DNA of 58,223 nucleotides from a virus: positions 1-58,223 of the IMG/VR virus record IMGVR_UViG_3300033179_000003; one strand, 5' to 3'. The translations under genes were made by a program, and so were the position numbers. Positions 1-58,223 of the stretch are shown piece after piece. Numbering within the stretch: position 1 is the stretch's first letter; each line of letters begins with the position of its first letter. Below the pieces are notes generated by a model. The model was not told where the DNA came from. It saw only the letters and a program-made list of their open reading frames with translations, and did no database searches.

Positions 1-126
1 AATGCCAATGTTACTCAAAATACGACAGCAACATTCTTTCCATGGGGAAGAGGGAATGGAACTACTACTTTTAATTTACCTGATTTAAGAGGAAATGTTT
101 TAGCTGGCAATACTAGCATGGGGGGT
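1..126. repeat. Terminal direct repeat, left copy
   Basis: Bases 1-126 are identical to 58097-58222. The next base differs: A at 127 and G at 58223, the last base of the window. A tail-fibre reading frame continues across the repeat without a shift. This is what an assembler leaves at the ends of a circular or circularly permuted genome, so one copy should be removed when counting length. A true short terminal repeat of a packaged linear genome cannot be excluded. Confidence 0.9.
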
Positions 127-1911
127 ACAATTTCCACTAATTTAATTGCTAGTTATTTTAGTTCCAAAGGGCCAAATTCTATTGGTGCTACTGGTGGTAG
201 TCAGTTTAATATATCTCAATTAAATAATATTCCTAGTGGAATAACAACAACAGGAACAGTAAGCTTTGGAGGAAACCTACCCACTACTGGAGCGACTATA
301 GGTTCTTTAGCTACAAACGCTGGAGCAGGACCAGCAACAGTTCCAGTTAATAACTCTGGATGGGCAGGTGTAGCGTCTGTTTCGGCTACATTAACTTCTA
401 ATAATACAGGAAATGGTTCTGCTGTAAGCGCTACTGTAGCTGCTGGTGGTTCTGGTTATACTACTGGAACACAATTATTAACTGTAACTGGTGGTACTTG
501 CTCAGTTGCTCCTCAGTTTAATGTTGTAGGCGCTGCTGGAGCTATTACTACTCCAACGCTAGTTGAAAGAGGTGTTTGTACTGTATTTCCTAGCAATCCT
601 GTTTCAACTACAGGAGGAGGTGGAACAGGAGGTACTCTAACTATTACAGCTTCACCTGCTCCTATTTCGACAATACAGCCAACAATTACAACTAATTTTA
701 TTATTAAAGTTACTCCTGATCAAAATTCAGCAACAGCTAGTGGTGTAACGTCATTAGGTCTTATGACTGGTGATATTGCTTGTGGTGCTGGTCTATTATG
801 TACTGGAAATAATATAAGTGTTAGTAACATTCCAGCAGCTACTAATGTCACATTAGGTGGTGTTTTATCGAGTACTTGTGCTAGTTCTAATTGGTTTAAT
901 TCATTGGGAAATGGAACAGGCATATTTGCCTGTACTCAACCTAATTTTACTGATTTAGCAGGATCAATAGCTATTGGCCAAATACCAAATAGTCTAATTA
1001 CTTATGCTAAAATTCAAAATGGTACAGGACTGAGTTTAATAGGAGTAGCTGGAAATGTTGCAGCGGCTAATGCTGATATTGTAGCAGCATTAGATAATCA
1101 GGTTATGCGAAGACTTGGCACTTCGTTAGCATTTGGTTCTATTGATTTATCACAGACTAATACAGTGGGTTCTAGCATATTAGCTTTAGCTAATGGTGGA
1201 TGTAATGCTGCTTTGACTGCTTCTAATGGTGGTATTCTTTGGTCTAATGCTACTCAATGCCAAATTTTAGCCGGTACTGCTACTGCACGGCTTCCTCTAG
1301 TTTCAGGGGCAACAGCAACTCCAGCATGGGGAGCATTCCAATTACCTGCCTCAGTTACAAGTGGTGGAGTGCTTTGCTTTACCTCAACTACTGTTTCAGC
1401 ATCATCTGTTTTACAAACTGCAAATGCTATTATGCTCGGTGGAGGTGCTGGTGTTTGTCCTTCTCCTCTTGGTTCTTTAGGAACCACTACGACAGTATTA
1501 CATGGTAATGCTGCTGGTGCTCCTACTTTTGGCGCAGTGGCTATAAGTACTGATGTTAGCGGCCTTGGTACAGGTGTAGCTACTGCTTTAGGAACTACTT
1601 TGAGCGCAGCCGGCGGTGTAACATCAACTATAGCTAGCGGCACAAGTGCTATGGGTACTGGTGCTATTGCTTCTGCTACTTGTGCTACTGTGGTAACTAC
1701 AGCCGCCACTAATACTGCAACCACTGATGTTGTTACAGCTTCGTTTAATGGTGATCCTACAGCAGTTACAGGCTATATTCCAGCTACAACAGGAATGCTT
1801 ACCATTATTGCTTACCCTACCGCTAATAATGTTAATTTTAAAGTTTGCAATAATACACTATCCTCTATAACCCCTGGAGCTATTACTTTAAATTGGAGAG
1901 TTGTTAGGTGA
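1..1911 (+). CDS. Tail fibre protein, 3' part (continues from 57416)
   Basis: This is the C-terminal 636 residues of a tail fibre whose start lies at the right end of the window; joined across the terminal repeat the protein is about 863 residues. The first residues here finish a phage Tail Collar-type domain (FFPWGRGNGTTTFNLPDLRG near residues 15-35). The rest is a long Gly/Thr/Ala/Ser-rich beta-repeat region, with a GGSGYTTG-type segment near residue 150. The C-terminus (FNGDPTAVTGY to NWRVVR) resembles a fibre tip. The likely role is receptor binding at the tail. It overlaps the next gene by four bases (GTGA). The collar call is good; the exact receptor is unknown. Confidence 0.85.
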   Translation, partial: NANVTQNTTATFFPWGRGNGTTTFNLPDLRGNVLAGNTSMGGTISTNLIASYFSSKGPNSIGATGGSQFNISQLNNIPSGITTTGTVSFGGNLPTTGATIGSLATNAGAGPATVPVNNSGWAGVASVSATLTSNNTGNGSAVSATVAAGGSGYTTGTQLLTVTGGTCSVAPQFNVVGAAGAITTPTLVERGVCTVFPSNPVSTTGGGGTGGTLTITASPAPISTIQPTITTNFIIKVTPDQNSATASGVTSLGLMTGDIACGAGLLCTGNNISVSNIPAATNVTLGGVLSSTCASSNWFNSLGNGTGIFACTQPNFTDLAGSIAIGQIPNSLITYAKIQNGTGLSLIGVAGNVAAANADIVAALDNQVMRRLGTSLAFGSIDLSQTNTVGSSILALANGGCNAALTASNGGILWSNATQCQILAGTATARLPLVSGATATPAWGAFQLPASVTSGGVLCFTSTTVSASSVLQTANAIMLGGGAGVCPSPLGSLGTTTTVLHGNAAGAPTFGAVAISTDVSGLGTGVATALGTTLSAAGGVTSTIASGTSAMGTGAIASATCATVVTTAATNTATTDVVTASFNGDPTAVTGYIPATTGMLTIIAYPTANNVNFKVCNNTLSSITPGAITLNWRVVR

Positions 1912-2639
1912 AGTTTAAATTTTTAATATTTCTGGCATTATTATTAATACCTACAATTTGTAATGCTCAATCTATTCCGTTTCCCGGTCCCGGTGGAACA
2001 GTAGGAACTATTGGTGTTCCTACTAGTCTTGGAAATGGTACAGCTACAGCATCTGGATCAACTCAAGCTTTTGCTTTATCTGGGGCTATTGTTACCGGAA
2101 ATACAGTTTTTGTTGAAGTATTTACTCAGCAAGCCGGTCCCACAACCGTATCGTCCATGTCGGACGGAACGAATACTTACACCAAGGCCACTTCGAACAC
2201 TCAGGCCGCCAGCGTCACCGGAGAGCTTTGGTATGTAATTAATGCTGTAGCTGTAGCAACTCCTACAGTAACTGCAACTATGAGTGGTTCTGCAACAGCA
2301 AATGCAACAGTAATGGCAGCAGCACAAGTGGCTGGTATAGTAGCGTTTGATAAAACTGCCGTAGCTGGTGCTTCTGCTGCTGGTCAAACAACATTAAATT
2401 CTGGGTCTACTACTGCTTTAACTACTGCTAATGAATTAGTGATAGGAACTAATGGTATTAACACCACTCCTGCTGTTACTGAAAGTGCAGGATATACAAA
2501 TATCAATAATGGAAATCCCCAAGCTACTGATTTGAGAATATCTTATAAAATTGTAAATAGTACAACTGCTGTTAATTATTCACCTAGCATTCCTTCTACT
2601 ACTTGTACTTGGGTTAGCATTGTCGCAACATTTAGATAA
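1908..2639 (+). CDS. Secreted adhesin-like beta-rich protein
   Basis: This encodes 243 residues from a GTG that overlaps the stop of the tail fibre. The N-terminus is a clear Sec signal peptide: MKFKF, a hydrophobic core, then CNAQ with cleavage expected after about residue 20. The mature part is Gly/Ser/Thr/Ala-rich and beta-like, of the type found in phage receptor-binding or minor tail proteins. About 100 bases (2131-2230) use GC-rich codons (GCC, ACC, TCG, GTC) quite unlike the AT-rich sequence on either side, which suggests a recombined segment. The function is inferred only from position beside the tail fibre. Confidence 0.7.
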   Translation: MKFKFLIFLALLLIPTICNAQSIPFPGPGGTVGTIGVPTSLGNGTATASGSTQAFALSGAIVTGNTVFVEVFTQQAGPTTVSSMSDGTNTYTKATSNTQAASVTGELWYVINAVAVATPTVTATMSGSATANATVMAAAQVAGIVAFDKTAVAGASAAGQTTLNSGSTTALTTANELVIGTNGINTTPAVTESAGYTNINNGNPQATDLRISYKIVNSTTAVNYSPSIPSTTCTWVSIVATFR

Positions 2640-2652
2640 TGAGAGAAAAAAT

Positions 2653-3783
2653 ATGTTTAAGTCTTGGTTTATTGCTCTATTTACTATAATATCTATTATA
2701 TTTTTATCAGTACCTAATTCACAAGCACAATCTACACTACAGCTTTATTCATATGTCTGTCAGGGGAAAAATTTAGTTGGCCCTAGTCCGACATGCTCCG
2801 GTTCATGGCAACTCACAGCAACTTGCACCGGAGGTGATATGGTCTTTAACTGGAACATTCACGGTGTCACGTCTCCGGGGACATGGCATATTCCGCCATG
2901 GGAACATCAGTGGATTACAGTCATTGCTACCGAGTTGACCAATCTCGCCCCGGTCCCACAGGGATGGTGGATGATAGGAGACGACTATGTTCCCGACACT
3001 ACAATGTTCATGGGATACGGCGAGACGCACAAGTACAAGCCGTTTCCGAACGGCTCTGGTTTCTCGATGCCACCGATCGAACTCAGCGATGGGACCGTCT
3101 ATCTAGACTTGCACGGTCCTTGTCCTGCTGGCGTGACTGGCAACGTCATGCTCACAGCCTACTACAACGTGGCGTCAACTGCGGTTCCGCCGCCACCGCC
3201 GCCTATCTGTACGACTTACAACACTCTCAATCCGGCCGACAAGAGCGCAAACATTATCCTCACTACCGGAAACTTAGCGGCATCAAACAATGGCGTGACC
3301 ACTCACTCAATGGTTAGAGCAGTAGCCGGCATCGCGCCAAACACCGGAAAGTATCATTGGGAGTGGACGTTCTCGCAGCAAACAGGTATAACTGGCGGAC
3401 CACCGATCAATATCGTCGGGCTACAAGATCATTCAACCGTTACGAACAATGCTGTTGGAAATGCTGGAATAGGCGTAGGCATTGGGTATAATTCTTTTAA
3501 TGGTTATACCTATACTTCTGGATTTACTCCATCTAACGCCGCTGGTTCACCAATGGCAAATGGTATATATGCTGCGGATTATGATAGCACCATTGGTCAA
3601 CTCAAAATCTCAGGTCCAAACACGTTTACGAGTGTCACTGAAACAGTTAGTGGAACAGTTCCAACTCTTTACCCCGCTGTATCACTTTGGGGTTCTGGTG
3701 CCGGCATTGTGTTATATAATTTTGGTGCATCAGCGTTTGCTTATCCTATTCCATCTGGATATCAAGCTGGATTATGTCAATAA
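2653..3783 (+). CDS. Secreted protein with SPRY-like domain
   Basis: This encodes 376 residues. The start at 2653 is chosen because it gives a signal peptide (MFKSWF, hydrophobic core, NSQAQ) and follows GAGAGAAA. Residues about 25-180 form a Cys-containing beta domain. After a Pro-rich hinge (PPPPPP), residues about 190-376 look like a SPRY/B30.2-type fold, with features such as LNPADKSANI, GKYHWEW and GIGVGIGY. SPRY modules in phage tail-region proteins are thought to bind surface ligands. From about 2790 to 3440 the base composition is markedly GC-richer than the two ends, so the gene is a mosaic. Confidence 0.7.
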   Translation: MFKSWFIALFTIISIIFLSVPNSQAQSTLQLYSYVCQGKNLVGPSPTCSGSWQLTATCTGGDMVFNWNIHGVTSPGTWHIPPWEHQWITVIATELTNLAPVPQGWWMIGDDYVPDTTMFMGYGETHKYKPFPNGSGFSMPPIELSDGTVYLDLHGPCPAGVTGNVMLTAYYNVASTAVPPPPPPICTTYNTLNPADKSANIILTTGNLAASNNGVTTHSMVRAVAGIAPNTGKYHWEWTFSQQTGITGGPPINIVGLQDHSTVTNNAVGNAGIGVGIGYNSFNGYTYTSGFTPSNAAGSPMANGIYAADYDSTIGQLKISGPNTFTSVTETVSGTVPTLYPAVSLWGSGAGIVLYNFGASAFAYPIPSGYQAGLCQ

Positions 3784-3809
3784 AATTTAAACAAAAAGGA
3801 AATTAAAAA

Positions 3810-4136
3810 ATGCTTAAATCTATTACTCCACTTGGTTGGCTTGGTATTCTTATTTTATTTAATACTACCTTAATTGGTGGTTCTAGCCAATTATCTGATT
3901 TACTTTTAAGTCCTGTAGTAGTTAAAGCAATTTTAGCTTTTGCTACACTCGGTAATGGATTTCTAGGTGGTTTAGTTACTATGTTTTCTACCTCGCAATC
4001 TCTTAAAGATACTGTGGGTAAAATGGAAAAAACTACGGTTATTACTGATCTTGCATCAGCCAACGCATTACCAAACAATCCCTATGTTGTCGCCGCTACT
4101 CCTGAAATTGTTGCTGCTATTAAAAAGGCTCCGTAA
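3810..4136 (+). CDS. Holin-like small membrane protein
   Basis: This encodes 108 residues with a good ribosome site (AAAAAGGAAATT) eight bases before ATG. It has two hydrophobic stretches, residues about 8-24 (LGWLGILILF) and 35-60 (VVVKAILAFATLGNGFLGGLV), then a charged and polar C-terminal tail. Size and topology fit a holin or other lysis-cassette membrane protein. The muralytic enzyme of this phage appears to lie in the leftward operon (11315-11770), so pairing with it is inferred. It could instead be a structural membrane protein. Confidence 0.5.
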   Translation: MLKSITPLGWLGILILFNTTLIGGSSQLSDLLLSPVVVKAILAFATLGNGFLGGLVTMFSTSQSLKDTVGKMEKTTVITDLASANALPNNPYVVAATPEIVAAIKKAP

Positions 4137-4137
4137 T

Positions 4138-4599
4138 ATGAAAGATTTAAATTTAATTGCTATTAAATTAATGTTAATTGCTTTGCCCACAATAGTTTTA
4201 ATTAATCCGGCTTTTGCTCAAGGTAATAAAGTTCCAGTAGCTAAAATTCAAACAACTACAGTAGCAAAAGACCCTCAGTCATTATTACGTCAATTTGTTA
4301 TTAATGATGTTCAAGCCGCGCTAGATGATGCGACAGCTAATAATGATGATGCTGCTGTGCAATGCTGGAGCGCAATGCTTCCAGCAATTCAAAATGCACA
4401 AAACCCATTACCAACTAAACTTGGAGCATTTTTAGCATTGCAGAAAGGGAGAGATGCCGTAAGAGGAATTGATATGTTCAAGGCTGGTGTTGGTCCTCTT
4501 GCTGATCTTAAAAATAAGTGCGCTGCTGTTGTTGTTGATCTTAATACATTTATGGTTCGATTAGGTGTTTTAAGTGGTGGTGCTGCTTTTGGATTTTAA
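4138..4599 (+). CDS. Secreted hypothetical protein
   Basis: This encodes 153 residues starting one base after the previous stop. The N-terminus is a signal peptide (MKDLN, LIAIKLMLIALPTIVLI, then PAFAQ). The mature part is helical and Ala-rich (NDVQAALDDATANNDDAAVQ), contains two Cys residues and ends in Gly/Phe. Its place in a lysis or tail cassette suggests a periplasmic helper, for example spanin-like, but it has no lipobox and no second membrane segment. I do not recognise the family. Confidence 0.6.
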   Translation: MKDLNLIAIKLMLIALPTIVLINPAFAQGNKVPVAKIQTTTVAKDPQSLLRQFVINDVQAALDDATANNDDAAVQCWSAMLPAIQNAQNPLPTKLGAFLALQKGRDAVRGIDMFKAGVGPLADLKNKCAAVVVDLNTFMVRLGVLSGGAAFGF

Positions 4600-4611
4600 A
4601 GGGGGCTTTAA

Positions 4612-5142
4612 GTGATCATAATCCGTCTAGTGTGTCACGATGATGCTTTATCTTGGGCTATTCTAAAAAATATTGGTGGTGTAGTAGCTCATGCTGAAGC
4701 AGTAATGAAAGGAGGCACCATTATAGGTGCCTTCGCCGAAGGCGGTGTTCAAGAGCGACCATTAAATTATGATGGGGGAAAGTTTAAAAAAGAAATACTT
4801 TTTGCGCTTCCTGCTGACGATGAAATGAGTGCTAGATTTGAGCATTACATGCGAGCATGTATAGGTGAAGCTTATGATTATTCTGGCATTTTAAATTTTA
4901 TACATTTAGGTGTTGATACTCACTCTAAGCATCATATTTTTTGTTCGGCAATGATACAGTGCGCATTGCGTGGTCTAGGAGCAGACGAACGTGCTCCTAA
5001 ATGGTGGCCGCGAGAAATGCCGATTGACGCTCACTATGTTAATCCGCTCATTATACATCAAGAGTTATTGGTTGATCAACGTACTATTATTATTACTCGC
5101 GACGATCCAATTTTCATTGCTCATATAAGTGCAGTAAAATAA
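4612..5142 (+). CDS. Permuted NlpC/P60- or YiiX-like cysteine hydrolase
   Basis: This encodes 176 residues from a GTG. The order of motifs fits a circularly permuted papain-like fold: a His in VVAHAEAV near residue 25, then AYDYSGIL, then a Cys in IFCSAMIQCAL near residue 105. Such proteins hydrolyse amide or ester bonds in peptidoglycan or lipids. The position between a secreted protein and two membrane proteins suggests a cell-envelope role during lysis or entry. The permuted assignment is by motif order only. Confidence 0.55.
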   Translation: MIIIRLVCHDDALSWAILKNIGGVVAHAEAVMKGGTIIGAFAEGGVQERPLNYDGGKFKKEILFALPADDEMSARFEHYMRACIGEAYDYSGILNFIHLGVDTHSKHHIFCSAMIQCALRGLGADERAPKWWPREMPIDAHYVNPLIIHQELLVDQRTIIITRDDPIFIAHISAVK

Positions 5143-5490
5143 ATGAGGCATGATGCTGTTATCTTCAGCATACTCTACTTAGCTGCTGGTCTTTTTGGCG
5201 GTATCGTTCGTATTTTTTTCGATCGAAAAATCAGACTGCGGCAATCCTTAGAATACATCATCGTTGGAGCGATTGCAGGGAACTTCTTCGTTCAACCTGC
5301 GTTTATCTTCCTAGACTACTCTGCGCTTGCTCTGACCTATCTTGCGCCACAATTGATTGATCTAATAAAGCTTCTTCCTCCCGGCTTTGTCGCCTTCGTT
5401 ATTGGAATGGGCGGATTAGATTATTGCCGATGGCTTAATCGCTTGATCTTGGGAAGATTGAAGCAAATCGGAAAAACTAAAAATGAATGA
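5143..5490 (+). CDS. Three-helix membrane protein, GC-rich
   Basis: This encodes 115 residues starting directly after the previous stop. Hydrophobic segments lie near residues 7-22, 40-58 and 80-92, and the C-terminus is Lys/Arg-rich, so a small inner-membrane protein is expected. Codon use is visibly GC-richer than the neighbours on both sides (ATCGTTGGAGCGATTGCAGG), a sign of recent acquisition. A lysis role (holin or antiholin) is possible but not shown. Confidence 0.6.
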   Translation: MRHDAVIFSILYLAAGLFGGIVRIFFDRKIRLRQSLEYIIVGAIAGNFFVQPAFIFLDYSALALTYLAPQLIDLIKLLPPGFVAFVIGMGGLDYCRWLNRLILGRLKQIGKTKNE

Positions 5491-5857
5491 TATAGTTTTT
5501 TATGTGTATGCTATTTCAGCTATGGTTGAAATGGTTATTCTTGAGTGTGTGATTAGACAGGTAGACTATGATTGGTTAAATAATAGAGATAAAGAATGGG
5601 TTAGATGGGCTAGGCGAAGTACGTTTCTAGCTGGTCAAGGTTATTTACTTATTACAATAATTTTAGCAGCGTATGAGATTTGGCAACCAAATTTAATTGT
5701 AGCTGGTCTTATATGGGCTGGAATACTTATTCTAGGAGTCAATATAATATCTCTTGATCACAGAAAACCCCCATTACATGACGATGGTTATCGCAGATTT
5801 ACTACTTTAATACCATTAAAGCATTTAATGGCAGTATTTAGAAAACGCATAAGATGA
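5483..5857 (+). CDS. Small membrane protein
   Basis: This encodes 124 residues overlapping the preceding gene by eight bases. It has three hydrophobic segments: near residues 5-22, 47-64 and 68-88. A charged region (WLNNRDKEWVRWARR) lies between the first two, and the tail is basic. It resembles phage membrane proteins found in lysis cassettes. The family is not recognised. Confidence 0.6.
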   Translation: MNDIVFYVYAISAMVEMVILECVIRQVDYDWLNNRDKEWVRWARRSTFLAGQGYLLITIILAAYEIWQPNLIVAGLIWAGILILGVNIISLDHRKPPLHDDGYRRFTTLIPLKHLMAVFRKRIR

Positions 5858-6000
5858 TAGAAGAAATAAAACAATATCTAGATTTAATTGAACAGCTTTT
5901 AAGAATATTTACTTTAGGATTTACCTTACCTTGGGGATTAATTAGATTTTGTCAATATCTTACTTATTTAAAAGCTACTTCACGATATCCCAAATACTGA
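5854..6000 (+). CDS. Small membrane-associated peptide
   Basis: This encodes 48 residues with an ATGA overlap with the upstream gene, which supports translational coupling. The peptide has an amphipathic N-terminus (MIEEIKQYLDLIEQLL) and a hydrophobic middle (FTLGFTLPWGLI). It is the last rightward gene of the late operon and overlaps the 3' end of a leftward small gene. Its function is unknown. Confidence 0.5.
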   Translation: MIEEIKQYLDLIEQLLRIFTLGFTLPWGLIRFCQYLTYLKATSRYPKY

Positions 6001-6085
6001 TATGTTGGCTAATATAGTCTCCGATTAGGTAAGCGCTAGTTACACCTAAGCAAACTAATCCAATAGTAATCATAGACCTAATCAT
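5975..6085 (-). CDS. Single-helix membrane peptide
   Basis: This encodes 36 residues. The start overlaps the end of the KTSC gene, so it would be translated by coupling. Residues 5-22 (MITIGLVCLGVTSAYLIG) form one membrane segment. It runs head-on into the last rightward gene and overlaps it by 26 bases. It is too short for certainty. Confidence 0.35.
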   Translation of the reverse strand: MIRSMITIGLVCLGVTSAYLIGDYISQHISIWDIVK

Positions 6086-6296
6086 CAGATTTCTCATGAG
6101 TATATTTTCCTTTGATGTGCGCGTGATAGTGTTTACCCACACTTTCACTATTTAACATTGCGTCAAATTGATGCTTTGGAACATCGTTATGATGGTAAGT
6201 GCCACCTTTAGCGAATGTTAAACTAAGGCGCTTAGCATCTTCGTCATAAGCGATATGGGTAATCATTTCTGAGCGAGTGATTTCGACTTTGGTCAT
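6078..6296 (-). CDS. KTSC-domain protein
   Basis: This encodes 72 residues that match the KTSC pattern: ITHIAYDEDAKRLSLTF, then GGTYHHNDVP, then SVGKHYHAHIKGKY. KTSC domains are small beta folds common in phages; some are fused to lysyl-tRNA synthetases, but their molecular role is not settled. It overlaps the upstream endonuclease gene by four bases, so both belong to the leftward operon. Confidence 0.75.
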   Translation of the reverse strand: MTKVEITRSEMITHIAYDEDAKRLSLTFAKGGTYHHNDVPKHQFDAMLNSESVGKHYHAHIKGKYTHEKSDD

Positions 6297-6949
6297 TTGG
6301 TGTCCTTTATAAGTTTGACTTCATTACCACTATTTATAATTAGTATATTTTTGTTTTTCAAAGTTTCGGCAATTTTATTTCTTTGTTCTTGTGGAATTGT
6401 TTTTCCTATATTACCTAATCTAATTTTTTCCATCCACTCTGGAGATTTAATTATTCCTTTGCGGGATGCTGACATTTTATCTCTTGTTTCTTTTGACGCC
6501 AACTTTCCTTTATTAGCTTGGCTTATGCTCAATCTATGCTCACTACTGATAATTTGATTTCTTGCTCTATCTTTTTGTTCTTCGGAAATAACTTTTCCTT
6601 TATTCCCTAATCCTATTTTTCTTTTATGTTCTTCTGTAAAAACCATACCTTGATTATTTTCAGCTTTGGGTCTTAAATTATAGCCTAATTCTGGATCATA
6701 GCTTTTAAAATAATCCATCCAATATTGTTCGCGTTCTACAATATTAATTTTTTCAGCTAATACTTCTAAAATTATAAATTCAAAACTATGCCATCCATTT
6801 TTATCCCAAGCTGATTGTAAATATCTATTTGCATGAATATTTTTAGTTAATTCATGTATGTGTTTTTTCTTTCTTTTATCATAATTTACAGAACTTCCGA
6901 CATATCTTTTATTTGTTATTTTGTTTAAGATTAAATATATCGCTATCAT
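6293..6949 (-). CDS. GIY-YIG homing endonuclease with NUMOD3 repeats
   Basis: This encodes 218 residues. The N-terminus has the GIY-YIG signature in the form IYLI...KRYVGSS, then a catalytic-type ERE near residue 72 (VEREQYW). Residues about 100-205 hold repeated NUMOD3-like DNA-binding motifs (HKRKIGLGNKG, IRLGNIGK). It sits just after the DNA polymerase gene, a common home for free-standing mobile endonucleases. The 3' end overlaps the KTSC gene. No intron is seen in the polymerase. Confidence 0.85.
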   Translation of the reverse strand: MIAIYLILNKITNKRYVGSSVNYDKRKKKHIHELTKNIHANRYLQSAWDKNGWHSFEFIILEVLAEKINIVEREQYWMDYFKSYDPELGYNLRPKAENNQGMVFTEEHKRKIGLGNKGKVISEEQKDRARNQIISSEHRLSISQANKGKLASKETRDKMSASRKGIIKSPEWMEKIRLGNIGKTIPQEQRNKIAETLKNKNILIINSGNEVKLIKDTK

Positions 6950-6951
6950 GT

Positions 6952-8886
6952 TTAGAAAAACTCTATTTGTTTAGATTTGCTATAATATCCTATGTCATAC
7001 AAGATATCAATAGTTTTTTGAATATATTTATCAAAATCTAAATTTTCTGGTATCTCATCTGGTAAATCCATGACAGGTGTACATCCATCACTATCGGCAA
7101 CTTTGTTGCCACTCAACACATATTCAATATGATCATATGTATTTTTAGTATAAATCCATCTTACAACTTTTCCTAAGTATTGCCCTCGATAAGAAGCACC
7201 CGGAGCTTTAGCCTGCCTTACTATAACAAATCTAGTTAGGTCGCGGCAATCCAATATTGTAGTCTCAATTGGTATTCCCTTAGAGAGTAAACATTTAATA
7301 GCATCAGAGCAGATGAGCATAATAGGATTATTGTCTAATTGAGTACCGCTTTGTGATCCAACTTCAGAGTAAGGACCTTTGACCTTAACTGAGCCATCTG
7401 GCTTCACTGCGAAATAAGCATTAACATCACGCCCATAATAAGCACTATATTCTGTGTCCTCAGTATCAAACTTAGTTCTTTCTTCCCAATATTTAATACA
7501 GTAATTTAGTTTTTCTTCATCTTCCCTAGCACAATAAATTACAATGCCGTCTGTGTTAGCAGAGATAACTTTAATTCCATCACATTCTAGCATTTCAACT
7601 AGCATTAAAATAGATAGTTGACAAGTCAAATTCATTTGCATTGTAAGGTTTGGTGAGAACATCTTAGACCAATAATCGCTAAACTTACCTGACACACCAT
7701 TAAGAAAAATCTTTAATCCCTTATCCTCAGTAAATCTTTTTGCTTTCTTAGCTTCAACTCGTCTATCTCTGAAACCTGTATAAACTTTTAAAAAGTTTGG
7801 TCCCATTGCGATAGGATACAAACCCAAATTAATAATAGCAGCAGGATAGTAGCTTCTAACATCTCTATCGATAAGTTTATGGGTATTGCTAGATTTATAA
7901 GCAATTTCTTTTTCATTCGAGTGAAGTCCACCGATACCAAATGAATAAGTATTATCGCCTATTTTTAAATTGGTCTTGATTTCATCTGGAGCAATTAACT
8001 TTCCTGTATCTCCAACAACAAATCTAGCCCTTTTACAAACCTCTAGAAAGTTTTGCATGACAGGGGTAACAAAATTTAAGAATTGTGGGCAATTATATTT
8101 AAAAACTGTTCCCGGCTCTATTTCTGGTCTTTTAATCCACCTTCCGTTTAGCTTTCCAACTTCCTTAGAAATAACAATCTCTGCCATTTGAGCGTCAGAT
8201 TTGCTCATTAAGTCTTCATTGTATTCTAGCGATATTGCCTCGCGTAGCTGAAGACGCTCTTTACAGAATTTAAAAAGCAATTCAGTATTATCTAAATCAT
8301 TATAATTATATTCACAGACTATTTCTTTTTCTTCATCAGTTAAGTACTTAGTATCAGGATAAGGAAGGTCTTGAATACGCTTACAATGAAGTCTGGCAGC
8401 ATAGAGCTTTAAACTACCTTTTAACGGACATACGTTAAATAAGTCAATATGCTGGCGTTCTGGTAGCTTAAAGATTTTAAAGTTATATTCTTTAGCTATT
8501 TCTTCGGAGCGCTTGTCGCTTTGGATTAGTTGATTTGAAATATTTTTAAGGTATGAAACATCACGATTAGTGAAACTTGCCCACAAAATAGGGAGATCAT
8601 AGTTAATCGAATTAAACCCGATTGTTTTGTAACTAAAGAGTAACCAGCTAAGAAACCTAGGGTTAAAATCATTATCCAACCGTATATATTTACTACTAGC
8701 AACATGTTTAAACCCTGTCATGAAATAGTTTGGAAAGCTCTCACTGTCTAAGATTAACTCTGAGCCTGCATTAGTTAGTATTTCACTTTCAGTCATAAAG
8801 GTGCGAGGTAGGAAAGGACGTGGAACGTAAGGCTTAAGGTTAACACCTTTGCCGATTTCTAGGTGACCTTCTGAGGTTAGTTTCAT
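6952..8886 (-). CDS. Family B DNA polymerase
   Basis: This encodes 644 residues and is the replicative polymerase with proofreading. Exonuclease motifs: Exo I D47-S-E49, Exo II around GFNSINYD97, Exo III around YNYNDLD (193-199). Polymerase motifs: A as D342-V-R-S-Y-Y-P348, B as K392-I-F-L-N396...G400, C as N-T-D446-G. Motif C reads NTDG rather than DTDS, seen also in some phage enzymes. All key acidic residues are present. It is encoded at the distal end of the leftward operon with a clamp-like protein and helicase, so it probably copies the phage genome. Confidence 0.93.
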   Translation of the reverse strand: MKLTSEGHLEIGKGVNLKPYVPRPFLPRTFMTESEILTNAGSELILDSESFPNYFMTGFKHVASSKYIRLDNDFNPRFLSWLLFSYKTIGFNSINYDLPILWASFTNRDVSYLKNISNQLIQSDKRSEEIAKEYNFKIFKLPERQHIDLFNVCPLKGSLKLYAARLHCKRIQDLPYPDTKYLTDEEKEIVCEYNYNDLDNTELLFKFCKERLQLREAISLEYNEDLMSKSDAQMAEIVISKEVGKLNGRWIKRPEIEPGTVFKYNCPQFLNFVTPVMQNFLEVCKRARFVVGDTGKLIAPDEIKTNLKIGDNTYSFGIGGLHSNEKEIAYKSSNTHKLIDRDVRSYYPAAIINLGLYPIAMGPNFLKVYTGFRDRRVEAKKAKRFTEDKGLKIFLNGVSGKFSDYWSKMFSPNLTMQMNLTCQLSILMLVEMLECDGIKVISANTDGIVIYCAREDEEKLNYCIKYWEERTKFDTEDTEYSAYYGRDVNAYFAVKPDGSVKVKGPYSEVGSQSGTQLDNNPIMLICSDAIKCLLSKGIPIETTILDCRDLTRFVIVRQAKAPGASYRGQYLGKVVRWIYTKNTYDHIEYVLSGNKVADSDGCTPVMDLPDEIPENLDFDKYIQKTIDILYDIGYYSKSKQIEFF

Positions 8887-8904
8887 ATTTACTTTAATGT
8901 GATG

Positions 8905-9123
8905 TTAACGCCAACCTTTGCGGCGGCGCGTGCTCCGATCGGTATCAATCATTACGTTGGGCTTTGGCCCAAGACCAGCTTGCCAAAGCTCCAACTCCGT
9001 TTCAATCGATGACATGCGTTCGTAGGTCGCGCGCTTGGCTGGCGACAGCGCCTTGATGACTGTGGCCTTCATCGGGTGGTCGCTCGGAATTCCAAGATAG
9101 GCGGCAAGCTGTTCGTCCGTCAT
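8905..9123 (-). CDS. Small hypothetical protein, GC-rich
   Basis: This encodes 72 residues. The start at 9123 is chosen because AAAGGA lies seven bases upstream; an in-frame ATG at 9153 lacks such a site. The protein begins MTDEQLAAYLG, has a helical centre (ALSPAKRATYERM) and a basic end (RSTRRRKGW). Codons are rich in G and C, unlike the neighbours, so it was probably acquired. Residues 1-30 could be a short helix-turn-helix. The family is unknown. Confidence 0.6.
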   Translation of the reverse strand: MTDEQLAAYLGIPSDHPMKATVIKALSPAKRATYERMSSIETELELWQAGLGPKPNVMIDTDRSTRRRKGWR

Positions 9124-9158
9124 GTCGGTTCCTTTAACTGCTGAATAATGCACATTTT

Positions 9159-10142
9159 CTAAACCCTTCCAGCTATTCCGCCCCTAACACCTTCACCATA
9201 AAACATCATCATGTGATGATTACCGTGTGGCACTAGAAAGTCAACCGTCTTAATATAAGGCTCAATCATCTTTAGTTGCTTAATTGAAAACGCTGGTCCT
9301 TTTGGTAATCCATAAACCTCATAACTCGCCCCTAAGCCTTCATCTGGATGTGATCGCATAACACCATTATCGAAATATACAAATCCATCATCACTAAATG
9401 GTTCTAGCGCTTTAATCGCTGTATAGAAGTCTGTGGGTAAAGGCCAAGCGTTAATCTTCTTATCTAATATCCTATCAATGTTAGGCCATTGCTCAATATA
9501 AAATTGTGACTTAATCCAACTTTCATCTTCATAGTGAAACGTGCAACTACTTTTGCTATAGCCAAATCCAATCATTTTCTTAGTTGTTTTAATTACAGGC
9601 TCTATGACCGCTTTAGGGAGCACTAAATTTGGAGGTAAATCTATACCGTGGAAGTACTGAAGGATCACCTTTCGGTCGGTCGTGCTCACACAGCCATTGT
9701 GAACTAATACGGAGGCCGTCAGTAAGTTATTCTCGTCATAAGGTAGGATGCTAGCGGCTTTAAGGGAAGCCTTCAGGCGATCATCTAATGAGGCTACAGA
9801 GGGATCGGGATTTATCCGGGTAATATTCTCTGAGGGAACGCAGGGGACCAAGGCGCGGAACTTGTCAGACTTAATCGAGAGCTTTTGCTCAAGTTGAGTT
9901 ATCGATAGATTTTGCCCACACTTAGACAATGCCTCTTTTAAAAGGATAGCATTAGGACATGCAAAGAAATCCTCTTTAATCTTTTCACCAATGCCTATTA
10001 CTTGATTGTGAGCTATGGCCCAATGGTCTTGTAGTAAAATATGGGTATCCCAAACATGTCCTTCGCTTTTGAGAATAGTACATAGTTGCTTGACTGTTGC
10101 AAGCAACTCTGAATTGGAGGGTTGAGGTTTAGGACGTTTCAT
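9159..10142 (-). CDS. Sliding-clamp-like DNA polymerase processivity factor
   Basis: This encodes 327 residues, starting at MKRPKPQPSN with an ATGA overlap with the upstream gene. The sequence resembles phage proteins annotated as DNA polymerase III beta-like clamps: an N-terminal TVKQLCTILK helix, a LSIKSDKFRALVPC strand pair near residue 90, a DRLKASLKAASIL helix and an SIKQLKMIEPYIK helix near the end. Repeated helix-strand units fit a clamp. Its place two genes from the polymerase supports this. The assignment is from recalled similarity. Confidence 0.65.
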   Translation of the reverse strand: MKRPKPQPSNSELLATVKQLCTILKSEGHVWDTHILLQDHWAIAHNQVIGIGEKIKEDFFACPNAILLKEALSKCGQNLSITQLEQKLSIKSDKFRALVPCVPSENITRINPDPSVASLDDRLKASLKAASILPYDENNLLTASVLVHNGCVSTTDRKVILQYFHGIDLPPNLVLPKAVIEPVIKTTKKMIGFGYSKSSCTFHYEDESWIKSQFYIEQWPNIDRILDKKINAWPLPTDFYTAIKALEPFSDDGFVYFDNGVMRSHPDEGLGASYEVYGLPKGPAFSIKQLKMIEPYIKTVDFLVPHGNHHMMMFYGEGVRGGIAGRV

Positions 10143-10504
10143 AGATACTTTAATACATCTTCGATTGATGAAACTGTTACAACACCGGGCAAATGATGAA
10201 ACACAGCTTCCCATCCACCTACATTTATTAAACGCTTATTTTTAGCATAAGCATATCCAAATTCAATATGCCTACCGCCTCCCGTAAACAAATCTCCTCT
10301 ACTGTGTGTTCTAGAAATCATTACATCGCAAGCATCAATATCATTCAAATCTTTTAAAGCTTCTGATTGATGTTGTTCAACAGAAATAGTTTCATTAGCT
10401 AGTAACCATCGTGACGTTATAAAATGACTATGGTGCCTTAAGAATTGCGCCCATTGTATCATTAAAGGTTGCTCGTTAAACTTTGCAGCTAGATAGATAT
10501 TCAT
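10139..10504 (-). CDS. Nucleoside 2-deoxyribosyltransferase-like protein
   Basis: This encodes 121 residues with the family outline: MNIYLAAKF at the N-terminus, DLNDIDACDVMISRT near residue 50, then GGGRHIEFGYAYAKNKRLINVG with the conserved Glu at about residue 80. These enzymes cleave or exchange nucleobases on deoxynucleosides or nucleotides, and phages use them to shape nucleotide pools. It lies between MazG-like and clamp genes with four-base overlaps on both sides. Confidence 0.75.
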   Translation of the reverse strand: MNIYLAAKFNEQPLMIQWAQFLRHHSHFITSRWLLANETISVEQHQSEALKDLNDIDACDVMISRTHSRGDLFTGGGRHIEFGYAYAKNKRLINVGGWEAVFHHLPGVVTVSSIEDVLKYL

Positions 10505-10917
10505 ATTTTCACACTCAAGTTTTGTTTTTCTGATGTAGCGTTAAAAGTATTTCGTAATGCTTGAGTTAAATCTATATCGTATTCCATAGCTAGTAAGTCT
10601 ACACAAATCAAAATATCTGATAATTCGCCAGCTAGTTGATTTATTGTTGCGCGTGAACCTTTAATGCCTAACCTTTCTCGTTCAAGCTTTTTGACAACGT
10701 TTAACGCTTCTCCTGTTTCACCTCCTAGCTCAGTTGCTCTAAAGAGTGGAGTTAACTTTTTATTAGGGTTCCATTCTTTATCACGTTCAATATTAGCTAG
10801 TCTCAAAGAATATAGAGATAAATTAATTGGAGCTTTTTCGCAAATATGTCGTGTTCCAGCCCATCGCTCTTTACCACAATCAGGACAAGCACCTAAACAA
10901 TCCATATAGTCAGTCAT
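10501..10917 (-). CDS. MazG-like nucleotide pyrophosphohydrolase with zinc ribbon
   Basis: This encodes 138 residues after a strong site (AGGAGAAATAAA). A short Cys motif (CPDCGKE...HIC) precedes a MazG-like all-alpha domain: ELGGETGEALNVVKKLERE near residues 63-81 and ELSDILICVDLLA near 97-109. These supply the metal-binding acidic residues. The family hydrolyses NTPs or dNTPs, and in phages it may influence nucleotide pools or ppGpp signalling. Confidence 0.8.
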   Translation of the reverse strand: MTDYMDCLGACPDCGKERWAGTRHICEKAPINLSLYSLRLANIERDKEWNPNKKLTPLFRATELGGETGEALNVVKKLERERLGIKGSRATINQLAGELSDILICVDLLAMEYDIDLTQALRNTFNATSEKQNLSVKI

Positions 10918-10927
10918 TTTATTTCTC

Positions 10928-11068
10928 CTAAAAATAAAATCCTGTTAACAATCCAACAATAACTCCACCAAAAATCCAAAATTCAATAGATATGGAAAGC
11001 ATAATGCTTATTGGCTTGGTATGACCAAAAGACCTATATTCACTATAACTAAATTTACGTTGGTTCAT
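10928..11068 (-). CDS. Single-helix membrane peptide
   Basis: This encodes 46 residues: a polar basic start (MNQRKFSYSEY) and one hydrophobic segment (EFWIFGGVIVGLLTGFYF) reaching the C-terminus. It fills the gap between two leftward genes. It may be a small inner-membrane protein; there is no family match. Confidence 0.45.
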   Translation of the reverse strand: MNQRKFSYSEYRSFGHTKPISIMLSISIEFWIFGGVIVGLLTGFYF

Positions 11069-11078
11069 TTTATTTTTT

Positions 11079-11318
11079 CTAAAATGGAATATCACTATCC
11101 TCATGAGCCTCGCACCCTACTACAATAACTTTTGCCGGGGGACGTTCATTAAATTTTTCACAGATTTCGTTACCGTCTATCCAATGCTTGCAATTAATGC
11201 AAGTTCTAAACATTCCTAATTCCATCATTTCTTGGACAAATAAACGAGATAATTGATTAAGTGCAGTTTCCCTAGCTTTTAGATGCATTATTTTTTCTGC
11301 TGGTGTTTTTTCTTTCAT
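11079..11318 (-). CDS. Small Cys-rich hypothetical protein
   Basis: This encodes 79 residues; the start at 11318 overlaps the endolysin stop (ATGA). A helical N-terminus (KIMHLKARETALNQLSRLF) is followed by CINCKHW...CEKF...GCEAH, which looks like a zinc-binding knuckle. Similar small proteins occur in many phage early operons. Its function is unknown. Confidence 0.6.
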   Translation of the reverse strand: MKEKTPAEKIMHLKARETALNQLSRLFVQEMMELGMFRTCINCKHWIDGNEICEKFNERPPAKVIVVGCEAHEDSDIPF

Positions 11319-11770
11319 CTGCTTACTGCCTCGTAATGCATCCAATCTTTTCTTCCCTTATAATCACCGCCCCATAACCAACCTTCGCGTTTAAATGCAT
11401 CAATGACTATTGTGGGCATTTTACCAACCTTAGCGCCTAAGGGATTATTTTCAGGATCAATGTCAATTGCACAAGCGAAACTATGATTACTGATATTAGT
11501 TGAACCTCGAATAGATCGCTCATTATAGCAGCCACCGAAGTTACTCAATCCTGTAGCGTCAACTTTCTTCTGATCATGTCCACACTGATCAAGTACATCA
11601 GTGAACACCTTTAGCAAAGACGTTGCTACCATCTTATTAACAGTAATCCCCTTAATAGGATGCTTATCATAATACATCTGAAACGGTGGAGTAATCTGAA
11701 CTAGATTAGTTCCGGGTTTACCAAAGAACTTGATTTTAGATGCTGTGTCATCATGTGGCCATTGGGTCAT
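11315..11770 (-). CDS. Endolysin, M15-family peptidase
   Basis: This encodes 151 residues with M15/VanY-type motifs: SNHSFACAIDIDP near residues 92-104 (His and Asp zinc ligands) and WGGDYKGRKDWMHYE near 133-147 (catalytic Asp/Glu and third His). Such enzymes cut peptide bonds in the peptidoglycan stem. It is the best lysis enzyme in the genome, yet it is placed in the replication operon rather than with the late membrane proteins. A one-helix membrane gene lies directly upstream. Confidence 0.82.
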   Translation of the reverse strand: MTQWPHDDTASKIKFFGKPGTNLVQITPPFQMYYDKHPIKGITVNKMVATSLLKVFTDVLDQCGHDQKKVDATGLSNFGGCYNERSIRGSTNISNHSFACAIDIDPENNPLGAKVGKMPTIVIDAFKREGWLWGGDYKGRKDWMHYEAVSR

Positions 11771-11774
11771 GTTT

Positions 11775-11927
11775 TTAAATCCTTTGCATTGTTAAATAGA
11801 ATATAGCAAATATAGCAACTAGAATTGAGACAACTATAAAGTTTGCAAGTCGATTTGCTTTAGCGTCTTCACGTTTAAATCTTTCAAATTCTTCTTTATC
11901 GGTTTTTGAGGTATAGAGTGGTCCCAT
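11775..11927 (-). CDS. Single-pass membrane peptide next to endolysin
   Basis: This encodes 50 residues: a charged N-terminal half (TDKEEFERFKREDAKANR) and a C-terminal membrane helix (FIVVSILVAIFAIFYL). It lies immediately upstream of the M15 endolysin, so a holin, pinholin or spanin-like role is possible. Nothing else supports the function. Confidence 0.5.
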   Translation of the reverse strand: MGPLYTSKTDKEEFERFKREDAKANRLANFIVVSILVAIFAIFYLTMQRI

Positions 11928-11933
11928 GTTTAA

Positions 11934-13541
11934 TCACCATTCTGAGGAAAGAACTTCGGGATAATTTTTACCATTTACTATTCTGTTTACGTGCACTCTA
12001 ATTTTTCTAGGTGCTCTTAATTGGCTAATATGATTAACGCATTCTTCTGTTGTAGCTGGTGGTTCTACTTTTGATCTTTGTCGCCACCAATCGACAAATG
12101 GTTTCCTAAATCCTTTATTCTCTGGAAATATAAACTCCTTAAACATATTCATGCCACTAAAATAATTCGCTTGTATATATGGAGCTTTAGATTTTCCAGT
12201 TTTATCAGTCTTTTGTTTCTTACTATACGTTACATAATTAACATCAAACGTTTCAATAATTGGTGCTTCAGTTTGTCTTAAGACTTCCTCAGTACCAGCA
12301 CGTTCAACAATCTTAACTTTAAACTCAAATGGCTTTCCGCAACCATCACATTTGATAGCTTTAATATGATTGTAAACACCACAAGCTTCGCAAATTTTAA
12401 TTGGCAGTTGGCCAACTTTATCACCTTTTTTGCGAGGAATGCAGGGATCGTTAATCGGGCCAAGATTAGGTACATTACCAGCATGATCTAATACTAAGCA
12501 ACTGTCTTTTTTATATTCTATTCTTCCACCACGTCCTAATTTTTGAACATGAAGAGGAATACTCAAGGTTGGACGCAAATCTTCAATTAGATCGATACCC
12601 GGATGATCAAAACCAGTTGTAAGTTTACCATAATTTACTATAGAGCGCAATTCATAATTCTTAAAAGCTTTAATGGCCTTGTCATTATAATTAGCATCTT
12701 TTTTTGAGTGAACAGCCGCGCAATCAATTCCAAGTTTAGTTAGCATTTCTGCTATGTGTTCGGCATGCTGAATACCGCTTGCAAATATCAACCAAGACCT
12801 TCGGCTTTGACCATAGTAACAAGTTTCTTGCAAAGCTTTCCATGTGATTTCAGCTTTATCAACTTCATGCTGAAGTTGACTTTGAATAAATTCACCTTTC
12901 TGCATTCCCACATTTGAAACGTCTAGTCTAACACTTAAGCGACTTGGCGCAACATGTTTGCAAATATAGCCATCTTGGATTAGCTTATTATAATTGTCTA
13001 AACTTGTTAAATCGTGAACAATATCTGTAAATAGTCCACCATCTGTTATATATCCCTGCCCCATTCTGTAAGGAGTTGCAGATAAACCAATGACTTTTAA
13101 ATTTGGATTAATAGCACGAAGTTTAGCAATAAACGTTAGATACATCGAAGCTTCGTCTTGACTTACTAAGTGAGCTTCATCGATAAATAATAAATCTCTC
13201 CATCCAAAATAATCAGGATGGCGATGCATGCTTTGTATACCGCCAAAGATAATTGGATTAAAAATTTCTTTTCGTTTAAGTCCTGCTGAGTATATGCCCA
13301 CAGGTGCTTCTGGCCATATCTCAATCATTTTGCTATAGTCTTGAGCGATTAATTCCTTAACGTGAGTTACAACTAAAAACTTTTCATTAGGAAATGAATG
13401 CAAGGTGCGTCTTATAAATTCAGCAGGCACTAAGCTCTTACCTGTGCCACATGGAGCAGCGATTACTGGATTTCCTTTGTGGTGCATAAAATAAGACCAT
13501 AACGCTTGCAGTTGGTCCTCTTGATATTCACGGAGTTGCAT
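11934..13541 (-). CDS. SF2 DNA helicase
   Basis: This encodes 535 residues, starting at MQLREYQ, which overlaps the end of the upstream gene. Motifs in order: Q-like REYQ, Walker A APCGTGKS (29-36), DEAH box (121-124), SAT (154-156), motif VI QKLGRGGR in the second RecA domain. A C-terminal zinc ribbon (CEACG...CDGCG) follows. It resembles RecG/UvsW/RadD-type phage helicases that unwind or remodel DNA forks. It is part of the leftward replication operon. Confidence 0.88.
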   Translation of the reverse strand: MQLREYQEDQLQALWSYFMHHKGNPVIAAPCGTGKSLVPAEFIRRTLHSFPNEKFLVVTHVKELIAQDYSKMIEIWPEAPVGIYSAGLKRKEIFNPIIFGGIQSMHRHPDYFGWRDLLFIDEAHLVSQDEASMYLTFIAKLRAINPNLKVIGLSATPYRMGQGYITDGGLFTDIVHDLTSLDNYNKLIQDGYICKHVAPSRLSVRLDVSNVGMQKGEFIQSQLQHEVDKAEITWKALQETCYYGQSRRSWLIFASGIQHAEHIAEMLTKLGIDCAAVHSKKDANYNDKAIKAFKNYELRSIVNYGKLTTGFDHPGIDLIEDLRPTLSIPLHVQKLGRGGRIEYKKDSCLVLDHAGNVPNLGPINDPCIPRKKGDKVGQLPIKICEACGVYNHIKAIKCDGCGKPFEFKVKIVERAGTEEVLRQTEAPIIETFDVNYVTYSKKQKTDKTGKSKAPYIQANYFSGMNMFKEFIFPENKGFRKPFVDWWRQRSKVEPPATTEECVNHISQLRAPRKIRVHVNRIVNGKNYPEVLSSEW

Positions 13542-13698
13542 TAAACATCTTTTTCCATTGTTCGCTGCGTTTAGCTTGCATATCAAGCCATTCAGTCTTT
13601 GTTACCATTCTATCTGTGAAAACATCGTATATATTAGCTTCTTCCTTTTCACGCTTCGATTGATCCATGTGTCTATTAAGCTCGCCGTCGGTTCTCAT
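13528..13698 (-). CDS. Small hypothetical protein
   Basis: This encodes 56 residues. It overlaps the preceding gene by ATGA and the helicase start by 14 bases. It is highly charged and helical (MDQSKREKEEANIYD, EWLDMQAKRSEQWKKM). Tight packing on both sides supports it as real. The function is unknown. Confidence 0.5.
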   Translation of the reverse strand: MRTDGELNRHMDQSKREKEEANIYDVFTDRMVTKTEWLDMQAKRSEQWKKMFNATP

Positions 13699-13943
13699 GG
13701 CTTAAAATCTTCAATATTACTTATATTAAAATAGTTTAACACTTTTTGACCAGCAGCACACGACTTAAGCACAAACTCTGCAATATCTTTTCTACCATGT
13801 GGTACACCAACGCTTATTAACCCTTCGCCTGTTTCATCATCGTTTAACAAATACATATCAACTTTCCCAGCAGAAGGATTATCAATAGTTTTCCAAAACG
13901 TCATAACCATTTTCATTGTTTTGATATCTGGAATTTTTCTCAT
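13695..13943 (-). CDS. Small hypothetical protein
   Basis: This encodes 82 residues. The start at 13943 overlaps the nuclease stop (ATGA); an in-frame ATG at 13955 is possible. A beta-rich middle (KVDMYLLNDDETGEGLISVGVP) precedes a helix (DIAEFVLKSCAAGQKVLNYF). I do not recognise it; its neighbours suggest a replication or repair accessory role. Confidence 0.6.
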   Translation of the reverse strand: MRKIPDIKTMKMVMTFWKTIDNPSAGKVDMYLLNDDETGEGLISVGVPHGRKDIAEFVLKSCAAGQKVLNYFNISNIEDFKP

Positions 13944-14776
13944 ATCGGACACCATCCATCACACCCTTTCGAGATAACGCTTTTAGGAATGTTCTCGCCA
14001 TACCTTGAGCAAAACCATTCGCCATTCTCTACCGGACTCGACATGCGACAAGATCGGCAATTCTTAGCCAACTCTGCTCCATAATGACATACTTGCTTGA
14101 ATGCACAGTACTGGCACTCGAAGTAATCAGGGTTTTCGCTAATCTTAGTTGGAGGCTGCTTGGCTATAATGATTTCTTCAGCTTTACGTTCTAGCTCTGC
14201 TCCGCGTTGCCAATCAAGCTTGATAACTGTTACTTGGATATCATCATCATTTTTATTTTCTGGAAAATAAATTCCATATTGAAGTTGCATCTTGTATCCA
14301 TAGCCATTCATTTGGTCATAGTGTTGAGACTTGGATTTAATTAGACCTTTATCGAGATAGTGAATAAACGATTTAACGTTATGTGTTTTCATCTCTAACA
14401 GGAATGGATTTTCAAACCAAGGTGTAATCACAACACCATCACAAGATCCACCATAATGGCCCATAACGCCAGAGACGCGAAACTGTTTACCGTTAGTGTC
14501 TAGCTGATAAACCTTACATCCCATTCCTTCTAGGTAATTAATAAAGCGTTTTTCTTCTCTATGTCCTCGCTTGAACAGCCGTTGCATTCTACCTGAATGC
14601 TTTTCAAAAGCTACCCAATGAAATTTATAATAAATCTGCCTTGAGCAAGGCTTACCAATCTCTGAAATACCCAAGTGGGTGCGAGGTTCTTCGTCGATTG
14701 CTGTTAGGGTTTCAAGACCTTCTTCAATCTTTTCTTTAACTAGGAGGAGGTCATCGGTGGTTAAGTCTGTGGGCAT
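13940..14776 (-). CDS. PD-(D/E)XK nuclease, Cas4/RecB-like
   Basis: This encodes 278 residues. A Cys lies in LGISEIGKPCSRQ (Cys44), a helix has GHREEKRF, and the catalytic core is D113 (GSCDGVV) followed by E128-M-K130 (FLLEMKT). C-terminal Cys pairs (CQYC, CHYG, CRSC) could hold an iron-sulphur cluster, as in Cas4 and AddB-type exonucleases. It probably resects DNA ends, working with the Sak4-like ATPase and the DUF669-like protein encoded upstream. Confidence 0.82.
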   Translation of the reverse strand: MPTDLTTDDLLLVKEKIEEGLETLTAIDEEPRTHLGISEIGKPCSRQIYYKFHWVAFEKHSGRMQRLFKRGHREEKRFINYLEGMGCKVYQLDTNGKQFRVSGVMGHYGGSCDGVVITPWFENPFLLEMKTHNVKSFIHYLDKGLIKSKSQHYDQMNGYGYKMQLQYGIYFPENKNDDDIQVTVIKLDWQRGAELERKAEEIIIAKQPPTKISENPDYFECQYCAFKQVCHYGAELAKNCRSCRMSSPVENGEWFCSRYGENIPKSVISKGCDGWCPI

Positions 14777-14946
14777 TAGATTTCCTTAACCTCATAACTA
14801 ATCCTTTTAGTTATAACCCATTCAATAGAATATTTGTGACTTTCTAGTGCTTCTAAAATAGAATTAAAACTTGTAGGTTGCCATCCTTCACAACCATTAT
14901 TTACCCACACTATAAATGGCCCTTTAGCGTCTTCCATTGTGGACAT
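14776..14946 (-). CDS. Small hypothetical protein
   Basis: This encodes 56 residues. Both ends share TAATG overlaps with the flanking genes, a strong sign of translational coupling. The sequence is mixed alpha/beta (GPFIVWVNNG, SILEALESHKY, IEWVITKRISYEV). The family is unknown. Confidence 0.55.
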   Translation of the reverse strand: MSTMEDAKGPFIVWVNNGCEGWQPTSFNSILEALESHKYSIEWVITKRISYEVKEI

Positions 14947-15119
14947 TATAATTGCTCCAATAACATTTCAGCAAGCTTGCGAGCTAATGTATAAATATCT
15001 TCATTTTCTAAATTATTTGAAATTGAAAGAGTAGCTTCTTTAATATTTAAATGTACTAGCTGCTCAGAATTAAAATGAAGTCTGTTTTCTTCATCATAAA
15101 ATATTATTAATTTTGCCAT
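14946..15119 (-). CDS. Small hypothetical protein
   Basis: This encodes 57 residues and is coupled by TAATG to the next gene. It begins MAKLIIFYDEEN with beta character and ends in a helix (TLARKLAEMLLEQL). It is the first gene after the four-hairpin RNA block at 15143-15296, so its expression may depend on read-through of the last hairpin. Confidence 0.55.
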   Translation of the reverse strand: MAKLIIFYDEENRLHFNSEQLVHLNIKEATLSISNNLENEDIYTLARKLAEMLLEQL

Positions 15120-15142
15120 TTTAAATTCCTAAATTAAAAATG

Positions 15143-15296
15143 AAGAGTGCTGTTGGCGTATCAGCACTCTTAAGTTTGCTACGCCTTATGTTAGTCTTGA
15201 TATGGCGTAGTTATATGCGATGGCTAAGCAGTCTTACAGGTGCTTTGCTTAGCCCTCTATCTGCTATGTTAACTGAAAAGCACATCAGCTAGCAGA
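15143..15296 (-). ncRNA. Four-hairpin structured intergenic RNA
   Basis: Four perfect hairpins follow one another in 154 bases. The first has ten-base arms 15143-15152/15162-15171. The second has seven-base arms 15179-15185/15204-15210. The third has nine-base arms 15222-15230/15246-15254, and the fourth has seven-base arms 15260-15266/15290-15296. In the leftward transcript the last one is followed by a short T-rich run, so it may be a terminator. The block lies just after the DUF669-like gene. It could be an RNA-processing site, a small RNA or a strong partial terminator. Confidence 0.6.
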
Positions 15297-15297
15297 A

Positions 15298-15927
15298 TTA
15301 CTGCTTCCAAGGTGCAGACTGTTGACTAGCACCTTGCTGCCATCCCTGTTGAACACTAGGCTGCGCTTGCTGTGCAGGAGGAGTGCTATTAGTATTTCCA
15401 CTCCAACTTGGATTAGGGTTAGATTGCGCAGCCTGTCCAACATTATTTTGTCCACCAGCCCACTGAGTGTTCTGTGCCGTCTGCTGTGGCTGTTGACCAG
15501 CCTTACCCGGTTCATTACCAGCAGTGTCATAGACTTTCTTAAGCTCGACATAGCCACCTTGAGGCTTTTCAGCAGTAGGCTCATGACCTTTCTGGAAACC
15601 AACGTCCATCAAGCCACGTCCACCACGCAAAGCAGCACCATCGTTCTTAAAGTCAACTTCAAAACGTCCGGTAGCGTGACAGAGAGCAGAAAGTTCCTGC
15701 TGAGCAATCTTGCGAGCGGTGTCGTTTTCATTCCAAAGATTATAGCGCTCAACAATAGAACCAGCAGGAGAAGTCAATTCAACTTCGAACAAACCTCCCT
15801 TGCCTTCCTTGGTTGGCTTAACTTCAGTGTGGGTAATTTCAAACGGAAATTTATTACCAACAGGATGGGCACCGCCTCCCTGTTGAGGTTGAACTTCACG
15901 GGCATTAAAGACAGCATCGAAAGGCAT
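15298..15927 (-). CDS. DUF669-like protein, probable ssDNA-binding partner
   Basis: This encodes 209 residues. The N-terminal 130 residues fit the DUF669 pattern: MPFDAVFNAREVQPQQGG, HTEVKPTKEGKGGLFEVEL, YNLWN, then QQELSALCHATG. The C-terminal 70 residues are low complexity, rich in Gln, Asn, Pro, Ser and Gly, ending SAPWKQ, much like the tail of an SSB. DUF669 genes sit beside phage recombinases; here a Sak4-like ATPase is close by. A role in coating single-stranded DNA is inferred. Confidence 0.72.
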   Translation of the reverse strand: MPFDAVFNAREVQPQQGGGAHPVGNKFPFEITHTEVKPTKEGKGGLFEVELTSPAGSIVERYNLWNENDTARKIAQQELSALCHATGRFEVDFKNDGAALRGGRGLMDVGFQKGHEPTAEKPQGGYVELKKVYDTAGNEPGKAGQQPQQTAQNTQWAGGQNNVGQAAQSNPNPSWSGNTNSTPPAQQAQPSVQQGWQQGASQQSAPWKQ

Positions 15928-15973
15928 ATTTAAAAGTCCTTAGTTTGAGTTGAGATTAAGTTGAGATTAAAGT

Positions 15974-16189
15974 TTAAATTCGCGGAGTGCCATCAGGCAA
16001 GCGAGTTATGGCGACATTAGCCCACATAGCATTAGAACGATGATTGCGGATAATGAAAGTTTTATCCGGCCCATCAGGTAAGAGCTTTTCGAGAACTTCA
16101 AAATAAATTTTTGCAGCCTCTCGAATTGCAGCCATAGTTGTTAGTTGTTCGTCAGTTGGCTTTAGATATTCAAATGTTGATGAATGCAT
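15974..16189 (-). CDS. Acb2/Tad1-hairpin-like cyclic-nucleotide sponge candidate
   Basis: This encodes 71 residues. The layout of EYLKPTDEQ, then IREAAKIYFEVLEKLLP, then NAMWANVAITR matches small phage proteins of the Acb2/Tad1 hairpin group as I recall them. Acb2 forms hexamers that bind CBASS signal cyclic nucleotides and so block anti-phage immunity. If correct, this is an early-expressed anti-defence gene. The match is from memory of the pattern and needs a profile search. The 5' end overlaps the upstream gene by TGATG. Confidence 0.55.
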   Translation of the reverse strand: MHSSTFEYLKPTDEQLTTMAAIREAAKIYFEVLEKLLPDGPDKTFIIRNHRSNAMWANVAITRLPDGTPRI

Positions 16190-16332
16190 CAGCTTAACAC
16201 CTTTTCTAGCTTTGCTACCTTAGCACGAAGCTCCTTAAGTTCGTTATACATTTCTCTGAGCGTCTTAGGTTTATATGGGCCAACCTTAACACCAAGCTTT
16301 CGACCGGGTTTCTTCTTAGCTACTCTAGACAT
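16189..16332 (-). CDS. Small basic coiled-coil protein
   Basis: This encodes 47 residues, overlapping both neighbours (TAATG and TGATG). The N-terminal half is basic (VAKKKPGRKLGVKVGPYKPK). The C-terminal half is a heptad-like helix (LREMYNELKELRAKVAKLEKVL). It could bind nucleic acid and dimerise. Confidence 0.55.
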   Translation of the reverse strand: MSRVAKKKPGRKLGVKVGPYKPKTLREMYNELKELRAKVAKLEKVLS

Positions 16333-16613
16333 TACCATCCCTCCGGAATTTTAACTTGCTCAACAGCAGACTGTTCTTGTGCTGATGGTCCTTGTGCTGT
16401 TGTCTCCTGTGGCCTTGGGTCGCTTTCAATTTCAGGAGTTTCCTTATTTAAACGCTTTGTTAGCGTGTGAATGCGTTCGGAGGTTTCGGTAGAGTAATTA
16501 GAATAATCCATCCCAGAAGGGCCAAGGCTACCACTATAAGTTAGACCACTAGCATGGTGCCTAATCAGCGCTCGCAATTCATCTTCAGTTACGGTTAGTT
16601 TGAACGTTTTCAT
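16332..16613 (-). CDS. Hypothetical protein
   Basis: This encodes 93 residues. It begins with a beta strand and helix (MKTFKLTVTEDELRALIRHH) and ends with an acidic, Gln-rich disordered region. Its start overlaps the preceding gene. No family is recognised. Confidence 0.6.
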   Translation of the reverse strand: MKTFKLTVTEDELRALIRHHASGLTYSGSLGPSGMDYSNYSTETSERIHTLTKRLNKETPEIESDPRPQETTAQGPSAQEQSAVEQVKIPEGW

Positions 16614-16827
16614 TTGTGATTTCCTTTAAAAATCCATAAAATTTAACAGCAGCATTTACAAACTTAGTATCACTAAAAATTACATTTCCGTATTCATCAT
16701 ATGTTTGCCCACAATTACTTTCAATCGCCATTGCTAAAGCAGCATGCCTTAGAGTTTGATCGTTATCGCTCATGGCTTCCTCTTCATCGTCGTTATTATC
16801 GTCAAATTCAATTTCAATCATTGTCAT
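16585..16827 (-). CDS. Acidic hypothetical protein
   Basis: This encodes 80 residues after a ribosome site (ATAGGAAT). The N-terminus is very acidic (DDNNDDEEEAMSDND), followed by helices (LRHAALAMAIE, AVKFYGFLKEI). It overlaps the next gene by 29 bases. No function is recognised. Confidence 0.55.
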   Translation of the reverse strand: MTMIEIEFDDNNDDEEEAMSDNDQTLRHAALAMAIESNCGQTYDEYGNVIFSDTKFVNAAVKFYGFLKEITNENVQTNRN

Positions 16828-16837
16828 TTTTAAATTC

Positions 16838-17497
16838 CTATCCCATTGCTTTCTTCACTAATAAATTAAAATCAGGTGGCTCATATAAATCTAACGTTCC
16901 AGTTCTATTGCGAGCCATTATATCGTAACTCCCATTGCATTGAAAGGCTAATTGTTCTCCTACGTTTGGAATTGACACGATAGCAGTTCTTAAAACACAA
17001 TCATATTTGTGAGGAATATTTGTGGGTAAAAATTTGCCGGGATAGTAAGGACGGCGCATTCCAGTTTGAGTTACTTCTTCTTTAGCTATGAGATACATAT
17101 GCTTTTGTTGCATAAAATAAAGTCGCTCAATGTATGGATAAACATATTCTGCCATTTCGCCGTATTGAGCTAAACCATGGGCTTTCTTACTCTCGCTTAG
17201 ACAAATATCACACATTTGACTAGTGCTATCTATGGCGAGCGTATCAAAGGCTTTGGCTTCACTTGAATGTTCAAACCATTTAAAGAACTCGTCAATTTTT
17301 GCTTTGGTTGGAGCAATCCAAGTGGGCACCATAGAGTTGCGCATAGATAAAAGTCCGGGTTCGCAAGCTAGCAAAACTGGTCTTGGGGCTGTATTAATTA
17401 ATGGTGTCTTGCTGGAACCGGGAGGACCATAAACAATACATTTAACTCCGAAGTTAATGGCAAACTCTTTTGCGGCGCGGAGATCGTTGATGTTCAT
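16838..17497 (-). CDS. Sak4-like RecA-fold ATPase (AAA_24 type)
   Basis: This encodes 219 residues. Walker A is GPPGSSKT (24-31) and Walker B is FDTLAIDSTS with Asp90. Later segments (YPGKFLPTNIPHKYD) fit the phage AAA_24/Sak4 family. Sak4 proteins are single-strand annealing recombinases that work with a phage SSB; the DUF669-like protein with an SSB-like tail is encoded a few genes away. The likely role is recombination-linked replication or repair. Confidence 0.8.
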   Translation of the reverse strand: MNINDLRAAKEFAINFGVKCIVYGPPGSSKTPLINTAPRPVLLACEPGLLSMRNSMVPTWIAPTKAKIDEFFKWFEHSSEAKAFDTLAIDSTSQMCDICLSESKKAHGLAQYGEMAEYVYPYIERLYFMQQKHMYLIAKEEVTQTGMRRPYYPGKFLPTNIPHKYDCVLRTAIVSIPNVGEQLAFQCNGSYDIMARNRTGTLDLYEPPDFNLLVKKAMG

Positions 17498-17685
17498 TTG
17501 AAAATATACTGCGGAATATATGAAATATCTAAACCATTTTCAGGCTTTAATTGACCGCGAAGAATTTGACGCCTTCGCCTATCAATTTCCTGTTTTCCCT
17601 GATGTGGCTTGTATTTAGATTGTCTAAATCTTTTGCCAGTTGTGGTAAAGTTTAAAGCTTTAAATAGCATATCTACACTATCCAT
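17494..17685 (-). CDS. Small basic hypothetical protein
   Basis: This encodes 63 residues, overlapping the ATPase start by four bases. It is rich in Lys/Arg (KRFRQSKYKPHQGKQEIDRRRRQILRG), which suggests nucleic-acid contact. Its tight coupling to the Sak4-like gene hints at a shared role. Confidence 0.55.
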   Translation of the reverse strand: MDSVDMLFKALNFTTTGKRFRQSKYKPHQGKQEIDRRRRQILRGQLKPENGLDISYIPQYIFK

Positions 17686-18254
17686 TACTTCTTCCCCTTC
17701 TGCTTAGGTTCCTTAATCTCCAAACTCGGAGCAGCGTCAGTTATCACTAGAAATTCATTAATAATTTTCAAAGCATCTTTTGCAAATTGACTATCCTTTT
17801 CGGCATCTTCCTGTAATTGTCGGTACTCAGTTAAAAGAAAATTGGGTGTCCAACTTACTAAACGTTCTGCAATAAATTTACCTTGATTACCGAGGTTTTC
17901 AATTCGTTCTAATCCTGCCCACACCTTATCATTATCACTATCCAACTTATAATTATACTTAATTTGAGCTTTAGCGACAAACCCACCACCAAGCTCAACA
18001 TTATTCATTCCTTCGGTTTTCTCAGGAACTAGGAAGTTGACACAAATCTTGCGATACTCCATTTCGTTTTCTTTGGCTTGTGCAAGAGCCTTTTGACTAT
18101 GTTGCCAAAGCATTAGCATGCCGTCTTTGTCTAGCGACAAGCTCCTATCAACTAATGCTGTAGCAATTTCATCAGTGAGCCAATCAGGCTTGGTGGAAGC
18201 CAATGGCATTAAAGATGCTGGCTCTGGTGCTGTGGTATCCCAAGGATTATTCAT
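17685..18254 (-). CDS. Hypothetical protein linked to recombination genes
   Basis: This encodes 189 residues. The start at 18254 is favoured by an ATGA overlap with the upstream stop; ATG at 18266 is the alternative. The middle has a helix (LMLWQHSQKALAQAKENEMEYRK) then KTEGMNNVELGGGFVAKAQIKYNYKL, a layout common in T7-like and related phages upstream of recombination genes. The tail is Lys-rich. Its biochemical role is unknown. Confidence 0.65.
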   Translation of the reverse strand: MNNPWDTTAPEPASLMPLASTKPDWLTDEIATALVDRSLSLDKDGMLMLWQHSQKALAQAKENEMEYRKICVNFLVPEKTEGMNNVELGGGFVAKAQIKYNYKLDSDNDKVWAGLERIENLGNQGKFIAERLVSWTPNFLLTEYRQLQEDAEKDSQFAKDALKIINEFLVITDAAPSLEIKEPKQKGKK

Positions 18255-18601
18255 TTCACTGGCCATTCAACAGCCTTTCCTGTTACACCCTTCCCTAGTT
18301 GTTCCAACATCTTCTGACTAGGACTTTTAGGAGCAACTTCGTCAATAGTCTTTTCAATCTTTTCCAAGTCCTTAACATGGATTACAGGTTTAACTGCCTC
18401 AATCTTACCAGCCCTATCGAACAACATTGCTAGTGTAATGTCAACATAATCCATAAACATATCATCGCCAGCATTCCAAGCCACTACGCCTAGCACTGTA
18501 TTGTGGGCAGTGAGATAGCTACGGCGCATTTCAACGCGATGTTGAGCATATAGTGTTTGATCTGTTTCGGAGAGGCTATTTAGAATTTCGCGGATATCCA
18601 T
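18251..18601 (-). CDS. Hypothetical protein
   Basis: This encodes 116 residues, starting five bases after the previous gene's stop. It is mostly helical, with a hydrophobic centre (NTVLGVVAWNAGDDMFMDYVDITLAML) and a Lys/Glu-rich second half. It overlaps the next gene by four bases. It is not recognised. Confidence 0.6.
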   Translation of the reverse strand: MDIREILNSLSETDQTLYAQHRVEMRRSYLTAHNTVLGVVAWNAGDDMFMDYVDITLAMLFDRAGKIEAVKPVIHVKDLEKIEKTIDEVAPKSPSQKMLEQLGKGVTGKAVEWPVK

Positions 18602-18607
18602 TCGAGG

Positions 18608-18901
18608 CTATTCCTTAATTTCTATTGTAATTATTTTCATATCAGTACTAATTCTACTTGGATCACCACTACCTTGAATAGCTCCAACTACATAAGAATG
18701 ACCATCATCATAATCATAATCAAGCTTAGCGCTTCCTTTGAGCCACCAATCTAAAGTAATCTTGGCTGCTCCATGTTTAGAAAATAATCTAGGTATGCCA
18801 TTGAAAGGAAGATTAATATAAGTTGAGCCTCTTTTTCCACCTCTACTAGATAGTGGGAAATATGATCCTGTTGGAATATGCTTAATTACCCAATATTTCA
18901 T
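18608..18901 (-). CDS. First gene of leftward operon, hypothetical
   Basis: This encodes 97 residues after a good ribosome site (GAGGAAATAGGAA). It is beta-rich: MKYWVIKHIPTGSYFPL, GGKRGSTYINLPF, then DYDYDDGHSYVVGAIQG. The pattern resembles small phage proteins of unknown role. As the first gene behind PL and the attenuator it should be made earliest. Confidence 0.6.
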   Translation of the reverse strand: MKYWVIKHIPTGSYFPLSSRGGKRGSTYINLPFNGIPRLFSKHGAAKITLDWWLKGSAKLDYDYDDGHSYVVGAIQGSGDPSRISTDMKIITIEIKE

Positions 18902-18927
18902 TTCCTATTTCCTCATTCAATTAAAAA

Positions 18928-18954
18928 GCCTGCTAGGTTTGGGGACTAGCAGGC
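18928..18954 (-). terminator. Leader attenuator hairpin of leftward operon
   Basis: Nine-base perfect arms at 18928-18936 and 18946-18954 with a nine-base loop are followed in the leftward direction by TTTTT. This is an intrinsic terminator placed between PL and the first gene. It would stop transcription unless relieved, for example through the leader peptide at 18969-18986. Confidence 0.75.
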
Positions 18955-18956
18955 CC

Positions 18957-18977
18957 TTAACCCGGTATTTAACCCGG
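18957..18977. repeat. 12-bp-period TTAACCCGG direct repeat
   Basis: TTAACCCGG occurs at 18957-18965 and 18969-18977, one helical turn apart. In the leader RNA this reads CCGGGTTAA twice and includes the leader peptide stop. It may be a protein or RNA binding site in the control region. Confidence 0.5.
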
Positions 18978-18986
18978 AGATATCAT
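18969..18986 (-). CDS. Five-codon leader peptide MISPG
   Basis: In the leftward transcript AGGAGG (18992-18997) stands five bases before ATG, followed by codons for M-I-S-P-G and a TAA stop. The perfect Shine-Dalgarno and the downstream terminator hairpin make a classical attenuation layout. The short length means chance cannot be ruled out. Confidence 0.4.
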   Translation of the reverse strand: MISPG

Positions 18987-19030
18987 GATAACCTCCTAGG
19001 TATGCCTGTAAAGGCTGTTTAAGTGCTCTC

Positions 19031-19058
19031 AACATACAGGTCTCAATCTCGCGGTCAA
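19031..19058 (-). promoter_or_regulatory. PL, leftward early promoter
   Basis: Reading leftward, TTGACC (19058-19053) and TATGTT (19036-19031) are separated by 16 bases. This resembles the sigma70-type promoters found in the right early region. It would start transcription just upstream of the leader peptide and attenuator. Confidence 0.6.
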
Positions 19059-19073
19059 GAGGAAAATTCAGTA

Positions 19074-19102
19074 TTGCCAAAAATAATTTTGGCGGATATC
19101 AT
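19074..19102 (+). promoter_or_regulatory. PR, rightward early promoter with operator
   Basis: TTGCCA (19074-19079) and TATCAT (19097-19102) are 17 bases apart. The spacer holds a palindrome: GCCAAAA (19076-19082) and TTTTGGC (19087-19093). That layout suits repression of PR by the small HTH protein encoded just downstream. It is inferred from sequence only. Confidence 0.5.
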
Positions 19103-19147
19103 GCAACGCACTATTTTACCCAAATCAGAAATAAAGCATTGAAAACA

Positions 19148-19363
19148 ATGAAGAAATCAAGGTTTCCCTCTAAACTTCATGAAGCTACCTTTCAGCTTTT
19201 CCTAAAGGCACCTCGCAATCTTACAAATAAGAAGATAGCAGAAGATACAGGTTTAAGCCAAGCTTGGTTAACCGACTTCAGTAAAAATAGAATAGATCAA
19301 ATACCGGCTGGCAAGCTGGAAGCTCTCTATAACTATCTGTCATCAACGCCATTTGAAATTTAA
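19148..19363 (+). CDS. Small HTH regulator (Cro/CI-like)
   Basis: This encodes 71 residues from ATG; a TTG at 19139 in the same frame is possible. The helix-turn-helix fits NLTNKKIAEDTGLSQAWLTDFSKN, near residues 24-47. It is the first gene behind PR and sits beside a palindromic operator, so it probably represses the divergent promoters. No integrase is present, so it may time early expression rather than maintain lysogeny. Confidence 0.7.
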   Translation: MKKSRFPSKLHEATFQLFLKAPRNLTNKKIAEDTGLSQAWLTDFSKNRIDQIPAGKLEALYNYLSSTPFEI

Positions 19364-19369
19364 AATCGA

Positions 19370-21763
19370 ATGAACAAATTCGAAAACATTCCCTTAGAGA
19401 TGAGGGAACATAAAGCTTGGGTACTGTGGAAGTATGTTGATAAAGGAAAACCAAAGCTAGATAAAATTCCTTACTCGGTAAGTAATTATCAAGCAAGTCC
19501 TACTAATCCTAATGATTGGTCTGACTTTGATAACGTCATACGTTGCTATAATGTTGGTGGCTATGATGGCATTGGGTTTGTATTTAGTAAGAACGATCCT
19601 TATGCGTTTATAGATTTAGATGTAAAAGCTGGCGAGCAACCTTCGGATATTCAACAAAAGATTTTAAATGAATTTGATACTTATTCGGAGCTTAGCCCAT
19701 CTGGCAGAGGTTTGCATCTTATTGTTAAAGGTTCTGTTTCGCGTGATCGTAATTTCGGTGGAGTAGAGCTTTATTCAAATACTCATTATGCAACAATGAC
19801 TGGAAATGTATTTGCTAATAAACCTATTGCCGAGCGAAACGATTTGCTTAATCAACTTTATAAGCAAATGGATGAAAAGCTAAATTGTAATGCCAATTTA
19901 AATGTTCCTGATGTTGTTGAAACTCAATCTGATGAAAGCATTCTAGAATTAGCTCATAAGCATAATTCAGAAAAGTTCTATCCCTTATCATTAGCTCAAT
20001 GGCAGGGAAAATATGTTTCTCAGTCTGAAGCTGATCAAGCATATATGAATATTATTAGTTACTATACAGATAATCGAGAGCAAGTTAAACGTATTTATTG
20101 TCAATCTGAATTAGCTAAAACAGACGCAAAGCGAAAAACACAAGCTTATCTAAATCGTACAGTGAATACAGCCTTTGATCAAAAATTACCCACAATAAAC
20201 ATAGATGGATTTAAAAATGCATTGGAGGAAAAACTTGAACAACAGAGAGCAGAGCAGCAATCAAAAATTGATGGCAATATATCTTACCTTAATGGCCATT
20301 CCACTATTGATACTAATCTTGATTTAACAACTAAGGACGTGTCGCCAAGTGGTTTAAGGCCGGCTGCTCATAACAGCCTTATCGCAGGTTCAATCCCTGC
20401 CACGTCCACCATTCAACCTCCTTTTGGTCTCATGGGAGATATTGCACGTTTTATTTATGATGCCGCTCCACGTCCTGTTCCAGAAGTGGCAATAGCCGCT
20501 GCAATAGGTTTTATGGCTGGTATATGTGGTAGAGCTTATAATTTTAATGATACTGGTCTTAATCTATACATTATGTGTTTAGCTAAAACAGGACGCGGAA
20601 AAGAAGCGGCGGCATCAGGTATTGATAAAATTATTAATGAAGTTCAAAAGCAAGTTCCTGTTGCTTCTGAATTTATTGGTCCTAGCGAAATTGCTTCAGG
20701 GCAAGCATTAGTTAAATATATCGCTAATAAGTCTCCATGCTTTGTTTCTATTCTTGGAGAATTTGGAATTAGACTACAAATTATGTCAGACAATCGTTCT
20801 AATAGTGCTGAAAAAACATTACAAAAAACACTATTAGAATTATATCAAAAATCTGGGCATGGTCAGATTATGCGTTCTTCTATATATGCTGATAAAGATA
20901 AAAATACAAATGATACTTTTTCGCCAGCATTTTCTATTCTTGCTGAAGGTACCCCAGAAACAGTTTATGAGGCTGCTGATGAAAATATGATTTTAAGTGG
21001 TCTTTTGCCTAGGTTTATAATTTTAGATTATCAAGGAGATAGGCAACTTTTAAATGAGAATAGAAATGTTATCCCTGATGGAAACTTAATTAGAGATATC
21101 GCTCATTTAATGTCAAATGCTAAAACCTTGATGGCCAATAGGACTGTAAAGTATGTATCTTTAAATTCTAAAGCAAAAGCATTATTAAAAGAGTATGATG
21201 AATTTACAACTAGTAAAATTAATTCAAAGGAGGAGCATAAAGCAATTATTGAATTATGGAACCGTGCTCACATTAAATGTATTAAACTTGCTTCTTTAGT
21301 TGCTATTGGTATTAACATAAATGATCCTATCGTAACTGAGAATGAATTTATATGGGCTAAGAATATTGTGGAAAGCGGCATAAATATATTATCAAAAAAG
21401 TTTTCTTCTGGACAAGTGGGCAAATCATCAAATGAGCTTAGACAGATTAATGAAGTAAAAAGAATATTTGTAGAATTTGTTAAAATGAAACCCGAAAAGC
21501 TTAAGAGTTACCAAATATCAGAGCAATTATATAATGCTAAGACAATACCATTAGCATTTATATCGCGCAGATTATCTAATAATATTGCTTTTAAAAATGA
21601 TCCTATCCCGAGTGCCTCTATCCATAGAGCTATTAAAAATTTACTTGATACTGATTTTATTGAAGAGGTTCCAAAAGATAAAGCTAGAGAATTAGGAGTT
21701 AAAAGGCAGAGTTTATATATGATATCAAACATGTCAATACTAGACGAAATGTTAGATGAGTAG
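19370..21763 (+). CDS. Primase-helicase with AEP and DUF3987-type domains
   Basis: This encodes 797 residues. The N-terminal 170 residues look like an archaeo-eukaryotic-type primase: IDLDVK with D82 and D84, SGRGLHL with H116, and GGVELYS with E133. Residues about 355-700 resemble DUF3987 primase-helicases, with a P-loop-like KTGRGKEAA. A helical C-terminus ends in SILDEMLDE. It should lay primers and unwind DNA for the family B polymerase. Remarkably, residues 322-348, in the linker between the domains, are translated from a complete tRNA sequence (20335-20411). Confidence 0.83.
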   Translation: MNKFENIPLEMREHKAWVLWKYVDKGKPKLDKIPYSVSNYQASPTNPNDWSDFDNVIRCYNVGGYDGIGFVFSKNDPYAFIDLDVKAGEQPSDIQQKILNEFDTYSELSPSGRGLHLIVKGSVSRDRNFGGVELYSNTHYATMTGNVFANKPIAERNDLLNQLYKQMDEKLNCNANLNVPDVVETQSDESILELAHKHNSEKFYPLSLAQWQGKYVSQSEADQAYMNIISYYTDNREQVKRIYCQSELAKTDAKRKTQAYLNRTVNTAFDQKLPTINIDGFKNALEEKLEQQRAEQQSKIDGNISYLNGHSTIDTNLDLTTKDVSPSGLRPAAHNSLIAGSIPATSTIQPPFGLMGDIARFIYDAAPRPVPEVAIAAAIGFMAGICGRAYNFNDTGLNLYIMCLAKTGRGKEAAASGIDKIINEVQKQVPVASEFIGPSEIASGQALVKYIANKSPCFVSILGEFGIRLQIMSDNRSNSAEKTLQKTLLELYQKSGHGQIMRSSIYADKDKNTNDTFSPAFSILAEGTPETVYEAADENMILSGLLPRFIILDYQGDRQLLNENRNVIPDGNLIRDIAHLMSNAKTLMANRTVKYVSLNSKAKALLKEYDEFTTSKINSKEEHKAIIELWNRAHIKCIKLASLVAIGININDPIVTENEFIWAKNIVESGINILSKKFSSGQVGKSSNELRQINEVKRIFVEFVKMKPEKLKSYQISEQLYNAKTIPLAFISRRLSNNIAFKNDPIPSASIHRAIKNLLDTDFIEEVPKDKARELGVKRQSLYMISNMSILDEMLDE
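20335..20411 (+). tRNA. tRNA with CAT anticodon, inside the primase gene
   Basis: All four arms are present. The acceptor stem GGACGTG/CACGTCC, anticodon stem GGCTG/CAGCC and T stem GCAGG/CCTGC are perfect. The D stem is GCC/GGC, the T loop is TTCAATC, the anticodon CAT is at 20369-20371, the variable loop has five bases, and ACCA follows the acceptor. The first pair is G-C and the anticodon stem lacks the GGG/CCC of initiators, so it is either elongator Met or an Ile2 type that reads ATA after lysidine modification. The tRNA stands wholly within an open reading frame on the same strand and is GC-richer than that gene. Confidence 0.9.
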
Positions 21764-21778
21764 CTCTTTACCGTCATT

Positions 21779-22030
21779 CATATTATAATATATTAGGAGA
21801 ACTCAATCGGTAAAATAGTATTCGTATTTGCTGTATTAGGGATTTTGGGGTCAAAGAATACGGTTTTTCATCATAGATTTCAAAGACTTACGGACCATAT
21901 TAGAGCATATTACATATTACGCTTATAAGAGAGAAAGAAAGAGACCATTTCACTAGTAACTTCATACTTTAATTCACCATTTTAATTCACCATTTTAATT
22001 ACTTTCTTTCTTCTAATATATTATAATATG
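21779..22030. repeat. 23-bp imperfect inverted repeat pair
   Basis: The left arm 21779-21801 and right arm 22008-22030 are reverse complements with one mismatch (a G-T pair), spaced 206 bases apart. The core of each arm is TATTATAATATATTA or its complement. Such length is unlikely by chance even in AT-rich DNA. Confidence 0.8.
21968..22000. repeat. 13-bp tandem iterons
   Basis: The unit TTTAATTCACCAT is at 21968-21980 and 21981-21993, and a partial third copy (TTTAATT) is at 21994-22000. Short tandem AT-rich repeats of this kind are typical of binding sites for replication initiators. Confidence 0.7.
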
Positions 22031-22110
22031 GTATATATATAAAGAAAACAAGCACTTAAGAGAACTACAAAGAAGATACATATTAGCAGCATTAAAATGG
22101 AGAGAAAAAG

Positions 22111-22575
22111 TTGATAATTAATCATAGAAAAGGTGAGAGCTATCAGCACTCTGCGGCTAAAGCAGTGTTTAAATATTGGCTTAATAGCAGTAATGGAAAA
22201 TTTGGACCATTTGACTGGCGAGGTAAAGTGTGGGAAGAATATCCATTTATTAGTTATAATGAAGTACAGATATGGAGAGAACGAGAAACAAGCATAATTA
22301 TGAAAAATCCGCCAATTCCAACATATGAAGAATTAGCAATATCAAACATAAAACCCATTGCTATAGCCGATATTGTAATAGATCATAAAGGTGGAATTTA
22401 TTATATTGTTGAAATAGTTCACAAACATGATATAAGCGAGCAAAAGATAGCTAAGCTGAAAAAGATTAGCTTTGGTTGGGAAACAGAAATTTGGAGAGTG
22501 GAGGCTCATTGGATATTAGCACAAATAGAGCGACCAACAAACTTTCCAGAAGCTTGTATTAGAAGAATTGATTAA
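22111..22575 (+). CDS. Hypothetical protein, possible CoiA-like nuclease
   Basis: This encodes 154 residues from a TTG preceded by GGAGAG. The segment PIAIADIVIDHKGGIYYIVEIVHKHDIS (residues about 88-115) has the D...E-x-V/Q spacing of a restriction-type nuclease core, similar in outline to CoiA-like proteins. The N-terminal HSAAKAVFKYWL and Trp-rich region are also reminiscent of that family. The assignment is tentative. Confidence 0.5.
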   Translation: MIINHRKGESYQHSAAKAVFKYWLNSSNGKFGPFDWRGKVWEEYPFISYNEVQIWRERETSIIMKNPPIPTYEELAISNIKPIAIADIVIDHKGGIYYIVEIVHKHDISEQKIAKLKKISFGWETEIWRVEAHWILAQIERPTNFPEACIRRID

Positions 22576-22597
22576 CTGTGGGCAAAGGAGAAGACAA

Positions 22598-22771
22598 ATG
22601 AGCGTTAAAGAATTAAAGTTAACTGATAGCTACAATAGAGGACTTTACTTTAGTAAGTTTGCTGGTCAAATATGTGTTACCCCTGTTGTTCATAGAATTG
22701 GAGACACAATAGCATTAGACCGCAACCAAGCTCACTTACTAATGTTGTATTTGCAGGAGCATTTGAAATGA
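22598..22771 (+). CDS. Small early protein
   Basis: This encodes 57 residues. The start at 22598 is fixed by AAAGGAGAAG eight bases upstream. It is beta-rich (GLYFSKFAGQICVTPVV) with a C-terminal helix (NQAHLLMLYLQEHL). Its stop overlaps the next ATG. The function is unknown. Confidence 0.6.
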   Translation: MSVKELKLTDSYNRGLYFSKFAGQICVTPVVHRIGDTIALDRNQAHLLMLYLQEHLK

Positions 22772-22938
22772 ATGATAAAATAGAAAATTGTACGATGAAT
22801 AGAAATTGGATTTGGAATGGTCGCGAATATATGGATATTATAATTTGGAATGCTGCTCTAGAAGATGCAGCATTGACAGCAGAGAAGTATGAAGCTAATA
22901 TGATAGCTTATGAGATTAGAATGAGGAAGAAGAAATGA
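22768..22938 (+). CDS. Small early protein
   Basis: This encodes 56 residues with ATGA overlaps at both ends. The centre (YMDIIIWNAALEDAALTAEKY) resembles a motif in the next gene (NEIWNAAIEAAIEKI), so the two may be distant duplicates. The function is unknown. Confidence 0.55.
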   Translation: MNDKIENCTMNRNWIWNGREYMDIIIWNAALEDAALTAEKYEANMIAYEIRMRKKK

Positions 22939-23135
22939 GTGAAAAGAATGGACTTAAAATAGCTCAGGAAAAAATGATGAAAGCTGCTAGAAAATTTAAA
23001 TTTGAAAATTGTGAAAAAGATTGTTATGCTAATGAGATTTGGAACGCAGCAATAGAGGCTGCTATTGAAAAGATTAGATATGAATTTGTAGCTCCTGCTG
23101 TAATTATTAAAATGCTTAAGGAATTAAAGAAATGA
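22935..23135 (+). CDS. Small helical early protein
   Basis: This encodes 66 residues overlapping its neighbours by four bases on each side. It is Lys-rich and helical, with two Cys (NCEKDC). It shares a WNAA helix with the gene before it. The function is unknown. Confidence 0.6.
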   Translation: MSEKNGLKIAQEKMMKAARKFKFENCEKDCYANEIWNAAIEAAIEKIRYEFVAPAVIIKMLKELKK

Positions 23136-23338
23136 CTAACGCTCGAATGAAGCAGCACCTAGCAGTTATTAAGATTGCTGCTAGCTGGAAAAGGAAGATT
23201 ATTGAAAAGGGAATGCTGCGAGCTAGGTGCAAGTGTCCATTTTGTGATAAGGGATATTGGCATGGTGTAATCAGCGGGGATATTAACAAAAAGCTAAATA
23301 TGTATTGTGATGGCTGCTATGTGAAGGTGGAAGAATGA
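23132..23338 (+). CDS. Small zinc-ribbon protein
   Basis: This encodes 68 residues. A basic helix (KIAASWKRKIIEKGMLRARC) leads into CKCPFCDKG...CDGCYVKV, a four-Cys zinc ribbon. Such proteins often bind nucleic acid or host enzymes. It overlaps both neighbours. Confidence 0.65.
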   Translation: MTNARMKQHLAVIKIAASWKRKIIEKGMLRARCKCPFCDKGYWHGVISGDINKKLNMYCDGCYVKVEE

Positions 23339-23544
23339 TATATAGAGCACAAAAAGCTATGTACGGTAACCATTGGGTTATTCAGCGGCAATTTCCTTGC
23401 ATTAATGGTCTTTATGCTTGGTTTGATATTTGTATGATTGATGAAGCTAGCGAAGAAGAATTAGTCTATACAGAAGGTGCTTTTGGTAAGGCTGAAGAAA
23501 GAGCTAATATAATTGCTAGTGCTTTGAATTGTAATAAAGCGTGA
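23335..23544 (+). CDS. Small early protein
   Basis: This encodes 69 residues with an ATGA overlap at the start. Aromatic-rich strands (NHWVIQRQFPCINGLYAWFDICMI) are followed by a helix (AFGKAEERANIIASAL). It is the last gene of this early cluster before a promoter. The function is unknown. Confidence 0.6.
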   Translation: MIYRAQKAMYGNHWVIQRQFPCINGLYAWFDICMIDEASEEELVYTEGAFGKAEERANIIASALNCNKA

Positions 23545-23567
23545 TCAAAGAAAGTTTAAAATAAATG

Positions 23568-23595
23568 TTGCAATTGGAAAGTTAGCTGCTATAGT
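23568..23595 (+). promoter_or_regulatory. Early promoter 1
   Basis: TTGCAA at 23568-23573 and TATAGT at 23590-23595 are 16 bases apart, 26 bases before the ATG of the next gene. It belongs to the repeated early promoter family. Confidence 0.65.
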
Positions 23596-23621
23596 ATGGA
23601 TATCAACAACGGAGAGAGCAA

Positions 23622-23783
23622 ATGACAAAGATTGAAGTTCTCGGAAACGATGGAAAGACTTGGTATCTTTGGCTCAATGATGTGTCTGATGTTCTTAAGG
23701 AGTTAGGTAGAGCTTTAAAAGTTTATGATGTTGCTAGAGTAAATAACGAATACACTGTTACAAAAAAAGATTTATATATGTAG
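23622..23783 (+). CDS. Small early protein
   Basis: This encodes 53 residues behind promoter 1 and an ACGGAGAGAG ribosome site. The sequence (KTWYLWLNDVSDVLKELGRALKVYDVARV) is like the N-terminal domain of phage antirepressors or Bro-type proteins, but it is too short to be sure. Confidence 0.55.
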   Translation: MTKIEVLGNDGKTWYLWLNDVSDVLKELGRALKVYDVARVNNEYTVTKKDLYM

Positions 23784-23801
23784 ATTATTTCAATTAGCCG
23801 G

Positions 23802-23830
23802 TTGACATTTAAAAGTTGACCGGCTATAGT
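23802..23830 (+). promoter_or_regulatory. Early promoter 2
   Basis: TTGACA at 23802-23807 and TATAGT at 23825-23830 have a 17-base spacer ending CCGGC. This is a near-consensus sigma70 promoter. Confidence 0.75.
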
Positions 23831-23856
23831 GGCTAGCAACAGGAAAGGAATATAAA

Positions 23857-23985
23857 ATGGAACGAGATGTTCAATACGAAATGGACGTGCTGGAGCAAAT
23901 GTTTATCGATGGGAAGATTGACGATAAAGAGTATGATGAACGAATGGAAGAATTGATGAAGCTGGCTAATGAAGTGGAGGATTAA
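23857..23985 (+). CDS. Small acidic helical protein
   Basis: This encodes 42 residues after AGGAAAGGAATAT. It is almost wholly helical and acidic (YEMDVLEQMFIDGKIDDKEYDERMEELMKL), as in small phage inhibitors of host enzymes. The function is unknown. Confidence 0.55.
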   Translation: MERDVQYEMDVLEQMFIDGKIDDKEYDERMEELMKLANEVED

Positions 23986-23987
23986 AC

Positions 23988-24191
23988 ATGCCTCATATAA
24001 TCCACTTCAGCGAAATGTCGGTAGAAGTTTCCCAAGACGATTACATTGGTCATTGGCAAGCTTGGGAAGCTGGCACATATGATTGTGATTGCGATCAAGA
24101 TGGCTACTTCGTCACTTGCCCAATTGGTAGTGGCTCAACGATGTTGGAAGCTATTGCTGATTTGGCTGAGGTGTTGGAGGCGAGGCAATGA
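23988..24191 (+). CDS. Small acidic early protein
   Basis: This encodes 67 residues, starting two bases after the previous stop. It is acidic, with a CDCDQDGYFVTCPIGSG segment and a C-terminal helix. It overlaps the next gene. The shape resembles HicB-like half folds, but no toxin partner is seen. Confidence 0.55.
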   Translation: MPHIIHFSEMSVEVSQDDYIGHWQAWEAGTYDCDCDQDGYFVTCPIGSGSTMLEAIADLAEVLEARQ

Positions 24192-24370
24192 AGCCTTGGG
24201 ATAAACCACACCCTATGGCTAGAAAGTGTGCCTACTGTGGCTCACAAAAACCGGGAATGCAGCCATTGCGATTAAATGGTAAAAGAGGCTATTGGCATTT
24301 GAAATGCTTTGAGAAAGCTAAGGAAGAGATAATTGCTAAAGCTTGGGCAGACAACCGCTCAGAACGCTAA
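24188..24370 (+). CDS. Small zinc-finger protein
   Basis: This encodes 60 residues with an ATGA start overlap. CAYCGSQKPG...HLKC gives a zinc-binding knuckle with a CxxC pair and His/Cys. The tail is helical (KEEIIAKAW). The function is unknown. Confidence 0.6.
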   Translation: MKPWDKPHPMARKCAYCGSQKPGMQPLRLNGKRGYWHLKCFEKAKEEIIAKAWADNRSER

Positions 24371-24480
24371 CCCAAGCCCTTGCGGCTTTTGCTGGTGCGT
24401 TCGTTTGGCTAGGGCTTAGGTTGGCTACCTTCTGGCAAAACGCTTACCAGCAACGTTCTAATTGCGTTTAAATGGGTAGC
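24369..24480 (+). ncRNA. Structured intergenic RNA, helices B
   Basis: A first stem joins 24369-24380 to 24411-24422 (eleven pairs, one mismatch). A second, six-base stem joins 24424-24429 to 24475-24480 and encloses CTGG/CCAG and AACG/CGTT hairpins. The block follows a gene stop and lies upstream of promoter 3. It has no reading frame and is well structured, so a small RNA or RNA-processing element is likely. Confidence 0.5.
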
Positions 24481-24575
24481 AAAAACGCATAGCTCCTGAG
24501 ATTTGAGCCTCTACAAATTTGCATAGGTACTTAGGTGAGTTAAAGCAAAATAATTAAAGTTTTTGAAAAAAGTTC

Positions 24576-24603
24576 TTGCATTCCTGTATGAACCGTCTAT
24601 TGT
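24576..24603 (+). promoter_or_regulatory. Early promoter 3
   Basis: TTGCAT at 24576-24581 and TATTGT at 24598-24603 are 16 bases apart, with CCGTC before the -10 box. The transcript would begin shortly before ATG 24632, which excludes the longer reading frame from 24563. Confidence 0.65.
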
Positions 24604-24631
24604 ATGGTTATCGGCAAACGGGAGATACAAA

Positions 24632-24991
24632 ATGCGCTTCATCGTAAAGGGAATTAATGACGACAAGTCTTTCTGCGAATGTTGCGGCAAGTCTGGTTTG
24701 CAGCGTGTTGTTTGGATTGAAGATACAGAAACAGGTGAAATCAAGCATTTTGGAACGTCTTGCGCAATGAAGCCGGCTAAGGGTTTTGATTGTATCGTTG
24801 AAATTAAGTCTGCCATCAAGCAAGCTAAGGAAAACGAAAAGCGGATTTGTTCTCATGCTGGTTATCTTTATCGCAAGACTTACAACGGCTCGCTTGAGCA
24901 TGGTGTTGATGAAGATGGGCCGTTTACTAAGTATTCTGACCGCGTTCTTTGGGCGCGTTGCTTGAAAGAAGCGGAGGTGTTTTATGGCTGA
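24632..24991 (+). CDS. Cys-containing early protein
   Basis: This encodes 119 residues, starting at MRFIVKGI behind promoter 3 and GGGAGATAC. CECCGKSGLQ near residue 16 and GTSCAMKPA near 45 suggest a zinc site; VWIEDTETGEIKHFGTSCA is like small phage proteins that bind metal. The rest is helical with several aromatic residues. No family is named. Confidence 0.65.
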   Translation: MRFIVKGINDDKSFCECCGKSGLQRVVWIEDTETGEIKHFGTSCAMKPAKGFDCIVEIKSAIKQAKENEKRICSHAGYLYRKTYNGSLEHGVDEDGPFTKYSDRVLWARCLKEAEVFYG

Positions 24992-25163
24992 CGAAGAATA
25001 TTGGACTTACAAGGCATCAACTCCAACACCTAGTTGGATTGATGCTATTTGGTGCGGCGCAATATCATCAAAGATAACAGAAAAAGAGTGGTATCAATTA
25101 AGCCCCGGAATGCGGAGAGAAATAGTTAGAGCTAAAATTAAAAATAATTTGAAAATAATTTAA
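24984..25163 (+). CDS. Small early protein
   Basis: This encodes 59 residues overlapping the previous gene by eight bases. It is Trp-rich at the start (EEYWTYKASTPTPSWIDAIWCG) with a basic C-terminal helix (GMRREIVRAKIKNNLK). The function is unknown. Confidence 0.55.
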   Translation: MADEEYWTYKASTPTPSWIDAIWCGAISSKITEKEWYQLSPGMRREIVRAKIKNNLKII

Positions 25164-25171
25164 AATAATAG

Positions 25172-25199
25172 TTGACTTTGATTTTAGTCCGTCTATAGT
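25172..25199 (+). promoter_or_regulatory. Early promoter 4
   Basis: TTGACT at 25172-25177 and TATAGT at 25194-25199 are 16 bases apart, with TCCGTC directly before the -10 box. Its position selects ATG 25225 for the next gene. Confidence 0.75.
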
Positions 25200-25224
25200 G
25201 ATGAATAACAGATGGAGAGAGAAG

Positions 25225-25437
25225 ATGTTTACAAAAGCAATGGTTCTCACTGGTCAAGGCTCTGATCGCGTTTATCTGACAACAGATAAGCCTAGCTCAT
25301 TTCCTATGTATTCCGATCCTCTTACGTTTTCATTTGAGGCTGCCAGTGGAACTGGCGTTGCTTATGTGAAAGAGCATTTTAGTTTAGATGCTGAGATTGT
25401 TGATCGTGGTGCAAAAGTTCAGCATAAGAAAGTTTAA
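25225..25437 (+). CDS. Small early protein
   Basis: This encodes 70 residues behind promoter 4 and GATGGAGAGAG. It is beta-rich (AMVLTGQGSDRVYLTTD, SFEAASGTGVAYVKEHF). There is no recognised domain. Confidence 0.6.
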   Translation: MFTKAMVLTGQGSDRVYLTTDKPSSFPMYSDPLTFSFEAASGTGVAYVKEHFSLDAEIVDRGAKVQHKKV

Positions 25438-25446
25438 AATAAGAGA

Positions 25447-25475
25447 TTGACTTTAAAATGCCAAACACTTATAGT
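25447..25475 (+). promoter_or_regulatory. Early promoter 5
   Basis: TTGACT at 25447-25452 and TATAGT at 25470-25475 have a 17-base spacer. It lies 45 bases before the next ATG. Confidence 0.7.
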
Positions 25476-25519
25476 CTGAATATTGAATATCAAATAGCAA
25501 ATAGGAAAAGGATTACACA

Positions 25520-25711
25520 ATGGTTACACTTTCACTCGGAACTAAGAAGCGGACTTTTAAGAGCATTCGCGAGGCTGCTGATTTCTATGGCCTTCCATAT
25601 ATGACGATTTATATGAGGCTAAGGATGGGCTTGAAGCCTGCTACGGCAGTTAAGAAGCCTGTTAGGAAGTATGTGAAGAAGTCTAATGAGGTGTTGACAA
25701 CTAACGCTTAG
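25520..25711 (+). CDS. NUMOD1-like small HTH protein
   Basis: This encodes 63 residues. RTFKSIREAADFYGLPYMTIYMRLRMGLKPATAV matches the NUMOD1-type helix-turn-helix found in homing endonucleases and as free-standing phage regulators. The tail is Lys-rich. It is likely a DNA-binding protein. Confidence 0.65.
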   Translation: MVTLSLGTKKRTFKSIREAADFYGLPYMTIYMRLRMGLKPATAVKKPVRKYVKKSNEVLTTNA

Positions 25712-25732
25712 CCTGTTAAAAGAGTTTAAGTG

Positions 25733-25937
25733 CCTCATAGCAGCAATGATCAAGGGTTGGTCTAACTGGTTAGTCACTAAAGGGCGAAATTGAGTAGCAC
25801 CAGTGACTTTAGAGCTTTTAAGCTAATCAGGACAGCTTTAGAGAGTTGACCTTAAAAGAGAGCCTAAATCTAAGATCAGGATGCTATGAGGATAAGCTAG
25901 GCTAGTTGCCAATCCCCCGGCTGGTAGCTAGCCTAGC
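25733..25937 (+). ncRNA. Structured RNA about 205 nt, helices C
   Basis: A perfect ten-base closing helix joins 25733-25742 to 25882-25891. Inside lie a CTAAC/GTTAG hairpin and an AGTCACT/AGTGACT helix. Outside it, a second perfect ten-base hairpin (25896-25905/25928-25937) precedes the next ribosome site. There is no reading frame across the 250-base gap. It looks like an independently folding non-coding RNA; no known class is recognised. Confidence 0.6.
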
Positions 25938-25965
25938 ACTTATTTTAAATAGGAGGAATAGGAAA

Positions 25966-26202
25966 ATGAAAATTATTGCAAGTCAAGGTTATGGGAAGCA
26001 ACAGACAGTTTCTCTCATTGAAGCTATTGAAGGTTCAATCGGAAGTCCTTTGACAGAAGGACAGATCGAAACTATTCGTGACGAGCTTAAAGATAGTATT
26101 GCAATGTTAGCTAAACTAATTAGCTTTCTATATGATAATAAGTGTTTAACAAAAGAGCAAATTCAAAGTATGTTTGGATTTAGATATAAAATAGAGGAAT
26201 AG
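25966..26202 (+). CDS. Small early protein
   Basis: This encodes 78 residues after AGGAGGAATAGG. Beginning MKIIASQGYGKQQ, it is then helical (LTEGQIETIRDELKDSIAMLAKLISFLY) and ends KEQIQSMFGF. The function is unknown. Confidence 0.6.
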   Translation: MKIIASQGYGKQQTVSLIEAIEGSIGSPLTEGQIETIRDELKDSIAMLAKLISFLYDNKCLTKEQIQSMFGFRYKIEE

Positions 26203-26206
26203 GAAA

Positions 26207-26302
26207 ATGATCCGCGATATTATTCAAGGCTCACTTGAATTTGTGTTGCTTAGCTGGGCAGGCATTGCCGTGTTTGGATTTATTATTGGAGTGTGGGGAT
26301 GA
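26207..26302 (+). CDS. Single-helix membrane peptide
   Basis: This encodes 31 residues after GAGGAATAGG. Nearly all of it from residue 11 is a membrane helix (FVLLSWAGIAVFGFIIGVWG). It is coupled to the next gene by ATGA. Confidence 0.45.
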   Translation: MIRDIIQGSLEFVLLSWAGIAVFGFIIGVWG

Positions 26303-26475
26303 CACTTGACGAAGCAACTACTAAGCTCGGTGATAGAGCTAAGCTAATTGATGATTTTGATAGTGGAATGAGCTACAAAGCTGTAGCTGAAAAGTATAGC
26401 ATTCCTATTGGAACGGTTAAAAGTCGCATTTCGCGAGGTAGAGCTATTATTAGGAAAATTGATGACACACAGTAA
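26299..26475 (+). CDS. Sigma-70 region 4-like HTH protein
   Basis: This encodes 58 residues. AKLIDDFDSGMSYKAVAEKY and IPIGTVKSRISRGRAIIRK form a helix-turn-helix like sigma region 4 (compare the VKSRISRGR helix of ECF factors). It has no region 2, so it is not a full sigma factor. It may bind DNA or RNA polymerase. Confidence 0.65.
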   Translation: MTLDEATTKLGDRAKLIDDFDSGMSYKAVAEKYSIPIGTVKSRISRGRAIIRKIDDTQ

Positions 26476-26689
26476 GACGCTCATTGGAACTATAACGGAT
26501 AAGGCCAGAGTTAGCTTCAGTAATCCTGTCGATATTACTGCTAAGGAATGGGTTAAATTGTGGGAACAGCATTGGCTTGCTACTGCCAAGGCTTGGCGCG
26601 ATGAGCTACAGGCTGAAGGCTTGATTGAAACAGTTGAGGCTTTGAATAAAACAATTGCATTTTTTGAGAAAGTAGGAGGCAGTGACTAA
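26462..26689 (+). CDS. Small early protein
   Basis: This encodes 75 residues starting at MTHSKTLIG, overlapping the HTH gene by 14 bases. It is Trp-rich and helical (KEWVKLWEQHWLATAKAWRDELQ). The function is unknown. Confidence 0.55.
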   Translation: MTHSKTLIGTITDKARVSFSNPVDITAKEWVKLWEQHWLATAKAWRDELQAEGLIETVEALNKTIAFFEKVGGSD

Positions 26690-26915
26690 AATCTATTGCC
26701 CTGAGCTTTACCCACAGAAATCTAAAAAATATCGCAATAAAGAACTTGACAAACTATTCACGATTTATTGCAATGAAAATAAAGGTATTGACGAGGATAT
26801 TATTGCAATGAGTTTAGCTGATAAAATTGGCTGGTCAGAGAGCAAAGTCAAGATGTACCTGCGAAAGCTAGGACTTAGGAAATTTACGTGCCATTTAAAT
26901 AAAGTAAATAGGTGA
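26682..26915 (+). CDS. Small HTH-like protein
   Basis: This encodes 77 residues from a GTG overlapping the previous stop region. DEDIIAMSLADKIGWSESKVKMYLRKLGLRKF looks like a helix-turn-helix. It is probably DNA-binding. Confidence 0.55.
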   Translation: MTKIYCPELYPQKSKKYRNKELDKLFTIYCNENKGIDEDIIAMSLADKIGWSESKVKMYLRKLGLRKFTCHLNKVNR

Positions 26916-26919
26916 TAAA

Positions 26920-27093
26920 ATGGAATTTGTATCAATTGCAATTGGATTTTTAGCTGGTGCTCTATTTGGTCACGCAGCGTTTCTATATCAATCGGAAGAA
27001 CAACTTATAGAAAGAATTAAAGAAATTCGCTACCAGAAAAGACTTAGAGAAAAGACATTTAAAGAAGTTGATGAAGATTTGAAAGATATTTAG
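26920..27093 (+). CDS. Membrane-anchored coiled-coil peptide
   Basis: This encodes 57 residues: an N-terminal membrane helix (VSIAIGFLAGALFGHAAFLY) and then a charged helix (LIERIKEIRYQKRLREKTFKEVDED). It is likely anchored in the inner membrane with a cytoplasmic tail. Confidence 0.5.
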   Translation: MEFVSIAIGFLAGALFGHAAFLYQSEEQLIERIKEIRYQKRLREKTFKEVDEDLKDI

Positions 27094-27094
27094 G

Positions 27095-27123
27095 TTGACA
27101 ACCTAAATCAAACCGTCTATTGG
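27095..27123 (+). promoter_or_regulatory. Early promoter 6
   Basis: TTGACA at 27095-27100 and TATTGG at 27118-27123 are 17 bases apart, with ACCGTC before the -10 box. It is in tandem with promoter 7. Confidence 0.6.
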
Positions 27124-27174
27124 GTGAGTAAGCCTGTTGAAGAAAAGGTTTATGACGGAAGGTGATTAAAACTA

Positions 27175-27203
27175 TTGACTGCCCTAGGCTAACCGTCTAG
27201 AGT
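27175..27203 (+). promoter_or_regulatory. Early promoter 7
   Basis: TTGACT at 27175-27180 and TAGAGT at 27198-27203 are 17 bases apart, with ACCGTC before the -10 box. The next ATG is 22 bases downstream. Confidence 0.65.
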
Positions 27204-27224
27204 AGTTTTGAATGGAGCTTAAAT

Positions 27225-27404
27225 ATGAAAATAGATTATAATCAGCCTTGGTTTTATGCTGGCCCTTATGTTCCTAGTGGTGTTTTGTATGCTACTAAGA
27301 AAGACTGCAACTATTGTCATTGGTTAATTCCCGGCTATGAGCGAGCTTATGACGCTTTTGGTGTGATTAATCAATATAATCCGCCAGATTGGTTTAAGCC
27401 ATGA
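27225..27404 (+). CDS. Small aromatic early protein
   Basis: This encodes 59 residues. It is rich in Tyr, Trp, Gly and Pro (YNQPWFYAGPYVPSG, CNYCHWLIPGYERAY) with a CxxCH motif. The function is unknown. Confidence 0.55.
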   Translation: MKIDYNQPWFYAGPYVPSGVLYATKKDCNYCHWLIPGYERAYDAFGVINQYNPPDWFKP

Positions 27405-27466
27405 AATATCTAATTGGGCTATCACCATTGCTAATGGTGTTGGTGCTAGTGATTGTAGCGAGGTAA
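27401..27466 (+). CDS. 21-residue membrane peptide
   Basis: This is an ATGA-coupled reading frame that is almost entirely one hydrophobic helix (YLIGLSPLLMVLVLVIVA). It may only serve to couple translation; the short length limits certainty. Confidence 0.35.
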   Translation: MKYLIGLSPLLMVLVLVIVAR

Positions 27467-27467
27467 A

Positions 27468-27677
27468 ATGACAGATACAGAACGATTAATCGACGAAGAA
27501 ACCCGCATTTGGCTAGTCGTGCTAGAACGTGACGTTAACGATATTGTCGACCGTTTAATTATTAAAAGAGACAAGTGCTTGCCAAGCGATAAATATCCCT
27601 ATAGATATATTGTTCGAAAGTTAGAGCAATGTCTAGGGGCTATTCATAAGGCTCAGGATAAGGTGGAAAATGGATAA
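27468..27677 (+). CDS. Small helical early protein
   Basis: This encodes 69 residues, starting one base after the previous stop. It is charged and helical throughout (TRIWLVVLERDVNDIVDRLIIK, RKLEQCLGAIHKAQDKV). The function is unknown. Confidence 0.55.
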   Translation: MTDTERLIDEETRIWLVVLERDVNDIVDRLIIKRDKCLPSDKYPYRYIVRKLEQCLGAIHKAQDKVENG

Positions 27678-27849
27678 CGATTTGTGGTCTTTAAGAGGTA
27701 AACGGGGAACGCTAGAAACTATTGAAGCTTTAATTAATGATAACGAAAGAAGGCTTGATTTAGGTATTCCGTCTAACTTTTTATGGTCTAGACGAAGTGA
27801 AATTTTAAAAGATATTTTAGCAATACAATTAGCTAATTATCAAAAATAA
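27670..27849 (+). CDS. Small helical early protein
   Basis: This encodes 59 residues overlapping the previous gene by eight bases. Two helices (TLETIEALINDNERRLDLG and RRSEILKDILAIQLANY) suggest a small helical hairpin. The function is unknown. Confidence 0.5.
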   Translation: MDNDLWSLRGKRGTLETIEALINDNERRLDLGIPSNFLWSRRSEILKDILAIQLANYQK

Positions 27850-27852
27850 CTG

Positions 27853-27881
27853 TTGACTTGCTCTAGTGGGGCTGTTAAGGT
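27853..27881 (+). promoter_or_regulatory. Early promoter 8
   Basis: TTGACT at 27853-27858 and TAAGGT at 27876-27881 are 17 bases apart. The next ATG is 28 bases downstream. Confidence 0.6.
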
Positions 27882-27908
27882 GGATAAATCAACTAGTGGA
27901 GACTAGAA

Positions 27909-28169
27909 ATGATTGAGACCTTCATTCACGAATTTCCTAAAACACCAGTTTCACCAGCTTATAAAGCCTTGGCTGCGCGCCGTGGATTTAATATTTATCC
28001 TGTTGCTATGTTTGAAGGTCGCCAATGCTATGTTTTTAATTCATTTCGCTGTTTTGGTGGAAAAGGCCGCAATTATCATACTAAAGTTCAAGTTATGTTT
28101 TTGGATAATGAGGAAATTAAGTGTATTCCTAGCGGAGAATTTGCTAAGAAAGCTAAAGCGCCAAAATAG
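27909..28169 (+). CDS. Small basic early protein
   Basis: This encodes 86 residues. It is basic and beta-rich (KALAARRGFNIYPVAMFEGRQCYVFNSFRCFGG) with a Lys-rich C-terminus. It could bind nucleic acid. The family is unknown. Confidence 0.55.
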   Translation: MIETFIHEFPKTPVSPAYKALAARRGFNIYPVAMFEGRQCYVFNSFRCFGGKGRNYHTKVQVMFLDNEEIKCIPSGEFAKKAKAPK

Positions 28170-28180
28170 GAGAGTTCTAA

Positions 28181-28375
28181 ATGATTTATGCTGTTCATGT
28201 TACTGTAAACACAGATAGAAATGAAACTAGTCATTATGTTGAAGCGTCTAGTTTAGATACTATCTTACATGATGTGCTTCATAATTATCCTAATTGTACA
28301 AGTTTATTAATGTCAATTGTGCCAAAAGTAAAACAAGAATTTCCAATCGGAAAAGAATATCAAGGACCGGGTTAA
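28181..28375 (+). CDS. Small early protein
   Basis: This encodes 64 residues after AGGAGAG. An alternating beta-alpha pattern (MIYAVHVTVNTD, HYVEASSLDTILHDVL) ends near a Pro/Gly tail. The function is unknown. Confidence 0.55.
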   Translation: MIYAVHVTVNTDRNETSHYVEASSLDTILHDVLHNYPNCTSLLMSIVPKVKQEFPIGKEYQGPG

Positions 28376-28386
28376 ATAATTAAACA

Positions 28387-28415
28387 TTGACAACCTAGCT
28401 TTAACCGGCTAGGTT
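28387..28415 (+). promoter_or_regulatory. Early promoter 9 with palindromic operator
   Basis: TTGACA at 28387-28392 and TAGGTT at 28410-28415 are 17 bases apart. A perfect ten-base inverted repeat covers both boxes (GACAACCTAG and CTAGGTTGTC around a ten-base spacer). A repressor bound there would block the promoter, or the hairpin may act in RNA. Confidence 0.6.
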
Positions 28416-28451
28416 GTCTTCACACCGCTGGATAGTGGAAAGGAATATGAA

Positions 28452-28634
28452 ATGAGAATAGTGAAAGATAACTCAGATACAAACTTATCTAGTCTTAAGA
28501 TTGTTGATGATGAAGGTAATATTCTTGTAAAATTTAGTGGCCCAATGTCATATTGTGCTGCTGGTGCTTTCATTAAGTATCATGATGAAAAAGGCTTGGT
28601 TAGATTTGCCCTTGATCGTTGTAAGGAGGCTTAA
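28452..28634 (+). CDS. Small early protein
   Basis: This encodes 60 residues after GAAAGGAATATG. Strands (SLKIVDDEGNILVKFSG) are followed by a helix (YCAAGAFIKYHDEKGLVRFAL). It lies three bases before the ParB-like gene and is probably co-translated. The function is unknown. Confidence 0.55.
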   Translation: MRIVKDNSDTNLSSLKIVDDEGNILVKFSGPMSYCAAGAFIKYHDEKGLVRFALDRCKEA

Positions 28635-28637
28635 GCA

Positions 28638-29441
28638 ATGGCTAAAGCTACAGGTATCGCTCAATTCTCGCAGGGACGTTCGGACATTAACCGAATTGAT
28701 CCGCGTCTTTTGGTTATCGTCCCCGGTTTTAACATGCGGGAAGAAAGCCCTGAGCTTGATGCCCACATTGACATGCTTGCTCAGTCAATTGCCGAAGTTG
28801 GCGTTAAGAAGCCAATTGAGGTTAAGCTTGAAGATGGTAAGCTTTTAGTTCGCGAGGGACATTGCCGCGTTCGAGCTTCAATGAGAGCTATCGAGGTTTA
28901 TAAGGCTGATCTAAAGACAGTGCCAGTTGTTAGCGTTGATCGCTATGCTAACGAAGCTGACATGATCTTAAATCAAGTTGTGGGCAATAGCGGTAAGCCG
29001 TTCACAACCATGGAGCAAGCCAAGATTTTTAAGAAGTTGCTTGACATGGGATGGCAGCAGGGAGAGATTGCCAAGAAAGTTGGAATGTCGAATGGTCGAA
29101 TTAGTCAAATTTTAGATTTGCTAACAATGCCGCCGTCTGTGCAGTCTGCGGTGATCGCTGGTACGATTTCAGCTTCGCTGGCACAACAGACGGTCAAGGC
29201 TGCGGAAACGCCTGTAGCGGCTGCTCAAGCCCTTCAGGCTGCTGTTGACAAGGCTACTGAGGAAGGGCGAAAAGTTAAGCCGAGTGATGTTCAGGCTGCA
29301 CCAAATCTGCGAACAGTGCTTAAGAATGCCTTTGATAATAGTGATGTTGATTGTAGTGAAGAGACCTTGACACAAGGTAGTGTTGTAATTACAATGCCGG
29401 TTGAGGACTTTGAAAAGGTTAGGAAGCTTCTAGAATTGTGA
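28638..29441 (+). CDS. ParB/Srx-fold and HTH protein
   Basis: This encodes 267 residues. Residues about 45-85 fit a ParB-type N-terminal domain (DMLAQSIAEVGVKKPIEVKLEDGKLLVREGHCRVRA). Residues about 125-160 form a KorB/ParB helix-turn-helix (GEIAKKVGMSNGRISQILDLL). The C-terminus ends in a short strand-helix. It probably binds DNA at specific sites and may act in partition, regulation or host takeover. No ParA is seen, so plasmid-like partition is unlikely to be complete. Confidence 0.82.
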   Translation: MAKATGIAQFSQGRSDINRIDPRLLVIVPGFNMREESPELDAHIDMLAQSIAEVGVKKPIEVKLEDGKLLVREGHCRVRASMRAIEVYKADLKTVPVVSVDRYANEADMILNQVVGNSGKPFTTMEQAKIFKKLLDMGWQQGEIAKKVGMSNGRISQILDLLTMPPSVQSAVIAGTISASLAQQTVKAAETPVAAAQALQAAVDKATEEGRKVKPSDVQAAPNLRTVLKNAFDNSDVDCSEETLTQGSVVITMPVEDFEKVRKLLEL

Positions 29442-29456
29442 TTAAAATTGAAAATA

Positions 29457-29501
29457 AAGGTTGACTTGCTTTATAGATACGTCTATAAACAAGTCAACCT
29501 T
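29457..29501 (+). promoter_or_regulatory. Early promoter 10 within a long palindrome
   Basis: TTGACT (29461-29466) and TATAAA (29484-29489) are 17 bases apart. The whole stretch is a near-perfect inverted repeat: twelve bases (AAGGTTGACTTG/CAAGTCAACCTT) plus an inner eight-base stem with a single bulge and a four-base loop. It could be an operator for the ParB-like protein encoded directly upstream, or form a hairpin in RNA. Confidence 0.65.
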
Positions 29502-29513
29502 GGAGATTAAACC

Positions 29514-29750
29514 ATGTCTTTTGAAGCTGGCAAGCAAGCATTTCTTTCTGGTAAGTCTCAGAGTGACAATCCTCACACTTGCGGCTTTACCAAGCTTGGA
29601 GCAGTCAAATTGACTGAAGAAGGTATCGATTGGGACCGTGGTTTTGTTTCAATGATTAAGCATATTCCTACACAAAAAGAAATTCAGGCTTCTAGGTCGG
29701 TTGATCTTTCTCGTTTTCGTCGCAAATCTAATAGGTATTACGGGAAATAA
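29514..29750 (+). CDS. Small early protein
   Basis: This encodes 78 residues. The pattern FEAGKQAFLSGKSQSDNPHT and LTEEGIDWDRGFV is like the ribosome modulation factor fold, which is widespread in phages as a short DWxxGF motif. The tail is basic (LSRFRRKSNRYYGK). RMF-like proteins can inactivate ribosomes; this link is tentative. Confidence 0.5.
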   Translation: MSFEAGKQAFLSGKSQSDNPHTCGFTKLGAVKLTEEGIDWDRGFVSMIKHIPTQKEIQASRSVDLSRFRRKSNRYYGK

Positions 29751-29758
29751 GCTATCAC

Positions 29759-29880
29759 GGCTATGGCAAGGAACGCGATTGGGCGTAAAGCAGCAGATTG
29801 AGGCGCATTAACACATGAGCCAAGGAGAGGGTGGATTATTGACGCGGGGTATACACTTCGTTAGTAAGGTAGCCATAGCC
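29759..29880 (+). ncRNA. Structured RNA, helices D
   Basis: A perfect nine-base helix (29759-29767 with 29872-29880) closes about 120 bases that contain no reading frame of note. The inside is GC-richer than the neighbourhood and holds shorter self-complementary segments. It directly follows a gene stop. It is a candidate small RNA, like the blocks at 25733 and 30087. Confidence 0.5.
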
Positions 29881-29918
29881 ATACGTTTAAAGATTAGGAA
29901 GTTGCTGGAGCTTTAGCC

Positions 29919-30080
29919 ATGGAAAAAATTAAAGCTAAACGACAATGGGCTGATCAATACGGCTCACAATGGTATAAGCATTATGATGGAACTCCGCCAC
30001 ATGACGATGATAACGATTATGTGTGGACTGGTGCTTATTGGGAACGTGTTTGGCACGATGATGGATTAGACGAAGTTTAA
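29919..30080 (+). CDS. Small acidic aromatic protein
   Basis: This encodes 53 residues after GCTGGAGC. It is rich in Trp, Tyr, His and Asp (RQWADQYGSQWYKHYDG, HDDDNDYVWTGAYWERVWHDD). Such an acidic surface could mimic DNA, but there is no direct evidence. Confidence 0.5.
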   Translation: MEKIKAKRQWADQYGSQWYKHYDGTPPHDDDNDYVWTGAYWERVWHDDGLDEV

Positions 30081-30086
30081 GAGTTA

Positions 30087-30240
30087 TCCCGCTGGTAAGC
30101 AATGGTGGCTAAAAGCCTTGAAACCATGGTCTAGCTGTAGGAATTAACCAGTCCTGATGAAGGACAAGATACAGCCGGGACAATTCTAATACCTGCCTTT
30201 TCCTGAGGGGTAGAGCCGGTAGCAATATAGCGTGACCGGC
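30087..30240 (+). ncRNA. Structured RNA, helices E
   Basis: A five-base helix (30087-30091/30176-30180) encloses two arms. One is ATGGT/ACCAT stacked on GGCT/AGCC (30102-30127). The other is GCTGTA/TACAGC enclosing GTCC/GGAC (30134-30175). A further hairpin with six-base arms (30215-30220/30235-30240) follows. No gene fits in the 177-base gap. The layout is that of a folded non-coding RNA. Confidence 0.5.
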
Positions 30241-30257
30241 AAATAAGGAATAGGAAA

Positions 30258-30449
30258 ATGACGCTCAAAACTTGCCCATTTTGTAATAGCGAAGTTGAGT
30301 TAGAAGGTTTTGGTTATTATCATCTTGGAGACGAAACACACCAAATTGCTTGTAAAAATATACAATGTAAAATAAGACCTATTATCATTCGAGATCAACA
30401 CGAAGATTATTTTGATATAGAGGAAGAGTGGAATACTAGATATGTCTGA
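30258..30449 (+). CDS. Lar-like zinc-ribbon protein
   Basis: This encodes 63 residues after AAGGAATAGG. The start LKTCPFCNSEVELEG, the later CKNIQC and the ending EEWNTRYV are the pattern of the Lar restriction-alleviation family. Lar of Rac prophage eases EcoK restriction; most phage relatives are untested. It may be anti-restriction. Confidence 0.7.
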   Translation: MTLKTCPFCNSEVELEGFGYYHLGDETHQIACKNIQCKIRPIIIRDQHEDYFDIEEEWNTRYV

Positions 30450-30660
30450 ATACAAACTCTATCTAGCTAATCGTTGCCCCGGCAAATCCAATAGCCAAAT
30501 CCTACTCGACTTAATTAAACTCTGCCAAGCTAAAGGTAGGACAATTACTATTGGAACAGCATTTCCAGCCTTGAGATACAAAGAGCTAAGGGAAGTGTTT
30601 CCAGATGTTTTGATGGTGGTTGAGGAATATGGGGTTAAAGTAATAGGGAAGAAGAAATGA
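30442..30660 (+). CDS. Small early protein
   Basis: This encodes 72 residues overlapping the Lar-like gene by eight bases. Its alpha/beta pattern (SQILLDLIKLCQAKGRTITIGTAF, EVFPDVLMVVEEYGVKVIG) could be a small Rossmann-like fold. The function is unknown. Confidence 0.55.
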   Translation: MSEYKLYLANRCPGKSNSQILLDLIKLCQAKGRTITIGTAFPALRYKELREVFPDVLMVVEEYGVKVIGKKK

Positions 30661-30896
30661 ATAGCCAAGACAAAGTAAGTGAGGCTTGTGAAGGTTTTGA
30701 AAATATTAAATCCTATATGCTGACTAAATTTGAAGCTAGAGGAATTGAGATTACAGCACTTCAGTCAATAGCTATCAGCCTTAAGCGGATTGCTGATAAG
30801 CTAGAGCTATCGCAAAAGCAGCCTATCATGATGACTAAGGAAGATGCTGAAGAATATTATAGAAAATATAAAACACATCCGGGTAGTGGATCATGA
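30657..30896 (+). CDS. Small helical early protein
   Basis: This encodes 79 residues with four-base overlaps on both sides. It is largely helical (EGFENIKSYMLTKFEARG, LQSIAISLKRIADKLEL), ending Gly/Ser. The function is unknown. Confidence 0.55.
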   Translation: MNSQDKVSEACEGFENIKSYMLTKFEARGIEITALQSIAISLKRIADKLELSQKQPIMMTKEDAEEYYRKYKTHPGSGS

Positions 30897-31270
30897 CAAA
30901 TCAATTTACTTGCGCCGTTTGCCAAGGCACCTTTGATAAAGGTTGGTCAGACGATGAAGCTCGCCAAGAGCGTTCAGAAATATTTGGTGAATGGAAGGAC
31001 GAAGATTGTGTTATAGTTTGTGATGATTGTTTTGTAAAGCCTATGTCCTATGAGGAGTTAAAAGCTAAAGCTAGAAAGGATATGGCAGTTTATTATAGAG
31101 CAGAACGCAAGAGCAATCCTGCAATTGCTAGAATGATTTGGAAAACAACTAAAGAGATAGAGAAGCAAGTAAAAGATGCTATTTTATATGGAACAGGATA
31201 TAGAATATTTAATGAAGATGACTCAACAGAGCATATTGGCTTAGCGAGATTGCTGAATGATAACTCCTGA
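30893..31270 (+). CDS. Zinc-finger early protein
   Basis: This encodes 125 residues. FTCAVCQGTF and VIVCDDCF (residues about 4-45) are a four-Cys zinc ribbon. The remainder is a basic and acidic helix bundle (LKAKARKDMAVYYRAERK). The 3' end overlaps the nuclease gene by 14 bases. The function is unknown. Confidence 0.6.
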   Translation: MTNQFTCAVCQGTFDKGWSDDEARQERSEIFGEWKDEDCVIVCDDCFVKPMSYEELKAKARKDMAVYYRAERKSNPAIARMIWKTTKEIEKQVKDAILYGTGYRIFNEDDSTEHIGLARLLNDNS

Positions 31271-31649
31271 AAGCTTTGTAGATGGCTCAGAACGTGGAGA
31301 ACAGGTTGCTTTATTCGCATGGGCTGGTCTCAATCAACACCTTTACCCACAATTAAAGTGGCTTTATGCTATTCCTAATGCCAATAGCCATAGAATGGTG
31401 GCAGAAGGGGTTAGGGCTGGTGTTAGTGACGTGTTTTTGCCATGGCCTAATATAGCTGTTGGAAACCATGGTGCTAGTGGTCTCTATATCGAGATGAAAA
31501 CAGAGAAACGACGCAATCAAAAGAATGGTGGATTGTCACAAGATCAGATAGATTTTATTGACTATGCAACTAAAGCCGGATATAAGTGCCATGTGTGTTA
31601 CTCATGGATAGAGGCTAAGAAAGCAATAGAGGAATATTTAAATGGCTGA
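31257..31649 (+). CDS. VRR-NUC nuclease
   Basis: This encodes 130 residues with VRR-NUC features: ERGEQVALFAW (Glu, residues about 11-21), AGVSDVFLPWP with the Asp, then LYIEMKTEKRRN (Glu-x-Lys) and GGLSQDQIDFIDYATKAGYKCHVCYSWIEA. This PD-(D/E)XK family acts on branched or flapped DNA. It is likely a phage repair, recombination or junction nuclease. Confidence 0.88.
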   Translation: MITPESFVDGSERGEQVALFAWAGLNQHLYPQLKWLYAIPNANSHRMVAEGVRAGVSDVFLPWPNIAVGNHGASGLYIEMKTEKRRNQKNGGLSQDQIDFIDYATKAGYKCHVCYSWIEAKKAIEEYLNG

Positions 31650-31890
31650 AAAACTCGACTTAAGCGGCAATGGTAAAGCCTCAGACTTTGAAATAGACAA
31701 TGCTGCTGATGAAATCTTTAATATCTTAAGAATATTTGATAGCCCAAAGGATGCAGCGGTTGCTTTAGCATATGCTCATATTAAATTTATTAAAGCAACA
31801 TTTCCACCAGAATATAAGAAAGAAGCTATTGACGCTATTGATGGACAAAATAAGATTGTTAAAGCAATCATAGAGGAAGGATATCAGTAA
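31642..31890 (+). CDS. Small helical early protein
   Basis: This encodes 82 residues overlapping the nuclease by eight bases. It is helical (AADEIFNILRIFDSPKDAAVALAYAHIKFIKATF). It shares a TAATG junction with the next gene. The function is unknown. Confidence 0.55.
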   Translation: MAEKLDLSGNGKASDFEIDNAADEIFNILRIFDSPKDAAVALAYAHIKFIKATFPPEYKKEAIDAIDGQNKIVKAIIEEGYQ

Positions 31891-32060
31891 TGGCTGAAAC
31901 TCGCCTGCAAACACTTTACCGCTATCGCAATGAAGCTATGCTTTCTCCAAAAGAAAATAAACTTTATTTGGAAGATTTGGCTTTGAGTATTGAAGCTGAA
32001 AAGCGGAAGCCTATTTATGATTTGGTTGTAATGCACGGGTTTGAATTAAATAAGGAATAG
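31890..32060 (+). CDS. Small early protein
   Basis: This encodes 56 residues, coupled by TAATG to the upstream gene. It is helical and charged (RLQTLYRYRNEAML, DLALSIEAEKRKPIYDLVV). The function is unknown. Confidence 0.5.
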   Translation: MAETRLQTLYRYRNEAMLSPKENKLYLEDLALSIEAEKRKPIYDLVVMHGFELNKE

Positions 32061-32064
32061 GAAA

Positions 32065-32256
32065 ATGAAATATGTATTAGTTTATTGGGTGATTGGCTGT
32101 ATGTTTGTTGGATTTGCTGAAGGCGACTATCATACTAAATGTCCAAATGATGAAATAGTTGTAAATGAGATAATAGGTTTGGTTGCGATTTATCCAGCCT
32201 CGTTTTTTTCTTTATTTACTGATAGAGCACCGCGCAAATCTGAATGTAAGAAATAA
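32065..32256 (+). CDS. Small membrane or secreted protein
   Basis: This encodes 63 residues after AAGGAATAGG. It has an N-terminal hydrophobic helix (YVLVYWVIGCMFVGFA) and a second one near residue 40 (IIGLVAIYPASFFSLF), separated by a loop with Cys, and a basic tail. It is likely in the inner membrane. Confidence 0.5.
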   Translation: MKYVLVYWVIGCMFVGFAEGDYHTKCPNDEIVVNEIIGLVAIYPASFFSLFTDRAPRKSECKK

Positions 32257-32269
32257 AAGGAATAGAAAA

Positions 32270-32500
32270 ATGGACGATGAAATGATTGAAAGGTTAGCTA
32301 AAACTTTAGTTGATCCTAATTGTTCTCCTTTGGATATTGGTGGAACTCCTTTATGGAAATTTCAAATCCCTAAAGTTATTAATATGCTTAAAGCTCTCCG
32401 AGAGCCTACAGAAAAGATGACTACAGCAGCAGGTGTTAATAGCCATACTCAAGCAAGAGCCATTTGGTTGCGTATGGTGGACGCTATTCTAAATGATTAG
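32270..32500 (+). CDS. Small early protein
   Basis: This encodes 76 residues, starting at MDDEMIERLAKTL after AAAAGGAATAG. There is helical content at both ends (IPKVINMLKALRE, ARAIWLRMVDAIL). It overlaps the next gene by eight bases. The function is unknown. Confidence 0.55.
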   Translation: MDDEMIERLAKTLVDPNCSPLDIGGTPLWKFQIPKVINMLKALREPTEKMTTAAGVNSHTQARAIWLRMVDAILND

Positions 32501-32726
32501 CGCCCATCTCCACCGAGATTTAAAAATTCAATGGCTCGAAAGCCTTTTGACTGCCGAAGTTGCTTATTGGCTTATCCACAGTTTTAGCCCTGAGCGCTAT
32601 AATAATCCGGATGATGTTATTGCTTATGCTTGCGAAATGTTGCATAATAAATCTAGGTGTCCTAAGCTAGCTAATGAATTTGAGGCTCAATTGTGGGCAA
32701 TGTTTAAGATGGAGAAACCGAAATGA
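32493..32726 (+). CDS. Small early protein
   Basis: This encodes 77 residues overlapping its neighbours. It is helical and Trp-rich (HRDLKIQWLESLLTAEVAYWLIHSF). The function is unknown. Confidence 0.55.
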   Translation: MISAHLHRDLKIQWLESLLTAEVAYWLIHSFSPERYNNPDDVIAYACEMLHNKSRCPKLANEFEAQLWAMFKMEKPK

Positions 32727-32842
32727 ACACTAAACCATGTCCTAGCTGTGGTGAAGAAATTGACGAAGATTGCGATATCTGCGAAGATTGCGCAATGGAG
32801 ATAGATGATACAGAAGAAGACGAAGAAGAGGAGGAAGAATAA
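32723..32842 (+). CDS. Tiny acidic zinc-binding peptide
   Basis: This encodes 39 residues with ATGA coupling. CPSCGEEIDEDCDICEDC gives three CxxC-like pairs and the tail is almost all Glu/Asp. A metal-binding, nucleic-acid-mimicking peptide is conceivable. Confidence 0.5.
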   Translation: MNTKPCPSCGEEIDEDCDICEDCAMEIDDTEEDEEEEEE

Positions 32843-32843
32843 A

Positions 32844-32954
32844 ATGGGAGCTTCGCCTATGCCTCCAGAACTTGCTAGAGGCATAATTGGTTTTATATCA
32901 ATAGTATTATTTGTGCTTGCTATTGGCTCGCTATTCTCATGGTTGACGCCATGA
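32844..32954 (+). CDS. Single-helix membrane peptide
   Basis: This encodes 36 residues: a short polar start, then one membrane helix (IIGFISIVLFVLAIGSLFSWL). Its stop overlaps the next ATG. Confidence 0.45.
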   Translation: MGASPMPPELARGIIGFISIVLFVLAIGSLFSWLTP

Positions 32955-33154
32955 AAATCTTTGTATGGCTTGCCGGTCAATCAGGCCCTTATGCTCAATT
33001 ATGGCATGAGGAAAGCCCTATGTCTGGCGAAGGAAAAGCTAAAGTAAATCCATTGTTTCAGTATAAATTGACTGATGAAGAAGACCAAAGTTGGAATAGT
33101 GGTGTTCTTACACTAAATGATTTGATGGAAAGGTTTAAGGATGAAGTGGTTTGA
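32951..33154 (+). CDS. Small early protein
   Basis: This encodes 67 residues from the ATGA-coupled start. MKIFVWLAGQSGPYAQLWHEE is followed by an acidic helix. The function is unknown. Confidence 0.5.
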   Translation: MKIFVWLAGQSGPYAQLWHEESPMSGEGKAKVNPLFQYKLTDEEDQSWNSGVLTLNDLMERFKDEVV

Positions 33155-33209
33155 TAAAATTGATTGGTGGATTGTATTAGTTGCTGCTTTATTTGCAATA
33201 GGATATTGA
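33141..33209 (+). CDS. 22-residue membrane peptide
   Basis: This reading frame overlaps the previous gene by 14 bases and follows AAAGG. One membrane helix (WWIVLVAALFAIGY) follows a short polar start. It is very short, so confidence is low. Confidence 0.35.
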   Translation: MKWFDKIDWWIVLVAALFAIGY

Positions 33210-33217
33210 CTAGAAAA

Positions 33218-33301
33218 ATGACCAATTTTGAAATCATTCTAGCAGGTTTTGGCATCAGTCTAATGATTTTAGGTGCTGCTTTAATTTGGGTGTCAAAATG
33301 A
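33218..33301 (+). CDS. 27-residue membrane peptide
   Basis: It is a single membrane helix (IILAGFGISLMILGAALIWV) coupled to the next gene by ATGA. It is one of at least six such tiny membrane peptides in this early region. Confidence 0.4.
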   Translation: MTNFEIILAGFGISLMILGAALIWVSK

Positions 33302-33555
33302 CCCACAAAATCTCTTTCTACATGGATGGGTTTCAAAAAATTGATTATTGCGTCATTTGTAGCAAAGAAGCAGAGCAACTAATCGAGGAATGCAAGTCTC
33401 TTGCCGCAATTTGCTCTAATTGTGGGCAAAAATATTATGAGCCTGATTGCCCACAATGTCAAAAAATTCGTCAAAAGTTCTTGACAAACTCTCGGGACTT
33501 TCCTAAATCTGAGATATTGAATAACCTATTCAATTCAAAAAACAAAAGGAACTAA
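33298..33555 (+). CDS. Zinc-finger early protein
   Basis: This encodes 85 residues with an ATGA-coupled start. CVICSKE...ICSNCGQKY...CPQC gives several CxxC pairs for zinc. The tail is polar and basic. The function is unknown. Confidence 0.6.
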   Translation: MTHKISFYMDGFQKIDYCVICSKEAEQLIEECKSLAAICSNCGQKYYEPDCPQCQKIRQKFLTNSRDFPKSEILNNLFNSKNKRN

Positions 33556-33558
33556 ATT

Positions 33559-34221
33559 ATGAACGTTGAGTTGCTTCGAGCTATCGCTAATGCTACTGCT
33601 GCCAATACTGTTGTGTATGTTTCCAAGGAAGACGGACTTCCCTTGCTTCAGAACAGCCCTGCCTTGATTGATGTCAATGCTAATCAGACTGACCCTGAAG
33701 ACGCTTCTAAGGTTGCTGCACGCATTACTGAGGCTGGCGTGAACTATCTTGCTGCCAATGCCGGTCATGCTCAGAACAAGCCCATGTCTGCCTTTGCTGT
33801 GCAGTCTGGTGGTCTTGTGCTGCCGAAGGTCAAGCGTGGTGGTTTTGGCTCTGGTGCTCCTGTTAAGTATCCCTTTGATACGATGGGAGTTAATGATTAC
33901 TTCTTTGTTGCTAACACTGCGGTTAGCAAGGGAGATGCTTTCAAGACCATGGGAAGCGCGGTGGGTTCTGCTAACCAGCGTTATCAGGTTGATGTTATTG
34001 GTGAGAATGGACAGCCTGAGATGCATGAAGTTACTCGCGTTAAGCGTGGCGAGGGTAACAAGGCATTGAAGGATGCTACTGGCCAGAACGTCAAGGAAAC
34101 TGTTACGGTAAATGTTAAAAAGTCTACTCGAAAGTTTACTGTGCGTGCTGTGCAGGCTGGTGTAAGCTATGGTAGCTTTACTGCACCAGCAGATGGCGCA
34201 GTCATCGTTAGAAGCGAATAA
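33559..34221 (+). CDS. Hypothetical protein, probably highly expressed
   Basis: This encodes 220 residues after AAAAGGAACTAA. The N-terminal half is Ala/Asn-rich (LLRAIANATAANTVVYVS, AARITEAGVNYLAANAG). The middle is Gly-rich and basic (LPKVKRGGFGSGAPVKYPFDTMGVNDYFFV). The C-terminus is repetitive Lys/Thr/Val strands. Codons are more uniform and GC-richer than in the neighbours, as in highly expressed genes, and a strong RNA structure plus terminator follows. DNA-binding or host-takeover roles are possible; no family is recognised. Confidence 0.65.
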   Translation: MNVELLRAIANATAANTVVYVSKEDGLPLLQNSPALIDVNANQTDPEDASKVAARITEAGVNYLAANAGHAQNKPMSAFAVQSGGLVLPKVKRGGFGSGAPVKYPFDTMGVNDYFFVANTAVSKGDAFKTMGSAVGSANQRYQVDVIGENGQPEMHEVTRVKRGEGNKALKDATGQNVKETVTVNVKKSTRKFTVRAVQAGVSYGSFTAPADGAVIVRSE

Positions 34222-34294
34222 ACTTTAACGCTTGTCTACTCTCACAACTCCGGTGAGAGCGATCTATTGGTGACAATAGATTGGGGTTAAAGTT
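34221..34294 (+). ncRNA. Three-way-junction RNA
   Basis: A nine-base closing helix (34221-34229/34286-34294) encloses two perfect hairpins. One has seven-base arms 34239-34245/34253-34259; the other has eight-base arms 34262-34269/34274-34281 with a GTGA tetraloop. This clover-like fold begins at the gene's last stop base and ends two bases before a terminator, so it may be a stable 3' small RNA or an RNase-resistant end. Confidence 0.65.
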
Positions 34295-34296
34295 TT

Positions 34297-34325
34297 ACCC
34301 TAGTCTCGAAAGGGACTAGGGTTTT
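34297..34325 (+). terminator. Intrinsic terminator
   Basis: Perfect nine-base arms ACCCTAGTC/GACTAGGGT (34297-34305, 34314-34322) have an eight-base loop, followed by TTT. It ends the transcript of the gene at 33559. Confidence 0.75.
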
Positions 34326-34344
34326 AAAATGTAAGGAATAGAAA

Positions 34345-34527
34345 ATGGAAATAATCGAACCAGATATTCAAGAAATTATTTTAGATATTCTCCCATCAAA
34401 TGGGCAATTAGCCATGGAACTAATGTGTCAATTAACGGCTAATATGATTTTAAGTATTCCAAATTCTAATATTAATAATGTTATAGAACGTATTAAATTT
34501 TATCTTGCTGAATACGAAGGAACATAA
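34345..34527 (+). CDS. Small helical early protein
   Basis: This encodes 60 residues after AAGGAATAG. It is helical (IQEIILDILPSNGQLAMELMCQLTANMIL). Its stop shares a base with the next start. The function is unknown. Confidence 0.5.
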   Translation: MEIIEPDIQEIILDILPSNGQLAMELMCQLTANMILSIPNSNINNVIERIKFYLAEYEGT

Positions 34528-34778
34528 TGCCCTACAATAAATATACTCGCGGTGCAGAAAATAAGCGCTTAGACGAAATCAACACTCATTGCCCTATCGT
34601 TGTTTTTGTTATTGACTTACAGAATGAAGACGAGGTAGTATATCAAACTGAATTAGACTACGCGAATTATGCAGATCGAAAGAGACTTGGCCGGCTCACG
34701 TTCTGGGCAGTAATGAATGGTCATAGTGTTGAAACAATGTCTAAGGCTGATAGTGAGCCACCATTTGTTGGAGGATGA
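34527..34778 (+). CDS. Small early protein
   Basis: This encodes 83 residues, coupled (TAATG) to the preceding gene. VVFVIDLQNEDEVVYQTELDYA is a beta hairpin and RLTFWAVMNGHSVETM a helix; the layout is common in podophage early proteins of unknown role. Confidence 0.55.
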   Translation: MPYNKYTRGAENKRLDEINTHCPIVVFVIDLQNEDEVVYQTELDYANYADRKRLGRLTFWAVMNGHSVETMSKADSEPPFVGG

Positions 34779-35020
34779 TGAATATGAAGTCAATAGAAAT
34801 AGATAGGGAAGAACAGCAATTTAGACTATTTATGATGAAACTTCAGCATATGCTTCATTGTTATATAGCAGACACCAATCAGCATGAAGTTTGGGACAGG
34901 TTATATGAATTTTTTAAAGATGAAAATATTGTTGTTATTAGCAAAGAACAATTTTTGTACTATGAACAACTTAGAAAGCTTTCAATTGAGAGCCTAAATT
35001 TAACTGGATTAGGCGAATGA
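34775..35020 (+). CDS. Small early protein
   Basis: This encodes 81 residues overlapping both neighbours. It is helical and acidic (EEQQFRLFMMKLQHMLHCYI, DRLYEFFKDENIVVISKEQF). The function is unknown. Confidence 0.55.
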   Translation: MMNMKSIEIDREEQQFRLFMMKLQHMLHCYIADTNQHEVWDRLYEFFKDENIVVISKEQFLYYEQLRKLSIESLNLTGLGE

Positions 35021-35316
35021 GCGACTTATATCACGTTAGGCAATATCATCCAAGCTATTGTGATTTTGAAGATGCTGTTGCCCACAATATTGCTTATGAT
35101 AAAATATTAGAATGCCCTTGGTTTAGAAATTTTGAACATAATGGAGGATTTGAAAAGTTTGTGATTGAGCCTTATGCCAGAGATGAATTAATCATAAGCG
35201 CTTGCTATAAAAATGGTAAGCATTGGGTTGCTGGATTTGCTATTCCTGTTACTTCTAAAGCTATGTCTCCTAATGGAGATTTAATGGTAAATAATTGGAG
35301 ATATAATCCTAAATGA
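35017..35316 (+). CDS. Hypothetical early protein
   Basis: This encodes 99 residues with ATGA overlaps. Aromatic-rich (QYHPSYCDFEDAVAHNIAYDKI) with a strand pair (HWVAGFAIPVTSK). The function is unknown. Confidence 0.6.
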   Translation: MSDLYHVRQYHPSYCDFEDAVAHNIAYDKILECPWFRNFEHNGGFEKFVIEPYARDELIISACYKNGKHWVAGFAIPVTSKAMSPNGDLMVNNWRYNPK

Positions 35317-35510
35317 ACAATGATAAATATAATAATGGCTATACTCACGAAGCTTTACATTCTGCTCACATAGCTTGTGATTTATGGGATAGCCATGTAC
35401 TTCAGACACGTTGTGCTGAGGAATTTCCTGATGTTAAAGAAGCTGCTGAAAAAGTTGCTGAAGCGATGTTTAATGTTTATCAACTGATTGGGCAGAAGTT
35501 TAAGGATTGA
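35313..35510 (+). CDS. Small early protein
   Basis: This encodes 65 residues overlapping the previous gene by four bases. It is helical with His and Cys (HEALHSAHIACDLWDSHVL). The function is unknown. Confidence 0.55.
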   Translation: MNNDKYNNGYTHEALHSAHIACDLWDSHVLQTRCAEEFPDVKEAAEKVAEAMFNVYQLIGQKFKD

Positions 35511-35511
35511 C

Positions 35512-35739
35512 ATGTCCGACTACGCAAATCAATTAAATATCAAAATAGCTGAAGTTGCTCGCTTAACATTCAATGATATTGTTCAAGTGGACGGTCAACA
35601 CGAAGAAATTAGAGGATCAATTGAGATTGTTGTTCATTTTGATTTTCTTAAAGTTGTGCGAGATGCAATTAACCAAGTGATTGTTAATCATGAAGAGAAT
35701 TTAGCTAAGCAGGTTGAGGCTAATAGGAAGATGAATTAA
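35512..35739 (+). CDS. Small early protein
   Basis: This encodes 75 residues, starting at MSDYANQLN two bases after the previous stop. The pattern is helix-strand-helix (IKIAEVARLTFNDIVQV, GSIEIVVHFDFLKVVRDAI). It lies five bases before the tRNA. The function is unknown. Confidence 0.55.
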   Translation: MSDYANQLNIKIAEVARLTFNDIVQVDGQHEEIRGSIEIVVHFDFLKVVRDAINQVIVNHEENLAKQVEANRKMN

Positions 35740-35744
35740 AGTTA

Positions 35745-35821
35745 GTCCGTTTACCCCAATTGGCAGAGGGATGGCACTTAAAATGCTTTCAGTGTCAGTT
35801 CAAATCTGACAACGGACACCA
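35745..35821 (+). tRNA. tRNA-Leu (TAA anticodon), short variable loop
   Basis: The acceptor stem GTCCGTT/AACGGAC and T stem GTCAG/CTGAC are perfect. The T loop is TTCAAAT, the D loop has GG, and CCA is encoded. The anticodon TAA is at 35779-35781. The anticodon stem TGGCA/TGCTT has a T-T clash at its base and one G-T pair. The variable loop is five bases, unlike normal leucine tRNAs, which have a long arm. TTA codons are very common in this genome, so it fits translation support, but the identity by anticodon alone is not certain. Confidence 0.85.
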
Positions 35822-35837
35822 AAAATGAAAGGATGTT

Positions 35838-35933
35838 ATGACAGACGAAGACGAAACATTAAACTTAGAAAGTACATTACTTTTCTTGATATTACTATAT
35901 AGTGTTGGATATGTGTTCTACTCATTAATTTAA
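35838..35933 (+). CDS. Single-helix membrane peptide
   Basis: This encodes 31 residues after AAAGGATG. An acidic start (MTDEDETLNLE) is followed by a membrane helix (TLLFLILLYSVGYVFYSLI). The function is unknown. Confidence 0.4.
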   Translation: MTDEDETLNLESTLLFLILLYSVGYVFYSLI

Positions 35934-35948
35934 AATAGGAAATATAAA

Positions 35949-36155
35949 ATGCTAATAGCTCTGTATAAAACAAAGAAAGACCTTGAAAAGCAAATTGGTA
36001 ATAGGCTGCTGTTTTGTGAGACTGAGACAGTGTTCGGAAGTCAATACGTATCAACTGGTAAATTTTGTATTTTTAGTGATCCTAGCTTTATAGACTGCGA
36101 TAGGTATCACGCTATAATAAAAATGAAAAATGATTTAATTGAAAGTGTGAGTTAG
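35949..36155 (+). CDS. Small early protein, paralogue A
   Basis: This encodes 68 residues and is clearly related to the next gene: IALYKTKKDLEKQIG, FGSQYVSTGKFCIF and MKNDLIESVS line up with IALYVSKKALKENIG, FGSEYKSNGTFCVC and MKDDLIAKVS. The function is unknown; a small alpha/beta fold is likely. Confidence 0.6.
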   Translation: MLIALYKTKKDLEKQIGNRLLFCETETVFGSQYVSTGKFCIFSDPSFIDCDRYHAIIKMKNDLIESVS

Positions 36156-36158
36156 GGA

Positions 36159-36187
36159 TTGACAAGCTAAAGTACCAATGATAAAGT
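36159..36187 (+). promoter_or_regulatory. Early promoter 11
   Basis: TTGACA at 36159-36164 and TAAAGT at 36182-36187 are 17 bases apart. It lies between the two paralogues and drives the second. Confidence 0.65.
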
Positions 36188-36213
36188 GGCTTTTCAAATA
36201 GGGAGAATGAGAT

Positions 36214-36423
36214 ATGATGATTGCTCTTTATGTTTCAAAGAAAGCACTTAAGGAAAACATCGGTAAACATCTCAAGTATCGTGAAACTTCAATGTTTGGT
36301 TCTGAGTACAAGTCAAATGGTACATTTTGCGTCTGCAATCGTCCTAGCATTACTGGTATTAAAGGACGCGAGTTTTTTGCAGAAGTGACTATGAAAGATG
36401 ATTTAATTGCTAAAGTCTCTTGA
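36214..36423 (+). CDS. Small early protein, paralogue B
   Basis: This encodes 69 residues behind promoter 11 and GGGAGAATG; ATG 36217 is an equal start choice. It is a tandem duplicate of the preceding gene with its own promoter, and is the last early gene. The function is unknown. Confidence 0.65.
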   Translation: MMIALYVSKKALKENIGKHLKYRETSMFGSEYKSNGTFCVCNRPSITGIKGREFFAEVTMKDDLIAKVS

Positions 36424-36448
36424 CACCACTCTAAAAACCCCCTAATCT
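36420..36448 (+). promoter_or_regulatory. Candidate promoter at the early/late border
   Basis: TTGACA (36420-36425) and TAATCT (36443-36448) are 17 bases apart, overlapping the last early stop codon. A strong terminator begins 33 bases downstream. This promoter-terminator pair resembles the PR'-tR' arrangement of lambda-like phages. Confidence 0.5.
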
Positions 36449-36480
36449 AATCCCAATTGCAAATCACCTAATAATATTCT

Positions 36481-36510
36481 GGGGCCACTTGACAAAGGTG
36501 GCCCCTTTTT
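36481..36510 (+). terminator. Strong intrinsic terminator, early/late border
   Basis: A perfect eight-base stem GGGGCCAC/GTGGCCCC with a nine-base loop is followed by TTTTT. It separates the early region from the terminase gene 13 bases away. Confidence 0.9.
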
Positions 36511-36522
36511 GCATTTTAAAGC

Positions 36523-37107
36523 ATGAATTTCTTCGATACCCCTTTTGATGCTCGCAAGGTTGATCCAAGGCCCTATGACCCTTGGCAACAGCGTTCCAGC
36601 TATCAAGAGCCTCCAAGGCCCGATTTTGCTGATGATGAAGAGTTGCGAAAGTCCTTTGGAATATGCCTTGGAAAGGGATTAGAGCCGTTTCCAGCAGGGT
36701 TAGAGCTATTCCCCAAGGAAACCTCCAAAGCATTGTGGGCAAGCGTCCATTGGTCAAATGATCCGATTGTTATAGCCGCGCGTGATGCCTACAAGAAAAC
36801 TCTCAAGAGCTTTGAGAAACCGCTTGACAAGGAGGAACTTTTAAATGAGGTTCTGACAAGAGCAAGACAAGCTCCTGAAGATAGGGACGCAGCTACTTTA
36901 TTTAAACTTTATTCTGAGATTGCTGGTTTCACTGGTAAAGTTGAACCCGTTAATGTAAACAATAACACAAATAATACAATGAAGATAACTTTTGTGAGCG
37001 GGACTCCAAAAGAAGCACCAAAAGTAATAGACCACGTTAGCTCCGATAAATCAAAAATACTAAATGAAGACACTGTTAAGCTGAAGTTGGTCGGTGGTAC
37101 TCGTTAG
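36523..37107 (+). CDS. terS: Terminase small subunit
   Basis: This encodes 194 residues. The central region (ALWASVHWSNDPIVIAARDAYKKTL) and the C-terminal pattern (LFKLYSEIAGFTGKVEPVNVNNNTNN, then KITFV) are typical of phage small terminase proteins, which recognise genome ends or pac sites and regulate the large subunit. It is the first late gene after the terminator. The large subunit is 3.3 kb downstream, split off by cargo genes. Confidence 0.75.
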   Translation: MNFFDTPFDARKVDPRPYDPWQQRSSYQEPPRPDFADDEELRKSFGICLGKGLEPFPAGLELFPKETSKALWASVHWSNDPIVIAARDAYKKTLKSFEKPLDKEELLNEVLTRARQAPEDRDAATLFKLYSEIAGFTGKVEPVNVNNNTNNTMKITFVSGTPKEAPKVIDHVSSDKSKILNEDTVKLKLVGGTR

Positions 37108-37153
37108 TGCTTTTGGTAAGATTTAAAACTGTGAAACCCTAGGAGCTATCATT

Positions 37154-37726
37154 ATGTTTAAAAAGCTTATGCTTGGTACTGCTGCTTTGATCTCTACTGT
37201 TGGTATTGCTCTCGCTATTTCTGGAAATCAGTTAGGCTTTCCGATTATTGGCGGTGCTTCTTATTGTGCCAGTCTTGGTAACGGTGGTGTTTGCAATAGT
37301 ACTATCTCGGCTGGTCCTGCTGTAACTGGCAATGAAACCATCATTGCTAATACCAATCTCCCTAATGGTCAAAATCCTCAAACTGGTTTGCTTTCTATGG
37401 CAGACTTGGGAGCGCTTCCTTATCAGTATGTAGTTGCTACTAACGCCACTACTGCAACTGTTTTATCTACAACTGGCAAACTTGTTCTTGATCCTGCTAC
37501 CACTTTGACCACTTATGGTATTCAACTTCCAGCAGCTAGCACATTAGTTGATGGTCAAACTATTGAAATCAGCTCGTCCAATACTTTGACCGCTTTGCTT
37601 ATTGCTGCTGGCTCAGGCTCTACTGTTAAAAATAACCCCACAGCATTAACTGTTAGTACTACAGCATCGTATGGATATAAGTTTATCTATGTGCTTGCTC
37701 AGACTGCTTGGTATCGCTTACAGTAA
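37154..37726 (+). CDS. Secreted virion-like beta protein
   Basis: This encodes 190 residues after AGGAGCTATC. It begins with a signal-peptide-like sequence (MFKKLMLGTAALISTVGIALA). The rest is Gly/Ala/Thr/Ser-rich beta sequence with LLSMADLGALPYQYVVATNATTATVL and an aromatic end (YGYKFIYVLAQTAWYRL). The ending resembles the gene at 39102. It is possibly a head decoration or tail protein, or an exported factor. Confidence 0.6.
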   Translation: MFKKLMLGTAALISTVGIALAISGNQLGFPIIGGASYCASLGNGGVCNSTISAGPAVTGNETIIANTNLPNGQNPQTGLLSMADLGALPYQYVVATNATTATVLSTTGKLVLDPATTLTTYGIQLPAASTLVDGQTIEISSSNTLTALLIAAGSGSTVKNNPTALTVSTTASYGYKFIYVLAQTAWYRLQ

Positions 37727-37736
37727 GGATTTTCCT

Positions 37737-38801
37737 ATGCTGTTGGGCTTTGCCATTATGGTAGCCTTTGTGCCAAATATAGTAGGGGCTGTTTCCCCTA
37801 CTAATTGGGCTGTAATGTGGATTATCTCGTCTATTATCATTTTAAAAACTAATGTTGAAATGACTGCAATTCATATAATTGGATTGCTGTTCTTATCTTA
37901 TGTCGCATTATCTTTATTATGGTCTCCTCACGGAATGCTACAATTTTTTCAGCTATTCGCCTTAGCCTGCTGCTTTGCGTATGCTTCTACTAAAAAGGAT
38001 ATTCGAGGGATTGTTATAGGACTTTCTTTTGGATTATCAGTATCAGCCATAATTGCTATTTTGCAGTATTTTTCTATAGACATTGGAATTTATCAGATAA
38101 CTCCTAAACCTGTTGGTTTATTTGTTAATTCAAACATTTTTGCTGAAACTTCAGCGATGCTTTTAATATTGATACTAATTTACAGATTGTGGTGGTTTAT
38201 TCCTGTGACTATACCCGGAGTTTTAGTTAGTTCTAGAGCAGTGATAATTGGTCTTGCTACAACATTTTTAGTGTGGGCATGGAGCAAGTCTAAAATTTTG
38301 TCTATAATTTCTGCATTAATTATAGCATCTCTTGCTTTTATAGTAAATCCTAATTTATCTAGCATAGACCAACGATTTGATGTATGGCGAGATACTATTG
38401 AGGGATTTACTTTGCTCGGTCATGGTATAGGATCGTTTGAATATATATTTCCCTTATATGCAAAGCATATTAATGTTTTAGCATATCATTCTGTTAATGC
38501 TCATAATGATATCTTACAATTAATTTTTGAATTTGGGATTGGAGCGGTGCCGCTTTTTATTATGTGTGCGTTGCTCCTGAGTGTAGACAATGAGCACAAA
38601 TATGCAATCATATTTTTTATTGTTATTGGATTATTTGGCTTTCCGTTATATATGGCACTCACTTCGTTTATGGCAGCTATTGTGGCGGGTCAGTTGGCTT
38701 ATCATCGCTTGGCTAATCGCCCTCTTGTCCATGGCATCAGACCAACTATATCTGATTGGTTGGCAGAAGAAGAACGTAGCTATTATAGAATTGGCCGCTG
38801 A
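37737..38801 (+). CDS. O-antigen ligase/polymerase-like membrane protein
   Basis: This encodes 354 residues; the start at 37737 follows AAGGATTTTCC, so longer frames from 37671 are rejected. About ten membrane helices surround a periplasmic loop with RFDVWRDTIEGFTLLGHGIGSFEYIFP and HSVNAHNDILQLIFEFGIGA, the hallmark of Wzy_C/WaaL proteins. These join or polymerise O-antigen sugars at the inner membrane. In a phage it may alter the host surface and exclude rivals. It interrupts the terminase gene pair. A TPR gene overlaps its end in another frame. Confidence 0.85.
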   Translation: MLLGFAIMVAFVPNIVGAVSPTNWAVMWIISSIIILKTNVEMTAIHIIGLLFLSYVALSLLWSPHGMLQFFQLFALACCFAYASTKKDIRGIVIGLSFGLSVSAIIAILQYFSIDIGIYQITPKPVGLFVNSNIFAETSAMLLILILIYRLWWFIPVTIPGVLVSSRAVIIGLATTFLVWAWSKSKILSIISALIIASLAFIVNPNLSSIDQRFDVWRDTIEGFTLLGHGIGSFEYIFPLYAKHINVLAYHSVNAHNDILQLIFEFGIGAVPLFIMCALLLSVDNEHKYAIIFFIVIGLFGFPLYMALTSFMAAIVAGQLAYHRLANRPLVHGIRPTISDWLAEEERSYYRIGR

Positions 38802-39048
38802 TTTATTTCCGATGGATAGAAATTTAGCTTTAGGAACTTCATATTATTTTTTACTTTTACATCAACCATCTGAATTAGCGTTAGCTTATATAGATAGAGG
38901 CTTACTATATGATCCATACGCTGCTGACTTACTTAATGCAAAAATATACTATAGCTATGCGTTGGGAAAAAATGATGAAATGGTTAGAGCGCTCACTAGA
39001 TTATCTGTAATTGCTCCTAATTCAGTAATAAAGAAAAAGGCAAATTAG
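38680..39048 (+). CDS. Membrane-anchored TPR-like protein, overlapping the ligase
   Basis: This encodes 122 residues from a TTG that gives a neat signal anchor (MWRVSWLIIAWLIALLSMAS); ATG 38731 and ATG 38590 are alternatives, and none has a clear ribosome site. After the anchor come helix pairs with TPR-like spacing (FPMDRNLALGTSYYFLL, SELALAYIDRGLLYDPYAADLLNAKIYY). The gene overlaps the ligase by about 120 bases in the +1 frame. Many O-antigen ligases carry C-terminal TPRs, so a +1 frameshift could make one fused protein. Confidence 0.55.
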   Translation: MWRVSWLIIAWLIALLSMASDQLYLIGWQKKNVAIIELAADLFPMDRNLALGTSYYFLLLHQPSELALAYIDRGLLYDPYAADLLNAKIYYSYALGKNDEMVRALTRLSVIAPNSVIKKKAN

Positions 39049-39101
39049 TTCTAGACTGGAGTAAAACTTTTTAACCCAACGAAAGAAGAAGGATATTTAT
39101 T

Positions 39102-39506
39102 ATGTCTATTCCTAAAAGCCCTCCGCAAAACTACACCTCAAGTCGTCAATTGATTGCAGGAAGCGATATTAATAATTTAAGTGATAGGGTTTGTTCATTT
39201 CAAACATTAACTCCTACTGGTGCAACTCAAGCAACAGCCGCGCCAATTGATGCTGCTAATGTTGAAATCCCTGCTGGTGCCGCTGCTGCTGGTATCAGAC
39301 TTCCTATATCTTATCCGGGTGCTGAAGTTTGTGTATTAAACAATAGTGCCAATACACAAAATATTTATCCCGGTGTTGGTGATCAAGTACAAAATGCAGC
39401 TAATGCTTATGCTGCTGCTAATGCTGCTGTGACTGCTGCTACCAATACTTCTTATATTTTCATTTGTATCAAAAAAGGTTTTTGGCAACGCACTGCTACA
39501 TCCTAA
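39102..39506 (+). CDS. Small virion-like beta protein
   Basis: This encodes 134 residues after AGAAGGATATT. It is Ala/Thr/Asn-rich with a repeating beta pattern (PAGAAAAGIRLPISYPGAEVCVLNNS, YPGVGDQVQNAANAYAAANA) and ends TSYIFICIKKGFWQRTATS. It is similar in style to decoration or fibre-associated proteins. A terminator follows. Confidence 0.6.
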   Translation: MSIPKSPPQNYTSSRQLIAGSDINNLSDRVCSFQTLTPTGATQATAAPIDAANVEIPAGAAAAGIRLPISYPGAEVCVLNNSANTQNIYPGVGDQVQNAANAYAAANAAVTAATNTSYIFICIKKGFWQRTATS

Positions 39507-39513
39507 TCTTTTC

Positions 39514-39536
39514 CCCGCGCAAATGCGGGCTTTTTT
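39514..39536 (+). terminator. Intrinsic terminator
   Basis: CCCGC (39514-39518) pairs with GCGGG (39525-39529) across six bases, followed by C and six T. It ends the cargo segment before the small gene at 39550. Confidence 0.8.
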
Positions 39537-39549
39537 GGATTTAAAAATT

Positions 39550-39711
39550 ATGAAACTATCAAACCAACAGATGAGTCAAGCAGTAGCTTCCGCTCGCAAA
39601 TTGATTAAAGAGCATTCAACGCCTTTTATGAACTACAACAAAATGGTCACTGATGATCAGATTTCAGAAGCGTTAACGCAGATTTTAGATAGTGTGACTT
39701 GGGTAAAATGA
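39550..39711 (+). CDS. Small hypothetical protein
   Basis: This encodes 53 residues. The start at 39550 is used because the upstream frame runs through the terminator. It is helical (NQQMSQAVASARKLIKEH, DDQISEALTQILDSV). The function is unknown. Confidence 0.5.
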   Translation: MKLSNQQMSQAVASARKLIKEHSTPFMNYNKMVTDDQISEALTQILDSVTWVK

Positions 39712-39733
39712 ATATATCTTAAAGGTATAGATT

Positions 39734-40372
39734 ATGAAAAAGATTTTATTAGCGCTAGCTTTGCTAATGTTACCCACATTAGCATTAGCTCAAAACTCGC
39801 AACGAAATCCTTGTTATAGTGTTAATGGTGTTGGTTGCAATCCAGTAGGAACTAATACACCGCTTCCTGTTACAGGAAATAGCAACGTTGCAACTTATAG
39901 TGCTAGCGCTGCATTTTCTAATACTACTGTTGGCTCTGGTGATTTATATTGTATTTATGGTAGTGTTACAAAAACTATTAAAGTTAAAGGTGCTAGAATT
40001 ACAGGCGTAGCTAGTGGAGCTAGTACTACCGCAAGTTTATCTTTAGTTCGTAGATCAACGGCAGATACAGGAGGAACACCAACTGTTTTAACAAATGTTT
40101 CAAGTGATAGTAACAATCCGGCCGGAACTGCCACAGTAACTCAATATGGTGGAGCTAATTTACCCACGGCTGGAGCAACAGTTGGAAATGTTAGAAGTAG
40201 GTACATTTCACTACCATTGCCTACTGTTGTTGGCGTATCTGAAGGCTTATTTCAATTTACCCCTTATTGGGACCAACCTCAAGTATTACGTGGAGTAAAT
40301 CAAGGTTTGTGTGTAAATGCTTCTGCTAATAGTACATCTTGGGCTATAGATATGGAATGGTCAGAAGAGTAA
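39734..40372 (+). CDS. Secreted virion-like protein
   Basis: This encodes 212 residues. A textbook signal peptide (MKKILLALALLMLPTLALAQ) has cleavage after residue 19. The mature part starts NSQRNPCYSVNGVGCNPVGTN and is a beta domain (TKTIKVKGARITGVASGASTTASLSLVRRST) like proteins found next to terminase and tail genes in several phages. It directly precedes the large terminase gene. Its function is unknown. Confidence 0.65.
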   Translation: MKKILLALALLMLPTLALAQNSQRNPCYSVNGVGCNPVGTNTPLPVTGNSNVATYSASAAFSNTTVGSGDLYCIYGSVTKTIKVKGARITGVASGASTTASLSLVRRSTADTGGTPTVLTNVSSDSNNPAGTATVTQYGGANLPTAGATVGNVRSRYISLPLPTVVGVSEGLFQFTPYWDQPQVLRGVNQGLCVNASANSTSWAIDMEWSEE

Positions 40373-40378
40373 ATTACT

Positions 40379-41824
40379 TTGGAACTCGAATTTCCCGACC
40401 GCTTATCTTTTCTTTTAACCACGTCTGCCAGATGGAAAGTAGCATACGGTGGACGTGGAGCAGGTAAGACTGAGAATTATGCTATTGCTCTTATACTTTT
40501 AAGTCGTACTAAAAAGCTTCGTATTCTTTGCGGTCGTGAATTTCAAAACTCTATTGATGAAAGTGTTAAGCAAACACTTGAAGCTAATATTGAAAATATG
40601 GGATTAAGCGACGAATTTTTAATTTTAAATAAACAGATTATTCACAAAAGGACAGGTTCTCGTTTCTTCTTTATGGGTTTGAGATATAATATTAATAAAG
40701 TTAAATCGCTAGGTAGAATTGATATTTGCTGGTTAGAAGAAGCTGACAAAACATCGAAAACAACGCTTGATAAACTGATACCCACAATTCGAGGTAGGTC
40801 TAGATTAGAAGGTGATAGAGGAGGACCATTTGGATTAGGCCCTGAGATTTGGGTCAGTTACAATCCTGATTTAGATGATGACGAGATTTATATTAGGACG
40901 GTAATACAAAGGGAAAAGTATCTTCCTGACTTTGTTTTGGTCGATAGATCAACAGACGAAGTAATTTTAAATAAAGATGGTTCGCTGTTTACTCCTAACC
41001 CTAGTGAATATGAAGAAAGTAATCAATTTGAAGTAGTTAGATATGCAATAGTTCAAAAAGTAAACTATTGGGATAATAAGTGGTTTCCGCCTGACTTAAG
41101 AATGGAAATGTCGGTTACCAAAGCTTCAAGTGAGACACGATATCTTGAAGTGTGGGAAGGTCATACAAAGCAGGTTCTAGAAGGTGCTATTTACGCTGAT
41201 GAAATTAGGCAAGTTTTAAAAGATGGTCGGAGAGGCGATGTTAAATATAATCCATCAAAGCCTGTTTTTACTTGCTGGGATTTAGGTCATAATGATCAGA
41301 CTGCAATTTGGTTTGTTCAAAGAGTTGGATTAGAATTTAATCTAATAGATTATTATCAAGATCGTTTAAAGAAAATGCCATTTTATATTAAAGTTCTCCA
41401 AGATCGCGGATATAATTACGGGACTATGTTTTTGCCTCATGATGGTGACGACGAAACATTGTCTAATGTTACGCCTAAAAAGCAATTACAGGACATTGGA
41501 TTTACAGTTAGAATAGTAAATCGTCCTTCTAAGAAATCTGTTGGCATCAATGCCGCCAGAAGTATTTTTCCATTATGCAATTTTAGCGAAGCTAAGACGG
41601 CCGATGGTTGGCAGTGCTTACAGCGTTATGCCTATAAGGTTTTAGAAAATGGAGCATTTAGTCGTGAACCGGAACATGACACTCCGTATTCACATGGTGC
41701 TGATGGATTTCAGACATTAGCGTTATCATTAAAGAGTGAGCAAGATAGTAAGAAACCTGCTAAGCGTGAAGAAGGTGCTGGGATGATTTCTAGTCGATCG
41801 ACGGGATGGATGGGAGCATTATGA
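40379..41824 (+). CDS. terL: Terminase large subunit
   Basis: This encodes 481 residues from a TTG six bases after the previous stop. Walker A GGRGAGKT (24-31) and Walker B IDICWLEEAD (114-123) form the packaging ATPase. The nuclease domain has CWDLGHND with D301, PHDGDDE near 353-359 and SHGADG near 438-443. It pumps DNA through the portal and cuts the concatemer. It overlaps the next gene by four bases. Confidence 0.95.
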   Translation: MELEFPDRLSFLLTTSARWKVAYGGRGAGKTENYAIALILLSRTKKLRILCGREFQNSIDESVKQTLEANIENMGLSDEFLILNKQIIHKRTGSRFFFMGLRYNINKVKSLGRIDICWLEEADKTSKTTLDKLIPTIRGRSRLEGDRGGPFGLGPEIWVSYNPDLDDDEIYIRTVIQREKYLPDFVLVDRSTDEVILNKDGSLFTPNPSEYEESNQFEVVRYAIVQKVNYWDNKWFPPDLRMEMSVTKASSETRYLEVWEGHTKQVLEGAIYADEIRQVLKDGRRGDVKYNPSKPVFTCWDLGHNDQTAIWFVQRVGLEFNLIDYYQDRLKKMPFYIKVLQDRGYNYGTMFLPHDGDDETLSNVTPKKQLQDIGFTVRIVNRPSKKSVGINAARSIFPLCNFSEAKTADGWQCLQRYAYKVLENGAFSREPEHDTPYSHGADGFQTLALSLKSEQDSKKPAKREEGAGMISSRSTGWMGAL

Positions 41825-42291
41825 AAATTTGGTTTGATACAGAATTTATCGAAGATGGTAAGACGATTGACCTAATTAGTATTGGTATGGTGCGCGAGGA
41901 TGGAAAAACTTTATACCTAGAAAATCATGATTGTGATTTTAGCAACGCTAGTGAGTGGGTAAAAGCAAATGTAATGTCTAAACTTGGAGGCATTGACGGC
42001 ATTAGATTTAAGCATGAAATCGGTCCCGAGATTGTAAAATTTGCAGGCAATAAGCCTGAATTTTGGGCTTATTATGCTGATTATGATTGGGTGGTTTTAT
42101 GTCAACTATTTGGCACCATGATGGATTTACCAAAAGGTTGGCCAATGTATTGTCGCGATGTAAAACAGCTTTGTGATAGTGTGGGCAATCCTACACTTAA
42201 AAAGCAAAATGACGAATTAGCTCATAATGCTTTATCTGATGCTGTTTGGACTAAAGAAGCATGGGAATATCTTACTGGATTGAAAATTTAA
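41821..42291 (+). CDS. DEDDh 3'-5' exoribonuclease, RNase AS/DnaQ-like
   Basis: This encodes 156 residues starting at MKIWFDTEF (ATGA overlap). Catalytic residues fit DEDDh: D6 and E8, the YYADYDW aspartates (87 and 89), and H135 with D140 in AHNALSDA. The order and size resemble RNase AS, an exonuclease for poly(A) RNA. Its place between terminase and portal is unusual for an RNA-processing enzyme; trimming RNA or DNA during late infection is possible. Confidence 0.82.
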   Translation: MKIWFDTEFIEDGKTIDLISIGMVREDGKTLYLENHDCDFSNASEWVKANVMSKLGGIDGIRFKHEIGPEIVKFAGNKPEFWAYYADYDWVVLCQLFGTMMDLPKGWPMYCRDVKQLCDSVGNPTLKKQNDELAHNALSDAVWTKEAWEYLTGLKI

Positions 42292-44547
42292 ATGTCATAT
42301 GTAGACTTACCAGAAGAGTGGTTTTCCGGTGATGACAAAATCATTGCTGAAGCAAAGCGGCGTTTTAAAGCTTGTGAGGATTGGGAAGCTACAGCACGGT
42401 TAAACTTTGAATATGATTATAAGTTTGCTAATGGCGACTCAGTTAATATGTATCAATGGGATAATTGGGTTGTTGGTGATCGCAGAGACAATAGGAGACC
42501 ATGCTTAACTATCAATAAGACTATGCAGCATTGCTTACAGATTATTAATGACGGTAAGCAGAATAAGCCCGGTGTTAATATTCGTCCTGTTGGCGATACA
42601 GCCTCATTCGAAGCAGCACAGATATTTGAAGAAGTTGTTAGGCATATTGAATATATTTCCAATGCTGAAACCATTTATGATAGTGCATCTGAGTTTCAAG
42701 TACTAGGTGGTATTGGATATTGGAGAATTACCACAGATTATATTTCAGACGATAGCTTTGATCAGGAGATATTTTTAAAACGAGTTAAAGACCCTCGCTC
42801 AATTTATCTAGATCCTGATATTGACGAAGTTGATGGTTCTGATGCTCGCTTTGGTTTTGTTTTTGTTGATAAGCCCACAGATTTATATCGTGCTGAATAT
42901 CCAGAATTTAAAGATATTGGCGGATCAAATATTTTCACTTCAACTAGTGATGGTTGGTTTACTAAAAATCATGTAAGAGTTTGCGAATATTATAGAAAGA
43001 CAAACGATAAAGATCAGTATGTCTGGTTTAAGCTTCCTGAAACCGGAGAAGAGATAGAGGGTTATAAGAGCCAATTACCAAAGGAAGCTATTCAGCAATT
43101 TGAAGAAATTAAAAAGCGTGAAGGCAACATGCCTCCACAAATGCGGACTTTTAAAGAACGCGATGTTGTTAGAGGTAATGTCGAGTGGTTTAAGATTGCT
43201 GGCAATGTTATCATTGATCGCAAGCCTTGGCTTGGTAAGTACGTTCCTATCATTCGCGTTATTGGTAAAGAAACGGTAATTGATGGCCAATTAGATAGAA
43301 GTGGCCACGTTAGACCATTGTTAGACCCACAACGCATTTACAACATTAATTCTAGTGCCAACGTAGAGTATGGAGCTTTGCAGTCTAAATCTCCTATTAC
43401 TGCTCCGGGCGCTGCTGTTGAAGGATATGAAGAATACTATAAAACTGCCAATACAACTAATCATGCTTGGGTGCCATATAACAATTATGATGAAGATGGT
43501 AATAAGCTAGACCGTCCTGAGCGTATGGCACCGCCTCAACCGGGACCAGCTTATATTGAGCAAATGAAAATAGCTCAAAATGAAATGATGATGGTGTCTG
43601 GCCAATATCAGGCACAGATGGGTGAAAACGAAAATGCTAAATCTGGTGTTGCTATTAATCAGAGGCAACGCCAAGGCGACAGAGCTACCTTTCATTTCGT
43701 TGATGGTCTTACTGTGGGCACAAGGAATACAGGAAGGCAGTTGATAGATTTAATTCCTAAAATTTATGATACTAAAAGAATTTTAAATATTCAGGCTAAG
43801 GACGGTACTACTATCAAATTGACTATTGATCCTAATGCGCCAAATGCATTAGAAAAGAAATTGCCAGACAATCCCGATGATGAACAAAATCAGAAGATTG
43901 TCGAAATGATTTTTAATCCTAATATTGGAAAGTATGCTGTAATCTCTGATACTGGTCCGAGCTTCGCAACTAGGCGTCAGGAGGCGTTTAACGCTCTTAC
44001 TCAGATTGCAGCTAACAATAGAGAATTTATGGGTATTGCTGGTGATATCTTGTGGAAAGTTGCAGACTTTCCAGAAGCTCAAGTATTGGCTGAAAGGTGG
44101 AGAAAGATTATTCCGCCTAATATTAGTGGTGATGCTCCTAGCCCACAATTTACTGAAGCTATGCAGCAGGCTAGTCAAAAGATTGAACAACAACTTGCAA
44201 TCATCACTAAGCAGCAAAAAGACTTGGATGATAGAACTAGAGAATTTGACATTAAAGAACGTCAAGTTGCATTGCAAGAGAATGTTGCAGGTAACGAAAG
44301 TATCATCAAATCTATCCAAGAAATTAGAGCAGATTTTGACGCTATTACTAAACGTATTACTGCTATTGGTAATAGTGGTCCTGCTATATCGATTGAGCAA
44401 ATCGCGCCATTGATCAAGCAAACTATTGCGGAAGCTCTGGCAAACGGTGGAGAATTAATTAACTTGCCGGGCATCCATGAAGGTGGTACACATATTGCAT
44501 CGCTGGAACCTAAACCTCCGGTGACAAATGGTGGTGGTAATGCCTAG
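42292..44547 (+). CDS. Portal protein, P22-like
   Basis: This encodes 751 residues, close to P22 gp1. Conserved features: RRPCLTINKTMQHCLQIINDGKQNKPGVNIRPVGD (residues about 65-100), the region around DPRSIYLDPD (about 165), and a helical barrel-like C-terminus with coiled coils (LAIITKQQKDLDDRTREFDIKERQ). It forms the dodecameric DNA channel at the head vertex. Size and sequence style both support the P22 portal family. Confidence 0.93.
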   Translation: MSYVDLPEEWFSGDDKIIAEAKRRFKACEDWEATARLNFEYDYKFANGDSVNMYQWDNWVVGDRRDNRRPCLTINKTMQHCLQIINDGKQNKPGVNIRPVGDTASFEAAQIFEEVVRHIEYISNAETIYDSASEFQVLGGIGYWRITTDYISDDSFDQEIFLKRVKDPRSIYLDPDIDEVDGSDARFGFVFVDKPTDLYRAEYPEFKDIGGSNIFTSTSDGWFTKNHVRVCEYYRKTNDKDQYVWFKLPETGEEIEGYKSQLPKEAIQQFEEIKKREGNMPPQMRTFKERDVVRGNVEWFKIAGNVIIDRKPWLGKYVPIIRVIGKETVIDGQLDRSGHVRPLLDPQRIYNINSSANVEYGALQSKSPITAPGAAVEGYEEYYKTANTTNHAWVPYNNYDEDGNKLDRPERMAPPQPGPAYIEQMKIAQNEMMMVSGQYQAQMGENENAKSGVAINQRQRQGDRATFHFVDGLTVGTRNTGRQLIDLIPKIYDTKRILNIQAKDGTTIKLTIDPNAPNALEKKLPDNPDDEQNQKIVEMIFNPNIGKYAVISDTGPSFATRRQEAFNALTQIAANNREFMGIAGDILWKVADFPEAQVLAERWRKIIPPNISGDAPSPQFTEAMQQASQKIEQQLAIITKQQKDLDDRTREFDIKERQVALQENVAGNESIIKSIQEIRADFDAITKRITAIGNSGPAISIEQIAPLIKQTIAEALANGGELINLPGIHEGGTHIASLEPKPPVTNGGGNA

Positions 44548-45235
44548 CTTGCCCACAGATCAGCCTTACGTAGGACCAAATCTAGGGCCATTGCAGCCTA
44601 ATAGAAATGCTTTGCCTGTTGTTACTGATCCAATGGGTAATGCAACTGGCGTTCCTTCTGATAATCAGTTGCCTAGTGATAGCGTCATTCAACAATTTGT
44701 TGACAGCATGTCACAAAAGATTGGAACAAAGCTCTTAGGTCTTGGCGGTGAGGAACGTTATCAGCTATGGCCAGAGCGAGTGATTAGAGAAGGTATTTCG
44801 GCACCGCACGATGTTATGAATACTACAGTACCTTTAACCTCTGAAGACTTGATCGCCCCGGCCATGTCTATGAGTGCTCTTGCCGGCTCTGGCGGCATTG
44901 CTGGTGCGGGGGAAGAGGCAGGAGCGGCCACCCTAGGCTCTGCTCCGTTCCTGCGTCCAGCGCTTAAATATGAGGGCAAGATTTATAAAGGGCCGGTAGG
45001 TGGCGAGCATTATGATGCCATTCCTCCTACGCTGCACAAGACCTTTCAGCAACAGGCAATGAGCGGGGAGGATTTAAGCAATTTTAATTTTGGGTTTACT
45101 AATCACAAGGGTCAATTCCTATCTAGAGAAGATGCTTTGAAATATGCTATTGATCAGGGATTAATTCATCCTAATAGTGAAGCAGCTAGGGCAGGGACGC
45201 TGACTAGCACAATGCAATTGGAAGGAGCACAATAA
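44540..45235 (+). CDS. Portal-adjacent virion protein candidate
   Basis: This encodes 231 residues starting at MPSLPTDQ. The N-terminus PYVGPNLGPLQPNRN is strikingly like that of the ejection protein at 55201 (PYTGSNLGPLQPKLS). The C-terminal region (LKYEGKIYKGPVGGEHYDAIPP...FGFTNHKGQFLSREDALKYAIDQG) matches a domain common in phage head proteins. It may be packaged in the virion. Confidence 0.6.
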   Translation: MPSLPTDQPYVGPNLGPLQPNRNALPVVTDPMGNATGVPSDNQLPSDSVIQQFVDSMSQKIGTKLLGLGGEERYQLWPERVIREGISAPHDVMNTTVPLTSEDLIAPAMSMSALAGSGGIAGAGEEAGAATLGSAPFLRPALKYEGKIYKGPVGGEHYDAIPPTLHKTFQQQAMSGEDLSNFNFGFTNHKGQFLSREDALKYAIDQGLIHPNSEAARAGTLTSTMQLEGAQ

Positions 45236-45394
45236 ATGAAAAAGTCTAAAACAGCTAAGAAGATGAAAAAAGTCATGGGTGAATTTGGTAGAGGTGAGTT
45301 ACATAGTGGATCAAAGAAAGGCCCTATTGTAACTAACCAAAAGCAAGCTATTGCTATTGGCTATAGCGAGGCTAGGAAAGCTAAGAAGAAATGA
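45236..45394 (+). CDS. DUF6496-like small basic protein
   Basis: This encodes 52 residues starting directly after the previous stop. KKMKKVMGEFGRGELHSGSKKGPIVTNQKQAIAIGYSEARK is the pattern of a small basic family common in phages and bacteria. It probably binds nucleic acid; the role is untested. Confidence 0.7.
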   Translation: MKKSKTAKKMKKVMGEFGRGELHSGSKKGPIVTNQKQAIAIGYSEARKAKKK

Positions 45395-45477
45395 TATATG
45401 ATGAACATGTAGTTGCATATTATTTATATAACTTGATGATTATTCGTAAATCTTCTGGATATATAGTATATGTCTAA
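45391..45477 (+). CDS. Tiny hypothetical peptide
   Basis: This encodes 28 residues with an ATGA overlap upstream and an overlap with the next start. It is Tyr-rich and hydrophobic (VVAYYLYNLMIIRK). It may mainly couple translation of its neighbours. Confidence 0.35.
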   Translation: MIYDEHVVAYYLYNLMIIRKSSGYIVYV

Positions 45478-45880
45478 ATTAAATCATGCCCTAATAACTC
45501 CGCAATCTCTCTTAATCGAGAAGACAGCCCTCGAATTGGCCGCAGTGTTCTATGAGGCAGGACGCAATTCAGGTTTAACTAGCAAACATAAAGATGCTAG
45601 AGCATTTGCAAAAGCTAATGTTGAAAAGTTCATTCCAAAGGCTGTTGATTTGCTAATGGATATCTTGTCTAGACCGGGAACGCCACAAGATCAAAAAGAT
45701 ATGATCTATGACGCCTTTATGGAAAGAACTAACGATCAATCACTTTCAAATATTGGCATTGATGCATTCAAAAATGACACTCCATTCTTGCCAGATAAAC
45801 CAGTTATCTATGATAAACGAACATTAGAAAGTGTTCTTGATCCGAAGTTAATGTTTGAGGAAAGACAGAAAAATGGCTAA
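45470..45880 (+). CDS. Hypothetical late protein
   Basis: This encodes 136 residues. It is helical (LLIEKTALELAAVFYEAGRN, ARAFAKANVEKFIPKAVDLLMDIL) and ends acidic and basic. Its place between portal and scaffold suggests a head-assembly role. The family is not recognised. Confidence 0.65.
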   Translation: MSKLNHALITPQSLLIEKTALELAAVFYEAGRNSGLTSKHKDARAFAKANVEKFIPKAVDLLMDILSRPGTPQDQKDMIYDAFMERTNDQSLSNIGIDAFKNDTPFLPDKPVIYDKRTLESVLDPKLMFEERQKNG

Positions 45881-46112
45881 GAAAATGAAACTTCCTGTTG
45901 CTAGTTCTAAACCAGTGCCAGTAAAAATTGTGCATGATGAACCAATGGAAACAGCTAAAGATGAAAGCCGTGAACGCAAGTGGAAGGCCGAAGACGCACT
46001 TCGCGACATTGAAAGGGCAGAAGGTCATAAACGTGATAAAGATTTAATGGGTGATGTAAAGAAGTTGGCTAAAGAAAAGGTTAAATCATTGAATAAAGTG
46101 TGTGGGCAGTGA
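45873..46112 (+). CDS. Small charged protein
   Basis: This encodes 79 residues starting at MAKKMKLP after TTGAGGAAAG. It is Lys/Glu-rich and helical (SRERKWKAEDALRDIERAEGHKRDKDLMGDVKKLAKEKVK), a pattern seen in a small family near phage portal genes. The role is unknown. Confidence 0.6.
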   Translation: MAKKMKLPVASSKPVPVKIVHDEPMETAKDESRERKWKAEDALRDIERAEGHKRDKDLMGDVKKLAKEKVKSLNKVCGQ

Positions 46113-46369
46113 AATACCACTTAACAGAAATTTCAGATTTACTTGACGCTGACTTGCTCGGAGCTTTACAAAGCTGTGAGGCTGCTTTAACTTTGCGTCA
46201 ACGTGCGTCTGAGCATGATAAATTTAATATTGATAGAGAGATTGATGGTAAGACTGTTAAGAAAATGGAATTTCCACCTATTAACCCACAATTTACATTA
46301 ATGTATAATGAAATATTAGCTGAAATTGAAAAGAGAAAATTGGAAGTGATACAAAATGCAAATGTTTAA
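46109..46369 (+). CDS. Small hypothetical late protein
   Basis: This encodes 86 residues from a GTG overlapping the previous stop (GTGA). It is helical (LLDADLLGALQSCEAALTLRQRAS) and overlaps the scaffold start by 14 bases. The function is unknown. Confidence 0.55.
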   Translation: MKYHLTEISDLLDADLLGALQSCEAALTLRQRASEHDKFNIDREIDGKTVKKMEFPPINPQFTLMYNEILAEIEKRKLEVIQNANV

Positions 46370-47333
46370 AAATTCAATCCTCAGATACTTAAATAGTGCC
46401 GCTACCTTTGATGCTGAAAACGAAGGTAAGAGTGCAGCACAGTTACAACGCGAAGCTATTGCGGCAAGTGTCGTAACAGCTAAGGAAGATGATAATAAGC
46501 AAGATGATAGCAATAAGGAGGACGATAACAAAGAAGAAGACAAGGAAGACGATGAAGAAAATAAAGATGAAAAGGACGAAGAAGACGAAGACGACGAAGG
46601 CGAAAAGCCACCAGCTAATGAGACAGAAGAACAAAAGATTGCACGATTAGCTCAAGAAAAAGAACAAGCTAAAGAACAGCGCAAACAAGATCGCATTCAA
46701 AAGCGAATTGATAAGCTAGTTGCTGAGCGAGATTTAACTCGGACTGAAAATGAAGAGTTAAAGAAACAACTTGCTGCTAAAGCTGTTGAAGGCTTAACCG
46801 AAGAAGAGGTTAACGCTAGAGCTAAAAAGATTGCCGAAGATATTGTTAATGAGCGTCGTACCGCTGACACTCAAAAGCAATTTGAAAAGGATTGCGATAT
46901 TCTTCAGAAGGAAGCGGTTAAAGTAAATAAAAAGTTCAATGATGATGTTAACTTAATGGCGCAAGAGGTTGCTCCTATTCCTGCCATTATGATTGGAATT
47001 TTAGTTGATTTAGACAATGAAAATGGTGGTAAGGTTTTAAACTATCTTACTCAGAATGTTGATGAATATGAAGATATTTATAGTTTATCAGAAGGACGAA
47101 TGACAGCTAAGTTGATTAGATTGTCTGATAAGATTAAGGCTGAAGAAGATAAAGCTAAGGCCGGTAAGAAAAAAGAGCATTCTAACGTTCCACCTCCTGT
47201 TACTCCCGTAAATGAGGGAAGGGATGTTCGAACAGCTAATGCTATTCCTAGCAATCCGACTAAGAATATGGATGATTTTGTTAGGATTAGAAATGCGCAA
47301 GAGGCTGAGCGAAGGAAGCAAAGAGGATATTGA
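46356..47333 (+). CDS. Scaffolding protein candidate
   Basis: This encodes 325 residues placed just before the coat gene. After about 40 residues comes an extremely acidic run of Asp, Glu, Lys and Asn, then a long charged coiled coil (ARLAQEKEQAKEQRKQDR, LTRTENEELKKQLAAKAV). The C-terminus is basic and ends RIRNAQEAERRKQRGY, as in the coat-binding tails of scaffolds. It directs procapsid assembly and is then lost or cleaved. The call rests on position and composition. Confidence 0.75.
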   Translation: MQMFKNSILRYLNSAATFDAENEGKSAAQLQREAIAASVVTAKEDDNKQDDSNKEDDNKEEDKEDDEENKDEKDEEDEDDEGEKPPANETEEQKIARLAQEKEQAKEQRKQDRIQKRIDKLVAERDLTRTENEELKKQLAAKAVEGLTEEEVNARAKKIAEDIVNERRTADTQKQFEKDCDILQKEAVKVNKKFNDDVNLMAQEVAPIPAIMIGILVDLDNENGGKVLNYLTQNVDEYEDIYSLSEGRMTAKLIRLSDKIKAEEDKAKAGKKKEHSNVPPPVTPVNEGRDVRTANAIPSNPTKNMDDFVRIRNAQEAERRKQRGY

Positions 47334-47336
47334 GTT

Positions 47337-47978
47337 TTGATTTGTATTTACGCAATTATTAATATTATTGACGATAAACAATATGTTGGTCAAGCTAAAG
47401 ATAGAGATTATAGGTGGAAAGAACATCGTAAGCAGTTAAGAGGATATTATCATCATAATTTATATTTACAACGTGCTTGGTGTAAATATGGTGAAAGTAA
47501 TTTTGTTTTTGTTGTTCTTGAAGTATTGGACGACGCAAGTAAGTTAAACGAACGTGAAACTTATTGGGCAAATCTTCTTAAAGCCGAATACAATATTGCT
47601 CCTGCTGGCGGAAGTATGAGAGGATATAAGCATACTGATGAAGCTAGAGCTAATATGAGTAAGGCCAATAAAACTAAGCATTCCAAAGAACATAAACAAA
47701 AAATGTCAGAGCGCATGAAAGGCAATCAATTTAATACTGGTAGGAAACAATCACTAGAACATATTGAAAAAAGAGCTATTGTTCATAGAGGAAAAATAAC
47801 ATCAGAAGAAACAAAAGCTAAAATATCTGCTTCTAATATAGGGCAAAAGCGATCCGAAGAAGCTAGGAAAAATATGTCTACGTCTGCTAAAAATAAACCT
47901 CCTGTTTCAGAAGAGACACGTAAAAAACTTTCGGAAGCAGCTAAAAAGCAGTGGCAACACTACTTGACAGAAATTTAA
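47337..47978 (+). CDS. GIY-YIG homing endonuclease with NUMOD3 repeats
   Basis: This encodes 213 residues from a TTG. IYAIINIIDDKQYVGQAKD is the GIY-YIG motif; ERETYW near residue 73 holds the catalytic Glu; NUMOD3-like repeats follow (DEARANMSKANK, EARKNMSTSAK). It sits as a free-standing mobile gene between scaffold and coat genes, where phage endonucleases often insert. Confidence 0.85.
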   Translation: MICIYAIINIIDDKQYVGQAKDRDYRWKEHRKQLRGYYHHNLYLQRAWCKYGESNFVFVVLEVLDDASKLNERETYWANLLKAEYNIAPAGGSMRGYKHTDEARANMSKANKTKHSKEHKQKMSERMKGNQFNTGRKQSLEHIEKRAIVHRGKITSEETKAKISASNIGQKRSEEARKNMSTSAKNKPPVSEETRKKLSEAAKKQWQHYLTEI

Positions 47979-48158
47979 AAATCAGATTGAGTGTGGGCAA
48001 ATAGCTTTCTTTGTTGAGCATATCAACACTGCCTCTGGTCTAGGTCGCCTTAGTCCGACGTTAAATTGGCTCTGATGGCTTGTTAAAATAGATTGTCACA
48101 AGCGCAATCATTTTCCATCAGAACATTTTAAACCAATTTAACTCAAAGGATTAATAAC
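47979..48158 (+). other. Coat gene leader with hairpins
   Basis: This is 180 bases without a gene. Nested helices TCTGATGG/CCATCAGA (48071-48078, 48115-48122) and GATTG/CAATC (48091-48095, 48105-48109) lie 36 bases before the coat start. They may stabilise or regulate the coat mRNA. One TGTGGGCAA copy lies at 47992. Confidence 0.4.
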
Positions 48159-49409
48159 TTGGCCAACCTTTACCTCACGATTGATATGATCACCGCAGAA
48201 GCGGTGCGTTTATTTAAAAACTCTAACATGTTCATTATGAACATGGATACTCAGTACGATAGTCAGTTTGCTATCGATGGCGCTAAGATTGGCGATACTT
48301 TGCGTATTCGTCTGCCTTCGGACTTTATCGTTACCGATGGTCCGGCAATGCAGTTGCAGGATAATACGCAGCAGTTTACGTCTTTAACTGTTAGCTCTCA
48401 GAAGAATGTGGCAACTCCGTACACTACTGCTGAGCGCACTATGAGCATTGATAATTATTCTGAATTGGTTATGGCTCCCATGATCAATGCTCTTGCTGGT
48501 AAGGTTGCTCTTGATATTATGCTTGGTTCTGAAGGTGGCGTTTGCAACTTTGTCAGTAATGTTGATGGTGCTGGCAAGATTATTTCTCCTACTTCTGATC
48601 AGTTCTTGCAGGCTAATGCTATCCTTGACGATAATTCGGCTGATGATATGGACAGACGAATTGTTAATGATCCTACTACCGATGCGCGCACTACTACTGC
48701 ACTTCAGGGATTGCTTAATCCTACACCAGAAATTAGTGCTCAATTCCGCTCCGGTAAGATGAAGTCTGGTCTTGGTTATGCACGTTGGTTCCGTGATCAG
48801 ACTGTAATCAAACATACTTCTGGTGCTTATGCTGCTGCTGTGACTGTTGCTGGTGGTGGTCAAACCACTGGTACTAGCGGTGGCAACATTACCGTTTCGG
48901 CTATGCCGGGCGGTAGCAACCTTAAGCAGGGTGATATTATTACCTTTGGTGGTGTCAACGCTGTTAACCGTGTCACTAAGCAGAGCTTAGGAACACTGAG
49001 GCAGTTTGTTGTTACTGCTGACGTTGCTGCTGGTGCTGTGACCATTCCGGTTTATCCCGGTCTTATTCCTTCGGCTACTGGCGTTGCTGGTGGTCCTGAT
49101 CAACAGTATCAAACTGTTGATGCTTCCCCGCTTAATGGCGCTGCTGTGACCATGGTTACTCAGTCTGGTGAGGTTTATCGCAAGTCGATTGCCTACACTC
49201 AGAAGGCAGTGACTATGGCTAGTGCCGATCTTGTGTTGCCTAAGAAGGCAATTGAGGAAGGTGCTAGGGCAAACTATGATGGTATTAGCTGCCGCATTAT
49301 TACTGACTACTTGCCTAATAGTGACCAGTTGGCAACGCGAGTTGACGTGTTGTTCGGGAAAAAGTACATAAGGCCCGAATGGCTCTGTGTGGTTGCTGAC
49401 AAAGTTTAG
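48159..49409 (+). CDS. Major capsid protein, P22 coat-like
   Basis: This encodes 416 residues from a TTG preceded by AAAGGATTAATAAC. The N-terminus (MANLYLTIDMITAEAVRLFKN) and TPYTTAERTMSIDNYSELVMAPMINALAGKVALDIM fit the P22 gp5 group. A Gly/Thr-rich region (residues about 230-330) would be the inserted I-domain. Codons are more GC-rich and uniform than average, as expected for the most abundant protein. It builds the icosahedral head. Confidence 0.9.
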   Translation: MANLYLTIDMITAEAVRLFKNSNMFIMNMDTQYDSQFAIDGAKIGDTLRIRLPSDFIVTDGPAMQLQDNTQQFTSLTVSSQKNVATPYTTAERTMSIDNYSELVMAPMINALAGKVALDIMLGSEGGVCNFVSNVDGAGKIISPTSDQFLQANAILDDNSADDMDRRIVNDPTTDARTTTALQGLLNPTPEISAQFRSGKMKSGLGYARWFRDQTVIKHTSGAYAAAVTVAGGGQTTGTSGGNITVSAMPGGSNLKQGDIITFGGVNAVNRVTKQSLGTLRQFVVTADVAAGAVTIPVYPGLIPSATGVAGGPDQQYQTVDASPLNGAAVTMVTQSGEVYRKSIAYTQKAVTMASADLVLPKKAIEEGARANYDGISCRIITDYLPNSDQLATRVDVLFGKKYIRPEWLCVVADKV

Positions 49410-49429
49410 CCTAACTTATACATATAAAG

Positions 49430-49455
49430 CAGGAGGGAAAAGCCAAACCCTCCTG
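49430..49455 (+). terminator. Hairpin after the coat gene
   Basis: Eight-base perfect arms CAGGAGGG/CCCTCCTG flank a ten-base loop directly after the coat stop, followed by only two T. It is probably a partial terminator or a 3' stability element that raises coat mRNA over downstream genes. Confidence 0.55.
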
Positions 49456-49476
49456 TTCCCACATGGAGAATTTTAA

Positions 49477-49791
49477 ATGGCTCAAGCAAGTTTCCCAGAA
49501 CCTAAATCTTTAAAATTACTCGAAATTGGTGACGGTATGGATCATATTCAAAAAAAGTATACGCTAGAAAATCCACATCCGGGTTATGGCACTGATCCTA
49601 ATATTATCAATGAATATGGTCATACTCTATATCCAAAGTGGGTCGATAGTAAAATTGAAGGAAAAAGGATTATTGTAAATAGTCCTATGGAAGAAGCACA
49701 GCATACTGAAGTTGAGGAAAAGAAAGAAGAGAAAAAAGTTAAAAAAGAAGCATCTAAAGAAGAACCTAAAGCTCCTGATGGTTGGAAGTAA
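49477..49791 (+). CDS. Small late protein
   Basis: This encodes 104 residues. The N-terminal 70 residues have an ENPHPGYGTDPNIINEYGHTLYPKWV core; the rest is a Lys/Glu run ending PKAPDGWK. Similar proteins lie after coat genes in P22-like phages. It shares a TAATG junction with the next gene. The function is unknown. Confidence 0.6.
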   Translation: MAQASFPEPKSLKLLEIGDGMDHIQKKYTLENPHPGYGTDPNIINEYGHTLYPKWVDSKIEGKRIIVNSPMEEAQHTEVEEKKEEKKVKKEASKEEPKAPDGWK

Positions 49792-50774
49792 TGACAACAG
49801 CACGCGACTTTATATTGCTCGCATTAAAAGAGAGTGGCGTGCTAGGTGTCGGGCAATCTCCGTTACCGGAAGATATTAACGATTGCTTTACTCTATTAAA
49901 CAGAATGTTGGCCCAATGGCAGAAGAAGCGATGGATTGTTCCTTCGCTTTACGATATTTCTGCCATAGGTAACAGTCAAAAATCAAATTTAATTGGTCCC
50001 GGTCAATATTACAATGCAGCTAGACCAGACAAAATTCAGGCTGCTTATTTTATTCAAATAACAGGTAATTCACAATCTAATCCTGTTAGCTTTCCTCTAT
50101 CTCCTATCTGGAGCTATGAGAATTATTCAAATATTACATTAAAACAATTAAACAGTTGGCCACAATTCTTTTTCTATGATGCTGCCTTTCCATACGGCAA
50201 TGTGTTTATTTGGCCTATCCCGACTTCGCAGTATGAAATTCATTTAATAGTCAAAAGTCCAATTGGATTTACTATTGAAATTCAAGATGGCACTATTAAA
50301 ACGGCTGGTGCTGGATATGTCAACGGTGCTTATTTAAATGTTCCATTAATTAATTTAACCGGATTTGGCTCTGGTGCAACGGCGGATATTACCGTTGCTG
50401 GTGGAATAGTTACAATATTCACATTAAATAATCCGGGTGACGGATATAAAATTAATGACAATCTGTCAGTAAATAACGTTAGCTTAGGAGGCACTGGTGC
50501 GGGCTTAGTGTGGGTAGTCAATAACGTCACTGACGATTTAAATGCTGTATTTAATATGCCTCCTGAGTATGAAGAGGCTATCCATTATAATTTGTGTATT
50601 CGCATTAGCAGCATGTATCAATATCCAGTTAATGCAATACAAGCTGGTTTAGCTAAGTTAGCATTGAATACGATTAAGATAGCGAACGCTCAAATTCCGA
50701 CGCTAGAAATGCCTAGGTCGCTTAAAAGTAATCGTGGAAATAACTTTTATATTTTCAACGCGGATAGCTTTTAA
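49791..50774 (+). CDS. gp4-like tail accessory factor with inserted beta domain
   Basis: This encodes 327 residues. The flanks match P22 gp4-type head-completion proteins: MTTARDFILLALKESGVLGVGQSPLPEDINDCFTLLNRMLAQWQ at the start and PPEYEEAIHYNLCIRISSMY near residue 260. Residues about 165-245 are an extra Gly-rich domain (GAGYVNGAYLNVPL, GSGATADITVAGGIVTIF, GDGYKINDNLS) typical of phage tail fibres. It would attach the tail to the portal while displaying an added beta module. Confidence 0.8.
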   Translation: MTTARDFILLALKESGVLGVGQSPLPEDINDCFTLLNRMLAQWQKKRWIVPSLYDISAIGNSQKSNLIGPGQYYNAARPDKIQAAYFIQITGNSQSNPVSFPLSPIWSYENYSNITLKQLNSWPQFFFYDAAFPYGNVFIWPIPTSQYEIHLIVKSPIGFTIEIQDGTIKTAGAGYVNGAYLNVPLINLTGFGSGATADITVAGGIVTIFTLNNPGDGYKINDNLSVNNVSLGGTGAGLVWVVNNVTDDLNAVFNMPPEYEEAIHYNLCIRISSMYQYPVNAIQAGLAKLALNTIKIANAQIPTLEMPRSLKSNRGNNFYIFNADSF

Positions 50775-52267
50775 TGCCTCGCGTTAAACTATCATCTAAT
50801 CCTTATTCAGGCAAGAGCGTCATAGCCTCTGGTCAAGAGCGAGTTAACTTATACGCTGAATTAAATACCGACCCTAACGCTCCTGTTCAAGTGACACACT
50901 ATCCAACACCGGGAACTAGCCTATTTTCATTACCAAGTATTGTTAAGAAAGCTAGAGGTTCCTATCGAACTAGTCTTGGTACTGCATTTTATGTTGTTGG
51001 TCAGAATGTTTACTTCTTAACATCAACTCACAACTTAGTTTTTATTGGAGCTATCGCAGATAGACAAAGCCAAGTTTATATGGTGGATAATGGATTAGTT
51101 TGTGTATTGGTCGATGGTCTTAACGGATATGTGATTGATTTGCCCACAAATACAATTGGCATTATTACCGATCCTAATTTTTATCCTGCTGATTTTGTTG
51201 TATTACTTGACACATTTTTTATATTTAATCGCGCTGGAACAACTCAATTTTTCATCAGCATTTCAAATGCTAGTTATGTGTTACTAACAACCACTGGTGC
51301 TTTTGATCCGCTCGACATTGCTGCTAAAGCTGGTTTTAATGACCCTATTGTGGGCATAACAGCAGTACATCGCGAATTACAATTAATAGGTGCATTAACA
51401 ACTGAAATTTGGATAGGAACCGGAGCGGCTGATTTCTTCTTTCAGGAAGTTCAAGGTGCATTTATTAATCATGGTTGCGCTGCTCAATATTCAATAGCTA
51501 CGCAAGATGTTTTAGCATTCTTTATTATGCAAGATCAACAGGGAAGCGGAATTGTTGTTCAGCTTCAAGGCTATGATGTAGTTGAAATATCAACTCCTAA
51601 GATTGTATCTGAATTTAAAAGTTATGCTGATTTATCTGATGCAATAGGCATGTGCTTTCAAATTGAGGATCATTCTTATTATGCTATTGTATTTCCAACA
51701 GCTAATAAAGGTTGGTTATATGATCTAACTACTAGTAATGCAACAGGAACAAAAGTTTGGAGTGAGTGGAATTGGACAGACGGAAATGGAAATTTAAATA
51801 GACCTAGGGCCAATTGCTGTATGTTTGCTTATGGGTCTAATTTAGTTGGTGATTGGGAAACTGGCAATTTACTTAAACTGGATATTAATACCTATACAGA
51901 TTATACAGATGTTAATACTGTAAACACCACTGGAGCAGTAGGACCGATTACTAGAATAATAACATTCCCACACATGATAAATAATAATTTTAAAGTTACA
52001 TATAAAAGTTTTGACGTTGATATCGAAACAGGAACATCTGGTGAAGGTTTAGACCCTCAGATATTTTTAAGTTGGTCTAATGATAAAGGCAAGACTTACG
52101 GTAATCAAATTGCCCAAAGCATGGGAATGATTGGAGATTATTTAGCTGTACCAGCTTGGAATAGATTAGGACAAGCAAGAGATAGGATATTTAAATTAAG
52201 TTGGTCAGAACCTGTTAAGACTTCAATCAATGGTGCATTTGTTGAATTTACACAATCGAGTGCCTAA
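50774..52267 (+). CDS. gp10-like tail hub/DNA stabilisation protein
   Basis: This encodes 497 residues. The opening (SSNPYSGKSVIASGQERVNLYAELN...YPTPGTSLFS) and the overall repeated beta pattern match the P22 gp10-type packaged-DNA stabilisation protein. It plugs the portal after packaging and forms part of the tail hub. It overlaps both neighbours by a single base. Confidence 0.85.
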   Translation: MPRVKLSSNPYSGKSVIASGQERVNLYAELNTDPNAPVQVTHYPTPGTSLFSLPSIVKKARGSYRTSLGTAFYVVGQNVYFLTSTHNLVFIGAIADRQSQVYMVDNGLVCVLVDGLNGYVIDLPTNTIGIITDPNFYPADFVVLLDTFFIFNRAGTTQFFISISNASYVLLTTTGAFDPLDIAAKAGFNDPIVGITAVHRELQLIGALTTEIWIGTGAADFFFQEVQGAFINHGCAAQYSIATQDVLAFFIMQDQQGSGIVVQLQGYDVVEISTPKIVSEFKSYADLSDAIGMCFQIEDHSYYAIVFPTANKGWLYDLTTSNATGTKVWSEWNWTDGNGNLNRPRANCCMFAYGSNLVGDWETGNLLKLDINTYTDYTDVNTVNTTGAVGPITRIITFPHMINNNFKVTYKSFDVDIETGTSGEGLDPQIFLSWSNDKGKTYGNQIAQSMGMIGDYLAVPAWNRLGQARDRIFKLSWSEPVKTSINGAFVEFTQSSA

Positions 52268-52575
52268 TGACTAGACCTGTACCAAATACAAACTCGCCAT
52301 TGGTTGATAAGAATGGAAAGATTATTAATCCTTGGAATATTTGGTTTCAGCAGTTTTCGCAGCAAGCTCCTAAAGTAGTTACTATCAATGTTGCTACTAG
52401 TCCCTATAAAGCTAATAATTTTGGTACAGTAATTATTAGTGGAACAGTTGTAAAACTAACTAGAGGATTAGTTACTATAACATTTGGTACTGTAGCTAAT
52501 TTAATGATGCCTGTTAGCATTGGAGATATTGTTAGTTGGACTACCGCAAGCTCTGTACAATTTTGGGAGACTTAA
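52267..52575 (+). CDS. Small tail-region protein
   Basis: This encodes 102 residues. VDKNGKIINPWNIWFQQFSQQ is a motif common in short proteins that follow tail hub genes; the rest is beta-rich. The likely role is a minor structural or tail needle-associated protein, by position only. Confidence 0.65.
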   Translation: MTRPVPNTNSPLVDKNGKIINPWNIWFQQFSQQAPKVVTINVATSPYKANNFGTVIISGTVVKLTRGLVTITFGTVANLMMPVSIGDIVSWTTASSVQFWET

Positions 52576-52578
52576 TAA

Positions 52579-53064
52579 ATGGAATTTAACTTAGATTGCG
52601 AAGTTAAAGCAATTAATAATTTAAATCCAATCATTAAATTGAATATGAGTGCTCTCTCAACCAGTGATAAAGTCTTCACTCTTGAAACTTGGATGAAAGA
52701 ACAGCCTCAGTTAAATTTAAAAGTTGTAAATTACTTTTCTTATGGTGTATATGCAAGAGAGCTTCATATTCCCGCTGGCACTCTACTTACAGGTGAAATT
52801 CACAAGTTTGAAAACTTCAACATTCTATCTCAAGGTGAAATATCTGTTTTAACTGAAGATGGTATGAAACGAGTAAATGCACCATTTAGTGTTGTATCGC
52901 CTCCGGGCACTAAGCGAATAGCATTTGCCCACACTGATTGTATTTGGACTACTATTCATGGGACTTTTGAAAAGGACGTGGATAAGATCAAGGAAATGTT
53001 TATAGCATTTGATGAAAATGAATATCTGCTTAATTGTGGGCAATTAGAATTAGGATTGAATTGA
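52579..53064 (+). CDS. Cupin-like phage protein
   Basis: This encodes 161 residues. Residues about 50-125 fit a cupin beta barrel: YGVYARELHIPAGTLLTGEIHKFENFNILSQGEISVLTEDGMKRV, then FSVVSPPGTKRIAFAHTDCIWTTIHGT, with two His in metal-ligand-like positions. Such genes recur between tail genes in T7-like and P22-like phages. The function in the virion is unknown. Confidence 0.75.
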   Translation: MEFNLDCEVKAINNLNPIIKLNMSALSTSDKVFTLETWMKEQPQLNLKVVNYFSYGVYARELHIPAGTLLTGEIHKFENFNILSQGEISVLTEDGMKRVNAPFSVVSPPGTKRIAFAHTDCIWTTIHGTFEKDVDKIKEMFIAFDENEYLLNCGQLELGLN

Positions 53065-53819
53065 TGTTCGATAGCAAGGTCAAATTTGAATTTGAATTTA
53101 TTGATCCTTGCTTATGCAATGCATGGGTAGCTACAGCAATTGTTGGTGCTGGCGTCTTAGGTGCTGGCGCTAGTATTTATGGAGCTAACAAGGCTGCTGA
53201 AGCTCAGACAAGTGCTGCTAACACTGCTGCAAATACTTCTTTAAATATGTATAATACTACTCGCAGTGATCTGTCTCCTTATCGTGATATCGGTGGTGTT
53301 GCTTCAGGTCAATTAACTTCACGCTTGTCTGATTTAACTAGTCCAATTGTAATGGATCAAGCAACATTAGAGAAAACTCCAGGTTATCAATTTAATTTAA
53401 CGCAAGGTCAAAAAGCTGTTCAAAATAGTGCAGCAGCTAGAGGATTAGGAACTTCAGGAGCGGCATTAAAAGGTGCTGCTACGTTTGCCACTGGTTTAGC
53501 TGATAGCACTTATCAAAATCAATTTAATAATGCTGTTACTAATCAAACTAATGCTTATAATCGACTTAAGGCTTTGGTCGATACTGGTGAAAATGCTAGT
53601 GCTCAGACAGGCAGTGCAGGAACAGCAGCGGCTAATACAGCAGCAGGAGCACAAATAGGTGCAGGTAATGCACAAGCAGCAGCGGCTAATGCAACAGGAA
53701 CAAGTTTAAGCAATCTTGCTAATAATATTGGCGGATATGCGGCGTATAAGGGATTGTACGGGTCTAGTGGTAATAGTTCACCGGGATTAATGCCGCCTAG
53801 TAATGTTGGGATAGGATAA
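53064..53819 (+). CDS. Ejection-type internal virion protein
   Basis: This encodes 251 residues; the start at 53064 overlaps the previous stop. Ala/Gly/Thr/Asn-rich with hydrophobic stretches (TAIVGAGVLGAGASIYGANKAAEAQTSAAN) and a conserved-style core (LEKTPGYQFNLTQGQKAVQNSAAARGLGTSG). This is the pattern of gp7-like DNA ejection proteins. It would leave the head with DNA and help cross the envelope. Confidence 0.75.
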   Translation: MFDSKVKFEFEFIDPCLCNAWVATAIVGAGVLGAGASIYGANKAAEAQTSAANTAANTSLNMYNTTRSDLSPYRDIGGVASGQLTSRLSDLTSPIVMDQATLEKTPGYQFNLTQGQKAVQNSAAARGLGTSGAALKGAATFATGLADSTYQNQFNNAVTNQTNAYNRLKALVDTGENASAQTGSAGTAAANTAAGAQIGAGNAQAAAANATGTSLSNLANNIGGYAAYKGLYGSSGNSSPGLMPPSNVGIG

Positions 53820-55201
53820 TGGCTGAAATTGATACTAGCAGCTATTTAAAACCAACTGCTCAACCATCATTGCTTAGCAATGTTCAGCAGTTTGGCAATA
53901 TTCAAGCTCAAAAACTAGGTATTGATCAAGCTAAATTAGATCAAGCTAATCAAGCTTTAGGTTATATGGTGCGAGCTATGGGCAGTCTTGGCCCTAATGC
54001 TAGTAAAGAGGATTACGCTAAAGCTGCTCAAAATGCTGTTGATCAAGGCTTAGTTCCACAGCAGCAAGAGAATGTTTTCTTACAACAGTTGCAATCTGCT
54101 CCTGATAGTCCGACTTTCTATAAGCAATTTATGTCGTCTGCTATGGAAGGTCAAAAGCAGATTGAATTACATACGGGGATTAATAGTCAACAGAATGACC
54201 AATCAACGCAATATCAAGGTAAAATTAATCCTTTAACTGGTGGGTTTCAATCTGCTACACAAGCTCCTACTCAAATACCTCCGGGAACCCCCACTGTTAA
54301 CGAAGCGCAGCAACGTGGCTATGTAGGCGCGCAAGGGCCTTCAGGGTTCGTTAATTCTCAACAGCCTGCTAGGCTACCTATTGCCACTCCAAACGCATCA
54401 ACAATGTCGCCAGCCTCGGCAAACACCACTCCACGGCAAGCCCTCCCTGTTGCTTCGCCTTCTGCTGCTCCGTTGCCTGCTGGTCCTGTCAATTCTGCTA
54501 TTAATGGGCAATCTTCAAACTTTGGTGGTAAAGTTGTAGGGGCAACTGTTGAACCAAATAAGCCTGCTTTTATTCCTAGTGAGCCTAAACCTATGTTTGA
54601 GGAAGGTAAAAAATTATACACCAATGATCAATTGATGGCTACTCAAAAAGCAACTTCTCTTAAGCCATTAGAAGAGGCTTATGATTTAGCTAAAAATGTT
54701 GCAACTGGTGCAGGAACAGAAACTTTAAATAAAGCTAGAGCATACCTTACTAATGCTGGTTTAATGTCTGCTGATGAAAAAAATCCAACTGTTGTTTATC
54801 AAATGCTAAACAAAAACCTAGCTCAATTTATTGATAAAAATGGTTCTCGTTCTGATGCTGACTTAGCCGTTAAAGAAAGTGGCAACGCTAATGCCAAAAC
54901 GCAATTACAACCCGCTTTACTTCATATGGTTCAAAAAATTATAGGTCGCGAAAGAATTGAGATTGCCAGAGCACAATCATTTAAAGGAAATGATTATGAA
55001 AACTATCCAACTCATTCTGCGTCTTTCCCCACAAGTCAAGATGAACGAGCATATGCTTTAGATAAAATGCCTCCTAATGAAGCTAGAACTTTATATTCAG
55101 ATATGAAAGCTAAGGCACTTAAGGGCAATGCAGAAGGCGTTAAGTTTATTAAATCTTTAAATAATGCCGTTCAATTACATCTGGTTAATGGATTGCAATA
55201 A
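53819..55201 (+). CDS. Ejection-type internal virion protein
   Basis: This encodes 460 residues between the gp7-like and the large ejection genes. Gln/Ala-rich helices open it (VQQFGNIQAQKLGIDQAKLDQANQAL), a Pro/Ser/Ala-rich disordered centre follows (about 140-250), and helices close it. It resembles gp20-type proteins by position and composition. Confidence 0.65.
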   Translation: MAEIDTSSYLKPTAQPSLLSNVQQFGNIQAQKLGIDQAKLDQANQALGYMVRAMGSLGPNASKEDYAKAAQNAVDQGLVPQQQENVFLQQLQSAPDSPTFYKQFMSSAMEGQKQIELHTGINSQQNDQSTQYQGKINPLTGGFQSATQAPTQIPPGTPTVNEAQQRGYVGAQGPSGFVNSQQPARLPIATPNASTMSPASANTTPRQALPVASPSAAPLPAGPVNSAINGQSSNFGGKVVGATVEPNKPAFIPSEPKPMFEEGKKLYTNDQLMATQKATSLKPLEEAYDLAKNVATGAGTETLNKARAYLTNAGLMSADEKNPTVVYQMLNKNLAQFIDKNGSRSDADLAVKESGNANAKTQLQPALLHMVQKIIGRERIEIARAQSFKGNDYENYPTHSASFPTSQDERAYALDKMPPNEARTLYSDMKAKALKGNAEGVKFIKSLNNAVQLHLVNGLQ

Positions 55202-57336
55202 TGCCTCAACCTTATACAGGATCTAATTTAGGCCCATTGCAGCCTAAACTTAGCGGTGTCGATATTAATGCTCTTGACTCATTATTTGGTAAAAATGCCA
55301 GTAATAGCAATGCTGCATTAAAAGGCGTTGATATTAATAGTCTTGATAGCATGTTTGGAGGTACAACTAAAGAAGAAGTGGCAACGCCAGCTAAGACTGG
55401 TGATTATGCTATTGCAAATCCAGATATAGCAAAAGGTTTATGGCAAGGTGTTAAAGATATTCCAGCCACCGGAGCACAGTTAATTGGTGCTGCTGATAGA
55501 GCCATATCTAAAGTTTTACCAACAGGCGGTATGGAAAGAGCAAATGAGTATGAAGCTAGACTGAAAGCTGAAAATGCGGCATTGCCTACAGATAACACTG
55601 CTTTTGATGTTGGGCGTATGGGTGGTCAAGCTTTAGCTACTGCCCCACTTATGCCAGTCAGGGCATTTCAAGCTATAAGTGCTGGTGCTAAAGCAATTCC
55701 ATATGTGGGCAAATTAGCCGGTATGGTTGGGAGCGGTGCTTTGGCTGGTGGGGTATTTGGAGCAGCAACTAATTCAACTAATGACGAAGGGCTAGCTTCT
55801 AATGTTGGTACAAATGCTCTTTATGGTACTGCTGCTGGTCCTGTAGCTGAGTTAGGTGTTAAGGCTGCTGGTAAAGTTGTTTCTGGTGTCAAATCTTTAA
55901 TTAATAATGTAAAAGTACAAAAAGCATTACAAGGTTCTGGAATTAGTCCAGAAGCAGCTACAAACACTTTAGCTAGATTAACTGATGCTGGTTATACTCC
56001 TGCTCAAGCGCAAGCAGAATTACAAAAGCTTGGTCCTAGTGCTACATTGGCTGATCTTGACCCTTCGTTGACTACAGAAGCAGGTGGATTGGCTAATAGA
56101 GGAGGTGTGCCCACAAGTACATTAAAAACTAGATTTAATGAACGTGCTGCTAGTGCCGATACTGCTGCCCATGATCTAATGGAAACTAAACTTGGTCCAA
56201 AGCCTGATTATGATGCTGAAAAAGCTGCTGCTGCTTTAGATCGCCAAAGTAAAACATCTGCTGATTATACTTTAGCTAAATCTAGTAACATGGCGCTAGA
56301 CGTTCGCCCTGTTGTTCAACATATTACAGACGAGCTTAAAAATGCCGTTGGTCCTGAAGCATCCTATTTAAAAGAAATCGGATCATATTTATTTGATAGT
56401 AAAGGTAATATGAAAGTTGATACTGCTCCGCTTCATAAAGTCAGAATAGCTATCGACGATTTGTTAGATAGATTGCCACAAGAGGGTACTAGTCAAACTA
56501 GCGGTACTTATCGAACTATTTCTAAGGTGAGAGATCAGTTAGATACAGTTTTAAAAACTAACCCGGATATGGCAAAAGCTGATGCTAAGTTTGCTAAATT
56601 AATTGAAGACTATAAAGGAATTGATGTAGGTAAGGATGCATTTAAAAAGAACTATAGTAAGTTTGCAGACGAATTTAATTCAACATCACCGGAGAAAAAA
56701 GAATTTATGAAAAAAGGGCTTCGTATTCAAATTGGTGATTTAATGGAGAAGGCAACTAGAGGTGAGTTGTCAGAAGCTCAAAGACTTTTAGGTAAGTCAA
56801 CCTCTAATCGCAATATTGTTAAATTAGCTTTTGGTAAAAATGGTGAAGATGTTTTAGATGCTTTAGCCAAGGAAGCTAAATTTAGAGCGGCTGAAAGATC
56901 AGTTAGTTTAAATAGCGCTACCGCTGAGCGTCAAGCTGTTCAATCTCGCCCTGAATATGGAGGGTCACAACATGAAGGACATTTCTTAACACCAGTTGCT
57001 CAAGGTGCGGCTTTAGATATTGCTACGGGAACACCGGGCGGTGCAACTGCTATTGGTGTGGGCAAAGGCGTGTTCGAAGGTATCAAAGAAAAATTAAATA
57101 AAGAAAAAATTGCTAGAACAATAAATGGTACTGCCGATTTACTTTCTAGACAGCAATCTCATGGTAGAGATACCGCTGTCAATTTTCTTGACAGAGTTAG
57201 TAAGATAGATAGTGGAAATAAGACTAAACTCCCCATCGATTATAGTGGATTGGTTGGTCGTACTACTCCGCTTGCTATTCCTGCTGTTAAACGAATTAAA
57301 AGCGGAATTAATAGTCTTAGAGGTGTAAGCGAATAA
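55201..57336 (+). CDS. Large ejection-type internal virion protein
   Basis: This encodes 711 residues. It begins PYTGSNLGPLQPKLS, which is shared with the gene at 44540. Next comes an internal duplication (GVDINALDSLFG and GVDINSLDSMFG). The centre has hydrophobic Gly/Ala helices (GMVGSGALAGGVFGAA) that could insert in membranes. The C-terminal half is long charged helices. The size and order fit a gp16-like ejection protein that carries DNA across the inner membrane. Confidence 0.7.
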   Translation: MPQPYTGSNLGPLQPKLSGVDINALDSLFGKNASNSNAALKGVDINSLDSMFGGTTKEEVATPAKTGDYAIANPDIAKGLWQGVKDIPATGAQLIGAADRAISKVLPTGGMERANEYEARLKAENAALPTDNTAFDVGRMGGQALATAPLMPVRAFQAISAGAKAIPYVGKLAGMVGSGALAGGVFGAATNSTNDEGLASNVGTNALYGTAAGPVAELGVKAAGKVVSGVKSLINNVKVQKALQGSGISPEAATNTLARLTDAGYTPAQAQAELQKLGPSATLADLDPSLTTEAGGLANRGGVPTSTLKTRFNERAASADTAAHDLMETKLGPKPDYDAEKAAAALDRQSKTSADYTLAKSSNMALDVRPVVQHITDELKNAVGPEASYLKEIGSYLFDSKGNMKVDTAPLHKVRIAIDDLLDRLPQEGTSQTSGTYRTISKVRDQLDTVLKTNPDMAKADAKFAKLIEDYKGIDVGKDAFKKNYSKFADEFNSTSPEKKEFMKKGLRIQIGDLMEKATRGELSEAQRLLGKSTSNRNIVKLAFGKNGEDVLDALAKEAKFRAAERSVSLNSATAERQAVQSRPEYGGSQHEGHFLTPVAQGAALDIATGTPGGATAIGVGKGVFEGIKEKLNKEKIARTINGTADLLSRQQSHGRDTAVNFLDRVSKIDSGNKTKLPIDYSGLVGRTTPLAIPAVKRIKSGINSLRGVSE

Positions 57337-57415
57337 CAGTCTGAGTAATTCAGAAGCAAAGCCTAAGCAAAAAATTATTAAAGTGAATTTCCATCCTAGA
57401 AAGATAGCAACTCCG

Positions 57416-58223
57416 ATGGTCCATAAAATTAAAAGTCCTATCTCAATCATATTTAAAACTTTCTTATTATCCTTGACTATTATTAGTCAGGTTCATTTTG
57501 CTTATGCTCAGACTTCGGCCTCAATACTTCCGCCGGCTAAGACAACGTTTTTTGATCAAAATGGTAATCCACTAACGAGTGGAAAAGTTTTTTCTTATAT
57601 TCCGAATACTCTCACACCCAAGACGACATGGCAAGACGCTGCTGAAACTATTCCAAATTTAAATCCTGTTGTTTTAGATGCTGCTGGTAGAGCGTTAATT
57701 TTAGGTTCTGGTAACTATCGCCAGCAGGTTTATGATCGTAATAATAATTTGCAATGGGATCAAGTTACTTCGTCAACTGGTAGTGGTGGTGGTACTGGGC
57801 CAATAGCAACAGGCGATGGTGATTTAGTTGGTACTATTAAGCCTTGGGCTGGAATGACTGCCCCAAATCAATATGTATTTACATATGGGCAGGAGCTATC
57901 TAGAACTTTATTTCCAGCATTGTTTACTGCAATTACTTCTGCTCAACCTGTGTTTTGTAATTCGGGAAGTCCTATATTAAATGGATTAGGAGATACTAAT
58001 AATTTTTGGATTGGTATGTCTATAGAAGTTGCTTGTTTAGGTGCTGGATTTTCTACTATTATTTCTAAAACTGGAACTACTGTAACTATGGCCGCTAATG
58101 CCAATGTTACTCAAAATACGACAGCAACATTCTTTCCATGGGGAAGAGGGAATGGAACTACTACTTTTAATTTACCTGATTTAAGAGGAAATGTTTTAGC
58201 TGGCAATACTAGCATGGGGGGTG
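57416..58223 (+). CDS. Tail fibre protein, 5' part (continues at base 1)
   Basis: This reading frame is open to the window end and continues without shift at base 1, giving about 863 residues. ATG 57416 gives a signal-peptide-like start (MVHKIKSPISIIFKTFLLSLTI, then HFAYAQ); GTG 57383 is another possible start. Residues 35-110 (TTFFDQNGNPLTSGKVFSYIPNT, RALILGSGNYRQQVYD) are typical of phage tail proteins. A collar-type domain follows (LVGTIKPWAGMTAPNQYVFTYGQ). A cleavable signal on a tail fibre is unusual. Confidence 0.8.
   Translation, partial: MVHKIKSPISIIFKTFLLSLTIISQVHFAYAQTSASILPPAKTTFFDQNGNPLTSGKVFSYIPNTLTPKTTWQDAAETIPNLNPVVLDAAGRALILGSGNYRQQVYDRNNNLQWDQVTSSTGSGGGTGPIATGDGDLVGTIKPWAGMTAPNQYVFTYGQELSRTLFPALFTAITSAQPVFCNSGSPILNGLGDTNNFWIGMSIEVACLGAGFSTIISKTGTTVTMAANANVTQNTTATFFPWGRGNGTTTFNLPDLRGNVLAGNTSMGG
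58097..58222. repeat. Terminal direct repeat, right copy
   Basis: It is identical to bases 1-126. Base 58223 is G where the left copy has A. This is the redundant end of a circular or permuted assembly. Confidence 0.9.

Follow-up and report, generated by a model that had tools for sequence, protein, structure and literature searches.

The presence of a tRNA gene inside a protein reading frame is unexpected, because release of the tRNA cuts the message. A tRNA predicted within the primase-helicase gene of a viral contig thus raises the question of whether the RNA, the protein frame that runs through it, or both are genuine, and of how the two products could be drawn from one transcript. The locus lies in the 58,223-nucleotide stretch of DNA analysed here, hereafter the window (positions 1 to 58,223 of the IMG/VR record IMGVR_UViG_3300033179_000003), and its features are collected in Table 1.

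Table 1. Coordinates of the primase-helicase locus in the window.
Feature	Position	Strand	Basis
Small ORF directly 5' of the primase	19139..19363	+	KL1 counterpart is a transcriptional regulator/HTH
PrimPol-helicase (DNA primase) ORF of 797 aa, uninterrupted across the tRNA	19370..21763	+	phrog_3022; relatives of the solved PrimPols NrS-1 and 7ola
N-terminal part, residues 1-321: primase/polymerase, HBD and 5' linker	19370..20334	+	PF22763 at 218-271; PDB profile match, residues 8-259
tRNA gene, CAU anticodon (candidate elongator Met or Ile2), encoded CCA	20335..20411	+	ARAGORN, Rfam RF00005, fold
C-terminal DUF3987/helicase part, starting about 8 bases past the tRNA CCA (PPFGLMG...)	20412..21763	+	PF13148 at 513-668; alignments

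An earlier note on this DNA had claimed a real tRNA with a CAT anticodon and an encoded CCA, and this was borne out by ARAGORN, which called a CAT-anticodon tRNA with boundaries exactly at 20335-20411 on the + strand, and by Rfam RF00005, which scored it at 55.3 bits (cut-off 29). Minimum free energy folding gives the cloverleaf (z = -3.2 relative to shuffled sequences), and the molecule combines a cloverleaf above the curated RF00005 score with a 7-bp acceptor, a TTC T-loop and a CCA end. Its description as fully paired was slightly generous: the stems, of 7+3+5+5 bp, are there, but at one place only, the fourth position of the D-stem (A13-A22), no pair forms. When run with default settings over the whole window, Rfam overlooked the 55-bit tRNA (20335-20408), which was detected when a short stretch was scanned, apparently a filter effect. 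Codons 322-348 of the primase ORF coincide with the tRNA and give the in-frame peptide KDVSPSGLRPAAHNSLIAGSIPATSTI (PAAHNSLIAGSIPATSTIQPPFG is an example of a peptide stretch spanning the tRNA-encoded linker). Of the three frames across the tRNA only that of the primase is open, and the same-strand, in-frame nesting at residues 322-348 reported before holds, the 797-aa ORF running uninterrupted through it. The higher GC content that had been noticed was also recovered, with 57% in the tRNA vs 34% in the primase ORF.

The frame that hosts the tRNA matches phrog_3022 (phage DNA primase) with an E value of 6e-196, collinearly over residues 2-779. Residues 8-259 have 7ola, 6k9a and 6a9w as PDB relatives by profile match, residues 218-271 correspond to an NrS-1-type HBD (PF22763) and residues 513-668 to DUF3987 (PF13148), and this succession of Prim/Pol, HBD and DUF3987 with a full-length phrog_3022 match places the protein among the NrS-1-type PrimPol-helicases. 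The HBD and DUF3987 flank the tRNA, in agreement with the proposed location in a linker between primase-like and DUF3987-like domains. The AlphaFold model of the primase is weak (pTM 0.44) and renders the linker as a low-confidence coil (pLDDT 23-48 over residues 295-345), consistent with an inter-domain linker that is probably disordered. In cultured-phage homologs, which share about 41% identity with the window protein, the linker is about 25 residues shorter, and no nested tRNA was found in the primase of any of the cultured phages examined. A probe made of the tRNA linker plus the helicase matched 226 cultured-phage records, 0 of them covering 80% of it, and 30/30 among the matches listed aligned on the helicase side only. 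Where the window has the ORF 19139..19363, a small gene for a regulator/HTH protein is present in cultured relatives. A promoter-like site is present upstream of this small ORF (19074-19102, + strand), which is probably co-transcribed with the primase. Elsewhere in the window, two ORFs at 6293-6949 (-) and 47337-47978 (+) were judged by eye to resemble GIY-YIG homing endonucleases (MIAIYLILNKITNKRYVGS... and MICIYAIINIIDDKQYVGQ...).

The main point beyond the observation in a single window is that the nesting recurs across the phage clade, where the tRNAs are of two identities and a gene can hold as many as two of them. Relatives were gathered by a family-alignment search of viral contigs (IMG/VR), completed by further searches and a survey, and their tRNAs were called by ARAGORN; no cultured phage belonging to the clade was found. 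Nested tRNAs were found in the primase linker of 18 distinct lineages including the window (19 contigs, 29 distinct tRNAs); 17 have a CAU anticodon and 12 are tRNA-Gln(UUG), and 29/29 lie on the sense strand in the same linker with an encoded CCA. They are arranged as CAU alone in 6 lineages, Gln alone in 1, Gln-CAU in 4 and CAU-Gln in 7. A tree built from the primase without its linker unites all tRNA-bearing primases, together with eight tRNA-less members, in a single group with full support (26 rows). It requires 8 changes for nested vs none and 12 when all five states are distinguished, which points to repeated gain, loss or swap of tRNAs at one site. The suggestion that the tRNA is an insertion is in line with this result, since it behaves as an inserted module that is absent from the cultured-phage homologs and from the eight tRNA-less clade members. 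These eight also have neither a Gln nor a CAU tRNA elsewhere in their available sequence, suggesting that nested tRNAs are dispensable.

The closest relative of the window (L192; 67% identity in the best segment and 73% across the columns shared) bears a nested CAU tRNA whose body differs from that of the window copy. The window tRNA thus looks as if it had been replaced or independently acquired with retention of the anticodon, divergence in place being a further possible origin of the difference. A search with the body of the window tRNA returned two contigs only, both of a single unrelated phage type in which the tRNA stands alone near a tmRNA. A reading of the locus as two split genes was discarded, as none of the 18 lineages has a break in the frame, and one search match (L200) was rejected as a clade member as it is not a primase. 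One relative has a primase split by a single in-frame stop (L106:7321-7323), either a natural split or a sequencing error. Another, tRNA-less, carries an in-frame, intein-like insert in the P-loop region of its primase (L075:5099-6067; CHTRGTKILMYDG...VHHNT). A more distant relative (L148:12490-13128) has a 213-codon open frame with a same-strand tRNA-Gln(UUG) in its upstream part; this frame may in fact start only past the tRNA.

As tRNA genes are common att sites and the contig is metagenomic, one could think of an attP carrying a copy of a host tRNA, or of an assembly artefact. No integrase was seen among the larger ORFs of the window. Two tRNAs can stand in tandem, their acceptor stems diverge, and the frame is intact in 19 contigs drawn from many assemblies; together these observations leave this explanation hardly any credibility.

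We then considered whether the RNA fold itself is under selection. With the cloverleaf imposed on the 16 aligned CAU tRNAs, 99.1% of the cells are standard pairs, double changes occur at 18/21 pairs, and the covariation is 0.632 vs 0.201 in shuffled alignments and at most 0.137 when the structure is slid. The 12 Gln tRNAs behave alike, with 98.4% of paired cells, double changes at 18/21 pairs and a covariation of 0.859 vs 0.226 shuffled, none of the shuffles reaching this value (0/500, a count that treats related sequences as independent and is not a probability). Positions involved in tertiary contacts and those of the T-loop are invariant in the nested tRNAs. The comparison demonstrates that selection has kept the nested tRNA fold across the clade, a conclusion made firm by the control with the slid structure and by how many types of pair occur. 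A chance origin of the window tRNA is likewise excluded, given that the nesting recurs in 17 other lineages and that the paired positions covary. Both outcomes that the earlier note had named as arguing against a functional tRNA, a negative tRNA score or the same linker without pairing, were checked, and the opposite was found in each case. The insert-like GC content could also be that of tRNA genes recently inserted and now serving as protein linker only. Such a fossil is ruled out for the clade by covariation at 18/21 pairs in both sets, and no decayed tRNA copies were seen in the tRNA-less linkers, where only chance matches of 9-14 nt occur; we regard it as very improbable for the window as well.

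The protein frame through the tRNA is evidently maintained too, to judge from the comparison of nested and stand-alone tRNAs. It is open in 29/29 nested tRNAs and is the sole open frame for 17/17 of the CAU tRNAs, and the product of the open-frame fractions is 1.9e-12, a naive chance value that takes the sequences as independent. For the stand-alone tRNAs of these phages, 10/30 lack any open frame. As a further control, a DNA pattern for this type of CAU tRNA was run on viral contigs, a tRNA being counted as nested when inside a stop-free stretch of at least 100 codons. The pattern was found in 35 viral contigs and was nested in 10/10 clade members vs 0/25 others (Fisher 5e-9, kinship ignored), suggesting that it is an ordinary phage tRNA, unusually placed in this clade.

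Outside the tRNA, primase linkers that bear one count 11-44 aa (median 18-19) vs 27-55 aa (median about 40) in tRNA-less clade members, a difference with p = 0.001 when kinship is ignored; the window primase retains a long remaining linker of 44 aa despite its tRNA. Because tRNA-bearing linkers hold less other sequence, the tRNA-encoded peptide seems to stand in for ordinary linker, beyond a mere addition, and a tRNA sequence may thus be domesticated as a protein linker.

In a strong alternative, the tRNA is functional and nothing regulatory attaches to its nesting: the tolerant linker would be a landing site, within an expressed gene, for a tRNA that happens to have an open frame, and the loss of mRNA would be negligible. 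It shares with the reading that we prefer, set out below, the core of a dual-coding gene and differs in the switch only. It accords with a linker that is unconserved and modelled with low confidence, with the repeated gain, loss and order changes described above and with the existence of tRNA-less relatives. However, parking alone predicts no specificity, and only Gln and CAU tRNAs occupy the site. The other tRNAs of the clade (Leu-UAA, Thr-UGU, Pro-UGG, Arg-UCU) all lie outside the primase in whole contigs, and no Gln or CAU tRNA was found outside the primase in the clade contigs, tRNA-less members included, several of these contigs being fragments. The L192 contig has, in addition, one odd tRNA with no clear anticodon. 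On balance, we give the landing-site explanation a serious chance, somewhat short of even. At 35745-35821 (+), the window encodes a tRNA with a UAA (Leu) anticodon and a short type I variable region, which sets it apart from the usual bacterial tRNA-Leu. Comparable UAA tRNAs, also of type I, occur in L204, L209, L213, L218 and L219, and normal type II Leu tRNAs in other relatives.

As to what the nested tRNAs would decode, the Gln-UUG of the relatives fits the codon bias of the window, where CAA accounts for 67% of Gln codons, and AUA makes up 24% of Ile codons. Wherever the anticodon is clear, the other tRNAs of the clade decode codons that end in A. It is plausible that the CAU tRNA is an Ile2 carrying lysidine and reading AUA, and it could also be an elongator Met. 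The anticodon loop CTCATAA, invariant in the 16 aligned CAU tRNAs, is common to both. The acceptor pairs of the E. coli TilS type are C4-G69 and C5-G68; C-G is found in 6/16 of the aligned CAU tRNAs at the fourth acceptor pair and in 6/16 at the fifth, and is not conserved. In some unrelated phages, this type of CAU tRNA is accompanied by a tRNA-Ile(UAU), and there the CAU tRNA would be an elongator Met. Initiator tRNA-fMet is marked by C1 and A72 left unpaired and by an anticodon stem with three G-C pairs; this identity was rejected, as the first acceptor pair is G-C, G-U or A-U in 16/16 and the anticodon stem differs.

The structure could instead be a tRNA mimic, that is, a regulatory element of the mRNA that binds a synthetase, RNase P or a modification enzyme and has no decoding role. 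Its position within the coding region of an mRNA would suit such a function, and tRNA-like mRNA operators have bacterial precedents. Yet the nested molecules are complete canonical tRNAs, with CCA encoded in 29/29, two identities and tandems in either order, and phages have close tRNAs of this type that stand alone. We thus consider a mimic improbable.

Taken together, our results make it likely that this is a dual-coding gene, in which a functional tRNA doubles as in-frame linker and its release from the primase mRNA competes with translation. The 200 nt 5' of the nested tRNAs hold no excess of promoter-like sites (6 observed vs 7.4 expected), none was found on the + strand between 19367 and 20335 of the window, and downstream of the nested tRNAs no Shine-Dalgarno sequence with a start codon is conserved. 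With no promoter excess upstream and no conserved restart downstream, the tRNA is probably cut from the primase mRNA. It would have no promoter of its own and be transcribed as part of this mRNA, from which host RNase P, at the 5' end, and 3' nucleases would free it. Ribosomes crossing the linker would hold the tRNA unfolded and yield the full-length primase; otherwise the tRNA would be excised and the message destroyed, so that one mRNA molecule could give primase or tRNA, not both. The supply of decoders for Gln-CAA and AUG/AUA would in this way be coupled to transcription of a replication gene, and the output of primase limited. When two tRNAs are nested in tandem they may even share a base: at L099:6948-7096 the CCA of the Gln tRNA ends on the very A with which the CAU tRNA begins, and both could not be released fully intact from one transcript.

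The earlier idea that processing might split the primase into two products would survive in part. A separately translated helicase was rejected, as there is no conserved Shine-Dalgarno start after the tRNA, and the helicase half would come only from ribosomes that read through. The cut, stopless 5' fragment may, for its part, yield extra N-terminal PrimPol (Prim/Pol-HBD), the part described as catalytic in the NrS-1 polymerase (PMC7102993). We propose, tentatively and as somewhat less likely than not, a switch in which primase translation and tRNA excision exclude each other on each mRNA, host RNase P and ribosome traffic setting the ratio and an active N-terminal PrimPol possibly being released. 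If this is true, the gene would be of a new kind, at once dual-coding and limiting its own output. A clade in which nesting recurs and both fold and frame are selected offers a natural test of the competition between ribosome and RNase P for one RNA, and annotation pipelines that forbid overlap of tRNA and CDS may lose one of the two genes.

No published precedent for a tRNA nested in frame in such a gene was found in the open-licence literature, and the locus is best compared with systems that share some of its features. The nested tRNAs resemble stand-alone or clustered phage tRNA genes in being canonical and CCA-encoding, and the same CAU type stands alone in 25 other viral contigs, but here they lie wholly inside, and in frame with, a long replication gene on the same strand. 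The host protein shares with NrS-1-type PrimPol-helicases (phrog_3022; 6a9w, 6k9a, 7ola) the N-terminal Prim/Pol and HBD and the C-terminal helicase-like part, and differs from them in its tRNA, which the cultured phages examined lack. HDV-like theta ribozymes, described as linked to phage tRNAs (PMC10879173), are likewise RNA processing elements associated with such tRNAs; no ribozyme family was found in the window, however, and the tRNA is here within coding sequence. Inteins and introns of phage replication genes are also modular inserts that preserve the frame of the host ORF, as does the intein-like insert of L075 in the same primase, whereas the nested tRNA would be translated, not spliced, and its release as RNA would be destructive instead of restoring the message. 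Finally, in bacterial mixed tRNA-mRNA transcripts such as that of the tufB operon, the tRNA lies between genes and its release by RNase P leaves the coding sequence whole. The primase transcript would be similar in having its tRNA released by RNase P from a protein-coding RNA, with the difference that cutting here would destroy the coding sequence.
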